A stretch of DNA of 41,341 nucleotides from Flavobacteriales bacterium. GTDB lineage: Bacteria > Bacteroidota > Bacteroidia > Flavobacteriales_D > Sanyastnellaceae. The notes beneath the pieces are model-generated. The model was not told where the DNA came from. It did not search any database and saw only the letters and a program-made list of their open reading frames with translations. Location: positions 1-41,341 of the forward strand of contig JAQWTJ010000076.1 of assembly GCA_029242765.1 (NCBI GenBank), written 5' to 3'. Positions 1 to 41,341 of the stretch are shown here, one piece after another (the stretch's first letter is position 1; every line of letters begins with the position of its first letter). The translations under genes and the position numbers were made by a program.

Positions 1-76
1 AAAACACATTCGCGGTACCCCGCTGGATGGCCAAATAGCCAGCTTATGCCCTGAACGCCCCTTTGTAGATTAAACC

Positions 77-109
77 AAAAACGGGAGACCGCATCGCTGC
101 AATCTCCCG
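77..109 (-). terminator. Intrinsic terminator downstream of tRNA-Leu(CAG)
   Basis: Read on the minus strand, this is an inverted repeat with arms CGGGAGA and TCTCCCG (82-88 and 103-109) around a 14-nt loop, followed directly by five T residues (81-77). It starts 3 nt past the encoded CCA end of the tRNA-Leu gene, so it most likely ends that tRNA transcript. Seen directly as a GC stem plus a U-run. Confidence 0.8.
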
Positions 110-111
110 CT

Positions 112-196
112 TGGTACCCAGAGCGGGACTCGAACCCGCACGCCCTAAAGCACAGCCACCTGAAGACTGCGTGTCTACCAATTTCACCACCTGGGT
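112..196 (-). tRNA. tRNA-Leu (anticodon CAG)
   Basis: The 85-nt gene folds as a class II tRNA. The acceptor stem is ACCCAGG/TCTGGGT, the anticodon stem CAGTC/GGCTG encloses loop TTCAGGT with anticodon CAG, and there is a long variable arm and a GGTTCGAGTCC T-arm. CCA is encoded at 114-112. It reads CUG leucine codons. It lies about 45 nt beyond the stop of the metallo-beta-lactamase/rhodanese gene on the same strand. A TAACTTCG octamer at 236-229 (5 of 6 fixed positions of the Bacteroidota -7 element) could promote it separately, but no -35-like TTG is correctly spaced. Confidence 0.95.
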
Positions 197-240
197 AGAT
201 GCCCCCGGATTGCTCCAAGAGTGGTCGGCGAAGTTACGTA

Positions 241-1653
241 CTAAAACGTCGAAGGGCAGACATATTCCGTCACGTCGATCGAAGTTTTCTGCAGCGTCTC
301 CCAGCCGCCAATGACGTCGATTCCGTTGTGGATTCCGCGCGATTTTAAAATGGATTGGGCTATGGCTGAACGGTAGCCTCTCATGCAGTGCAGATAGAAC
401 ACGCCATCCCGTGGGAAGGCCTCCGTGTTGTTGCTCAAGAGGTCCAGCGGCTCGTTGATTGAGCCTTGGACACGTTCGCTCTTGTGCTCGCTTGCGGTCC
501 GCACATCAAAGAGGCGAACGCCGTCTTGGGTGCCGTGGAGCTTGGCCAAATCTTCGCTAGAAATGCGGTTGATTGTGTCGACTTCTTTGCCCTTTGCAAT
601 CCACGCCGCCATGCCGCCCTCGAGGTAGCCTAGAATATTGTCGAAGCCCACCCGCGACAAACGTGTAATGGCTTCTTCGAGTTGGTCGGCCTTGCAGACC
701 AGCAACAACGGCTGTTTTACGTCTGCAATAAGCTGGCCGGTCCACGGGGCGAAATTGCCCTCGAGTCCGATGAAAATGGAGCGCGGCACATGGCCTTTGG
801 CAAAGGCGTGCTCGGCCCGAACGTCCAAGACAATTGCGCCGCTGTCATCGGCGATACGCTCGAAATCTGCAGGCGCCCATCCGTGTGCTCCGCGCTTGAG
901 AACCTCCTCATAGGACTCGTACCCCTGCTTGTTCATTTGGACATTCATGGGGAAGTACTTCGGAGGTGGCAAGAGTCCGTCGGTGACTTCTGTGATGAAC
1001 TCGTCGCGGGTCATGTCTGCGCGCAGCGCATAGTTGGTTGCTTTTTCCACACCGATGCTGCCCACTGTTTCGCTGCTCATATTTTTCCCACAAGCTGAGC
1101 CTGCACCGTGCCCCGGGTAGACGATCACGTCATCGGGCAAAGGCATAATCTTCTCGCGGGTGCTATCGAAGAGTAGACCTGCGAGGTCTTCTTGGGTCAT
1201 GTCGACCGCCTTCTGGGCGAGGTCCGGTCGGCCCACATCGCCAAGGAAGAGCGAGTCACCGCTGAACAGTGCGTAGGGCTTGTCAACGGCTGTGCGAAGC
1301 AGCCAAGATGTGCTTTCCATGGTGTGCCCTGGGGTGTGCAGGGTTTCGATGGCCAATTCGCCCAATGCAAAGCGCTGACCGTCTTCGGCGACCGTGCATT
1401 CGAAGCCGCATTCAGCGGTTGGCCCATAGACAATCTCAGCGCCAGTTTTTTCAGCCAACGTCACATGGCCTGACACAAAGTCGGCGTGAAAATGGGTTTC
1501 AAAAATGTACTTGATCTTGGCACCGCGTTGCTTGGCCAGATCCAAATAGGCTTGAATTTCACGCAAGGGATCGACAATGGCCACTTCGCCGTGGCTCTCG
1601 ATGTAGTAGGCGCCTTGTGCTAAGCAACCTGTGTAAATCTGTTCGATGTGCAT
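241..1653 (-). CDS. MBL-fold hydrolase fused to two rhodanese domains (persulfide dioxygenase-like)
   Basis: The protein has 470 residues. The N-terminal metallo-beta-lactamase domain shows HFHADF near residues 54-59, TPGHT near 107-111, GDSLF near 132-136 and PGHG near 180-183. This is the metal-site order of the ETHE1/glyoxalase II group, although the usual second His of HxHxDH is Phe. Two rhodanese domains follow, both keeping a candidate catalytic Cys (CKADQ near 320, CMRGYR near 423). The family oxidises glutathione or protein persulfides to sulfite, and rhodaneses move sulfane sulfur. The ATG at 1653 is preferred over an upstream in-frame ATG at 1695 because the family begins here and a TAATTTTA element ends 5 nt upstream. 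It lies 62 nt behind the SulP permease on the same strand, suggesting joint sulfur oxidation and transport. Exact substrate is inferred. Confidence 0.9.
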   Translation of the reverse strand: MHIEQIYTGCLAQGAYYIESHGEVAIVDPLREIQAYLDLAKQRGAKIKYIFETHFHADFVSGHVTLAEKTGAEIVYGPTAECGFECTVAEDGQRFALGELAIETLHTPGHTMESTSWLLRTAVDKPYALFSGDSLFLGDVGRPDLAQKAVDMTQEDLAGLLFDSTREKIMPLPDDVIVYPGHGAGSACGKNMSSETVGSIGVEKATNYALRADMTRDEFITEVTDGLLPPPKYFPMNVQMNKQGYESYEEVLKRGAHGWAPADFERIADDSGAIVLDVRAEHAFAKGHVPRSIFIGLEGNFAPWTGQLIADVKQPLLLVCKADQLEEAITRLSRVGFDNILGYLEGGMAAWIAKGKEVDTINRISSEDLAKLHGTQDGVRLFDVRTASEHKSERVQGSINEPLDLLSNNTEAFPRDGVFYLHCMRGYRSAIAQSILKSRGIHNGIDVIGGWETLQKTSIDVTEYVCPSTF

Positions 1654-1715
1654 GGAGGTAAAATTACGTCTTCTAGGCGGTCTGTTGTGTGACAAGAGTC
1701 ACGGTTTGAACAGGC

Positions 1716-3443
1716 TCATGAGTTGTCCGACTGCCGTGCGATGGCATCGTGGTCGTCGTTGTGTATCCCAGAGGTCAATTCAGTCATGGCGTCCTCAATG
1801 GTCGCGTGAAGAGCAGAGGGCTGGAATCGCTGCAACAAGCCGTGGCTGTCCAATGCGTCACGCACCGGGCCGATCGCACCGGCCAAGTGCAGGCTGATGT
1901 TTAAGACTTCGAGCTCGTCGATGAGTTGGTTCAGCATCATCGTTGCGGAGGCGTCGACATAAGGAATGCCTTCGGCGTACAGCACGATGTGCCGCAAGGG
2001 AACAGGTCCTGCTTGATCGATGTTTTTGCGAATGTTTTTCCGGAAGAAGTCGGCGTTGGCGTAGTGCAGTGGGCCGTCAAAGCGCAGGGCGAGCACGCCT
2101 GGTAGTGTGGTGGCCTGTGGGAAGCGTTCGATGTTTCGGTAGATGCCAGAGATCCGCCCCAAAATGGCCACATGGGGCCGGGTCGAGCGGCGAATTGTCA
2201 CGAGCAAGGCCACTGCGATCCCAATGGCAATGCCCTCCGTTATGCCGATGCAGGCCGTTACGATAAAGGTGGCCAGCAGCACCCCGGCCTCCTCGCGCTG
2301 CGTGCTCCAAAGGCGCACGGGCAATTTTATGTCTACCAGGCCGGCAATGGCCATGGCGATGATGCCGGCGAGCGCTGCTTTGGGCAAATCATAAAACAAC
2401 GGAGTTAGAAAAAGGAGGGTTGCCGCGACAATTGCTGCGGAAATCAAAGCAGCAATGCCGGTTTTTGCGCCGGCTTGGTCGTTGACTGCACTGCGAGAGA
2501 ATCCGCCCGTGGTAGGATAGGATTGGAAGAAAGCACCGATCACATTGGCCAAGCCTAAAGCCCGCAATTCTTGACTCGCATCGACGCTGTAATCATCATG
2601 CCGCTCCTCGATTGCCTTCGCCACAGAAATGGCCTCCATAAAGGCGATCAGCGCAAGGGCGGCGGCCATCGGCAACAAGGTGCGGACATCCTCTGTCGTG
2701 AAGCCGGGCACTCTGAAGCTGGGCAACCCCGTAGGGATGTCACCCACCACACGGACACCGGCCCCTTCTAAATCGAAGGCCATCACCGCAAATATGCTGG
2801 CCACCACCACAAGCAGTGGACCGGGTATGCGCTTGTTCACCCTTTTTACGCCCCAAAGCAGCCCTATGCTGCCCAGTCCGATCGCCAACGTTGCGATGTG
2901 CAATTCACCTATGTGCTGCCCTGCATTCCAAAGCAAAATATGGATCTGATTGCTTCGTGGCATTGCAATCCCTAGCAGATGGGGCAATTGGTTCAGGCCG
3001 ATGATGAGTGCTGCAGCCGAAGTAAATCCGCTGATCACAGGCCTGGACAGGAAGTTCACCAAAAAGCCCATGCGAAAAAGTCCCAAAATCAATTGGATTG
3101 CGCCCATCATGGCCGCCAACAGCAGGGCCAATTCAATGTAGCGGTCTGATCCGCCAATAGCCATTGCGCTAAGGCCAGCAGCGACCAGCAGAGAGTCCAT
3201 CGCCACCGGTCCCACGGCCAATTGGCGCGAGGTGCCGATGAAGGCGTAAACAATTTGCGGGGCCAACGCTGCATACAGGCCGTAAACCACAGGAAGCCCC
3301 GCAATCATTGCGTAAGCCATGCCTTGAGGAATGAGCATGATGCCCACGGTCAGCCCGGCCGGCAAGTCCTTGAGTAGCGTGGCGCGATTGTAGCCTGGCA
3401 GCCAATCGAGAATAGGGAAGAAGGTGTTCAGTTTGAATTTCAC
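1716..3443 (-). CDS. SulP family anion (sulfate) permease with STAS domain
   Basis: This 575-residue inner-membrane protein opens with the SulP signature region: a WLPGY segment, then DLPAGLTVGIMLIPQGMAYA near residues 25-45 and PVVYGLYAALAP. Many hydrophobic helices fill residues 30 to about 430. A cytoplasmic STAS domain occupies roughly 440-555, with the DASA segment in its usual place. SulP proteins carry sulfate, bicarbonate or other anions; which one is not visible here. The gene directly precedes the MBL/rhodanese gene on the minus strand, so sulfate or sulfite movement linked to sulfide/persulfide oxidation is the best contextual guess. A strong Bacteroidota-type promoter sits about 20 nt upstream of the ATG. 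Confidence 0.93.
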   Translation of the reverse strand: MKFKLNTFFPILDWLPGYNRATLLKDLPAGLTVGIMLIPQGMAYAMIAGLPVVYGLYAALAPQIVYAFIGTSRQLAVGPVAMDSLLVAAGLSAMAIGGSDRYIELALLLAAMMGAIQLILGLFRMGFLVNFLSRPVISGFTSAAALIIGLNQLPHLLGIAMPRSNQIHILLWNAGQHIGELHIATLAIGLGSIGLLWGVKRVNKRIPGPLLVVVASIFAVMAFDLEGAGVRVVGDIPTGLPSFRVPGFTTEDVRTLLPMAAALALIAFMEAISVAKAIEERHDDYSVDASQELRALGLANVIGAFFQSYPTTGGFSRSAVNDQAGAKTGIAALISAAIVAATLLFLTPLFYDLPKAALAGIIAMAIAGLVDIKLPVRLWSTQREEAGVLLATFIVTACIGITEGIAIGIAVALLVTIRRSTRPHVAILGRISGIYRNIERFPQATTLPGVLALRFDGPLHYANADFFRKNIRKNIDQAGPVPLRHIVLYAEGIPYVDASATMMLNQLIDELEVLNISLHLAGAIGPVRDALDSHGLLQRFQPSALHATIEDAMTELTSGIHNDDHDAIARQSDNS

Positions 3444-3463
3444 GCCAAGTCCTTGAGAAGCTG

Positions 3464-3494
3464 CAAAGTTACGGGCAACTTACACCCTGACAAT
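3464..3494 (-). promoter_or_regulatory. Bacteroidota-type promoter for the SulP gene
   Basis: On the minus strand, ATTG (3494-3491) is followed by 19 nt and then TAACTTTG (3471-3464). This matches the known Bacteroidota consensus TTTG-N19-TAnnTTTG at all six fixed -7 positions and three of four -33 positions. The expected transcript start lies about 15 nt before the SulP ATG. It separates the sulfur operon from the helicase upstream. Confidence 0.75.
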
Positions 3495-3526
3495 GTGCCT
3501 TTCGTGACCGTGAAATCAGAATCGTA

Positions 3527-5458
3527 TCACCAACGAGGTTTAGGGTCACGGCGCTTTTTCGGCCCGCGGCTTGCTGGGGCTTTGCCCTTGTAGCTGCTCT
3601 TGTTGAACCCTCCGCGTTTGGGCGGGCGGTCGTCTTTAACGCCTTTGTATCCACCGCCTTTGTACCCTCCGCTTGAAGAGCTGCCGCCAGAACGGTTATC
3701 GCCAGAACGGCTGTCGCCAGAACGTCGGTCCTCGCTTCCAAAGCTGTCCCTGAATCCGCTGCGCTTTCCGCCTCGATTGTCATCTGCGTAACGCGGACGG
3801 TTGTCGTTGTGTCGGGGGCGGTCATTGCGGCCACCGCTTTGTCGATCGTCGCGTCGGTTGTCCCGGCGGTCGTCGTTATAGCGCGGGCGGTCATTGCGGT
3901 TGTCGCTGCGGTCGTCGTTGTAGCGGGGCCGGTCATTGCGGTTGTCGCTGCGGTTGTCGCTGCGGCGGTCATCACGTCGGTTGTCCCGGCGGTCGTCGTT
4001 GTCGCGGGGGCGGTCATTGCGGTTGTCACTGCGACGGTCATTGCTGCGGTTGTCCCGGCGGTCGTCGTTGTGGCGAGGCTTGTCGTCCCGACGTCCGTCA
4101 CGACGGTCATCGCTCTTGTAGCCGCCGCCACCGCCGCCTTTGAAGCTGTCACTCTTGTAAGAGCGGCGTTTTTCTTGGCTGCGTTGACCGCGCTGGTACC
4201 CGCCGCCACCGCCACTTCCACTGCTTCGGCCGCCGCCGCCGCCGCTGCGACCTCCGCGGCCTTTCTTGCCGCCGTATCCTCCTCCGCTGCCTTTATGCAT
4301 GCCAACAGGCGGCAGGTCGAGGTGGAAATCGTGATTCGTGTCCACTTGGATTTCGCAGTCCAAAAGATGTTGGATAGCAGCGAGATACTTGCGCTCGTCC
4401 GCCTCATTGCAGAGCGATATTGCTAAGCCTTCTGCCCCGGCGCGGCCCGTGCGGCCGATGCGGTGGATGTACGTCTCGGGCTGATTTGGGAGCTCGAAAT
4501 TGATCACGTGACTCAGCGAATCCACATCAATTCCACGTGCAGCCACATCGGTGGCCACCATCACGCGAACGTTTCCTTGCTTGAAAGCGCGCATGGCGCG
4601 GTCACGTTGAGGCTGGCTCTTGTTGCCGTGAATGGCAGCAGCGCCGACTCCCGCGTGTTGAAGATGACGTACGAGCTTATCCGCGCCGTATTTCGTTCGT
4701 GTGAATACCAATGCAGAAGTCACCGACTTGTCGCTGAGCATTTCTACGAGGAGGTCTTTCTTGTCACGCTGCATAACGGACAACACCCGTTGTTCTACTG
4801 TTTCAGCGGCGGAGCTTTGACCTGCGACCTCGACTTTCACCGGGTCGGTCAAAATGTCTTTTGATAAGCTGACAATGCTTGACGGCATCGTCGCCGAGAA
4901 GAACAAACTTTGGCGCTTCTTCGGCAACATCGAGATGATTTTCTTGATGTCGTGGATGAAGCCCATATCGAGCATGGTGTCGGCTTCGTCGAGCGTGAAG
5001 TACTCTACGTCAGAGAGGTTGACGTGGCCTTGATTTGCCAAGTCCAGAAGACGCCCTGGGGTGGCCACTACGATGTCCACGCCGCGCTGCAATTGTTTGA
5101 CCTGGCGGTGTTGGGATACACCTCCAAAAATCACGCAGTGAAACAGGTGCATGTGCTTGGTGTAATCGTCGATGTTTTCGGCGATTTGCCCTGCGAGCTC
5201 GCGGGTCGGGCTCAAGATGAGGCCTTTGATACGGCGCGGGCCTTTTGAGTCGGCGGCTTTTTCGGCGATGTTGTGGATGATCGGCAAGGCAAATGCCGCC
5301 GTTTTTCCCGTGCCTGTTTGGGCGCATCCCAGGACGTCGTGCCCTTTTAAAACGAGCGGAATCGACTCTGATTGGATGGGGGTGGGCGTCGTATAGCCGA
5401 GGGGCTCAAGAGCGCGGAGGATGGGTTCGCTCAGTCCGAGCGTTTCAAATAGACTCAC
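3527..5458 (-). CDS. DEAD-box RNA helicase with long Arg/Asp/Asn/Gly-rich tail
   Basis: A DEAD-box ATP-dependent RNA helicase of 643 residues if started at GTG 5458 (V-S-L-F-E-T), or 658 from ATG 5503. The first choice matches the usual N-terminus of the family. Motifs in order: Q motif (TPTPIQ), Walker A (AQTGTGKT), PTRELAGQ, TPGRLLD, LDEAD, SAT, then the C-terminal RecA domain with HRIGRTGRAG. About 250 residues follow that are mostly R, D, N, G and S, including RGG-like and YKGGGYKG runs plus DRRDN/DNRNDRPR repeats. Such tails bind RNA and favour condensates. Likely roles are ribosome assembly, mRNA turnover or cold growth. It lies downstream of the tRNA pair on the same strand with no visible terminator between. 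Confidence 0.95.
   Translation of the reverse strand: MSLFETLGLSEPILRALEPLGYTTPTPIQSESIPLVLKGHDVLGCAQTGTGKTAAFALPIIHNIAEKAADSKGPRRIKGLILSPTRELAGQIAENIDDYTKHMHLFHCVIFGGVSQHRQVKQLQRGVDIVVATPGRLLDLANQGHVNLSDVEYFTLDEADTMLDMGFIHDIKKIISMLPKKRQSLFFSATMPSSIVSLSKDILTDPVKVEVAGQSSAAETVEQRVLSVMQRDKKDLLVEMLSDKSVTSALVFTRTKYGADKLVRHLQHAGVGAAAIHGNKSQPQRDRAMRAFKQGNVRVMVATDVAARGIDVDSLSHVINFELPNQPETYIHRIGRTGRAGAEGLAISLCNEADERKYLAAIQHLLDCEIQVDTNHDFHLDLPPVGMHKGSGGGYGGKKGRGGRSGGGGGRSSGSGGGGGYQRGQRSQEKRRSYKSDSFKGGGGGGYKSDDRRDGRRDDKPRHNDDRRDNRSNDRRSDNRNDRPRDNDDRRDNRRDDRRSDNRSDNRNDRPRYNDDRSDNRNDRPRYNDDRRDNRRDDRQSGGRNDRPRHNDNRPRYADDNRGGKRSGFRDSFGSEDRRSGDSRSGDNRSGGSSSSGGYKGGGYKGVKDDRPPKRGGFNKSSYKGKAPASRGPKKRRDPKPRW
3790..4110. 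repeat. Imperfect tandem repeat coding for the D/R/N-rich helicase tail
   Basis: Short imperfect tandem units built from CGGTTGTC, GCGGTCATTGCGG and GCGGTCGTCGTTG recur across this stretch. On the minus strand they encode repeats such as RRDNR, DRRSDNR and NDRPRYNDD. The repeats are free of stop codons in other frames too, which yields long but spurious open frames on both strands. Repeats of this type can change copy number by slippage. Confidence 0.8.
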
Positions 5459-5533
5459 GATTTCATGGAGTTGTAGGGGCGGCAGAAGTGCCGAGCCCCT
5501 CACTTTAATGCGCGGAGCTCAATTGTAAAGAAG

Positions 5534-5617
5534 TGCCCAGAGCGGGACTCGAACCCGCACGCCCTAAAGGACACATGGCCCTCAACCATGCCTGTCTACC
5601 AGTTTCAGCACCTGGGC
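5534..5617 (-). tRNA. tRNA-Leu (anticodon GAG)
   Basis: An 84-nt class II tRNA with acceptor stem GCCCAGG/TCTGGGC. The anticodon stem CATGG/CCATG holds loop TTGAGGG, giving anticodon GAG. There is a long variable arm and a T-arm identical to that of tRNA-Leu(CAG) at 112-196. The 3' end after the discriminator A reads CTT, so CCA is not encoded and must be added. Its first base directly follows the encoded CCA of tRNA-Lys, with no spacer. Confidence 0.95.
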
Positions 5618-5694
5618 TGGTGACCCCCGAGGGACTCGAACCCTCGACCCTCTCATTAAAAGTGAGATGCTCTAACCAGCTGAGCTAGGGGGTC
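5618..5694 (-). tRNA. tRNA-Lys (anticodon TTT)
   Basis: A 77-nt gene including encoded CCA (5620-5618). The acceptor stem is GACCCCC/GGGGGTC, the D-arm is AGCTCAGCTGGTTAGAGC, the anticodon stem TCTCA/TGAGA holds loop CTTTTAA with anticodon TTT, and the T-arm is GAGGGTTCGAGTCCCTC. It is the first gene of a tRNA-Lys/tRNA-Leu transcript driven by the promoter at 5737-5767. Confidence 0.96.
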
Positions 5695-5736
5695 AATTGA
5701 GATATACGGGCAACGTTATGACCGCGTAAGGGGGGG

Positions 5737-5767
5737 CAAAGATATGTGTAGTGTCGATACGAGCAAC
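5737..5767 (-). promoter_or_regulatory. Bacteroidota-type promoter for the tRNA-Lys/tRNA-Leu pair
   Basis: On the minus strand, GTTG (5767-5764) is followed by 19 nt and TATCTTTG (5744-5737). All six fixed positions of the -7 element TAnnTTTG match. The predicted start lies about 35 nt before the mature 5' end of tRNA-Lys. The spacing is identical to that of the SulP promoter. Confidence 0.78.
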
Positions 5768-5770
5768 ACG

Positions 5771-5806
5771 CCCTTTGAGCCGCCTTTTGAGCCGCCCTTT
5801 TGCCCC
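5771..5806. repeat. Three imperfect 12-bp tandem units downstream of the GNAT-like gene
   Basis: The units are CCCTTTGAGCCG, CCTTTTGAGCCG and CCCTTTTGCCCC, back to back. They lie between the tRNA promoter and the stop codon of the GNAT-like gene. On the minus strand they directly follow that gene, so they may act as a 3' element, but no clear hairpin with a U-run is visible. Confidence 0.5.
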
Positions 5807-5808
5807 CT

Positions 5809-6981
5809 TTATTTTGCCAACGGCATACGCTTAAACTCGACCGATGAATCGAGCATTTTTCGCATGGTGAAGAGCGTTCGCTTGCGCTCAGTTCCGAGGG
5901 ATTCGGCGATGTGTATCATCTTTGGATTGAAATCCCCAATCCACGTCAGCATTGCTTTGACGTAGCGGTTTTGTGCATTCAGCCGCTCATGGGCGCCCTG
6001 AATCAGCATGGAGTCGATGCCCATCCCGTGAAATTCCCGGTCCACTCCGAAGACAACCCCCACCATCACATCGGAAGATTTTCGCAGTTTGTGCCACATG
6101 AAAACGAGCTTGCCCCACAGGTTCAAATTGCCATGAACATGTCTGAAGATCAGGTTCAGTTCAGGGATGTTGATGAAGAATCCAATCGGCTTGTCCGATG
6201 GCATATGACGGAGGAAGAAGAGGATGTTGGGGTCCATCACAGGCTTGAGTGACTTGACCGTGCGTTGGGCCTGCTTGAGTGACATCTTCGCAAAGCCGTG
6301 GTGGCCGCCCCAAGCGTTGTTGTAGACGGTGTAGAAGTCGATGGCGAGTTGTTCGGAAGAAATGTCACGGGCGGTGTAGAATTGGTACCGATCAGGATCG
6401 GTGATTTGCGTGATTTTTCGGAGCACCACTTCCTGCAGTGGCTCGGCAACCGAGCGACCAAAAATGTACTGTTCGTAGTAAACCTGGTATCCGCGTGACT
6501 CAAACCAATCTCGGTAATACGGCGGGTTGTAATTCATCCCGTAGCTGGAGACATCTGTGAAGTTGTCCACGAGCAGCCCCCAAAATTTGTCCTTTTCGCC
6601 CAGGTTAATTGGCCCGTCGACGGCTTGCATCCCACGGTCAATCAACCACTGTTCAGCTGCGTCAAAAAGCAGTCCGGCCACCCCATCGTCTTCGATGGCG
6701 TCAAAGAAACCGATCCCACCGGTGCGCTGTTCCATCCCTTTTGAGTACTTCGGATTAACGAAGGCAGCGATGCGCCCTACGGCCTGTTTCTGTTCGTTAA
6801 GCACCACCCAGCGCTGGGCTTCAGCCCCCTTTTTGAACAGTCGATTCTTTTTCAAGTCGAACACCTTTTTCACGTCCTGACGCAGATGTGGAATCCAATT
6901 CGAGTCCTCTCGGTACACGCGCTGGGGCACCTTGTGGAAGAGTTGTTCGGTGTCGTTGTCATGGACCTTGATGCAATGCAT
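5809..6981 (-). CDS. GNAT-like N-acetyltransferase family protein (conserved, function unknown)
   Basis: A cytoplasmic protein of 390 residues from ATG 6981; an in-frame ATG at 7017 is less likely because the conserved fold begins around VHDNDTEQLFHKVP. It resembles the large YghO-like GNAT group common in Bacteroidota: an N-terminal region with VYREDSNWIP and VGRIAAFVN, a central GPINLGEKDKFWGLLVD segment and a C-terminal LTWIGDFNPKM segment. The substrate is unknown and no active-site residue can be named with confidence. It is transcribed away from the secreted-protein pair at 7153-9977 and toward the tRNA pair. The family assignment comes from overall likeness, not a decisive motif. Confidence 0.75.
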   Translation of the reverse strand: MHCIKVHDNDTEQLFHKVPQRVYREDSNWIPHLRQDVKKVFDLKKNRLFKKGAEAQRWVVLNEQKQAVGRIAAFVNPKYSKGMEQRTGGIGFFDAIEDDGVAGLLFDAAEQWLIDRGMQAVDGPINLGEKDKFWGLLVDNFTDVSSYGMNYNPPYYRDWFESRGYQVYYEQYIFGRSVAEPLQEVVLRKITQITDPDRYQFYTARDISSEQLAIDFYTVYNNAWGGHHGFAKMSLKQAQRTVKSLKPVMDPNILFFLRHMPSDKPIGFFINIPELNLIFRHVHGNLNLWGKLVFMWHKLRKSSDVMVGVVFGVDREFHGMGIDSMLIQGAHERLNAQNRYVKAMLTWIGDFNPKMIHIAESLGTERKRTLFTMRKMLDSSVEFKRMPLAK

Positions 6982-7152
6982 AGTGCGATGTTGGAGAGTT
7001 GTGGGAGTCGGTGGCAAGAGGTGGGGTGCAAATGTGCTATTTTCGGACCGATTCTAGGGCGCATTTGCGATATTCTTCGCATTGCTCCGTATGGTGTAGC
7101 GTGCAACCTATTGCCTGCGGAGTGCATTCCTTGGTTGCAGAGAGTTTGGAGT

Positions 7153-7590
7153 ATGAAATCGATTCGGATGAGCAAGATTATTTATGTGGCGCTGGCCCTT
7201 TTTTTTGTGCTGGGTGTCCAGCCCAATGTCACTGCGCAGATGGTGTCGCCCGCTAAGACGCAAGTTGCGTTACCGGTCCCGTTGTCAATCGACGCCTTCG
7301 AGGCGGAGCACGGTTGGGTGTTCTCTGCGGACCTTTTGAAGGCCGAGGGGCTGCTGGACTTGGACGGATGCCCAACGTCTCAGGCTGGCGGAGCAGCGTT
7401 TTCGGCGGCTTCTTTTGACCCCGATACGTTCGACCCTCGACTATACGCAATCCCGCAGGCGCCAGCGGCCGAAGCGATGCGACCTTTGGATTTTCGCATC
7501 GCCGACCGCGGCGTCATCCAGTTCCACAGTGCCGCCCGCCTCGAAGTGCTCTACGCGCGTTACTTGGCCAATTTGAAAAACGAGAAATGA
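7153..7590 (+). CDS. Small secreted protein of unknown function
   Basis: The ATG at 7153 gives 145 residues. Residues 1 to about 29 form a signal peptide: basic MKSIRMSK, then a hydrophobic core, then ending before TAQ. A second ATG at 7168 would also keep the signal. The mature part is mixed, with FEAEHGWVFSADLL and FHSAARLEVLYARYL segments and one Cys; I recognise no family. Its stop TGA overlaps the start of the next gene (ATGATGA context at 7587), so the two are probably translated together and may act together at the cell surface. Confidence 0.7.
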   Translation: MKSIRMSKIIYVALALFFVLGVQPNVTAQMVSPAKTQVALPVPLSIDAFEAEHGWVFSADLLKAEGLLDLDGCPTSQAGGAAFSAASFDPDTFDPRLYAIPQAPAAEAMRPLDFRIADRGVIQFHSAARLEVLYARYLANLKNEK

Positions 7591-9977
7591 TGAGGACCCA
7601 ACGCTTTTCCACCTTCGCTTTTTCGGCTTGCATGGCGCTGCTTGGTGCTTTGATGTTGCCGGTGGTGGGCACGGCCCAAGAAATTGGCATGACCGGGGGG
7701 GACTACACCGGTTGTGATTTCTTTTTTGTGGATGCTGGTATGACTTCAAGTGACTACCCGCCGAATTCGAACGTCACGATGACTTTTTGCCCCGACGGCG
7801 CGGACCCAATCATCAATTTTTACTTCAACCTGTTTTCACTCGGCCAAGGCGACCAGCTTTCGGTGTGGCTCGGCGACGAGGCGGTGGGCGCCCCGTACGG
7901 GGTGTACTCCGGATTCGATTTACAAGGCGAGGACCTCTACAGCCAAATGGACGGCGCAGACAACCCCGGCGGGTGCATCACCTTCTTGTTTGAGTCAGAC
8001 GGCACAGAGAACGGCAACTGGACGGCTGAAGTGAGCTGTGAGTACCCCTGCGTTCGGCCCTTTGCCATCATAGAGACGGACGAAGAAACGCCACTGATGA
8101 TCTGCGTAGGGGAGGAGGTCACCTTCCACGGAGGCAACAGCGAAGTGGCTGAAGGAGCTGAAATTCTAGAGTGGTATTGGGATTTTGACGATGGAAATGA
8201 AGGGGCGATGACACCGGAGGTGACCCACAGCTTTTCTGAGCCGGGCGCGTACAAGGTGCAGCTTTTTTTGACCGACAACCTCGACTGCGAGAACAACAAC
8301 TTGACCGACCACCTCGTGCTTGTGAGCACCCCCCCAGACTTTACGGCTACAACGCCGGATCTTACGATTTGTGGCGGGCAGACCTACAGCATTGACGGCG
8401 TGGCCGACCCGATCACATACGACGACACGCCTGGAGCCAACTTCGGAGGGGCTCTGTTCATCCCGGATGATCAGACCCAGTGCTTTGAAAGTTCAATCTT
8501 TTTTGACGTGTTTGCCCCGGGCCAAACTGTATCGAGTCCGTCGGACTTTGTGGATGTTTTCATCAATTTTGAACACAGCTTCATGGGCGATTTGACGATC
8601 ACGATCATCTGCCCGGACGGCTCTTCTATGGGGCTTCACCAGCAAGGCGGTGGGTCAACCTTCCTTGGCGTACCTGTAGATAATGATGCCACTCCCAACG
8701 CTGAAGGCATCGGTTGGGACTACACTTGGGATCCGGGTGCCACCAACGGCACTTGGGCCGACAACTTGGGCGGCACGTTGCCTTCAGGAGCATACGAAGC
8801 AGCTCAAACGTGGGACTTGCTCACGGGTTGCCCAATGAACGGCAATTGGACCATCGAGGTGTGCGACAGTTGGGGCTCAGACAACGGCTTTATTTTCGAC
8901 TGGGCGGTCAACTTCGACCCGGAGCTATATCCGGAACCCATCGTGTTCACGCCGGTTATCGGTTCGGGTTGTGATAGCACGTATTGGACGGGTCCGTTCA
9001 TCACCAACAATGGTTCGGATGAGGATTGCAACGGCATCGAGATCACGCCAACGGATTTCGGAACGGCCACCTACCTCTTCACGGCAGTCAACAATTTCGG
9101 CTGCTCGTTTTCGGACACAGTGGAAGTGACGGTGGTCCCCGGTCCTTCGGTGGATGCCGAGTGGCCGGTGGCCTGGTGCGGATCGCCCATTGATTTGAGC
9201 GCTTGGGTTGTTGCGCCGGAGCCGGGGTTCAATTATGAGTGGGAGTGGAGCACCACCGTGGCCGGCGTCGACCTTGTGCCTGGATCGACGAGCGGTGCGA
9301 ACACTGACGCGACCATCGACGAACTGTCCTCGCCCACTTGGGTTGTGGCCACCGTGGATATGATCGGCGGCGAACTGGACGCCTGCTTGGCCTCGGATTC
9401 GGCCGAAGTTCAGCTTCTTACACCGCCGCTTTCAGGCCAGACCTTGGAGTATGACTTGTGTGTGGGGTCTGAATTGGCCTTGTTCTCTCCCGGTCAATCC
9501 CAAGACTGGACCTACACGTACGAGTGGACTTGGACTCACGAGAACAACTTGGGCGTCGAAGTGACGGAAGTGGTCAGTGTTTTGAACGCAATCGGCGTGA
9601 CGGAAGAGGGGGAATACCAGGTGACGGTGACCATGGATGCGCCCTGCGTTTGGGACGCTTCGACTTCGTACATCGTCGATCTCGAGGAGTGTGTGATACT
9701 GATACCCAACATATTTACACCCAACAATTTGGGTGATGGAAACGACAATTTTGTAATCCAAGGGGTGGACGCCTATCCGGGGTCGACGCTTCAAGTGTTC
9801 AACCGTTGGGGCGGCATTGTTTTTGAGAGCACGAGCTACACCAACGGTTGGCGGCCCACCCAAGAAGAGGCGCCCGATGGGACGTACTATTATGTGTTGG
9901 GCGTGAATCGCAGCGACGGCTCGGCAGATCGCGAGATGCACTCCGGATATGTTGAGATCATGCGGAACCGCCGCTAA
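7587..9977 (+). CDS. T9SS type B secreted protein with PKD and P-domain-like modules
   Basis: A 796-residue secreted protein. The signal peptide covers about residues 1-30 (LLGALMLPVVGTAQ). A CUB-like region (about 35-155) ends in a Cys pair, then comes a PKD domain (WYWDFDDGN...HSFSEPGAYKVQLFLTD, about 185-245). A proprotein-convertase P-domain-like region follows (GDLTITIICPDG...GNWTIEVCDSWGSDNG, about 325-440), then Ig/PKD-like parts. The C-terminus (about 705-796) is a CHU_C/type B sorting domain: IPNIFTPN, DGNDNF, LQVFNRWG, APDGTYYYVL. Such proteins leave through the type IX system and act as adhesins or are shed. The start overlaps the stop of the 145-residue secreted protein upstream. 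Confidence 0.92.
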   Translation: MMRTQRFSTFAFSACMALLGALMLPVVGTAQEIGMTGGDYTGCDFFFVDAGMTSSDYPPNSNVTMTFCPDGADPIINFYFNLFSLGQGDQLSVWLGDEAVGAPYGVYSGFDLQGEDLYSQMDGADNPGGCITFLFESDGTENGNWTAEVSCEYPCVRPFAIIETDEETPLMICVGEEVTFHGGNSEVAEGAEILEWYWDFDDGNEGAMTPEVTHSFSEPGAYKVQLFLTDNLDCENNNLTDHLVLVSTPPDFTATTPDLTICGGQTYSIDGVADPITYDDTPGANFGGALFIPDDQTQCFESSIFFDVFAPGQTVSSPSDFVDVFINFEHSFMGDLTITIICPDGSSMGLHQQGGGSTFLGVPVDNDATPNAEGIGWDYTWDPGATNGTWADNLGGTLPSGAYEAAQTWDLLTGCPMNGNWTIEVCDSWGSDNGFIFDWAVNFDPELYPEPIVFTPVIGSGCDSTYWTGPFITNNGSDEDCNGIEITPTDFGTATYLFTAVNNFGCSFSDTVEVTVVPGPSVDAEWPVAWCGSPIDLSAWVVAPEPGFNYEWEWSTTVAGVDLVPGSTSGANTDATIDELSSPTWVVATVDMIGGELDACLASDSAEVQLLTPPLSGQTLEYDLCVGSELALFSPGQSQDWTYTYEWTWTHENNLGVEVTEVVSVLNAIGVTEEGEYQVTVTMDAPCVWDASTSYIVDLEECVILIPNIFTPNNLGDGNDNFVIQGVDAYPGSTLQVFNRWGGIVFESTSYTNGWRPTQEEAPDGTYYYVLGVNRSDGSADREMHSGYVEIMRNRR

Positions 9978-10001
9978 ATCTGATGCGACACGCTTGCCGA
10001 G

Positions 10002-11903
10002 GTGAAGGAGTATCGGGACAGCATTGAGGCGCTCGGAGCCGTTGCGCAAGCCTTGGTCTTGGAGCACCGAGCTGAGGAGGCGCGCTACGCAGCCATCTTG
10101 TCTGAAAAACCAGTGCCTGTGCGCCGAGCTGAGGGGTTGACATGGTCCCCGGTCCGAGTGCTTCGTTCGGCGTTCACAATGGGAGGCCGCCCCTTGCTTG
10201 AACTCGAGGCCGCCTCTGGAGAGCCCGGCATCTTTCGCGCCGGTTCGGCTGTACTTCTTTCTTCAAGCGATCAGCGCGGCGATGCGGTTGCCGTGCGCGG
10301 CATCGTAAAGCGCGGCCGCGATATGCTGGCCGAAGTGGTGCTCGACGGGGAAGAGCTGCCCGCCGGGGTCGAGCATCGAAGTTGGACACTCGACGCTCGA
10401 TTTGACGAGCGAAGCTTCACAGAAATGGCACGCGCACTCTCCACGGTGCTCAACGCCGGGCGGGATGGCAAGTCTTCTCGGTTGGCCCAACTCCGCGAGG
10501 CCTTGCTGGGCTTTTCCGGGGTGATCGAGGACCACGGATTGCACACGTCGCAAGCTCTGGGCGATGGGGCGCTCGAGAGCGCAGCCTCAGCCCTTGAGGC
10601 GTCGCCGCTGAACAGTTCCCAGCGCGCGGCTGTTCTCCACGCGCTCTTCGCCCCGGATTTCGCCATCATCCACGGTCCGCCGGGAACGGGCAAAACCACC
10701 GCACTCGTCGAGTTGGCTCGGGCCTTGGTTGCGCGTGGTGAGCAAGTCTTATGTGCTGCGCCGAGCAATGCGGCCACGGATTTGCTTGTTGCCCGTCTTG
10801 GCGATGCGGGCCTGCGCGTGGTCCGTATCGGCCATCCCTTGCGCGTTGATCCCGAGGTGCTCAGCGCCACCTTGGAGCAACGGGTGGCGGCCGACCCGCA
10901 GTTCAAGGCTGTACGAGAATTGCGCAAGCGGGCCGAACGCGCCATCCAATCCTCGGAATGGCGGGAGGCCCGCGCTCTTCGAAAGGACGCGCGCACCCTC
11001 GAGGCTGACCTCGCTGCCACGGCGCTGGACCGGTCCCAAGTCGTGTGCTGCACCTTGGTGGGTGCTTCGGATCGTGCCTTGGGTGACCGTCGATTCGAGA
11101 CGCTGATCCTTGATGAGGCGGGCCAAGCGCTTGAACCGGGGGCTTGGATTCCGATATGCCGAGTGGATCGCGTGGTTTTGGCGGGCGACCCCAGCCAGCT
11201 GCCACCGACTGTCAAGTCGGACGCTGCGCGGCGTGCAGGGCTTGCAGTGAGCTTGCTTGAGAAGGCCACAGCGCCCGCACATATCGGCGCCCCCCAAGTT
11301 CAGCTTCTCAATACGCAGTACCGTATGCACGCTGACATCATGGCCTTCCCAAACGACCAATTTTACGGAGGGGCGCTCCAGGCGGCTCCGCCGGTGGCCG
11401 CCCGCACCTTGCCCGATTGCCCGCCCCTTGAGTTTATCGACACCGCAGGCCGAGCTTGGGATGAAACTCAACAAGAGGGGGGCAGCACAACCAACCCCGA
11501 GGAAGCCGCCTTTGTTGCGGCCCGCGTGCGGGAGCTCCTCGCCGCTCACCCCCACGCCACGCTTGGATGCATCGCCCCGTACCGGGCACAGGTGAACTTG
11601 CTTAAGGGCTTGCTCGCCACAGAACTGGCAAGCCAAACTCATCGCTTGGCCGTGCAAACCGTCGACGGTTTCCAAGGCCGCGAGCGCGACATCGTGGTGA
11701 TTTCGCTAACGCGTTCTAACCCTGAAGGCACTGTGGGCTTTTTGTCTGAGCATCGCCGCATGAACGTGGCCATGACGCGGGCTAGGATGCACCTGCTTGT
11801 GGTGGGGGATTCGTCCACCTTGGGGCACGATAAATTTTACAATCAGTTCACGCGCCACGCAGAAGCACATGGTGCGTATCGCAGCGTGTGGGAATGGGCC
11901 TGA
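10002..11903 (+). CDS. UPF1/Dna2-like superfamily 1 helicase (SMUBP-2 type)
   Basis: A 633-residue cytoplasmic SF1B helicase. GTG 10002 is the only start before an in-frame stop at 9981. The N-terminal region (GLTWSPVRV...) forms the accessory domain of SMUBP-2/IGHMBP2-like bacterial helicases. Motifs: Walker A GPPGTGKTT at about 225-233, ILDEAGQALEPG near 368-379, LAGDPSQLPPTV, QYRMH, DGFQGRERDIVVISLTRSN and RRMNVAMTRAR. The family unwinds DNA or RNA 5'-to-3'; its bacterial role is unclear. It begins 24 nt after the T9SS gene on the same strand, which may be simple adjacency. Confidence 0.93.
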   Translation: MKEYRDSIEALGAVAQALVLEHRAEEARYAAILSEKPVPVRRAEGLTWSPVRVLRSAFTMGGRPLLELEAASGEPGIFRAGSAVLLSSSDQRGDAVAVRGIVKRGRDMLAEVVLDGEELPAGVEHRSWTLDARFDERSFTEMARALSTVLNAGRDGKSSRLAQLREALLGFSGVIEDHGLHTSQALGDGALESAASALEASPLNSSQRAAVLHALFAPDFAIIHGPPGTGKTTALVELARALVARGEQVLCAAPSNAATDLLVARLGDAGLRVVRIGHPLRVDPEVLSATLEQRVAADPQFKAVRELRKRAERAIQSSEWREARALRKDARTLEADLAATALDRSQVVCCTLVGASDRALGDRRFETLILDEAGQALEPGAWIPICRVDRVVLAGDPSQLPPTVKSDAARRAGLAVSLLEKATAPAHIGAPQVQLLNTQYRMHADIMAFPNDQFYGGALQAAPPVAARTLPDCPPLEFIDTAGRAWDETQQEGGSTTNPEEAAFVAARVRELLAAHPHATLGCIAPYRAQVNLLKGLLATELASQTHRLAVQTVDGFQGRERDIVVISLTRSNPEGTVGFLSEHRRMNVAMTRARMHLLVVGDSSTLGHDKFYNQFTRHAEAHGAYRSVWEWA

Positions 11904-11935
11904 GCGAAGCCGCAGGTACGCGACTAAGGGCCGCT

Positions 11936-12502
11936 TTATGCCACTTCGCCCGTTTCGGTGTCGACCCCAGCTGGCACTGCGGCCACCGGTTCGAGCGGGG
12001 CCACGGCGGGATGGTCGGCGAAGGCCTCGCTTCCAGCATGGCTGTCGCTGGGAATGACATTGACCGATCCTTCTTCGCTTAAAGGGTAGACCTCTGAGAT
12101 TTTAGTGTAGTTGATCGAGGGGATGACAAAGCCCACGCTCGCACTTTTCATGAACAGCATCACCTTGTCGTACGCATCGCGCAAATCGTCCGCACTGAAG
12201 AGGTAGAACTTGTTGTGGTCCTTTTCCTTGGTGCTCTTCTCATCAAAGGATGTCAATGCCACTTTGATCCTGAACCATTGTTCGCCTGTGTCAAAGCGCA
12301 CGACTTCAGTGTAATTTGATTTTGTGATCTGCTTGATGATAAAGGGGCCGGTACAAAACTCCGCAACGATGCCCACCAAACGAGCCTCAGCCTCGGTGTA
12401 AGTGTACGCGTCGAGCAGGAGCTGGTCGGTCTTTTTTTCTTCGGCACCGTCGACTCCGTTGCGGGAGTATTGGACGACACACGTGAACCAATATTTTTTC
12501 AT
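11936..12502 (-). CDS. DUF4494 domain-containing protein
   Basis: This 188-residue soluble protein begins MKKYWFTCVVQYSRNG and continues through EKKTDQLLLDAYTYTEAEARL and FIIKQITKSNYTEVV, the profile of the Bacteroidota DUF4494 family. The function is unknown. The last 45 residues are acidic, Ala/Val-rich and look unstructured. The start codon overlaps the stop of the upstream Gfo/Idh/MocA oxidoreductase (12499-12502), so the two are translationally coupled, but no known pathway joins them. Confidence 0.9.
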   Translation of the reverse strand: MKKYWFTCVVQYSRNGVDGAEEKKTDQLLLDAYTYTEAEARLVGIVAEFCTGPFIIKQITKSNYTEVVRFDTGEQWFRIKVALTSFDEKSTKEKDHNKFYLFSADDLRDAYDKVMLFMKSASVGFVIPSINYTKISEVYPLSEEGSVNVIPSDSHAGSEAFADHPAVAPLEPVAAVPAGVDTETGEVA

Positions 12503-13545
12503 GATGCAATGTGTTGAGATGAATGTTCAATGGCGGCCATCACTTGTCGAGCCACCCGCAGGGCTTGCAGCCCTTCTTCGAGCGGGACGCGGCACGGTAC
12601 GCCACCGCAAATAGCGCTGTAAAAGCCGGAAAGTTCGTCGCCGATTGCGTTGTTTGGTTTGACTTCAGGCGCGTCGATGTGCAGCCTGCGGGAAGGCCCG
12701 CCCGGCACGTCCAGGTAGAGTCCGAAGGGGTCGCGCTCCGCGCCTTCGCCCTCTGCAGGCACGTCTTCTATTTTCACCACTTGCGTGCTCTTGTTGAGCA
12801 GGTCCACCGAGACATATGCGCCTTGCTGGAACAGCCGCACTTTGCGCATGGGCGAGAGGCTGACACGCGAGGCGGTGAGATTTGCTACAGCGCCGCATTC
12901 AAATTCGAGCCGGGCGTTGGCGATGTCAGGTGTCGAACTCACCACCGCAACCCCGTGGGCTGAAACGCGGGCCACCGGCGAGCCGATTGTGTGCAAAGCC
13001 AAATCGATATCGTGGATCATTAAATCCAGCACGACCGGCACGTCCAATCCGCGCGGGTTGAACGGAGCCAGCCGGTGGGCCTCGATAAAGCGGGGTGCGC
13101 TTAAATGCGCAGCGGCTGCTTGAAATGCCGGGTTGAACCGCTCTACATGCCCCACCTGTACCACCGCTTTGCCTTCACGCTGCAAGCTCAGCAGGCGCTC
13201 GCCTTCTTCCAGCGTTGCGGTGACGGGCTTCTCAATAAAGCAGTGCAAACCGCGCCGCAAGGCCGCTTCCGTCAAACCGGCGTGTTCTGAGGTGGGGGCC
13301 ACGATATCCACGGCGTCCACAGCGCTCAACAGGTCCTCAACACGTGCAAAGCGTGCAGGCAATCGCTCTGCATCCAGGCCCTTTTCAGCAGCCCAAGTCT
13401 TCAGTTCTTCATCGGTTTCAGGCCGTGGATCGTGGTAGCCTACAAGGTGGAATTGGGATGGGAGATCAAGCAAGCAGCGCAGGTGGATTTTACCCAAATG
13501 CCCCACCCCGAAGAGTCCAATTTTCACAACACCGCCTTTCTGCAT
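12499..13545 (-). CDS. Gfo/Idh/MocA family NAD(P)-dependent oxidoreductase
   Basis: A 348-residue protein with an N-terminal Rossmann fold (KIGLFGVGHLGKIH, glycine-rich, near residues 8-21), the EKPVT nucleotide-binding segment and the C-terminal GFO_IDH_MocA fold with DLMIHDIDLAL. The family reduces or oxidises sugars, inositols or nucleotide-sugars; the substrate here is unknown. ATG 13545 is chosen because a perfect -7 octamer TACTTTTG ends 4 nt upstream, the spacing repeated at other genes in the window; GTG 13527 is the alternative. The stop overlaps the DUF4494 start. It diverges from the pcm gene. Confidence 0.9.
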   Translation of the reverse strand: MQKGGVVKIGLFGVGHLGKIHLRCLLDLPSQFHLVGYHDPRPETDEELKTWAAEKGLDAERLPARFARVEDLLSAVDAVDIVAPTSEHAGLTEAALRRGLHCFIEKPVTATLEEGERLLSLQREGKAVVQVGHVERFNPAFQAAAAHLSAPRFIEAHRLAPFNPRGLDVPVVLDLMIHDIDLALHTIGSPVARVSAHGVAVVSSTPDIANARLEFECGAVANLTASRVSLSPMRKVRLFQQGAYVSVDLLNKSTQVVKIEDVPAEGEGAERDPFGLYLDVPGGPSRRLHIDAPEVKPNNAIGDELSGFYSAICGGVPCRVPLEEGLQALRVARQVMAAIEHSSQHIAS

Positions 13546-13549
13546 TCCA

Positions 13550-13557
13550 CAAAAGTA
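13550..13557 (-). promoter_or_regulatory. -7 element abutting the oxidoreductase start
   Basis: TACTTTTG on the minus strand matches TAnnTTTG at all fixed positions and ends 4 nt before ATG 13545. No TTG lies at the expected distance upstream, so only the -7 half is supported. If active, transcription would begin at or inside the start codon. Confidence 0.5.
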
Positions 13558-13653
13558 GCGCGGCAATTTCCCATCGGCCGATTGTTCATAGCGACGTTGT
13601 TCACACGCTATCCAATCCCTTGTTGTGCGTAATTTTCGGACCCACGCGCAACC

Positions 13654-14331
13654 ATGGCCTCTATCGCAGCTCACCTTCAGGACACCTACCGTCACCGCGG
13701 GATGAGGCGAAAAATGCTCGACGGCTTGCGGCAAATGGGCATTGCCGATGAGCGGGTCTTGAGCGCCATGGACGAGGTCCCCAGACATTACTATCTCGAC
13801 GCGGCCTTTGACAAATTTGCCTATGAAAACAAGGCCTTTCAAATCGGCGCCGGCCAGACGATATCTCACCCGTATACAGTGGCGCGTCAATCTGAGCTAT
13901 TGCAGTTGCCCGAGGGCAGCAAGGTCCTGGAAATTGGCACCGGCAGTGGATTCCAATGTGCCGTGTTGTGCGCCATGGGCTACAAGGTGTACAGCATCGA
14001 GCGCCAGAAGGAACTTTATGACCGCGCAAAGCCGTTCTTGAAACAGCTGGGCTATCGCGCCGACATTTTCTACGGTGACGGGTACAAAGGGAAGCCTGTT
14101 TTCGCTCCGTTTGACGGCATTTTGGTGACCTGTGGCGCGCCCTCCATTCCAGAGGCGCTCTTAGGCCAGTTGAACATAGGCGGCCGAATAATTATCCCAA
14201 TTGATGACGCCTCCGCCGGCGAGGGCGTGCAAATCATGACGGAAGTGCGCCGGGTGGGCCAGAAGAAATTCACGCGTCAGACCCACGGGCATTTCGCATT
14301 CGTCCCGATGCTCGCCTCCCGCGTGCGCTGA
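13654..14331 (+). CDS. pcm: Protein-L-isoaspartate O-methyltransferase
   Basis: A 225-residue SAM-dependent methyltransferase that repairs isoaspartyl residues in aged proteins. Seen: DEVPRHYYLDAAFDKFAYEN, AGQTISHPYTVARQSELL (the PCMT signature) and motif I VLEIGTGSGFQCAVL near residues 90-105. Length is normal for the family. It is transcribed divergently from the oxidoreductase gene and converges with the first metzincin gene, leaving only 41 nt between stops. That gap holds a 5-bp GCCGC/GCGGC hairpin (14339-14355) without a U-run. Confidence 0.95.
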   Translation: MASIAAHLQDTYRHRGMRRKMLDGLRQMGIADERVLSAMDEVPRHYYLDAAFDKFAYENKAFQIGAGQTISHPYTVARQSELLQLPEGSKVLEIGTGSGFQCAVLCAMGYKVYSIERQKELYDRAKPFLKQLGYRADIFYGDGYKGKPVFAPFDGILVTCGAPSIPEALLGQLNIGGRIIIPIDDASAGEGVQIMTEVRRVGQKKFTRQTHGHFAFVPMLASRVR

Positions 14332-14372
14332 ACATCGCGCCGCTTCGTTTGCGGCATCATGCTGACCTGAGA

Positions 14373-16634
14373 TCAGTTGCAGTTCTCCCCGAAGTTGCCA
14401 AGCACCAACAGCACGTCTGTTACTGTGACAGTCAAATCGCCGTTGAGATCACCGGGGCAGATGTCCGGCAATGCGACGCAAGTTTCGCTGCTCTCGTCCC
14501 ATACGGTGCCTTCTCCGCACGCTGTTTCACAGGAGGCGTCGCTGTCGCAGATGCCGTCGTTGTTTTCGTCGGCGGTGCAATTTCCGCCGCATACGCCGAT
14601 GGCGTCCTCTTGGTTTCCATCGCAATCGCAGTCGCCCGCTGGTATGTCTGTACACCCACACGCATAAATGGCGCCGGGCCCACCGCAGACGCCGCAAACG
14701 TCGTCGTACATGCAGTTGCCGTCATCGGAGGTGGCGTTGGCGTTGTAGTTGCACGCCGTGTCGTCCATACAGCCGGGCACATCTGAGCCGTCTGGGCAGA
14801 GGCCGGTGAAGATCGCGTCCATCACATAGGTCACGGTCGACGAGCTCGTCCATCCATTCCATAGCCCCACCACCCAAGCGCCGCTCCCGGTGAGGGACAT
14901 GCCAGAAAGATCCACAGCGGTCGAATAGGTGCCAGCTGTTGTGACATTCCAGCCTCCGGGCCAGCTTCCGGCTGAGGTGTAGCCAGCAGAAAAGTTGTAT
15001 CCGCCCACTTCAATGCAGGCTCCGCCTGGATCGCAAAGCGTGAGGAGCATGTCCCCCGGCCAGCTCGAACCGCTTGACACATTGTCAAAGTCGAGCGTGA
15101 TGTTCAGGGTGCCCGGCGTGCCGGTGGCGGCCAGGTTGGTGAGCAAACTTTGCTCGCCCGTGAGTGTCGCCGTGACGTTGCTCACCCCGGTGCCGCCTGA
15201 AATCGTGCCGTCGGGTTCGCATTCAGCACAGGCCCCAGCGTAAATGCATCCGTCGTTGTTCTCGTCCCCTGCATTGTAGTTGCACGCGCTCTGGTCGTTG
15301 CATTGCAAGTCGGTGGTGACCGTAACCAAATCTTCACATGTGCCAATGCAAGAGGCAGCGTTGAACATGGGGATGAGGCCGTTGTCTTGGACGATTGTGT
15401 GAAATTCGAGCACCTTGCTTCCGCCTGAGACCGCATGACAATAACTCATGATCGTGCCGAGTTGGCCTTGAGGGTCGTCCGTGTAGCCCGTGTAATCACC
15501 TTCAAGCGATCCGCAATTGTCGATCGGTCCACCGGGCCAGCCGCACCAATGCGTGTGGCTCGAGCCGCAGTTGTGGCCCATCTCGTGCGCCACCACATCT
15601 AGATTCCAAGCGTACGTGGACAAGTCGTAGGAGGTCGTGCTAGAGAGGTGGCCGCTGACCCCTGTGTTGAATCCGCTGCACAGTCCAGAGAGGTACGCAA
15701 TGCCGCCTGTTCCGATGTTGTTTCGCATCGTCATGTAATGCCTCAAATCCAAGTTGTATCCGTTCAGGTCGGGGTTGGAATTCCACTCGCTGCCGAAAGC
15801 ACCGAGAATTCCTCCGCCATCATCCACAACAGAAACGTACGGATCGGGGGTCGCCCAAATGTGAATGAACCGCGCTTCAAGGGAAACCAAATCGCTGAGT
15901 TCCGTCCGGTAAATCAAGTCGACCGAGGCCAATAAAGCCAGCGCCCAGTTTATAGCCGTCAATTCAGAGTTGCCTAAAGAGCTGTACGTGTAATTGTCAA
16001 TCTCAATCCCCACCTCGACGCATTCCAAGGGCAAGATTTCATCGGCATCCCCGTCGCGGTTGTTCGTGGGGGTATACGCGTCCGCTGTTTCCTCAACCCC
16101 GCAAGAAAATGTACGGGTCTCTACGGCGTCACCCAATGTGAACAAAGCGTGCAAGCCTTGAGCGTTTCGAGGATTGATTTCGTACCCCACACCACCGATG
16201 TTCCAATAGGCGATCACGTGGTCTTCCATCAGGATGAGCGAGCCCATGCCAACATTGCCTTCCATCTCATATGTGAGCAAGGTGGGTTGAACATCATTGA
16301 TGCGGAAGCCTTCAGCATCGGTTACACCCACTTCAAAGTCGGAGGTCTGCACTTCAAATCGCTTGAATCGCAAGCTGCGCTCTCCCAGCCCTGGCAGGGG
16401 CACCGTCAAGACCAATCGGTCAGGCACTTCGGAACGTAGGGATTCAAAAGCCGACGTGTTCAGCTGAAGCCCGATTGAGTTGCCGGGCTTGACCGTGGCG
16501 ATTTGATCGCCTTTTAATTCGGTCTCAGAGAAAATTTCACCACCACCGAAGACAGATTGGGCTGTGACAAATGATAAAGGAAGGAGCATCAGGATCGCCA
16601 AGCTGGCGGCCTTTAAGGTCGGTGAAGTCTTCAT
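14373..16634 (-). CDS. Secreted metzincin (M12B-like) zinc metalloprotease with Cys-rich and dockerin-like C-terminus, paralog 1
   Basis: A 753-residue exported protease. Signal peptide 1-25 (LLPLSFVTAQ). The prodomain-like N-terminal half leads to the catalytic HEMGHNCGSSH at 350-360, a complete HExxHxxGxxH metzincin zinc site, with Met-turn IMSYCH about 40 residues later. A P-domain-like beta region follows (about 480-600), then a Cys-rich block (CMDDTACNYN...SDDGNC, CGVCGGPG, GDCDCDGN) and a C-terminal dockerin/EF-hand-like repeat (GDLNGDLTVTVTDVLLVLGNFG). No type A or B T9SS domain is visible. It is a paralog of the protein at 16786-18978, which lies upstream on the same strand; the 151-nt gap contains a TAACTTTC -7-like element at 16671-16664. 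Confidence 0.92.
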   Translation of the reverse strand: MKTSPTLKAASLAILMLLPLSFVTAQSVFGGGEIFSETELKGDQIATVKPGNSIGLQLNTSAFESLRSEVPDRLVLTVPLPGLGERSLRFKRFEVQTSDFEVGVTDAEGFRINDVQPTLLTYEMEGNVGMGSLILMEDHVIAYWNIGGVGYEINPRNAQGLHALFTLGDAVETRTFSCGVEETADAYTPTNNRDGDADEILPLECVEVGIEIDNYTYSSLGNSELTAINWALALLASVDLIYRTELSDLVSLEARFIHIWATPDPYVSVVDDGGGILGAFGSEWNSNPDLNGYNLDLRHYMTMRNNIGTGGIAYLSGLCSGFNTGVSGHLSSTTSYDLSTYAWNLDVVAHEMGHNCGSSHTHWCGWPGGPIDNCGSLEGDYTGYTDDPQGQLGTIMSYCHAVSGGSKVLEFHTIVQDNGLIPMFNAASCIGTCEDLVTVTTDLQCNDQSACNYNAGDENNDGCIYAGACAECEPDGTISGGTGVSNVTATLTGEQSLLTNLAATGTPGTLNITLDFDNVSSGSSWPGDMLLTLCDPGGACIEVGGYNFSAGYTSAGSWPGGWNVTTAGTYSTAVDLSGMSLTGSGAWVVGLWNGWTSSSTVTYVMDAIFTGLCPDGSDVPGCMDDTACNYNANATSDDGNCMYDDVCGVCGGPGAIYACGCTDIPAGDCDCDGNQEDAIGVCGGNCTADENNDGICDSDASCETACGEGTVWDESSETCVALPDICPGDLNGDLTVTVTDVLLVLGNFGENCN

Positions 16635-16785
16635 TCAGAGTTCTATTTGGAGAAGGGTGGACGGAAAGTTACAATGACGTCGGTCAGCTTCATTCATTGG
16701 GCTCGAAGACTTTTGTCATCGCAGCCACTGTCAATTATCAGGACCGGCCACTTTGGCCGTGTTCTTAGGGGGCGTGGCCTGGGAC

Positions 16786-18978
16786 TCAGTTGCAGTCGCT
16801 TCCGAATTGCCCTAGAAGCGTCAGGACGTCGGAAACGGTAACCATATTGTCGCCGTTTAAATCACCCAAGCAGTCTGTATCGGGGCAGAGCTCGTCGGCA
16901 TCGCACACCCCGTTGCCGTTGGTGTCTGCGATGCAATCCCCGCCACACACACCGGCCGCGTCCGGTACATTTCCGTCGCAATCGCAGTCGCCTGAAGGCA
17001 TTTCGCTGCAATCGCAGGCGTACACCGCACCAGGCCCGTCGCATAGGCCGCACACGTCGTTGTATAGGCACGTGCCGTCATCTTCGGTGGCCAAGTCATT
17101 GAAATTACATGAGAGCGAATCCGTGCATCCCGGCACCGGCGGCGGGATGTTGCACAGCCCCGTGAACTCCACATCCACCGTCACCGTCACATCAGATGAC
17201 CAGCCCCAGCCGTTCCACACGCCCACGGTCCAGTCGCCCGTTCCGCTCAACGTGGACCCGGTCCAATTCACCGTTGCAGTGTACAGCCCGTCGTCGCCAG
17301 AGCCCCAGGTGGAAGGCCAGTGGCCCATTATCGTGTAGCCCGGTGAATACGTGTCCCCGCCCACTTCAACACACGACCCGCTCGGGTCGCACAAGCTGAT
17401 CAGTATATCGCTGGCCCACGTCGCTGGGCTGGCCACATTGTCAAAATCAATCGAAATGTTCATGAAGTCAGGCGTGCCCAAGGCTGCAAAAGTGCTCAAC
17501 TCACTCTCTCCTCCTGCCAAGGTTGCCGTCAGCCCGGACACCCCGATGCCGCCGCCCACCGACCCGTCGCCGTAGCAAAATGCACAGTCCCCCGGGTGGT
17601 GACAGTCGTCGTTGTTCGGAGCACCCGCTTCATAATTGCAGGCCTCCGGGTCGCCGCAAAACAATGCCGTGAAGGCCGTGTCCAAGGCGGCACACGATCC
17701 GATGCACGTGGCGGCCGACAGGGTAGGGATGAGCGCCGTGGTTTCCACGACGGGGTGGAACTCGAGCACCGTCCCGCCAGACGAATAGTTGCAATAGCTC
17801 ATGATGGTTCCAGATTGGGCGGTGGGATTGTCAACGTAGCCGTCGCACGCCCCTTCTAGTGATGTGCAATTGTCGATGGGCCCGCCCGGCCATCCGCACC
17901 AATGCGTATGATGCGCTCCACAAGCGTGCCCCATTTCATGCGCAAACACGTTCAAGTTCCAATCGTACGTGCCTGTTGTATAGGTCGACCCGCCTGAAAG
18001 GAAGCTGCTCAGTGAGGCGTTGTAGTAATTGCAAATCTGCCCTAGGAAGCTCACACCGCCCACTCCCGTATTGGACCGCATGGTGATGAAGTGCTTCAAA
18101 TCAATGGGCACAGCGCTAAGGTTTGGGTTGCTGTCCCACTCCTGTACAAAGGCGAAAAGGTTGGCATTGCCATCGTAGATGATGTTGACGTACGGGTCTT
18201 CTGATATCCAAATGTGAATAAAGCGCGTCGTCATATTCACCAAATCGTCAAGTTCGGCCCGGTATATCACATCCACGGCGCTCACAAGGGCCATGCCCCA
18301 ATCGATGGTGGTTTGCACATTGCTTCCAAGCTGTTCATAGGTGTATTGGTCGATTTCCAGGCCAATTTCAATGCAATCCATCACGCTGCTTCGTTGTGCG
18401 TTTGGGTCGCGGTCCTCCTGCGGTGCATGCTTCTCCAAGGCTTCGTCTAGACCGCACGTGAAGGTGCGCTGGTCTGTTGCGTCTGCGACTCGAAACACGG
18501 CGTGCACGCCCCGGTCTTCAGGGTCCATTCGCGGGTTGATTTCGTATTGCTGATTACCAATGTTCATCGAGCCCAGCACGTGGTCGGCCATCAAAAAGAA
18601 GGAGCCGCCCCCCGCCTCGCCGGTTAATTCATAGCACACAAGGCTGGGTTGGGCCTGCACGGTTCGAAACTGCCCATGCTCCGTCACACCCACCTCAAAC
18701 CCCTCACTCTTCACGTCAAAACGATTGAATCTCAAGGTCTGCTCACCCAGTCCCGGCAGCGGAATCACAATTTTCACGCGATCAGGTTTCTCTTTGCGCA
18801 GTTGTTCAAAGGCGGCCTCATCCAAGTCCAGACCCAGCGCATTGCTCGCCTTAAAGGTGGGCTGCTGCACAGCCGACAAATCAATTTCGGAAAACAACCT
18901 AACAGGCGCGACTTGTGCTGAAATGGACGCTCCACAGAGGTTCAAGACAACCCAAATGAGGACGGCGCGGATGCTCAT
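16786..18978 (-). CDS. Secreted metzincin (M12B-like) zinc metalloprotease, paralog 2
   Basis: A 730-residue exported protease from ATG 18978; the upstream ATG at 19032 lies inside the preceding gene and would bury the signal peptide (MSIRAVLIWVVLNLCGASISAQ). The layout equals paralog 1: catalytic HEMGHACGAHH at 347-357, THWCGWPGGPIDNC directly after, Met-turn IMSYCN, P-domain-like region, Cys-rich block (CTDSLSCNFN...EDDGTC, CGLCDGPG, GDCDCDGN) and a dockerin-like end (GDLNGDNMVTVSDVLTLLGQFG). Likely calcium-dependent extracellular proteolysis; substrate unknown. It starts 10 nt after the Sua5/YrdC-family gene and is probably cotranscribed with it. Confidence 0.92.
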   Translation of the reverse strand: MSIRAVLIWVVLNLCGASISAQVAPVRLFSEIDLSAVQQPTFKASNALGLDLDEAAFEQLRKEKPDRVKIVIPLPGLGEQTLRFNRFDVKSEGFEVGVTEHGQFRTVQAQPSLVCYELTGEAGGGSFFLMADHVLGSMNIGNQQYEINPRMDPEDRGVHAVFRVADATDQRTFTCGLDEALEKHAPQEDRDPNAQRSSVMDCIEIGLEIDQYTYEQLGSNVQTTIDWGMALVSAVDVIYRAELDDLVNMTTRFIHIWISEDPYVNIIYDGNANLFAFVQEWDSNPNLSAVPIDLKHFITMRSNTGVGGVSFLGQICNYYNASLSSFLSGGSTYTTGTYDWNLNVFAHEMGHACGAHHTHWCGWPGGPIDNCTSLEGACDGYVDNPTAQSGTIMSYCNYSSGGTVLEFHPVVETTALIPTLSAATCIGSCAALDTAFTALFCGDPEACNYEAGAPNNDDCHHPGDCAFCYGDGSVGGGIGVSGLTATLAGGESELSTFAALGTPDFMNISIDFDNVASPATWASDILISLCDPSGSCVEVGGDTYSPGYTIMGHWPSTWGSGDDGLYTATVNWTGSTLSGTGDWTVGVWNGWGWSSDVTVTVDVEFTGLCNIPPPVPGCTDSLSCNFNDLATEDDGTCLYNDVCGLCDGPGAVYACDCSEMPSGDCDCDGNVPDAAGVCGGDCIADTNGNGVCDADELCPDTDCLGDLNGDNMVTVSDVLTLLGQFGSDCN

Positions 18979-18988
18979 GGGCTCAAAT

Positions 18989-19609
18989 TCAAAGAATGCC
19001 TTCAACAACACCGCGCCCTTGACGGACGACATCGGCTTCCCCTGAAGTGCAATCGATCACAGTCGAAGGTTCGTTGTTGCCAATCCCGCCTTGCACCACG
19101 GCTTCCACTCGCTTGTTGTATTTCTCATGTACGAGCTCGGCATCGGTCAAGTACTCCACCACATCCCCGTCCTGAACGACAGAGCTCACCACCAAGGGCT
19201 TACCCAAGGCCTCTACAATGGCACGCGGCACACCGTGATCGGGCATGCGTATCCCCACCGTTTTTTTGCTCTTGCGAAACAATCTCGGCACCTTCCTGCC
19301 CGCCTCCAAAATAAAGGTGTACGGCCCTGGCAACGCTCTTTTCATCAGCTTAAAGATGGTCTGCGAATGCGGGGCGGTGTATTCTGAAACTTGGCTTAAG
19401 TCTTTGCAAATCAGCGAAAAATGAGAGTCCTCTGGCGCAATATCTCGCAGTCGCGCCATCTTCTCCAACCCCTTTCCACTGCCCAAAGCGCAAGCGAAGC
19501 TGTACACGGAATCCGAAGGGATAATGACCACGGCATCGTTGCGGAGAAGTTGGACCACTTCGTCAACTTTCCGTTGTTCGGGACTGTCGGGATGAATGGA
19601 GATAAGCAT
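18989..19609 (-). CDS. Sua5/YciO/YrdC family protein (probable L-threonylcarbamoyladenylate synthase)
   Basis: 206 residues from ATG 19609 (MLISIHPDSPEQRKV), which fits the family start better than ATG 19627. The YrdC fold is visible: AVVIIPSDSVYSFACAL near residues 27-45, a KMARLRDIAP segment, FSLICKDLSQVSEY, RALPGPYTFILEA and VGIRMPDHGVPRAIV. TsaC/Sua5 enzymes make threonylcarbamoyl-AMP for the t6A tRNA modification; the short YciO subgroup cannot be ruled out by eye. It is followed after 10 nt by the second metzincin, an unlikely functional partner. A DksA-like gene lies upstream on the same strand. Confidence 0.88.
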   Translation of the reverse strand: MLISIHPDSPEQRKVDEVVQLLRNDAVVIIPSDSVYSFACALGSGKGLEKMARLRDIAPEDSHFSLICKDLSQVSEYTAPHSQTIFKLMKRALPGPYTFILEAGRKVPRLFRKSKKTVGIRMPDHGVPRAIVEALGKPLVVSSVVQDGDVVEYLTDAELVHEKYNKRVEAVVQGGIGNNEPSTVIDCTSGEADVVRQGRGVVEGIL

Positions 19610-19736
19610 GAACCCTAAGAACGGCATTTTTGCTCCAACCCACTATTCTTGTCTGACAATAATCCCGTCATTTCGTACCCACTTGTCATTTGTGGTTCAC
19701 GCGTGCCGAACATTTGCGCGAGGCAATTCTGTACAA

Positions 19737-20072
19737 TTAGCGCGCGCAGCGCACGCAGGTCACAGCCCCTGGAACCAGTAAAATTCGGCCTGTGGGAATC
19801 GCCTCCCCGCATAGCGTGCACAGTCCGAAGCGATCGCTATTGAGCCGCTCGAGCGCCCGCTCCAGCCCTATACGCTGCTTCTCCACCTGCCGAAGTGCGG
19901 CCTCGTTGACGCTCTTGTTGTTGATAGCGTCCATCCGGCTGACGCGACCGATCGCGTCGTTCGGGGGAATCGGGCGCGTGAGTTCGCGGTACTCTTTTAT
20001 GCGCTCGTCCAGTTTGTCCATCTTCTGCGAAATGGCTTCCCGGATCTTTTCCAATTCCTCTTTCGAAAGCAT
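19737..20072 (-). CDS. TraR/DksA-type C4 zinc-finger protein
   Basis: 111 residues from ATG 20072 (MLSKEELEKI). The N-terminal two thirds form a charged helical coiled coil. The end carries CTLC...CVRC, the four-Cys zinc finger of the TraR/DksA family. DksA-like proteins bind in the RNA polymerase secondary channel and modulate (p)ppGpp-type responses; Bacteroidota have short forms like this one. It is divergent from the YHYH gene with only 42 nt between starts, so the two promoters must sit back to back. Confidence 0.9.
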   Translation of the reverse strand: MLSKEELEKIREAISQKMDKLDERIKEYRELTRPIPPNDAIGRVSRMDAINNKSVNEAALRQVEKQRIGLERALERLNSDRFGLCTLCGEAIPTGRILLVPGAVTCVRCAR

Positions 20073-20114
20073 GGTGTAATTTAAACCTCGATGATTGAAG
20101 TACGTTGCAAAGGC

Positions 20115-21464
20115 ATGAGAATCCACATGAACCTATCTATACCCATCGCTTCTTTAGCTTTCGTTTTTGCAAGCGCAATAGGGGCTATCACAGCGCAACC
20201 TGAATTGGCCTTGTGGCATTTCAACACCGACGGGGAAACCGGTCAATACTACACGGGAGCGGGCGGAATCATGGACACAGGCACCCTGTGTGACGTGACG
20301 CAGGTGCAGTACTCGGAGAACTTTGTGTACGTTTCGTGCGAAGGCTTGCCGCGTTACCTCACGGCGCCATTTCCCGATGGCAATCCGAGCAACCCGACCG
20401 GGCAAGGGCACCTGTTCAAAATCCCACGCAATCCGGAGTACAATATGGGCTCGCCTACGCAGACAGGTTTGGGGCATATTGGGTTGTTGGTCAACGGTGT
20501 GGTGATTTTCAACGCGGCGGATGCTATGAGCTACAACAACGCGAACGTGTGGCATCAGAATGCTGTGTTTTTCGAAAACGATGGTTTTGATTGTGCCAAA
20601 GGCCACCCCGCTATGGGGGCTTACCACCACCACCAGTTGCCCATTAGGTTTGATGCTGCACTCGAAGTTGAAAGTGACATCTGTGACGATTTCCCGTCGG
20701 ATGCGCTGATTTCTTTGGATCCTTCGGCGCACAGTCCGTTGATTGGTTGGGCTTGGGACGGTTTCCCGATTTACGGCCCGTTTGCCTTCGATGGAGAGGA
20801 CGGCAGCGGAGGCATTGTCCGAATTGAAACCTCGTACCAACTCCGTGATATTTCCGTGCGTCAAACGCTTGCGGACGGCACGCAGCTCGCTCCATTCCAA
20901 TACGGGCCTGAAGTTGGGGCCATGGTCACCCCCGCTATTCCGCCAGGAGCTGAGCCCGTGGAGGCTGTATTGGGCGCTTACATGGAGGATTACGAGTTCG
21001 TTTTGAACAACGGGCACCTTGACGAGTTCAACGGTCGTTATGCCGTGACGCCGGAATTCCCTTCCGGCACGTACGCTTATTACGCCACGATTGATGCGGA
21101 TTACAATTCGGCGTACCCCTACTTTTTTCCGTTCTACCGCGGGGAGGTGGAGACGGACAATTTACCCGGCCCTGGCGGCGGTGTGGTGATCGAAGAGCTT
21201 GTGCAGACCTACGACCCGACTGTGGGTGTGGCGGATGCGGCAGAGTATGAATCGGTAGAGCTTGCGCCTTACCCGCAGCCGGCTTCCGGGGTCCTGTTCT
21301 GTGCCGGTGACTTGCCGGCGGAGCTGTTCGACGCTTCGGGGCGGGTGGTCCTGCAGGCTTCGGGCTCAGCGTGGTCTAACGGTGTGGACGTTTCGGCGCT
21401 GCCAGCCGGCACCTACTTTTTGCGCCGTGACTCGAGGGTTGTGCCTGTTGTAATTGCACGGTGA
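20115..21464 (+). CDS. Secreted YHYH-domain protein with T9SS type A-like C-terminal domain
   Basis: 449 residues from ATG 20115 (MRIHMNLSI), or 445 from ATG 20127; both keep the signal peptide ending near AITAQ. The body has the YHYH-family core: GYHH-like AYHHHQLPI in the middle, then IGWAWDGFPIYGPF and FNGRYAVTPEFPSGTYAYYAT, a domain of unknown function known from marine bacteria. The end (LAPYPQPASG...LFDASGRVV...VSALPAGTYFLRR) is a type A-like sorting domain, so export through T9SS with C-terminal cleavage is likely. The stop overlaps the GTG of the next gene. Confidence 0.88.
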   Translation: MRIHMNLSIPIASLAFVFASAIGAITAQPELALWHFNTDGETGQYYTGAGGIMDTGTLCDVTQVQYSENFVYVSCEGLPRYLTAPFPDGNPSNPTGQGHLFKIPRNPEYNMGSPTQTGLGHIGLLVNGVVIFNAADAMSYNNANVWHQNAVFFENDGFDCAKGHPAMGAYHHHQLPIRFDAALEVESDICDDFPSDALISLDPSAHSPLIGWAWDGFPIYGPFAFDGEDGSGGIVRIETSYQLRDISVRQTLADGTQLAPFQYGPEVGAMVTPAIPPGAEPVEAVLGAYMEDYEFVLNNGHLDEFNGRYAVTPEFPSGTYAYYATIDADYNSAYPYFFPFYRGEVETDNLPGPGGGVVIEELVQTYDPTVGVADAAEYESVELAPYPQPASGVLFCAGDLPAELFDASGRVVLQASGSAWSNGVDVSALPAGTYFLRRDSRVVPVVIAR

Positions 21465-23083
21465 GGTGCCTACTCTTCATTTCAGTGGGCTTGCTTTGGA
21501 CGCACGTTCAAGGGCCCCTGCGAGCCCAAGAGGCTTGGATGTTGAATCCATCTTTCGGGTTGGACGGCCGAGGTGTGGTGGGCGATGCGGGTTGGGAGTG
21601 GCCCGTGGCTGTGGAGCACGGATCGGGCGGGGTGCGCGTGTGGGGGCGTTCTTATGACTTGTTGGGCGGCTCGACTTCGCAAGGCTGGCGATTTAATGCG
21701 GCCGGCGATGCGGTCTTCACTGTGGATTTGGAAGCGGGGCTTGAAGTGGTGGATGCCGTTTCGGGGGTTGGCGATGGAAGTGTAGCAAGCGATGGGTGGA
21801 GTTGGACGCTCTCGGAGCGGGCTTGGCTGGCGTTGGATACCGCGGGCGTTGCGGGCCTTATGAGTGCGGTTGTCGTCGACGCTTGGGACGTGGACGATAC
21901 GGTGTATTCAGTCGAGTTCTCCTTTATAGGTCCTATCCAAACGCCCACTTCAATCGCACATTCTGGGGGTTGGCTGGCGGTGGCCGGCCACGGCTTGGAC
22001 AGTTGTTGTGCGCACACCGAGCGACCGGTGCTGGCCGTCTTGGATGCCGCCACCGGGTTCTACCGACCGGGCTTTGGAGCGGCGGGCCGGGTCGCTTTAG
22101 ACATGGCGGCTTGGGCGCTTGAGGATTCGGTGCGCCACGAGGCCAGCGGCGTTTTTTACGACGTGCAGTTCCAAGTGTTGCCCAGCGGAGACACGGCTGT
22201 GGTGGCCTGTGGTGGCTACCAAGCCCAGTCCTACTTTCAGCCTATGGCGGCTCGGCTCGGTTTGTCGGGCCCCTTTGCCGGTGCACTAGACACGACGTTT
22301 GGCCAAGGCGGCATTCTGACTGTTGACCTCGACCCCCTGCACAACCTAATGGCCATGGCCTGCGCGCCTCGCTCCGACGGAGGATTGGATCTCTTGCTTC
22401 GGGCAGACGGCGGTGGCGATATGCCCGAGACGCTCCATCAGCTGAGCCTCGATGTGCATGGTGACCCCACGGCTCTGCTCGAGTTTGGTAGCCCGCCGCC
22501 CGTCCCGCTAGACGACCTCGAAGATTCCCCCGTGTTGGCCGTCGACCTTGTTCAGTTCGACGACGGGGGACTGTGGGCCCTCGGCACGGCTGGCGACGAC
22601 CTTGCTTTGGACGGCAACCGCCGCCCGGTCGCTCACCCTTTCCTCGACACCGCCCCGTGGTGGCAGGACACGACCTTCGACTCCCACGCCTTTGGAGCAG
22701 CGCTGAGTGAAGGCGACACTTTGTGGGTCGCCTCCCAGCTCCACGACGGCCCGGCCCAGTGGGCGGCCGACCAATCCGCCTTGCTGCTCACCCCGTGGGT
22801 TCGAACGGCCACGGAGGCGGTCGACAACTCCTTCCCAGCGCTCGCCCACGGCCCGTACCCGGTCCCCACAACGGGCCCGCTCCATTGGCAGCTGCCCCCG
22901 GGCACTGTCCAACTCTACGACATGGCCGGCCGCCGATGGGCCAGCTGGACTCACCCTGGCGGACTCTTTCGCGTGGATTTGACGGCTGAATTGGTCGCAT
23001 CGGGCTCTCACTCGGCCGCGCTTGGATTGGTCTACATCGGTGAACAAATTGTGGTCAGCAGGCGGGTGATTCTGCGCCGCTAA
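21461..23083 (+). CDS. Secreted delta-60 repeat (beta-propeller-like) protein
   Basis: 540 residues starting at GTG 21461, which overlaps the upstream TGA (GTGA). Signal peptide 1 to about 23 (LLFISVGLLWTHVQGPLRAQ). Recurrent segments NPSFGLDGRGVVGD, YRPGFGAAGRVALDM and LDTTFGQGGILTVDLDP match the delta-60 repeat pattern (LDxxFGxxGxVxxD). The last 80 residues (YPVPTTGPLHWQL...VQLYDMAGRRWASW) look like a type A T9SS domain. It is probably a surface or secreted propeller of unknown binding partner, cotranslated with the YHYH protein. Confidence 0.8.
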   Translation: MRCLLFISVGLLWTHVQGPLRAQEAWMLNPSFGLDGRGVVGDAGWEWPVAVEHGSGGVRVWGRSYDLLGGSTSQGWRFNAAGDAVFTVDLEAGLEVVDAVSGVGDGSVASDGWSWTLSERAWLALDTAGVAGLMSAVVVDAWDVDDTVYSVEFSFIGPIQTPTSIAHSGGWLAVAGHGLDSCCAHTERPVLAVLDAATGFYRPGFGAAGRVALDMAAWALEDSVRHEASGVFYDVQFQVLPSGDTAVVACGGYQAQSYFQPMAARLGLSGPFAGALDTTFGQGGILTVDLDPLHNLMAMACAPRSDGGLDLLLRADGGGDMPETLHQLSLDVHGDPTALLEFGSPPPVPLDDLEDSPVLAVDLVQFDDGGLWALGTAGDDLALDGNRRPVAHPFLDTAPWWQDTTFDSHAFGAALSEGDTLWVASQLHDGPAQWAADQSALLLTPWVRTATEAVDNSFPALAHGPYPVPTTGPLHWQLPPGTVQLYDMAGRRWASWTHPGGLFRVDLTAELVASGSHSAALGLVYIGEQIVVSRRVILRR

Positions 23084-23110
23084 TCGGGCCGCGCCCCGTA
23101 CCTTCACGCC

Positions 23111-23779
23111 ATGAAGTTTTTCATCGACACGGCCAATCTTGACCAAATTCGCGAAGCAGCCGCCTTGGGCGTGCTCGACGGCGTGACCACCAACCCTAGC
23201 CTGATGGCGAAAGAGGGCATTTCTGGCGACCAAGAGGTCCTGGACCATTACCGCGCGATTTGCGAAATTGTGGACGGTGATGTGAGCGCCGAGGTCATCG
23301 CGACCGACTTTGAAGGCATGGTGCGTGAGGGCGAGATTTTGGCCGCCTTGCACAAAAATATCGTGGTGAAGGTGCCCATCATTGAGGAGGGCTTGAAGGC
23401 CTTGCGCTATTTCTCGGACAAGGGCATTCGCACGAATTGCACCTTGATCTTTTCTGCGGGCCAAGCGTTGCTTGCAGCCAAGGCGGGCGCCACGTACGTC
23501 AGCCCATTCATTGGTCGCCTTGACGACGTGTCCACCGACGGCTTGCAGCTCATCGAGCAGATTCGCGTGATCTATGACAATTACGGAATTGACACCGAAA
23601 TTCTGGCCGCCTCTGTGCGCCACACCATGCATATTATGCATTGTGCTGAAATCGGAGCGGACGTGATGACCGGCCCTTTGAAGGCCATCAAAGGCCTTCT
23701 CAAGCACCCCTTGACCGACAACGGGCTCGCCCAATTCCTGGCCGATCACGCCAAGGCCAAGGCCGCGGCCGCCGTTTGA
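23111..23779 (+). CDS. fsa: Fructose-6-phosphate aldolase / small transaldolase
   Basis: A 222-residue TIM-barrel class I aldolase of the TalC/FSA family. It begins [16 protein letters not shown], then [12 protein letters not shown], the catalytic Schiff-base Lys in [12 protein letters not shown] near residue 93, and [29 protein letters not shown]. Acts on fructose-6-phosphate or sedoheptulose-7-phosphate; as in many Bacteroidota it may serve as the transaldolase. A weak -7-like TACCTTCA lies 4 nt before the ATG. Its stop shares one base with the start of the small CHU_C gene that follows. Confidence 0.94.
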
Positions 23780-24210
23780 TGCCGTTTACCCGCCTATTCT
23801 ATGCTGCACGGCTTGTTGTCGTGTTTGGTCTTTTCGAGATTTCGGCCCCCGGATTCCTTGCGCAGACCCTGCTGGCCGACTCGGCCGATGTGGATGCGTT
23901 GGGCTGCCAGATGTGGGCTCCCAATTCATTTACGCCGGACTTTGACGGCTTGAATGACGCTTGGCGGCCGGTGGTAAGCTGCGAACTGGAGGAATACGAT
24001 TTGCAGATTTTCGACCGGTGGGGGACGATGGTCTGGAGAACGGACGATCCGAATCGCTGGTGGAACGGTGGGGTGGAGAACGATCAACTGGGAACAGGGT
24101 CGAGGTTTTCGCCCGACGGCCATTACAGTTTCATCATCACGTACCGCGACCCGGAAAGTGTTTTTCGCAGCGTGCTGCGCAAGACGGGTTACATCTGGCT
24201 TTCGCGTTGA
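23779..24210 (+). CDS. Minimal T9SS type B (CHU_C) secreted protein
   Basis: 143 residues from ATG 23779, whose A is the last base of the fsa stop (TGATG). After a signal peptide (to about residue 30, SAPGFLAQ), nearly the whole mature chain is one gliding-motility-associated C-terminal domain: WAPNSFTPDFDGLNDAW, YDLQIFDRWG, WNGG, FSPDGHYSFIITY. There is no room for separate cargo. It may be a small surface protein in which the sorting fold itself is functional, or a remnant of a larger adhesin. Confidence 0.85.
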   Translation: MPFTRLFYAARLVVVFGLFEISAPGFLAQTLLADSADVDALGCQMWAPNSFTPDFDGLNDAWRPVVSCELEEYDLQIFDRWGTMVWRTDDPNRWWNGGVENDQLGTGSRFSPDGHYSFIITYRDPESVFRSVLRKTGYIWLSR

Positions 24211-24281
24211 CGGCGAGTCTTAAAAAATAATATTTGCGAGTTGCATACTGAAGCGAAATGCACAGCGTTCACTCCTCGACC

Positions 24282-25172
24282 ATGAACCGCAACTTGATTC
24301 GCAACCTGGCCTATGGCCTGGCGGTGGTGGCAGGACTGATCGGCTGTACGCTGATCGATCCTGCTGAGGACATCCCTACGTACTTGATCGTCGAAGGGGT
24401 GAGTTTCGCACCGGGCCCCGATGAGGGCACCGCTTCGATTGCCGTGACCGACGTTTGGGCGTACAGCACGAGCGACGTTCTGGGCGTATTCCCACTCCCC
24501 GCCATCATTCCAGTTTTCCCACAAGATCGTGTGGAGGGTCCCGTCAGGCTGCTGCCCGGCATCCGTGAGAGCGGCATTTCGGACAACCGAGCGCCCTATC
24601 CTTTTTACACGGCATTGGATGTTGAGGTGGACGGCGAGCCGGGCTCGCGTGATACAGTGGAGCTCATTTTTGAGTGGGTTGACGATGTGCGCTATTTGCG
24701 GGTCGAGGATTTTGAGAATTCCAATGTGTTCGATGATGTTGCCGGTGTGGGTGCCGAATTGCAACGCGTCACGGCGGAGGCCGATGTGTTTGAGGGTGAC
24801 GGGTCGGGTCGGGCGCTGTTGACTCAGCAGGCGAACCTGATGCGTTCGCGCACCTTGGAGCAGGAATACGTGCTGGAATCGGGGCTGCCCTGTTTTTTGG
24901 AGATGAATTACCGTTGCGATCACAGTTTTTTGGTGGGCTTGTACGCCTTCCGCAACGGGGCCTCCACGCGCTACCCGGCCTTGGTGCTGAACACCACCGT
25001 TCCCGACGACGGGGTGGAGGCCGAATGGAACAAGGTCTATGTCGATTTGACACCGGTCTTGGATGTGAACCCGCATGCGGACCACTTTGAAGTGTACTTC
25101 GAGTGCTTGCTTTCGGAGGGAGCTGAGGGGGCTGAAATCGGCCTTGATAACCTGCGAATTCTCACGTATTGA
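24282..25172 (+). CDS. Lipoprotein of unknown function preceding a sugar transferase
   Basis: 296 residues from ATG 24282. The N-terminus has a type II signal, with hydrophobic AVVAGLIGC placing the lipidated Cys at 22. The mature part has jelly-roll-like beta segments (VELIFEWVDDVRYLRVEDFE, FLEMNYRCDHSFLVGLYAF, EWNKVYVDLTPVLD). I do not recognise a named family, although it resembles conserved Bacteroidota lipoproteins. It precedes the exopolysaccharide sugar transferase by 8 nt, so a role in envelope polymer export or attachment is a fair inference. A transcript starting at an upstream ATG (24258) is possible but would lengthen the signal. Confidence 0.8.
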   Translation: MNRNLIRNLAYGLAVVAGLIGCTLIDPAEDIPTYLIVEGVSFAPGPDEGTASIAVTDVWAYSTSDVLGVFPLPAIIPVFPQDRVEGPVRLLPGIRESGISDNRAPYPFYTALDVEVDGEPGSRDTVELIFEWVDDVRYLRVEDFENSNVFDDVAGVGAELQRVTAEADVFEGDGSGRALLTQQANLMRSRTLEQEYVLESGLPCFLEMNYRCDHSFLVGLYAFRNGASTRYPALVLNTTVPDDGVEAEWNKVYVDLTPVLDVNPHADHFEVYFECLLSEGAEGAEIGLDNLRILTY

Positions 25173-25180
25173 CAGCTGCG

Positions 25181-26641
25181 ATGAAAAGTGGCGTAGCGCC
25201 AAAAACCCCATCGAATCGGGATCGCGGCTGCATGACCACGGCCTACGTCTGCGCCGACATTTTCGCTTCACTGGTGGCGTGGACGACGCTCTACATCTTC
25301 CGGAAGCGCTTCATCGAGCAGGCCCCGGCTTACCTTGAAGCCTGGTTCCCTTCGCGCCTTTTTGAGGACCCCAATTACGTGTACGGCCTGCTCTTCGTGC
25401 CTATGTTTTGGGTTGGGCTGTACGGTTTGACCGGCATGCACGCCACACCGTTTCGCCGGCACCGTTCACAGGAAGTGAGCCAAGTCTTGTGGAATTCCTT
25501 GCTGGGTTCGGTGGTGCTATTTTTCGTGCTAATCCTCGATGATTTAATCACAGATTACACCCAATATTACCGCTCTTTACTGGTGCTTTTCAGTGCGCAG
25601 GCCGTTGCGGCTTTGGTATTCCGCATGCCACTGACCACGCGAACTGTCAAGCGCATTCATCGGGGCTCGCTTGCCTTCAACACCTTAATTGTAGGGTGCA
25701 ACGACCGGGCCTTGGCCATGGTGGAGGAGATGCGGGCTTTGCAGCGCAACCCGGGTTTTCTCTTTGTCGGAACGGTCTGCGTTCGCGATGAGCCAGAAAC
25801 GGAGATTGAGGGCATCCCGTGCTTGGGCGGTGTTTCCGATTTGCCAGCTTTGATTGCAGGTTTGGATGTAGAGGAGGTGATCTTGGCCATCCGCTCTAGT
25901 GATCACGCGGAGCTTGAGGAAATACTCAACGCGTTGGAAGGCCGCGGGGTGGAGGTCAAAATCATCCCAGACAACTACGACATCTTGTCCGGTTCGGTGC
26001 GAATGGTCAGCCTGTTTGGAGCCCCCTTGATTGCAATCCGTCGCGACATTTTGCCGGCCTGGCAGGTGGCTGTGAAGCGGGGGATGGATGTGGTGGCTTC
26101 CATTTTTGCATTGGTGATTTTGGCGCCTCTGCTTCTTTTGATCGCCTTGCTCGTTTTGTTTTCCTCCAAAGGCGGGGTGATCTTTCGGCAAGAACGCGTG
26201 GGCCGGTACGGGCGCCCCTTCACCATTTACAAGTTTCGATCCATGTATTTGGGTTCTGAAAAGGCCGGCCCCCAGCTCTCGAGCGATGCCGACCCCCGCA
26301 TTACACCCGTCGGTCGATTCCTTCGAAAGTCGCGGTTCGACGAGCTGCCCCAGTTCTTCAATGTCTTGCTCGGTGAGATGTCCTTGGTCGGCCCTCGACC
26401 TGAGCGCGCCTTTTACATCGAACAAATCGCGGCCGTTGCACCGCACTACCACCACTTGCAGAAGGTGCGTCCCGGTATCACTTCTTGGGGCCAGGTCAAA
26501 TACGGTTACGCCGAAAACGTCGATCAGATGGTGCAACGCTTGCGCTTCGATTTGATTTACATCGAGAACATGTCGCTGGCCCTGGACTTCAAGATTCTGG
26601 CCTACACGGTGTGGATCGTGTTGAGGGGGCGCGGCAAGTAG
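25181..26641 (+). CDS. Exopolysaccharide polyprenyl glycosylphosphotransferase (initiating sugar transferase)
   Basis: 486 residues from ATG 25181. An N-terminal set of about four membrane helices (residues 15-155) leads into a Rossmann-like CoA-binding region (IVGCNDRALAMVEEM). A fifth helix then precedes the bacterial sugar transferase domain: KRGMDVVASIFALVILAP, FRQERVGRYGRPF, YKFRSM, RSRFDELPQFFNVL-like KSRFDELPQ, MSLVGPRPE and KVRPGITSWGQV. It transfers a sugar phosphate to undecaprenyl phosphate as the first step of capsule or exopolysaccharide synthesis. No glycosyltransferase cluster follows within the window, only an OmpA-family gene. Confidence 0.94.
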   Translation: MKSGVAPKTPSNRDRGCMTTAYVCADIFASLVAWTTLYIFRKRFIEQAPAYLEAWFPSRLFEDPNYVYGLLFVPMFWVGLYGLTGMHATPFRRHRSQEVSQVLWNSLLGSVVLFFVLILDDLITDYTQYYRSLLVLFSAQAVAALVFRMPLTTRTVKRIHRGSLAFNTLIVGCNDRALAMVEEMRALQRNPGFLFVGTVCVRDEPETEIEGIPCLGGVSDLPALIAGLDVEEVILAIRSSDHAELEEILNALEGRGVEVKIIPDNYDILSGSVRMVSLFGAPLIAIRRDILPAWQVAVKRGMDVVASIFALVILAPLLLLIALLVLFSSKGGVIFRQERVGRYGRPFTIYKFRSMYLGSEKAGPQLSSDADPRITPVGRFLRKSRFDELPQFFNVLLGEMSLVGPRPERAFYIEQIAAVAPHYHHLQKVRPGITSWGQVKYGYAENVDQMVQRLRFDLIYIENMSLALDFKILAYTVWIVLRGRGK

Positions 26642-26735
26642 AGCGGAACTTTCGAGCCTGAAGCGATTTGCAAGGCTGATGCGCTTACAAATTTGAGGCC
26701 ATCGACGCTCCATAATGTGTTAACTTGAAAGTGCA

Positions 26736-27896
26736 ATGTGTCCCTGTATTCCCTCCTCGAAAGAGGTACGGAACTACCTGAAAGTAAGCGCTTTCCGGGT
26801 TTTGCTGCCTTTGGTTTTTTGGGCGGCTGGTGCGGGTGCTGCCCCGATTTTCGGACAAAGTCAGGAAGCATCACAGAGTGCCGAGTCGCTGCGCCAATAC
26901 ACGGAGCTCATTATGGCCATGCTCACCGAGCGGGTTGAGGCTGCCGTGCATCTTGAATCCGGCCGGGTCGAATTGGCACCAAGCTCCTCGGCGTTGCTCA
27001 TCGACTGCCGCAAACTTGTGCGCGGATCGGTGCCCTATTATCTCGAGGACGAGGTCTCTCGTTTCAAACGTTTCGACGAGCGTGTACGGGTTGCGCTTGA
27101 GGATTTGGATGGCCTGCAGGTGGGGGCTGCGCCGGATGCTTGGACGCCCGAACGTTGGGCCTATTACCGCGTCCAACGCGAGATCGAGGACGTTCTCTTG
27201 TTGATGGCTTTGGATATCGGTGCGTATGCCAATTCAAATTTGCAGCAGGCCGTTTGGGCGACCGAGGATCTGGCCCGCGATTGGTCTGGGATGCGTGCTG
27301 GAGTAGATGAGCTGGGCATTGCGCCGGTTGACCCCTTTGATGTGCCCACTCCGGAAGACGGCAGCACCTTGGGGGGCAGCAACACCGGCGGCAACTCGAT
27401 GAGCGGTTCAAACGGTTTCGATGATCCGACCCTAACAATTTTAGTGCGAGTGCTGGCTGGAATGGAGGCTATTCTTGCGGAACTGACCGGGTCTCGCGCT
27501 GGAGGGTTGCTCGGCTCGACAGGATTGGATGCGGGCTGGAGCGGGGGCGCGTTCTCCCAGCCGCTTCCGAACAATTTGCCCGATGAGTTTTCCGTGAGCT
27601 TTGCAGACGGCAGTGCTGCTTTGGGTTTGTCGGCAGAATATGCGTTGAATGCGATGATCGAGTTGATGGCGCTCCATCCACAGCTACGGGTGATTGCGGA
27701 GGGGCACAGCGACCCGGTGGGGGGCGAGCGCCTCAATATGAAGTTGTCGCAGCGGCGGGCGGAAACCGTGCGCTATTATTTGATAGCGCATGGGATTGCT
27801 CCCGATCGCGTGGTGGCCACGCACTGGGGCGAGTCAAAACCTGAGTGGGGAGCGGGATTGGACCGCCGCGTTGTGGTACGTTTGCTGAAGCAATGA
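26736..27896 (+). CDS. OmpA-family outer membrane protein
   Basis: 386 residues from ATG 26736. A hydrophobic export segment lies at about 18-40 (FRVLLPLVFWAAGAGAAPIFGQ). The middle (40-200) is a helical region of unknown family, followed by a Gly/Ser/Asn linker (GGSNTGGNSMSGSNG, about 210-228). Residues 275-386 form an OmpA/MotB peptidoglycan-binding domain: VIAEGHSDPVGG, NMKLSQRRAETVRYYLIAHGI, VVATHWGES. It probably ties the outer membrane to the wall. It stands 94 nt after the sugar transferase; that gap holds no clear hairpin. Confidence 0.9.
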   Translation: MCPCIPSSKEVRNYLKVSAFRVLLPLVFWAAGAGAAPIFGQSQEASQSAESLRQYTELIMAMLTERVEAAVHLESGRVELAPSSSALLIDCRKLVRGSVPYYLEDEVSRFKRFDERVRVALEDLDGLQVGAAPDAWTPERWAYYRVQREIEDVLLLMALDIGAYANSNLQQAVWATEDLARDWSGMRAGVDELGIAPVDPFDVPTPEDGSTLGGSNTGGNSMSGSNGFDDPTLTILVRVLAGMEAILAELTGSRAGGLLGSTGLDAGWSGGAFSQPLPNNLPDEFSVSFADGSAALGLSAEYALNAMIELMALHPQLRVIAEGHSDPVGGERLNMKLSQRRAETVRYYLIAHGIAPDRVVATHWGESKPEWGAGLDRRVVVRLLKQ

Positions 27897-27909
27897 TGCG
27901 ATAAAATTG
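27881..27909 (+). promoter_or_regulatory. Probable promoter for the FAH-family gene
   Basis: TTTG (27881-27884), 17 nt, then TAAAATTG (27902-27909; five of six fixed -7 positions). It ends 5 nt before ATG 27915, and the -33 part lies inside the end of the OmpA-family gene. The transcript would be nearly leaderless. Confidence 0.5.
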
Positions 27910-27914
27910 GGGCT

Positions 27915-28532
27915 ATGAAGATTGTTTGCGTGGGGCGGAATTATGCGGAGCATGCGGCTGAATTGGCCAACCCTGTACCCGTGGAGCCGCTCATTTTTAT
28001 GAAGCCCGACAGTGCTTTGCTGCATCTCGATCATCCTTTTGTAATCCCCGAGTGGACCGATGATTGCCAATACGAGGTCGAGCTCATCGTACGTATCGAG
28101 CGCGTCGCGCGTTGGGTGGATCCGGAGTTTGCCCACCGTTGCTATGCCGAGGTGGGGCTTGGAATCGACTTTACGGCGCGCGATGTTCAGCGGCGTTTGA
28201 AGGCGGCGGGCCACCCTTGGGAAAGGGCGAAGGCCTTCGATGGTTCTGCGATTCGACCCGAGCATTGGACGGCATTGAAAGAGCTCGGAGGGGACGTGCA
28301 GAACCTCGATTTTCAATTGGAAAAAAATGGAGAAGTCGTCCAGAGCGGAAACACAAGCGATATGCTCTTCAGCGTGGACGAGCTCATTTCGCACGTCTCG
28401 CGCATCTGTACGCTGAAAACAGGCGACCTCCTGTACACGGGCACCCCCGCGGGTGTTGGCCCGGTAGCCTCGGGGGACAATTTGCGGGGGCTCCTGTGCG
28501 GCCGCCCTCAATTTTCGCTCAACGTCCTTTAA
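27915..28532 (+). CDS. Fumarylacetoacetate hydrolase (FAH) family protein
   Basis: 205 residues, the short single-domain FAH form. Seen: MKIVCVGRNYAEHAAEL, LIFMKPDSAL, the metal-binding EVELIVRI (near 55-62), VGIDFTARDVQ, AFDGSA and LKTGDLLYTGTPAGVGPV. Members hydrolyse or decarboxylate acylpyruvates and oxaloacetate; oxaloacetate decarboxylase or acylpyruvase activity is plausible but the substrate is not visible. It precedes aroK by about 70 nt on the same strand. Confidence 0.93.
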   Translation: MKIVCVGRNYAEHAAELANPVPVEPLIFMKPDSALLHLDHPFVIPEWTDDCQYEVELIVRIERVARWVDPEFAHRCYAEVGLGIDFTARDVQRRLKAAGHPWERAKAFDGSAIRPEHWTALKELGGDVQNLDFQLEKNGEVVQSGNTSDMLFSVDELISHVSRICTLKTGDLLYTGTPAGVGPVASGDNLRGLLCGRPQFSLNVL

Positions 28533-28568
28533 TCGGACTCAAGCACCCGCTTCACTCATTGGCTGCGC

Positions 28569-28596
28569 TTGCACCCGCGGTCGTGTCCTATTTTTG
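28569..28596 (+). promoter_or_regulatory. Probable promoter for shikimate kinase
   Basis: TTG (28569-28571), 17 nt, then a perfect TATTTTTG -7 element (28589-28596). The GTG start of aroK follows after only 4 nt (TGCC). This supports both the GTG start and a leaderless transcript. Confidence 0.6.
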
Positions 28597-28600
28597 TGCC

Positions 28601-29140
28601 GTGCTAGTGTTTCTTGTTGGGTATATGGGGGCTGGAAAGTCCATTGGCGGCCGCCGATTGGCCCGCCGACTGGGGTGCGGCTTTGTCGACACGGACTTGC
28701 TGCTTCAGAAGCGAGCCGGCTGCAGCATTGCGCAAATTTTCAGGCGCGATGGGGAGCCGGCGTTCCGTGCCGCTGAGCACGAGCTGATCTGTGAATTGAT
28801 TGCGAGCAGTGGATCGTCAAGTGTAGTAATCAGCACCGGGGGCGGGCTGCCTTGCCACTTGGATTCCATGGAGAGGATGCGTGCAGCCGGCGTGACAATT
28901 TACTTGCAGTTGCCCAAAGAAAAGTTGGTGGAGCGATTGGACTCAGGGCGCCCAAACGATCGCCGACCGATGCTCTCCGGCCTCAGCCGTAAAGCGCTGG
29001 CCGATAGAATTTCCGCCCACCTTCAAGAGCGGGAGCCAGTCTACAAGCGGGCGTCGATGATTGTTGACGCGCAGGAATTCGAATCGCAGCGCATTGACTC
29101 GGTTGCTCAGATGATCGAGGCGCTCCCCAAGTCTATTTGA
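28601..29140 (+). CDS. aroK: Shikimate kinase
   Basis: 179 residues from GTG 28601 (V-L-V-F-L-V-G-Y-M-G); a second GTG at 28607 is possible. Walker A GYMGAGKS at about 7-14, GCGFVDTDLLL with the shikimate-binding Asp pair, FRRDGEPAFRAAE, ISTGGGLP (the conserved GGG) and RPNDRRPML before the lid. It phosphorylates shikimate in aromatic amino acid synthesis. No other aro gene is in the window. It converges with the PyrR-like gene, with 37 nt between their ends. Confidence 0.93.
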   Translation: MLVFLVGYMGAGKSIGGRRLARRLGCGFVDTDLLLQKRAGCSIAQIFRRDGEPAFRAAEHELICELIASSGSSSVVISTGGGLPCHLDSMERMRAAGVTIYLQLPKEKLVERLDSGRPNDRRPMLSGLSRKALADRISAHLQEREPVYKRASMIVDAQEFESQRIDSVAQMIEALPKSI

Positions 29141-29177
29141 CACCGGACGTCCTCAAACCACGTGTGCATCAGCGCGT

Positions 29178-29693
29178 TCAGCTGAGCAGGGCGACGTCTT
29201 TGTTGCCGCCGGCCAGCCGCACGGTGATGTGGGATTTGAAAGTGGTTGAGAGGCTCTTGCCCACGTAGTCGGCCCGAATGGGGAAGCGCCTGTGAATGCG
29301 GTCGACTAGCACGCAAGCGGCTACGCTGCGGGGCGAGAAGCCCAGCAGGTGGCGCACGCCGTACAACAGGGTGCGGCCGCTGTTGAGGACATCGTCGACC
29401 ACCACCACGGCGGCTCCCTCCAGGGTCGCGCCGTCTTCTGACAGTGAAATCGCGTGGTTTAGTGGGTCGTCTTTATGCAGACTTAGCACCAAGGATCGGA
29501 CGTTGCCCTTTGTGATGGAGATCAATTCTGAGGCAATGCGGTCAGCCAGAACTGTACCCTGCCCATCGATACCTACGATGACCAAATGGTCGCTCAAGTG
29601 GTGGTCCTCATGAATCTGGCGGGCGATGCGTTGGACGCTTCGACGTATTCGCGCTGCATCGAGGATGACGGTGGGCTGTTCGGAATTAGACAT
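29178..29693 (-). CDS. PyrR-like phosphoribosyltransferase
   Basis: 171 residues. The PRPP-binding motif VVVVDDVLNSGRTL is near residues 96-109. ILDAARIRRSVQRIARQIHE at the start and RFPIRADYVGKSLSTT near the end follow the PyrR/uracil phosphoribosyltransferase pattern. PyrR regulates pyr genes in Bacillota; in Bacteroidota the relatives may act only as phosphoribosyltransferases, so the regulatory role is not asserted. The start lies 8 nt inside the 3' end of rlmD (overlap 29686-29693), which implies translational coupling of a nucleotide-salvage enzyme with an rRNA methyltransferase. Confidence 0.85.
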   Translation of the reverse strand: MSNSEQPTVILDAARIRRSVQRIARQIHEDHHLSDHLVIVGIDGQGTVLADRIASELISITKGNVRSLVLSLHKDDPLNHAISLSEDGATLEGAAVVVVDDVLNSGRTLLYGVRHLLGFSPRSVAACVLVDRIHRRFPIRADYVGKSLSTTFKSHITVRLAGGNKDVALLS

Positions 29694-31188
29694 GGTGAGG
29701 TTTTTCCAAGTCGGGATGAATCTTGCCCCGAAGTTCGTGCGAAATTTCTATCAGCGCAACGGCTTCGATATGAGACGTGTGCGGAAATTGGTCGACGAGT
29801 TTGAGCGCCTTGAGGTGGTAACCGTATTGGCGCAAGGTGGCCAAATCTCGGGCCTGCGTTGCCGGGTTGCACGAGATGTACACCATGCGTGGCGCCCCCA
29901 GTCGCATGACTTTGCGTAGAGACTTGGGCGAGATGCCGGCCCGTGGCGGGTCGAGCACCACCGTGTGGATGCGCCCTTTGTATTCGGGGTGGTCCAGCAG
30001 GAAGCGTCCGGCATCGGCCGCGTGGAATGTGATGTCGCTGTCGCCTTCGCTCGCTCGATTGGTGGCCGCACTCTTGCGCGCATCGATAATCGCATCTTCG
30101 ACAATATCTACCCCCACAACGGGCATTCCGGTGCGTTGGGCGAGCAATTGAGCGATGGTCCCGGTTCCGCAAAACAAGTCGAGCATAATTTCACCTTCGG
30201 CGTCATTCGGGGCCATGACGTAGTCCAGCGCCTGGCTGTAGAGCTTTTCTGCGCAGCGAGGATTGGTCTGGAAGAAGCTCTTCATGGAGATGGAAAAATC
30301 CAAACCCAAGACGCGCTCAGTAACCGATTCCTCACCGCGTACCAATTGGGTTTGCCCTGCACGCGCTTCTACACGCTCGCCTGTATCGTCGTTGATGGCG
30401 TGAATGAAGCCGGCCAAGCGCCCTGAGAGTTGCTCAGCGCACAAATCGACAAAACCCTCCAGATCGAAGCGGTCCAAGTCCTTTGAAGTCGTCACCAGTT
30501 GAATGAGAATTCGGTTTTCGTGGAGGCTTTTGCGAACCACTAAAAAGCGAAAGAACCCCTCGCGACGCGGCGCATGCCAAGCAGGCAGTCCACTATCGAA
30601 ACAGAATTTGCGCAAGTGGGGCAGGGCGTTCTCTAGTTCTGCGTCAAACAGCCCGCTGTCGCGGTTCAAGTTTTCCACTGACCACCACGTCCCGCGCACT
30701 TTGAAGCCGAGAAAGAAGCCGTCGACCGATTCGATTTCGCCTGGCTCGCGACCGATCGCCGCAAAGCTGTACTCCATTTTATTGCGATAATGCCAATCAT
30801 CAGGCGATCCTGTCAGCCCTTGGTAGAGCCCTGGAAGAAACTCCACACCGCCCACACGCTCGTACACGTCAAGTGTGGTGCGCTCCTTTAAAGCGTGCTG
30901 TTCGGCGATGGCCAAGGTGGCATAAGGTGCACCAGGGATGGCTTGGTAGGGGATCTCAGTTTCCTGCGGAGCGCGCTCCAAAACTTCGTCGAGCTTGCAC
31001 TCTGACCAACGCGATTTGCACCGTGAAACCCGGGCCCTCACTCTCTGCCCCTTAATGGTGTTGGGGACGAAGACGGTGTACGGGCCTCGCTCGGTTTCAA
31101 TCTTGGCGATGCCTTTGCCTCCAAAGGCGACATCGGTGATTTCAAGCTCGAGGGGGGTCCCCTTTTTAAACAGGCGTTGGCGTGACAC
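29686..31188 (-). CDS. rlmD: 23S rRNA (uracil-5-)-methyltransferase RumA/RlmD family
   Basis: 500 residues from GTG 31188 (V-S-R-Q-R-L-F). A -7-like TATTTTCG ends 4 nt upstream, and the TRAM-like N-terminal domain (LELEITDVAFGGKGIAKIE) begins right after, so the upstream ATG at 31221 is unlikely. Motifs: QTNPRCAEKLY, LDLFCGTGTIAQLLA (SAM binding, near 345-360), VLDPPRAGISPK and the catalytic Cys in MVYISCNPATQARDL near 445. It makes 5-methyluridine in 23S rRNA, or in tRNA in some relatives. It is divergent from the secreted EEP-family gene. Confidence 0.92.
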   Translation of the reverse strand: MSRQRLFKKGTPLELEITDVAFGGKGIAKIETERGPYTVFVPNTIKGQRVRARVSRCKSRWSECKLDEVLERAPQETEIPYQAIPGAPYATLAIAEQHALKERTTLDVYERVGGVEFLPGLYQGLTGSPDDWHYRNKMEYSFAAIGREPGEIESVDGFFLGFKVRGTWWSVENLNRDSGLFDAELENALPHLRKFCFDSGLPAWHAPRREGFFRFLVVRKSLHENRILIQLVTTSKDLDRFDLEGFVDLCAEQLSGRLAGFIHAINDDTGERVEARAGQTQLVRGEESVTERVLGLDFSISMKSFFQTNPRCAEKLYSQALDYVMAPNDAEGEIMLDLFCGTGTIAQLLAQRTGMPVVGVDIVEDAIIDARKSAATNRASEGDSDITFHAADAGRFLLDHPEYKGRIHTVVLDPPRAGISPKSLRKVMRLGAPRMVYISCNPATQARDLATLRQYGYHLKALKLVDQFPHTSHIEAVALIEISHELRGKIHPDLEKPHHV

Positions 31189-31238
31189 GGCGCGAAAATA
31201 GTACGCGTTGGTCCACGCCACACGCTATCTTGCCCGCC

Positions 31239-32117
31239 ATGGTGAAGAGAGAATCGAAGCAAGGGATTTATATGTTGGCGTTAGCGGCCATTGCCGCCTT
31301 TGGCGCGTTCAATGAAGCCGCAGCCCAGGGCAGGCCTGATGATGTAGCAGTGATGACCTTCAACATCCGTTACGACAACCCTAACGACCCCTTGGCCTGG
31401 GTCGAGCGCCGCGACCACGTGGTCGACGCCATCCGCTACTACGACATCGTGGGAGTTCAGGAAGCGCTTTCATCTCAATTCGAGTTCTTAAAAACGGAAA
31501 TCCCACGCTTTTCCAGCTACGGAGTGGGCCGTGAGGCGGACGGTTCTGGCGAGTTTTGCCCCATCTTCTGGAATGCTAAACGCTTCGACCTTCTCCATTC
31601 CGAAACGGTTTGGCTCAGCGCCTCGGGCGAGCCTGGGGTTGCGGGTTGGGATGCGGACCTGCCCAGAATAGCCACCGATGTACTCCTGTATGACCGGCAA
31701 ACCTCCAAGACGTTTCGAGTGATCAACACGCACTTTTCACACGTGGGGTCTGAGGCTCGTATCATGTCGGCCTCCCTGATCCGGCTTCGGGTCAACCGCG
31801 GCTCGGCGGACGTCAAAATCGTCTTGGGCGATCTCAACGCCGAACCCGATGATCAAGCCGTGCTGGAGCTCATCTCAATGGACTCAGCTGGCACAGGCGG
31901 CGGACTTGTTGACGCCCACGATGCGGCAAAGACCCGTTGTCGTCAGAGTTTCGGCACCTTTACGGGCTTCGATACGGGCGGTCTAAGCAGTGCCCCTCGC
32001 ATCGATCACATTTTTACAGCAGGCGCAAAAGTCACTTGGTTCTGTGTGGACGAGCGCATCATCGGCTCCTTTTACATTTCGGATCACTTGCCTGTGTACG
32101 TGATGCTGCGTCCATAG
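31239..32117 (+). CDS. Secreted endonuclease/exonuclease/phosphatase family protein
   Basis: 292 residues from ATG 31239 (MVKRESKQGIYMLALAAIAAFG), with a signal peptide ending near EAAAQ at about 30. EEP-fold motifs: VMTFNIRYDN (metal-binding Asn), VGVQEALSSQ (catalytic Glu), NTHFSHVGSEAR, VKIVLGDLNAEPDD and a final RIDHIFTAG...SDHLPVYVML. Such exported enzymes are nucleases or phosphatases that act on extracellular DNA, phosphosugars or lipids; the substrate is unknown. It fits the secreted degradative theme of the genes that follow. Confidence 0.92.
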   Translation: MVKRESKQGIYMLALAAIAAFGAFNEAAAQGRPDDVAVMTFNIRYDNPNDPLAWVERRDHVVDAIRYYDIVGVQEALSSQFEFLKTEIPRFSSYGVGREADGSGEFCPIFWNAKRFDLLHSETVWLSASGEPGVAGWDADLPRIATDVLLYDRQTSKTFRVINTHFSHVGSEARIMSASLIRLRVNRGSADVKIVLGDLNAEPDDQAVLELISMDSAGTGGGLVDAHDAAKTRCRQSFGTFTGFDTGGLSSAPRIDHIFTAGAKVTWFCVDERIIGSFYISDHLPVYVMLRP

Positions 32118-32206
32118 CATCGAGATGAAGTTGGTTGCGGTGACGCAAGGGGAGGAGTTCGCGCGGTGTGCGGACAAAAGTTGGGAAGTACATTGCGCTG
32201 GAGTTT

Positions 32207-34333
32207 ATGCTGATGCGATTCTTTTCTAAGGCTACGTTTTCTAGGGCATCCATTGCGGAGTGGATGAACAGCGTGCGGGATCGGCACGACGAAATTTTGA
32301 GCGTTGCGCTGTTCGTGTTGTGCTGGGTGGGGCTGGTGATGGTCTACCCGCGCGAGGTGAGATTCAGCTACGAGTTTGAGAACGGGGCGCCGTGGCGCTA
32401 TGAGGACTACTATGCGCCGTTTGATGTGGACGTGATGTTCTTAGAGGAGGAGCTGGCCGAGCGGAAGGTGGAGGCGCTTTCTGATGTGCAGCCGATGTTG
32501 CGCCGTGAGGCGGGGGCAAGGGAGGCCGTTGAGAGGGCTTTGGAGTTGTTGCCCGAGACGTGGGCCGATCGAGGGATGTTGGCCGAGAAGGTGAGATCGA
32601 GGATGGAGGCTGTCCGGGGAGAGGTGGACCGGATTTTTGATCTGGGCGTGGTGGATCGTTCAACCGTGCCCGATCATTTCGGCCGTGAGGTTTTGGTGAT
32701 GGGCGATGGGCTGGCCCGCGAGGTGAGCCTCAATGCACTGCACGACCTGGAATCTGCACGCGCCGCCTTGTACGCGGGGTGGCCACGGTTGGGCGACATG
32801 GCCATGCCGGGTTTGGGTCTGGTGAGCGACGCATTGAAAGAAAATTTGAGGTACGACCCCGATGGGTCAGACCGTTTGGCGGCCGATGTGGTCGCTGCGT
32901 TGGAGGTCTACGCCGGCAAGCTGCCCCAAGGGGCTCGTGTGGTTCAACGTGGCGAGCGCCTCAGCCTTGACACGTACCGCGAACTCCACGCCATCCGCAC
33001 GGCAACCCTCGGTGGAGCGGCCGAATCGGCCGCACGTGCAGTGTTGTGGGGGCAGTTGTTGTTGGTCCTGATCGGTTTAATTGCCACGGCCATTGCACTG
33101 CATATTTTCAGCCCGGAAACCCTGTCGGACCCTCGCCGAGTGGCCGTTATCCTTGCATTGTACTTTGCCCTTGCGCTGCTTACCAAGGTGGTGTTGTCGG
33201 CTGGAAACCTCGCGGTGCATTTGGTGCCGATGTGCATCTTGCCGTTGGTAATCCGTTCCTACTTGGACCGCAAATTGGCCATGGTCTTGCACGTGATTTT
33301 CGTGCTGATGGTCTCGTTTATGGTGCCAAGCGCCTATGAGTTTGCATTCTTGCAGGCCTTTGCCGGTATACTCTTGCTGTACTTCCTTCATTCGGCGACG
33401 CGGCGGTCGGAGTATTTCAATGCGGCGATTGCCATTTTCGCGAGTTACTCGATGACCCACTTCGGATTGAGTCTGGTGCAGCAGGGCGGCTTCGAGGGGA
33501 TGGAGGGCTTAGATTATGCTTGGTTTGGAGGCAACGCCTTGCTGTGTATGCTGGCCTTTCCATTGGTCTATTTCTTTGAGAGGTCATTGGGCTTGCTCAC
33601 GGATATCAGGCTGCTGGAAATCAGCGACACGAACAATCCGTTGCTCAGGGAATTGGCTGAAAATGCACCGGGCACATTCCAGCACAGTGTTCAGGTGGCA
33701 AATCTGGCGGAAGACGCCACGCGGGCGATCGGTGGCAATGCGTTGCTGGTCCGTGCTGGGGCGCTTTACCACGACATTGGCAAAATGCAGCATCCGCATT
33801 TTTTCATTGAAAACCAGCAAGGATTTAATCCGCACGACGAAATCGATCCCGAGGAGAGCACGCTGCACATCATCGGGCACGTCAGCCAAGGCATCGAGCG
33901 CGCAAAAAATGCAGGGCTGCCCGACGAAGTCATCGACTTCATCCGCACCCATCACGGCACGTCTTTGGTGCGCTATTTTTACCAGAAGGCGCTTTCTAAA
34001 GCCGCTGAATTGGCTGCAGCTGGCGGAACGCCTGCGGGGGAGCCTTCGCCACAGATTTCCCCTTCCAATTTCCGCTACCCCGGCCCATTGCCCTACTCCA
34101 AGGAAACGGCAGTATTGATGATGGCCGATTCTGTGGAAGCCGCGGCTCGCGCATTGCCGCAAGTGACGGACGAGCGCATCGGCGAGCTCGTCGACCGCCT
34201 CCTCAAAGCTCAACTCGACGACGGCCAATTTGCTTCGGCGGACATCACTTTCCGCGAGATTCAGGCGGTCGCTCGCGTGCTTAAGCGGCGCCTGCGGAGC
34301 ATTCATCATCAGCGCATTGCATACCAGAAATAA
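32207..34333 (+). CDS. pgpH: 7TM-HD domain phosphohydrolase (PgpH-like, probable c-di-AMP phosphodiesterase)
   Basis: 708 residues from ATG 32207 (MLMRFFSK); ATG 32213 and GTG 32168 are alternatives. One N-terminal helix (about 30-47) leads into an extracytoplasmic 7TMR-HDED domain (50-280), seven membrane helices (290-475, with FFERSLGLLTDIRLLEISD after the last) and a cytoplasmic HD domain: QHSVQVANLAEDA, YHDIGKMQHP with His-Asp at 522-523, HIIGHVSQGIERA, RTHHGTSLVRYFY. PgpH proteins hydrolyse c-di-AMP to pApA and may sense ligands outside. The TAA stop shares its last base with the start of the di-haem peroxidase gene. Confidence 0.92.
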   Translation: MLMRFFSKATFSRASIAEWMNSVRDRHDEILSVALFVLCWVGLVMVYPREVRFSYEFENGAPWRYEDYYAPFDVDVMFLEEELAERKVEALSDVQPMLRREAGAREAVERALELLPETWADRGMLAEKVRSRMEAVRGEVDRIFDLGVVDRSTVPDHFGREVLVMGDGLAREVSLNALHDLESARAALYAGWPRLGDMAMPGLGLVSDALKENLRYDPDGSDRLAADVVAALEVYAGKLPQGARVVQRGERLSLDTYRELHAIRTATLGGAAESAARAVLWGQLLLVLIGLIATAIALHIFSPETLSDPRRVAVILALYFALALLTKVVLSAGNLAVHLVPMCILPLVIRSYLDRKLAMVLHVIFVLMVSFMVPSAYEFAFLQAFAGILLLYFLHSATRRSEYFNAAIAIFASYSMTHFGLSLVQQGGFEGMEGLDYAWFGGNALLCMLAFPLVYFFERSLGLLTDIRLLEISDTNNPLLRELAENAPGTFQHSVQVANLAEDATRAIGGNALLVRAGALYHDIGKMQHPHFFIENQQGFNPHDEIDPEESTLHIIGHVSQGIERAKNAGLPDEVIDFIRTHHGTSLVRYFYQKALSKAAELAAAGGTPAGEPSPQISPSNFRYPGPLPYSKETAVLMMADSVEAAARALPQVTDERIGELVDRLLKAQLDDGQFASADITFREIQAVARVLKRRLRSIHHQRIAYQK

Positions 34334-35388
34334 TGGGGCGATTGATGCTCTGGGCCGGGTTTGCGGCGTGTGTTTTTGCAGCTGCGGCGTTTGGCGGATG
34401 CCTTCCACAGGGGAGCGAATCGCCCGTGCTGCCGCCCCCGCCCGTGCAGGCGGATCAACTCGTGCTGCCCGAGGGTTGGCCGATGCCTGATCAGCCGCAG
34501 GACAACGTCTTCACCGACGGTCGCTGGGCTTTGGGAAAATTGCTCTTTTTCGACCCCCGCCTCAGTCGAGACGCTAGTATCAGTTGCGCCACGTGTCACC
34601 AGCCTGAATTGGCCTTTGCTGCGCCCGAAGCGATTTCGCCCGGGGTTGACGGCCTGTTGGGAACGCGCAATGCACCCACCTTGGTGGGCGCGGCCTATGC
34701 GCCTTACTTCATGAGCGAGGGCGGCGTGCCTTCGTTGGAGCTGCAGGTCTTTGCGCCGGTCGAGTCGCATGTCGAGATGGACGACAATCTCACCCATATT
34801 GCTGAAGAACTTGCCGCCGACAATGCCGCCGACTACAACGCGCTGTCTTTGGAACACTACGGCCGTCCGCTCGACCCCTTCGTTATCATCCGGGCCATCG
34901 CCACCTTCGAGCGCAGCCTGATTTCCGGCAACGCTCCATTTGATCGCTGGCAGCGGGGCGAGCTGACCGATTCCGAGTTCGGCCCGGAGGCCGAGCAGGG
35001 GTGGGTGCTATTCAACGACCCTGAATTGGCCTGCATCAGCTGTCATTCGCCTCCGCATTTCACCACCCACGGTTTTGCCAACAACGGGTTGGAAAACCCG
35101 TACATAGATGCCGGACGCTTCCTCACGACGGGCAACCCGGCCGATAGCGGGGTGTTTAAGATTCCAACCCTCCGAAACATTGCCCAAAGCGCTCCCTATA
35201 TGCACGACGGTCGATTCACGACGCTCGACCAGGTGCTCGACCATTATATCGCGGGTGGGGTGGGCCATCCCCACCAAGCAGCTCAACTTGAGGGCTTTGA
35301 GCTCAATTCCACTGAACGCCAAGCGCTGCTGACATTTCTCATCGCACTTTCCGACGAGGAGTTTCTAAACGATAGCCGTTGGGAGTGA
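34333..35388 (+). CDS. Di-haem cytochrome c peroxidase (MauG/CcpA family), lipoprotein
   Basis: 351 residues. The type II signal AAAFGGC places the lipidated Cys near 23. Two c-type haem motifs lie at CATCH (85-89) and CISCH (234-238). GRWALGKLLFFDPRLSRDASISC and FKIPTLRNIAQSAPYMHDGRF are family hallmarks. It reduces hydrogen peroxide in the periplasm using c-type cytochromes. The ATG overlaps the PgpH stop by one base (TAATG), so both are translated in tandem, linking c-di-AMP breakdown with peroxide defence by context only. Confidence 0.93.
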   Translation: MGRLMLWAGFAACVFAAAAFGGCLPQGSESPVLPPPPVQADQLVLPEGWPMPDQPQDNVFTDGRWALGKLLFFDPRLSRDASISCATCHQPELAFAAPEAISPGVDGLLGTRNAPTLVGAAYAPYFMSEGGVPSLELQVFAPVESHVEMDDNLTHIAEELAADNAADYNALSLEHYGRPLDPFVIIRAIATFERSLISGNAPFDRWQRGELTDSEFGPEAEQGWVLFNDPELACISCHSPPHFTTHGFANNGLENPYIDAGRFLTTGNPADSGVFKIPTLRNIAQSAPYMHDGRFTTLDQVLDHYIAGGVGHPHQAAQLEGFELNSTERQALLTFLIALSDEEFLNDSRWE

Positions 35389-35409
35389 ATTGATTTGTAT
35401 TTTCGAGAG

Positions 35410-37071
35410 ATGCTTTCTCGACTCTCAAAGTTATCCGTCTTCCTTGTTTTGCTGGCTTTTGGGCTGCAGTTTGGTTCGGTACAACTCGCTGCACAGCCTT
35501 TGCCGCCCAATGATTTGCAGCTCGAACCGCTCAGGGCTTGGCTGAAGACCAATTGGTATGATGGACTCCACGATGACCTCGGATACAACGGGGCGAGGGT
35601 TCAGATGTACGGGTTTGTAGAGGAGAGTGGTGGCCAGATTGCGTGCGTCTACACTGGGTTTGAGCAAGCCTCGGATTACGTCACCTACCCCAACCCTATC
35701 AATGCGGAACACATTGTCCCGCAGTCGTTTTACGCTAGTGCAACACCTATGAGGAGCGACATTTGGAGCATGCGGCCCTGCCACGGGTCGGCCAACAGTG
35801 CCCGCTCGAACAGCCCCTTTGGTGAGGTTCCCGACGCTTCAGCCCAATGGTACGGAACGGACGCTTCGGGCAATTACCTCTCGCAAGGCAGCACGCCGAC
35901 CAACCCGGACGAATGGTCTGAAAAAAGTGGCGGTGTGTGGGAGCCTCGTGAGGCGCAAAAGGGCGATGTGGCCCGAGCCGTCTTCTATTTCTACACGATG
36001 TACCCCACGGAGGCCGGCCCCTTGAGCGACGTGGCCGACCCGGCCGTTTTATACCAATGGCATCTCGATGACCCCGTGGATGCCGTCGAGCTTACAAAAA
36101 ACAACCGCGTTGAAATCGCGCAAGGCAACCGCAACCCCTATCTCGACCACCCTGATTTGGTATACCGCGTGTGGTTTTGGGAGCCGCCTGCAGACGTGCC
36201 CGGTTGCATGAGCGAAGCGGCGTGCAATTTTGATGGTGAGGCCACAGTCGACGACGGCTCGTGCATCGAACTGGGAGACGCTTGCGATGACGACGATGCA
36301 AACACCTACGACGATATCCTCACCGATTGCGGTGCCGCCGAGTACGGATGTGCAGGCACACCTTACCCCGACCCGCTGCCTCCGATTGTTTGGGAGGAAC
36401 GCTTCGACAATTACGTGCTGGGGCTGGGCTGTAACGGGGCAACCGGGGCCAACACGGTTGACAATTCCTTTGATTGGGCCATCGATTGCTCATTGACTGA
36501 TTCGGTGTTGACCACCTTGCTTGCCGCACCTTTGGGCGATGTGCCATCGGCCGGTGCCGACACGGTCCTCGCCGTCAATGGAAGCGGAGCTATGATTCAA
36601 TGGCATTCAGACCCCATCAACGTGCAAGACGGTGAGGACCTCAAAGTCTCAGCGGTTTTTTCTGCCGTGGGCATCAACCCGAGTGACTACCTTGAATTTG
36701 TAGTGCTGCTCGACGGACTCGAGTTGTACCTGGGCAGCATGGCCGGCGGCCAAACGGCGCTGGTAATCGAGCCGATTGACCTGCCATCGGGGGCCTCCAG
36801 CTTGGAGCTGGTCGTGCGGATGAGCAACAGCGGAAACGGAGCCGAGCACCGCCTTGACGACATCGTGTTATACGGTGAAGTCCCCGTAGGACCGGGCGCT
36901 TGTGAGGCGGATCTCAACGGCGACGGCATGGTCGCGGTCAGCGATGTGCTCGCCTTGCTGGGGCAATTCGGGTGCACCTCAAATTGCACAGCCGACATCA
37001 GTGGAGACGGGATGGTGACCACGACCGACATGCTTGCTATCTTGGCGGCATTCGGTTCGACCTGTCCATGA
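35410..37071 (+). CDS. Secreted endonuclease I family nuclease with Cys-rich and double dockerin-like C-terminus
   Basis: 553 residues from ATG 35410, 4 nt after a TATTTTCG -7-like element. Signal peptide to about 30 (FGSVQLAAQ). The endonuclease I domain (30-260) has INAEHIVPQSFY with the metal-binding His, MRSDIWSMRPCHGSANSARSNSPFGEV, and REAQKGDVARAVFYFYTMYP. Then a CMSEAACNFD...VDDGSC module (about 263-290), a beta-sandwich (330-490), and two C-terminal dockerin/EF-hand-like repeats (DLNGDGMVAVSDVLALLGQFG and DISGDGMVTTTDMLAILAAFG). It likely degrades extracellular DNA or RNA. The stop overlaps the start of the M14 peptidase. Confidence 0.92.
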   Translation: MLSRLSKLSVFLVLLAFGLQFGSVQLAAQPLPPNDLQLEPLRAWLKTNWYDGLHDDLGYNGARVQMYGFVEESGGQIACVYTGFEQASDYVTYPNPINAEHIVPQSFYASATPMRSDIWSMRPCHGSANSARSNSPFGEVPDASAQWYGTDASGNYLSQGSTPTNPDEWSEKSGGVWEPREAQKGDVARAVFYFYTMYPTEAGPLSDVADPAVLYQWHLDDPVDAVELTKNNRVEIAQGNRNPYLDHPDLVYRVWFWEPPADVPGCMSEAACNFDGEATVDDGSCIELGDACDDDDANTYDDILTDCGAAEYGCAGTPYPDPLPPIVWEERFDNYVLGLGCNGATGANTVDNSFDWAIDCSLTDSVLTTLLAAPLGDVPSAGADTVLAVNGSGAMIQWHSDPINVQDGEDLKVSAVFSAVGINPSDYLEFVVLLDGLELYLGSMAGGQTALVIEPIDLPSGASSLELVVRMSNSGNGAEHRLDDIVLYGEVPVGPGACEADLNGDGMVAVSDVLALLGQFGCTSNCTADISGDGMVTTTDMLAILAAFGSTCP

Positions 37072-39656
37072 TTCATACATTCTTGAAGGCCACGCTGCTG
37101 CTGGTCGCTTCTCTGGCATTGGCGCCAACGCCTGCTGTTCACGCTCAACTACAAAGCCCCGCTGAATTTCTCGGCTACGAGCTTGGAGATCGTTTCACGC
37201 GCCATCACCAGGTGGTGGATTACATGGAGCATCTGGCCGCATCATCTGATCTTGCGATATGGTCGAGCTACGGCCTGACTTCGGAGCTTCGCACCCTCGG
37301 CACGCTGGTGCTTTCTACGCCTGGGAATCTCGCCCGTCTTGAGGACCTCCGTCAAGCCAACTTAGCCCGCGTTCGCACCGGACGAGCTGTCAAAGATATC
37401 GGCATCGCTGCACCAGATGACATGGCCATCGTCTGGCTCAGCTACAACGTGCATGGCAACGAGGCCGTTTGCACAGAAGCTGCTATGGCCACGGCCTACG
37501 CGCTGGCCACCGCCTCGCACCGACTTGAAAATGCGGTGGTGATTATCGACCCTTGCGTCAACCCCGATGGCCGCGACCGCTATGTGGCTTTCCAAGACCG
37601 GACCACCGGCCCTATGGAATTGGTCGATCTGAACCCCGACGGACTTGAACACAACGAGCCGTGGCCCGGGGGGCGGTCCAACCATTTCTTGTTCGATATG
37701 AACCGCGACTGGGCTTGGCAAACGCAAATCGAATCGGAGCAGCGGGTGAGCGCCTACCGTCGGTGGATGCCGCATGTCCACGTGGATTTTCACGAAATGG
37801 GGGTCAATTCGCCTTACTATTTCGCGCCCGCAGCGGAGCCTTTGCATTCGGCCATCACACCGTGGCAGCGCCGTTGCCAAGAGCACATCGGGCAGAACAA
37901 TGCGCGCTATTTCGACCAGCGCGGCGCCCTGTACTTCACGCGCGAGGTGTTTGATTTGTTTTACCCCAGCTATGGCGACACGTGGCCGATGTTCCACGGT
38001 GCAATCGGTATGACTTACGAGCAGGGCGGGTCATCCCGTGCGGGTCGCGCCATTCGCACGGATTTGGGCGAGCCGTTGACGCTCGCCTATAGGATTGAAA
38101 ACCACCTCGAGGCGGGGCTGTCCACCATCGAAGAGAGCGCCTCGCGGGCAGCGGAGCTTGTTTCCGAGTTCACCGGCTACCACGCGGCCAACCTCTCGGG
38201 TGAGCGGGCGCCTTTTGGCAGCTACCTCATCCCGGCATCCAATGACCCCGAGCGCAAGCTTTGGCTCACGGATTTGCTCGATAAGAATGGCATCGCTTAC
38301 GGCTCTGCGCCGGCAGCTTCAGGGCTGACGGGCTACGATTATTCCACGGGCCGCCGGGCCTCCAAGTTGCGTGCAACGCCTGACGACTTGATTATCGACG
38401 GTCACCAGTCCGATGCGGCCTTTCTTCACGTGTTGTTCGACCCCGACCCGGTGTTGAGTGACTCGCTCACGTACGACATCACGGCTTGGGCCGTGCCCCA
38501 CGCCTACGGCCTGAGCTGTTATGGACTGGACCAGCATTTGAGCCCCACAACGGGTGCCTCGGCCGACGGAAACCGTACTAAAGCCAGCCGCGTCTCATCG
38601 CCTGAATCAACCGGCGATCTGCCTTACGCCTGGGTCGCTCACGGTCCCACAGACGCGTCAACCCGAGCGTTGGCGGCTTTGCTCAAGGGCGGCGTCGTGG
38701 TGCGCATCGCCGACAGCGCGTTCCGTCTTGAAGGGTCGAGCTACCCCGCCGGCGCGATGGTCATCACCCGCCGCAACAATGAGGATGTCCCTCGACTCCG
38801 GTGGCTTGTTGCGGCCACGGCAGCGGCCACCGCTGTAGAATTCACGGCCGTCTCTACGGGCTTGGTTGATGCCGGTCACGACTTGGGCAGCGACCACTAC
38901 ACCGCCTTAACCGCACCCCGCATCGCCACCCTCCAAGGCCCCGGGTCCAGCTCCCTCTCTAGCGGCGAAATTTGGCATCGCTTCGACACGTATTTGGCTT
39001 ACCCGCTGACGCGCGTGGAATCGCTCGATGATCTGGATCTCGAGGATTTCGACGTGTTGATTATGCCCAGCGGATGGTACGGTTTGGATGACGAGCAGCG
39101 CGACGATTTGGCCGACTGGGTGCGCTCGGGCGGACATCTTGTGGCCATCGCCGGCGCCCTCGGCTCCTTTGCCGGAAAAAAGGGGTGGGGGCTCGACCGC
39201 CACGAGGGTTCTGATGAAGGCCGGAAAAGCGCTCCCAACGAGCACGACGCCCACGCGCTGGCCGCTTCGGGCATCGATGCTATCCCACACGCTGACCGCC
39301 GTCGCGCGCGGCTTCGACACGACTTGCCGGGCGCTGTGTACGCGGCGGCTGTCGACCCCACGCACCCGCTCGCCTTCGGCTACAATGACCGGTACTTGTC
39401 CCTAAAAACTAGCGGTTCGGCCTTCGCTCCGCTCAACTCGGGCAACGCTATGGTCCTGCATAAGGAGGGCGACCCGTTCAGCGGGCACGCGGGCTCAGAA
39501 GTGGCCTCGCGTATCGCCGGATCGCTCGTGGCCGGCGCCCATAGGATGGGGCGCGGAAGCGTCGTTTACCTCGCGGACAATCCGTTGTTTCGGGCCTTCT
39601 GGCGCAACGGCCACCGCCTCTTTGACAACGCGGTCTTCCTCGGTCCGGCCTTTTGA
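37068..39656 (+). CDS. Secreted M14 family zinc carboxypeptidase
   Basis: 862 residues from ATG 37068, overlapping the nuclease stop (ATGA). Signal peptide to about 26 (LAPTPAVHAQ). Zinc ligands appear as His129 and Glu132 in VHGNEAV and probably His242 in DFHEMG, with the catalytic Glu near 318 in TYEQGGSSRAGR and substrate-binding NPDGRDRY. A C-terminal region (about 650-710, FDVLIMPSGWYGL...WVRSGGHLVAIAG) resembles a glutamine-amidotransferase-like fold often seen in this Bacteroidota subgroup. No T9SS domain is visible, so it may be periplasmic. It trims C-terminal residues from peptides, matching the protease genes nearby. Confidence 0.92.
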   Translation: MIHTFLKATLLLVASLALAPTPAVHAQLQSPAEFLGYELGDRFTRHHQVVDYMEHLAASSDLAIWSSYGLTSELRTLGTLVLSTPGNLARLEDLRQANLARVRTGRAVKDIGIAAPDDMAIVWLSYNVHGNEAVCTEAAMATAYALATASHRLENAVVIIDPCVNPDGRDRYVAFQDRTTGPMELVDLNPDGLEHNEPWPGGRSNHFLFDMNRDWAWQTQIESEQRVSAYRRWMPHVHVDFHEMGVNSPYYFAPAAEPLHSAITPWQRRCQEHIGQNNARYFDQRGALYFTREVFDLFYPSYGDTWPMFHGAIGMTYEQGGSSRAGRAIRTDLGEPLTLAYRIENHLEAGLSTIEESASRAAELVSEFTGYHAANLSGERAPFGSYLIPASNDPERKLWLTDLLDKNGIAYGSAPAASGLTGYDYSTGRRASKLRATPDDLIIDGHQSDAAFLHVLFDPDPVLSDSLTYDITAWAVPHAYGLSCYGLDQHLSPTTGASADGNRTKASRVSSPESTGDLPYAWVAHGPTDASTRALAALLKGGVVVRIADSAFRLEGSSYPAGAMVITRRNNEDVPRLRWLVAATAAATAVEFTAVSTGLVDAGHDLGSDHYTALTAPRIATLQGPGSSSLSSGEIWHRFDTYLAYPLTRVESLDDLDLEDFDVLIMPSGWYGLDDEQRDDLADWVRSGGHLVAIAGALGSFAGKKGWGLDRHEGSDEGRKSAPNEHDAHALAASGIDAIPHADRRRARLRHDLPGAVYAAAVDPTHPLAFGYNDRYLSLKTSGSAFAPLNSGNAMVLHKEGDPFSGHAGSEVASRIAGSLVAGAHRMGRGSVVYLADNPLFRAFWRNGHRLFDNAVFLGPAF

Positions 39657-39684
39657 TTGGGTGCCCTTAGAATTTGAGTTGGGT

Positions 39685-39700
39685 TGAGGCTTTCGCCTCA
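39685..39700 (-). other. Stable hairpin at the end of the YbjN-like gene
   Basis: On the minus strand TGAGGC-GAAA-GCCTCA forms a 6-bp stem with a GNRA tetraloop. Its first TGA is the stop codon of the YbjN-like gene. It sits between two converging genes and may protect or end the transcript, but no U-run follows. Confidence 0.4.
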
Positions 39701-40240
39701 GTACACGTCTACATTGGGCAGCAGGCCCGTGCCTTCGAATTCCTTCTCCATAAAGTCGCCTACAATGGCCACCGCTTCGACGTACTCGAGCAAGATGTCG
39801 AGGTCGATGTCAGCCAGTGCTTTGATGGTGTACAAGTAGGCCCGTATGCCGTCCTTCTCGAGGATGCTCCACGCGCCAATTTTTGTCGTCTCGTTCATCA
39901 GCAGGAGGCCCTCCGCATTGGGCTCCTTTATCCCCAACGAATCGGGCTGTGTCATCCAGGCAATGCTGTAAACGTCCCGCACAGCAATCGTTCCAAACAC
40001 GCTTTCCCCTAGCATTATCCAGGCCAATTGCGTCCGCCCTTGACCGATCACGACTTCAATTTTCAAGTCCCCGTCCCCATCGACTTCAAAAGCATAGCCG
40101 GCCTTTTCCAGAGCTTTGGACACCTTCTTCATGTACTTGGTCTGCACCGGTTCCGGGCTTTGTGCCTGCACCGTGCTGATTCCTGCGATGAGCATCACGG
40201 ACAGCAGCGCCGTGGCCGCTCCATTGAAAATAGTCTTCAT
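39698..40240 (-). CDS. Secreted YbjN-like protein
   Basis: 180 residues. Signal peptide 1 to about 27 (LLSVMLIAGISTVQAQ). The mature chain (KYMKKVSKALEKAGYAFEVDGDGDLKIEVVIGQGRTQLAWIML...NETTKIGAWSILEKDGIRAYLYTIKALADIDLDILLEYVEAVAIVGDFMEKEF) follows the YbjN/type III chaperone-like fold pattern: a helix, a sheet, then a helix. YbjN relatives are usually cytoplasmic; an exported one is notable. The function is unknown. It is divergent from the repeat-flanked lipoprotein gene. Confidence 0.7.
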   Translation of the reverse strand: MKTIFNGAATALLSVMLIAGISTVQAQSPEPVQTKYMKKVSKALEKAGYAFEVDGDGDLKIEVVIGQGRTQLAWIMLGESVFGTIAVRDVYSIAWMTQPDSLGIKEPNAEGLLLMNETTKIGAWSILEKDGIRAYLYTIKALADIDLDILLEYVEAVAIVGDFMEKEFEGTGLLPNVDVY

Positions 40241-40283
40241 GACGCCGAAAATACGGCTTAGTTGTGGCTATTGGGGCAGCAGC

Positions 40284-40341
40284 GGAATCTAGAGGTTCCA
40301 ATGTTGACGGTGGAGGACAAGCTGACTCTAGTTTAAATTGG
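40284..40341 (+). repeat. Right-end repeat, copy 1 (upstream of the FISUMP lipoprotein)
   Basis: 58 bp starting GGAATCTAGAGGTTCC. About 33 of its first 39 bases match copy 2 at 41080, and both end CTAGTTT...ATTGG. It contains the inverted pair CTAGAG/CTCTAG. It lies 67 nt before the next start codon. Confidence 0.85.
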
Positions 40342-40372
40342 GGCATTAAACCAGGGTGTTTTGTTTAACAGA

Positions 40373-40399
40373 TTTGCAGCGCCTGCCCGAATAGTTTTG
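40373..40399 (+). promoter_or_regulatory. Possible promoter for the FISUMP lipoprotein
   Basis: A perfect -7 octamer TAGTTTTG (40392-40399) lies 9 nt before ATG 40409. A TTTG at 40373-40376 is 15 nt upstream, shorter than the spacing at the clear promoters, so the -33 half is uncertain. Confidence 0.45.
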
Positions 40400-40408
40400 A
40401 TTTACGAA

Positions 40409-41050
40409 ATGAAGGACTTTTTTTACATATCAATTGCATCTATTCTCTTAGTGAGTACTTACTCATGCGATAAGATAGAGGGCTGTATGGATAATTCTGC
40501 GTGCAATTACAATGAACAAGCAACAAGTGATGATGGTTCTTGTGAGTTTCCTCAGCCAGAATATGATTGCAACGGCATTTTGCTGATAGAGCCATATATT
40601 GGAATGGAAGCTTTGGGGGGCATCGTCTTCTATATTGATAACACAGGCCAAAACGGCTTGGTTGCGGCTTTTGAAGATTTGTCAGGAACGTATGAATGGG
40701 GATGTCTTGGATTGGAGGTGGGGAATTTCAGTACAGGTTTAGAAAACACAATCAATATAATTGATCAGGGCTGCCTCCCCGAGTCCGGTGGCGTTATCGC
40801 AGCACAAGCTTGTTTTGATTTCACGTATGGCCTTTATGATGATTGGTATTTACCTAGTAATGGTGAGTTGCAATTGTTGAATGGCGCAAATGATGCCGCT
40901 ATCGTAGCTATGGCTGATTATTATTACTGGTCTTCTTCGGAGGCAAGTGCCAATAATTCGAAGTGTATTCACTTTGGAATGGGAGGAGGTGAAATGTATA
41001 GTCATATTAAATCTTCCACTTATTCAGTTCGCCCCATTCGTTCCTTCTAA
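40409..41050 (+). CDS. FISUMP/DUF1566-like lipoprotein, AT-rich
   Basis: 213 residues from ATG 40409. Type II signal with the lipidated Cys at 20 (LLVSTYSC). One Cys-rich CMDNSACNYN...SDDGSC module (about 25-48) stands between the anchor and a FISUMP/Lcl_C-type domain: GGIVFYIDNTGQNGLVAAFEDL, DDWYLPSNGELQLL, YYYWSSSEAS and a final YSVRPIRSF. The domain is common in Bacteroidota surface lipoproteins, with unknown ligands. Sample lines count about 38-50% GC, well below neighbouring genes, and the gene sits between two repeat copies, suggesting recent arrival. The ATG at 40361 would break the lipoprotein signal. Confidence 0.85.
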   Translation: MKDFFYISIASILLVSTYSCDKIEGCMDNSACNYNEQATSDDGSCEFPQPEYDCNGILLIEPYIGMEALGGIVFYIDNTGQNGLVAAFEDLSGTYEWGCLGLEVGNFSTGLENTINIIDQGCLPESGGVIAAQACFDFTYGLYDDWYLPSNGELQLLNGANDAAIVAMADYYYWSSSEASANNSKCIHFGMGGGEMYSHIKSSTYSVRPIRSF

Positions 41051-41079
41051 TTCCTTGGTGTAGTCCCTCGGCTATCTCA

Positions 41080-41133
41080 GGAATCTAGAGGTGCCGATGT
41101 TATCGGTGGAGGATATGCCTAGTTTGTAATTGG
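41080..41133 (+). repeat. Right-end repeat, copy 2 (upstream of the truncated secreted gene)
   Basis: 54 bp starting GGAATCTAGAGGTGCC, homologous to copy 1 with six substitutions in 39 bases and a small deletion near the end. It includes CCGAT-GTT-ATCGG, a perfect 5-bp hairpin not conserved in copy 1. It lies 35 nt before the next start codon. Confidence 0.85.
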
Positions 41134-41168
41134 TAGGACTCATAACGCCTTTCGTCGTATATTTAGGC

Positions 41169-41341
41169 ATGAACCGAATTGTCCTACTTGCTTGGGCTGC
41201 ATTCTTTTGCGCCTTCAACACCTCTGCTCAAGACGACAGTTGCACCCTCCTCAGTGTATATGAACTGATTGAAAACATGCAGCTGCAGCTCGATGCGCAG
41301 CAAGAAACGATCGAGGCACAACAAGAAACGATCGATGCCTT
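41169..41341 (+). CDS. Secreted protein with coiled-coil N-terminus, cut by the window edge
   Basis: Only 57 codons are present. ATG 41169 follows a TATATTTA -7-like element by 3 nt. A signal peptide (MNRIVLLAWAAFFCAFNTSAQ) is followed by DDSCTLLSVYELIENMQLQLDA and heptad-like copies of QQETIEA/QQETIDA, which suggests a coiled coil. The rest lies outside. By its position after a repeat copy it may belong with the FISUMP lipoprotein upstream. Confidence 0.75.
   Translation, partial: MNRIVLLAWAAFFCAFNTSAQDDSCTLLSVYELIENMQLQLDAQQETIEAQQETIDA

Follow-up and report, generated by a model that had tools for sequence, protein, structure and literature searches.

A probable integrase-less fragment of an integron-like array in a Flavobacteriales bacterium, with the 3' end of a tyrosine-integrase gene as its putative attachment site

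The stretch of DNA analysed here (41,341 nucleotides, hereafter the window) probably carries, close to its right end, a short piece of an integron-like array that lacks its integrase gene and in which the attachment site would be the 3' end of a tyrosine-integrase gene. By its sequence, the repeat that marks this piece corresponds to the final 60-80 bp of a gene of this kind. Many marine Flavobacteriales have rows of the same predicted site, most of them equally oriented, which separate small unrelated genes and lie close to intact integrase genes.

The window spans contig C27 from end to end, in a genome assembly of 110 contigs (2,223,486 bases, 96.97% complete). A gapped alignment paired two repeats of 58 and 54 bp (40284-40341 and 41080-41133) with a local score of 57, while 500 letter shuffles reached 27 at most. 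Their ungapped core of 39 bp is 85% identical, and with 3 mismatches allowed the core pattern matched twice in the window against 0.01 matches expected. A first-pass annotation had noticed two repeats in the same orientation, each shortly before a secreted-type gene, and the alignment together with the start codons ATG 40409 and ATG 41169 bears this out. It had also remarked on the low GC of the gene between the repeats, which is indeed 41% as compared with 57% for the whole window. The position that it gave as the right edge holds as well, the edge being that of the contig. The features are listed below.

37101..39656, plus strand: M14 peptidase gene (Pfam M14), the conserved flank used for finding the locus in relatives
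39698..40240, minus strand: left neighbour of the array, a 180-aa secreted-type protein with no Pfam match, for which no cassette status is claimed
40284..40341, plus strand: putative site copy 1, a decayed copy of the integrase gene 3' end, reading RNLEVPMLTVEDKLTLV-stop
40342..41133, plus strand: predicted cassette 1 (792 bp), consisting of cargo and a site at the cargo 3' end, delimited by the two copies by analogy with arrays elsewhere
40409..41050, plus strand: predicted cargo of cassette 1, a 213-aa lipoprotein-like protein with an Lcl_C-type C-terminal domain (start ATG 40409, GC 41%)
41054..41133, plus strand: putative site copy 2, a copy of the integrase gene 3' end, reading SLGYLRNLEVPMLSVEDMPSL-stop
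41169..41341, plus strand: predicted cargo of cassette 2, truncated by the contig end, with a secreted-type start (ATG 41169) followed by QQETI repeats

The cargo gene at 40409..41050 gave an Lcl_C match in Pfam of 32.9 bits (E 8.7e-8), which does not reach the curated cut-off of 34.9, and the STYSCDK motif near its start is one that we take to be lipobox-like. The frame at 41130-41339, which holds the cargo of cassette 2, had no match in the Pfam search. A 21-nt tandem repeat (encoding QQETI) lies at 41290-41331 within this last gene, at the extreme end of the contig; this repeat, rather than the array, may be what stopped the assembly. On the other side, an Endonuclease I-like secreted gene (35395-37071) immediately precedes the M14 peptidase gene. 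Rfam gave no match at the window repeats, and at E up to 5 it returned a single chance match elsewhere. When the full-length integrase profile was run over the window, no integrase was found and the sole match was copy 2. The earlier remark that no integrase is visible thus stands for the window; an integrase does belong to the system, outside contig C27.

The repeat was traced by a profile built from the two window copies and a third, partial copy in the source genome, which was searched over 114 genomes of the family. Tight DNA patterns of the repeat had no match in GTDB contigs (84,980 species), viral contigs or the 113 other family genomes, and the three-copy profile alone reached integrase genes. 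Its best foreign match (E 7.4e-4 over the 114 genomes) was in genome G079, where the repeat is the end of a 364-codon open frame with a phage-integrase domain. The C-terminus of that integrase reads SLGYLRNLEVPMLKVEDMPMFES, to be compared with the SLGYLRNLEVPMLSVEDMPSL-stop of copy 2. Up to E 1 this profile matched in 86 of 114 genomes, mostly near chance level; two of the matches inspected, at loci L153 and L154, fall within the frames of other genes. A separate oddity was seen at L151 (205-534 in G077:C59), where a 109-aa ORF before the site fuses stretches resembling the EF-Ts N-terminus and DUF1737.

The reverse search, with the integrase against the whole source genome, matched 41049-41123 (E 1.7e-5). 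At the DNA level the end of the G079 integrase gene aligned with copy 2 over 41054-41131 at a score of 82 and with copy 1 at a score of 41, while 300 shuffles of each gave no more than 27. A tail profile was then built from 75 integrases, none of them from the source genome. Among 1519 six-frame segments of the window the top rank went to copy 2 (E 6.6e-9) and the next to copy 1 (E 0.036), with the third segment at E 5.1; genome-wide the profile found copy 2 (E 9.6e-10) and missed copy 1 at the limit of E 0.01. The decayed state of copy 1, with its tail-profile E of 0.036, is counted against the preferred reading.

Related integrases were collected from two sources. The integrase search of 399 genomes of the order gave matches in 75, many of which comprised the last 25-80 residues only. 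A scan of GTDB contigs yielded 154 integrase relatives, from which 79 loci were kept; their titles are mostly those of marine Flavobacteriales, with Polaribacter frequent, while some (Euryarchaeota SP189, for instance) probably reflect misnaming. In 76 of the 79 loci the 3' end could be read with its stop, and 66 of these qualified for a tile test, which needed a match of at least 900 bp before the stop and at least 400 bp of downstream DNA. The last 1020 bp of each integrase gene were cut into 17 tiles of 60 bp and searched for in 427,722 bp of downstream sequence. On the same strand downstream, 27 of the 66 loci contained the last tile again, 47 times in all. As for the other tiles, tile 1 recurred eight times, tile 2 three times and tile 16 once, and tiles 3-15 never. 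The opposite strand downstream gave 7 matches of the last tile in 3 loci, which is counted against the preferred reading. Upstream on the same strand, the last tile matched 15 times in 7 loci and the other tiles once or twice each. The 39 of 66 integrase loci that had no downstream same-strand copy at the threshold used are counted against the preferred reading.

The edges of the copies were measured on 69 copies in 33 loci, after merging matches less than 30 bp apart. Identity to the locus's own integrase end was 0.90 at bases -18 to -13 from the stop end and 0.70 at -6 to -1, and it fell to 0.36 in the six bases past the stop. So the right edge of the site is sharp and the left one declines gradually. 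A DNA profile derived from the array sites of these same loci marked 127 sites, integrase ends counted, in 66 of the 79 loci, with at least 3 sites in 13 loci. Locus L270 lay outside the tile, edge and interval counts (its stop is near the frame end) and was read separately; near 1000-1084 it has an in-frame stop close to the integrase end, in a six-site array, which is either a sequencing error or real.

Within the site, the right half is the most constant part and reads GAAGAAGATATGCCTATGGTTTA in most Flavobacteriaceae-type copies. Among the left halves, some resemble the integrase gene and others belong to different classes, L267 and L292 having CAATTTACAATAATTTTAAAAG, for instance. Sites that match the integrase end in the right half only are counted against the preferred reading, as is the fact that no crossover point was located within the site. 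Some left halves that are not integrase-like are shared between genomes, namely those of L252 and L301 (CAATATACAAATTA...) and those of L267 and L292 (CAATTTACAATAATTTTAAAAG); in 8 of 8 occurrences among the 79 loci, judged by eye, such a left half precedes the right half or a decayed one. Folding of 67 array sites gave mean z values of -0.01 (top strand) and -0.03 (bottom strand) against 40 letter shuffles each, the two remaining copies of the 69 being omitted as they lie at contig ends. The six folds of the window copies had z values from -1.78 to 0.24, not convincingly above the shuffles, and a search by eye for inverted arms of the site gave no clear result.

As judged by their sequence, many of these loci are arrays. 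L300 has an integrase gene and six copies in tandem, L270 an integrase gene and five, and L296 an integrase gene and six; the arrays at G105:C30 (five sites) and G103:C5 (four) are integrase-poor. L270 (isolate AH-660-K13) and L296 (AG-914-G02) are array genomes with names of the single-cell type, an origin deduced from the names alone, and the presence of arrays in such genomes makes it unlikely that they are only chimeras of metagenome assembly. There were 58 site-to-site intervals, that of the window included, with a median of 792 bp and a range of 52-3307 bp; the set comprises intervals of up to 3500 bp that contain no integrase. They hold no ORF, one ORF or a few, and multi-gene intervals occur in L296 and L279.

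Among cargo ORFs of at least 40 aa, 27 run along the site direction and 43 against it, which makes a common promoter unlikely and is counted against the preferred reading. A crude signal- or lipobox-like start was present in 29 of the 47 cargo ORFs of at least 90 aa (those of the window included), a proportion given with no background count. Among the cargo outside the window are also UmuDC-like, XRE-like, acetyltransferase-like and SDR-like genes; these names were assigned by eye on the translations, not by family search. The first-pass annotation had pictured an array or recombination hot spot that swaps surface lipoproteins, and such cargo does not agree with a specialisation of that kind. 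Its broader claim, a cassette array that is no standard integron, fared better: by comparison, the repeat appears to be a cassette boundary in many marine Flavobacteriales. The first cassette of L269 encodes a relative of the window lipoprotein, in the opposite direction (46% identity over residues 1-154, E 2e-33). At L267, the cassette at 12770-14592 carries a UmuD/UmuC-like gene pair, also named by eye. L292 has five copies at 12019-16222 that are opposite to the integrase of their own locus and are perhaps a separate array.

Cassettes appear to keep their site-to-site extent and to occur in changed order between genomes. In L253 the order is integrase-X-Y and in L259 integrase-Y-Z-X, the two being different Polaribacter species by title; X is 91% and Y 89% identical, and Y matches from site to site. 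Between L245, where it is the second unit, and L270, where it is the third, unit B is 93-94% identical. The first part of unit A (about 260 bp, 83% identical) stands behind the integrase gene in L245 and behind another unit in L250. In seven loci (L246, L252, L254, L263, L273, L296 and L301) sites also precede the integrase gene, and in three of them (L263, L296 and L301) they do so at less than 1 kb. With sites on both sides, the integrase gene can thus sit in an array like a cassette.

The enzyme itself was characterised by profile, motif and fold. The integrase P0001 contains the catalytic domain PF00589 (40.4 bits, cut-off 27.1), the only domain that Pfam reported in it, Phage_integr_3 being absent. 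Tyrosine recombinases share the catalytic motif R, K, R, H, Y. R222, K250, R313 and H336 are invariant in the 8 integrases compared, and the nucleophile Y345 is present in 7 of them; the usual first His of the motif is Tyr310 in all 8. The exception is the gene at L201 (5027-6079, genome G057), in which the catalytic Tyr is replaced by Asn and the tail is retained; this G057 integrase is perhaps inactive. The IntI profile TIGR02249 (cut-off 265 bits) matched 6 of the 8 integrases at all, at best with 26.9 bits (E 2.9e-6). None of the 114 family genomes exceeded the IntI cut-off; sub-threshold matches occurred in 109 of the 114 and in 14 of 14 controls, as for general tyrosine recombinases. By profile, the integrase is lambda-like rather than IntI-like. 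On the IntI-specific insertion in the catalytic domain the low TIGR02249 scores bear only indirectly. A structural model (pLDDT 85, pTM 0.52) shows N-terminal strands (16-38), a helical domain and a catalytic domain. Lambda-type integrases have an N-terminal arm-binding domain ahead of the core-binding and catalytic ones. The model aligned with lambda integrase 1z1g over residues 15-340 (Z 14.3, rmsd 16.0), the part before residue 83 being barely tested, and with IntI4 2a3v over residues 89-338 (234 aligned, Z 13.5, rmsd 8.0). As the two comparisons lie within 1 Z of each other, the fold does not separate lambda-like from integron-like enzymes. Relatives of the integrase were not found in phage records, none in viral contigs was confirmed by tblastn, and plasmids gave 2 weak partial matches only.

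Apart from the copies themselves, the integrase search found no integrase in the source genome; this, and the presence of just two copies before the window ends, are counted against the preferred reading. The whole-genome search for the repeat that the first-pass annotation had proposed brought up the third, partial copy at C30:4379-4403 (17.1 bits, E 0.0147 with the two-copy profile), so the repeat is not restricted to two copies. This partial site lies between an MsrB-like gene and another secreted-type gene downstream, both named by eye. Taken over 4379-4408, the lone site of the source genome (G000; L100, L163) reads MNRLLAFVASFILLVPASAQDDC. A further match with 3 mismatches, on C96, falls inside a 714-codon frame and looks like chance. 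In the same genus, G088 has an integrase relative (E 7.6e-62 over residues 17-265).

Across the 17 genomes of the genus, the tail profile matched the source genome only, through copy 2, at E 0.01; in the family, 28 of 114 genomes had a match. The M14 gene is present in 16 of the 17, the source genome included, and in the 15 others different genes stand behind it (up to 8 ORFs viewed in each). In G085, G086, G092 and G094 the contig ends less than 0.8 kb past the M14 gene. The left neighbour (39698..40240) was matched in its own genome only among the 17. The 400-base contig end behind the M14 gene of G094 contains, on the other strand, a weak relative of the start of the left neighbour (33% over 41 aa, E 5e-5 with the 400 bases as subject). 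The first-pass annotation had named a repeat confined to two copies, with invariant gene content among relatives, as what would speak against a mobile array; the third partial copy, and the lack of any tail-profile match in the 16 other genus genomes (15 with the M14 gene), show a different picture. The window array is likely a recent insertion or a remnant, as the tail match is confined to the source genome, the M14 gene has other genes behind it in relatives and there is no integrase here.

These observations are consistent with the following scheme. A cassette would consist of cargo and a site at the cargo 3' end, and the integrase would join two double-stranded sites in their right halves. 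A cassette could then enter or leave behind the integrase gene harmlessly, because the incoming site would restore the last codons and the stop. Gene-less arrays such as that of the window might be left behind, or seeded by an integrase acting in trans. The window array itself would have been built or left by an integrase that is now absent, and its lipoprotein gene would have arrived as a cassette, which fits the low GC of that gene.

The main competitor of this scheme is tandem accretion, where phage- or ICE-like elements with attP in the int 3' end stacked up at a resident integrase gene and decayed to gene-sized remnants between att scars, with no cassette system involved. A lambda-like rather than IntI-like enzyme by profile, multi-gene intervals (L296, L279) and the absence of a further site in the available DNA of 39 of 66 integrase genes would all suit accretion. 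However, the intervals are mostly the size of a gene (58 intervals, median 792 bp), and entire units reappear in another order at 89-94% identity, which decay would not produce; besides, phage records hold no relative of the enzyme, tblastn confirmed none in viral contigs and plasmids gave the 2 weak partial matches. Hence we consider accretion unlikely. It is more doubtful still that the repeat is a shared regulatory element, i.e. a conserved promoter, operator or leader before secreted-protein genes. In the source genome each of the three copies does precede a secreted-type gene of the same direction, but the repeat is coding sequence from the end of an integrase gene, and elsewhere it occurs before and behind genes of either direction. 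This reading was dropped once the repeat proved to be an integrase gene end.

Small genes with repeated sites in one direction, as well as attC sites reported in a Polaribacter phage (PMC9892861), could bring to mind a CALIN, a classical attC-type integron array that has no integrase. The IntI cut-off was exceeded in 0 of 114 family genomes, though, the integrases of the system reach 26.9 of 265 bits at best, and folding of the sites is no better than that of shuffles (mean z -0.01 and -0.03, n = 67; -1.78 to 0.24 in the window). On the profile and folding tests the integron reading was rejected, and we give it hardly any weight. An origin of the copies by chance or misassembly, or as a meaningless local duplication, is just as improbable. 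They do stand at a contig end of a metagenome-type assembly, but the two copies differ from one another, both match integrase ends of other genomes, and arrays occur in independent assemblies, some with single-cell-type names.

What the comparison favours over these alternatives, an integrase-less piece of an integron-like array, can be set beside known systems. Integrons are the standard example of a system that stores mobile genes. Like integrons and CALIN, the present loci have tandem small cassettes ending in sites, an adjacent tyrosine recombinase gene, gene-less pieces and changed order. The cassettes are mostly of a single ORF with equally oriented sites, as in integron arrays, and cassette mobility is seen by comparison of loci only (L253/L259 and L245/L270). 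Unlike in integrons, the integrase scores far below the IntI cut-off, and the site is unfolded and equals the 3' end of the integrase gene itself. Moreover, the integrase gene points into the array, sites lie on both sides of it in 7 loci, and cargo runs in both directions. So the system works like an integron, yet it departs from one in two defining respects, the integrase family and the folded site.

Archaeal 'suicidal' integrases of the SSV1, pTN3 and pT26-2 type also have the attachment site inside their own gene; according to a review, integration splits and inactivates that gene, and such enzymes are exclusive to archaea (PMC8371274). The site here likewise lies within the integrase gene, but at its extreme 3' end, where the gene stays whole, with copies downstream in 27 of 66 loci, and P0001 matches PF00589, not Phage_integr_3. 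The pdif (Xer/dif) modules of Acinetobacter plasmids are described as gene-sized and bounded by tyrosine recombinase sites (PMC6449649). Gene-sized units between putative tyrosine recombinase sites are found here too; whereas pdif modules use host Xer and dif-like sites, the present site is homologous to a dedicated integrase gene. Tandem accretion of the CIME/ICE type leaves every unit bordered by a direct repeat of some gene's 3' end. Direct 3'-end repeats bound the units here as well, but these are mostly of single-gene size, and it is the integrase gene that supplies the repeated end.

Beyond the window, a cassette platform of its own kind may be widespread in marine Flavobacteriales, independent of integrons. 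Its integrase, of lambda type, would have the end of its own gene as the site, with each cassette re-supplying the last codons and stop, the integrase gene itself being a cassette and recombination proceeding between double-stranded sites. We put this general reading slightly above even chances, and there is a fair chance that the system deserves a class of its own. A search confined to open-licence PMC papers brought up no description of such a system. A large survey names few complete integrons in the Bacteroidetes/Chlorobi group (PMC9024848).

If the own-kind platform is real, gene-less arrays like that of the window would be the counterpart of CALIN. The finding would also imply that arrays of this type should escape tools seeking IntI and attC, and that a general search rule could be followed, namely to search genomes for further copies of the 3' end of each integrase gene. 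If true, it would represent a second route to cassette arrays, in abundant marine Bacteroidetes, and would help to explain how these bacteria gain and lose small secreted and membrane proteins.
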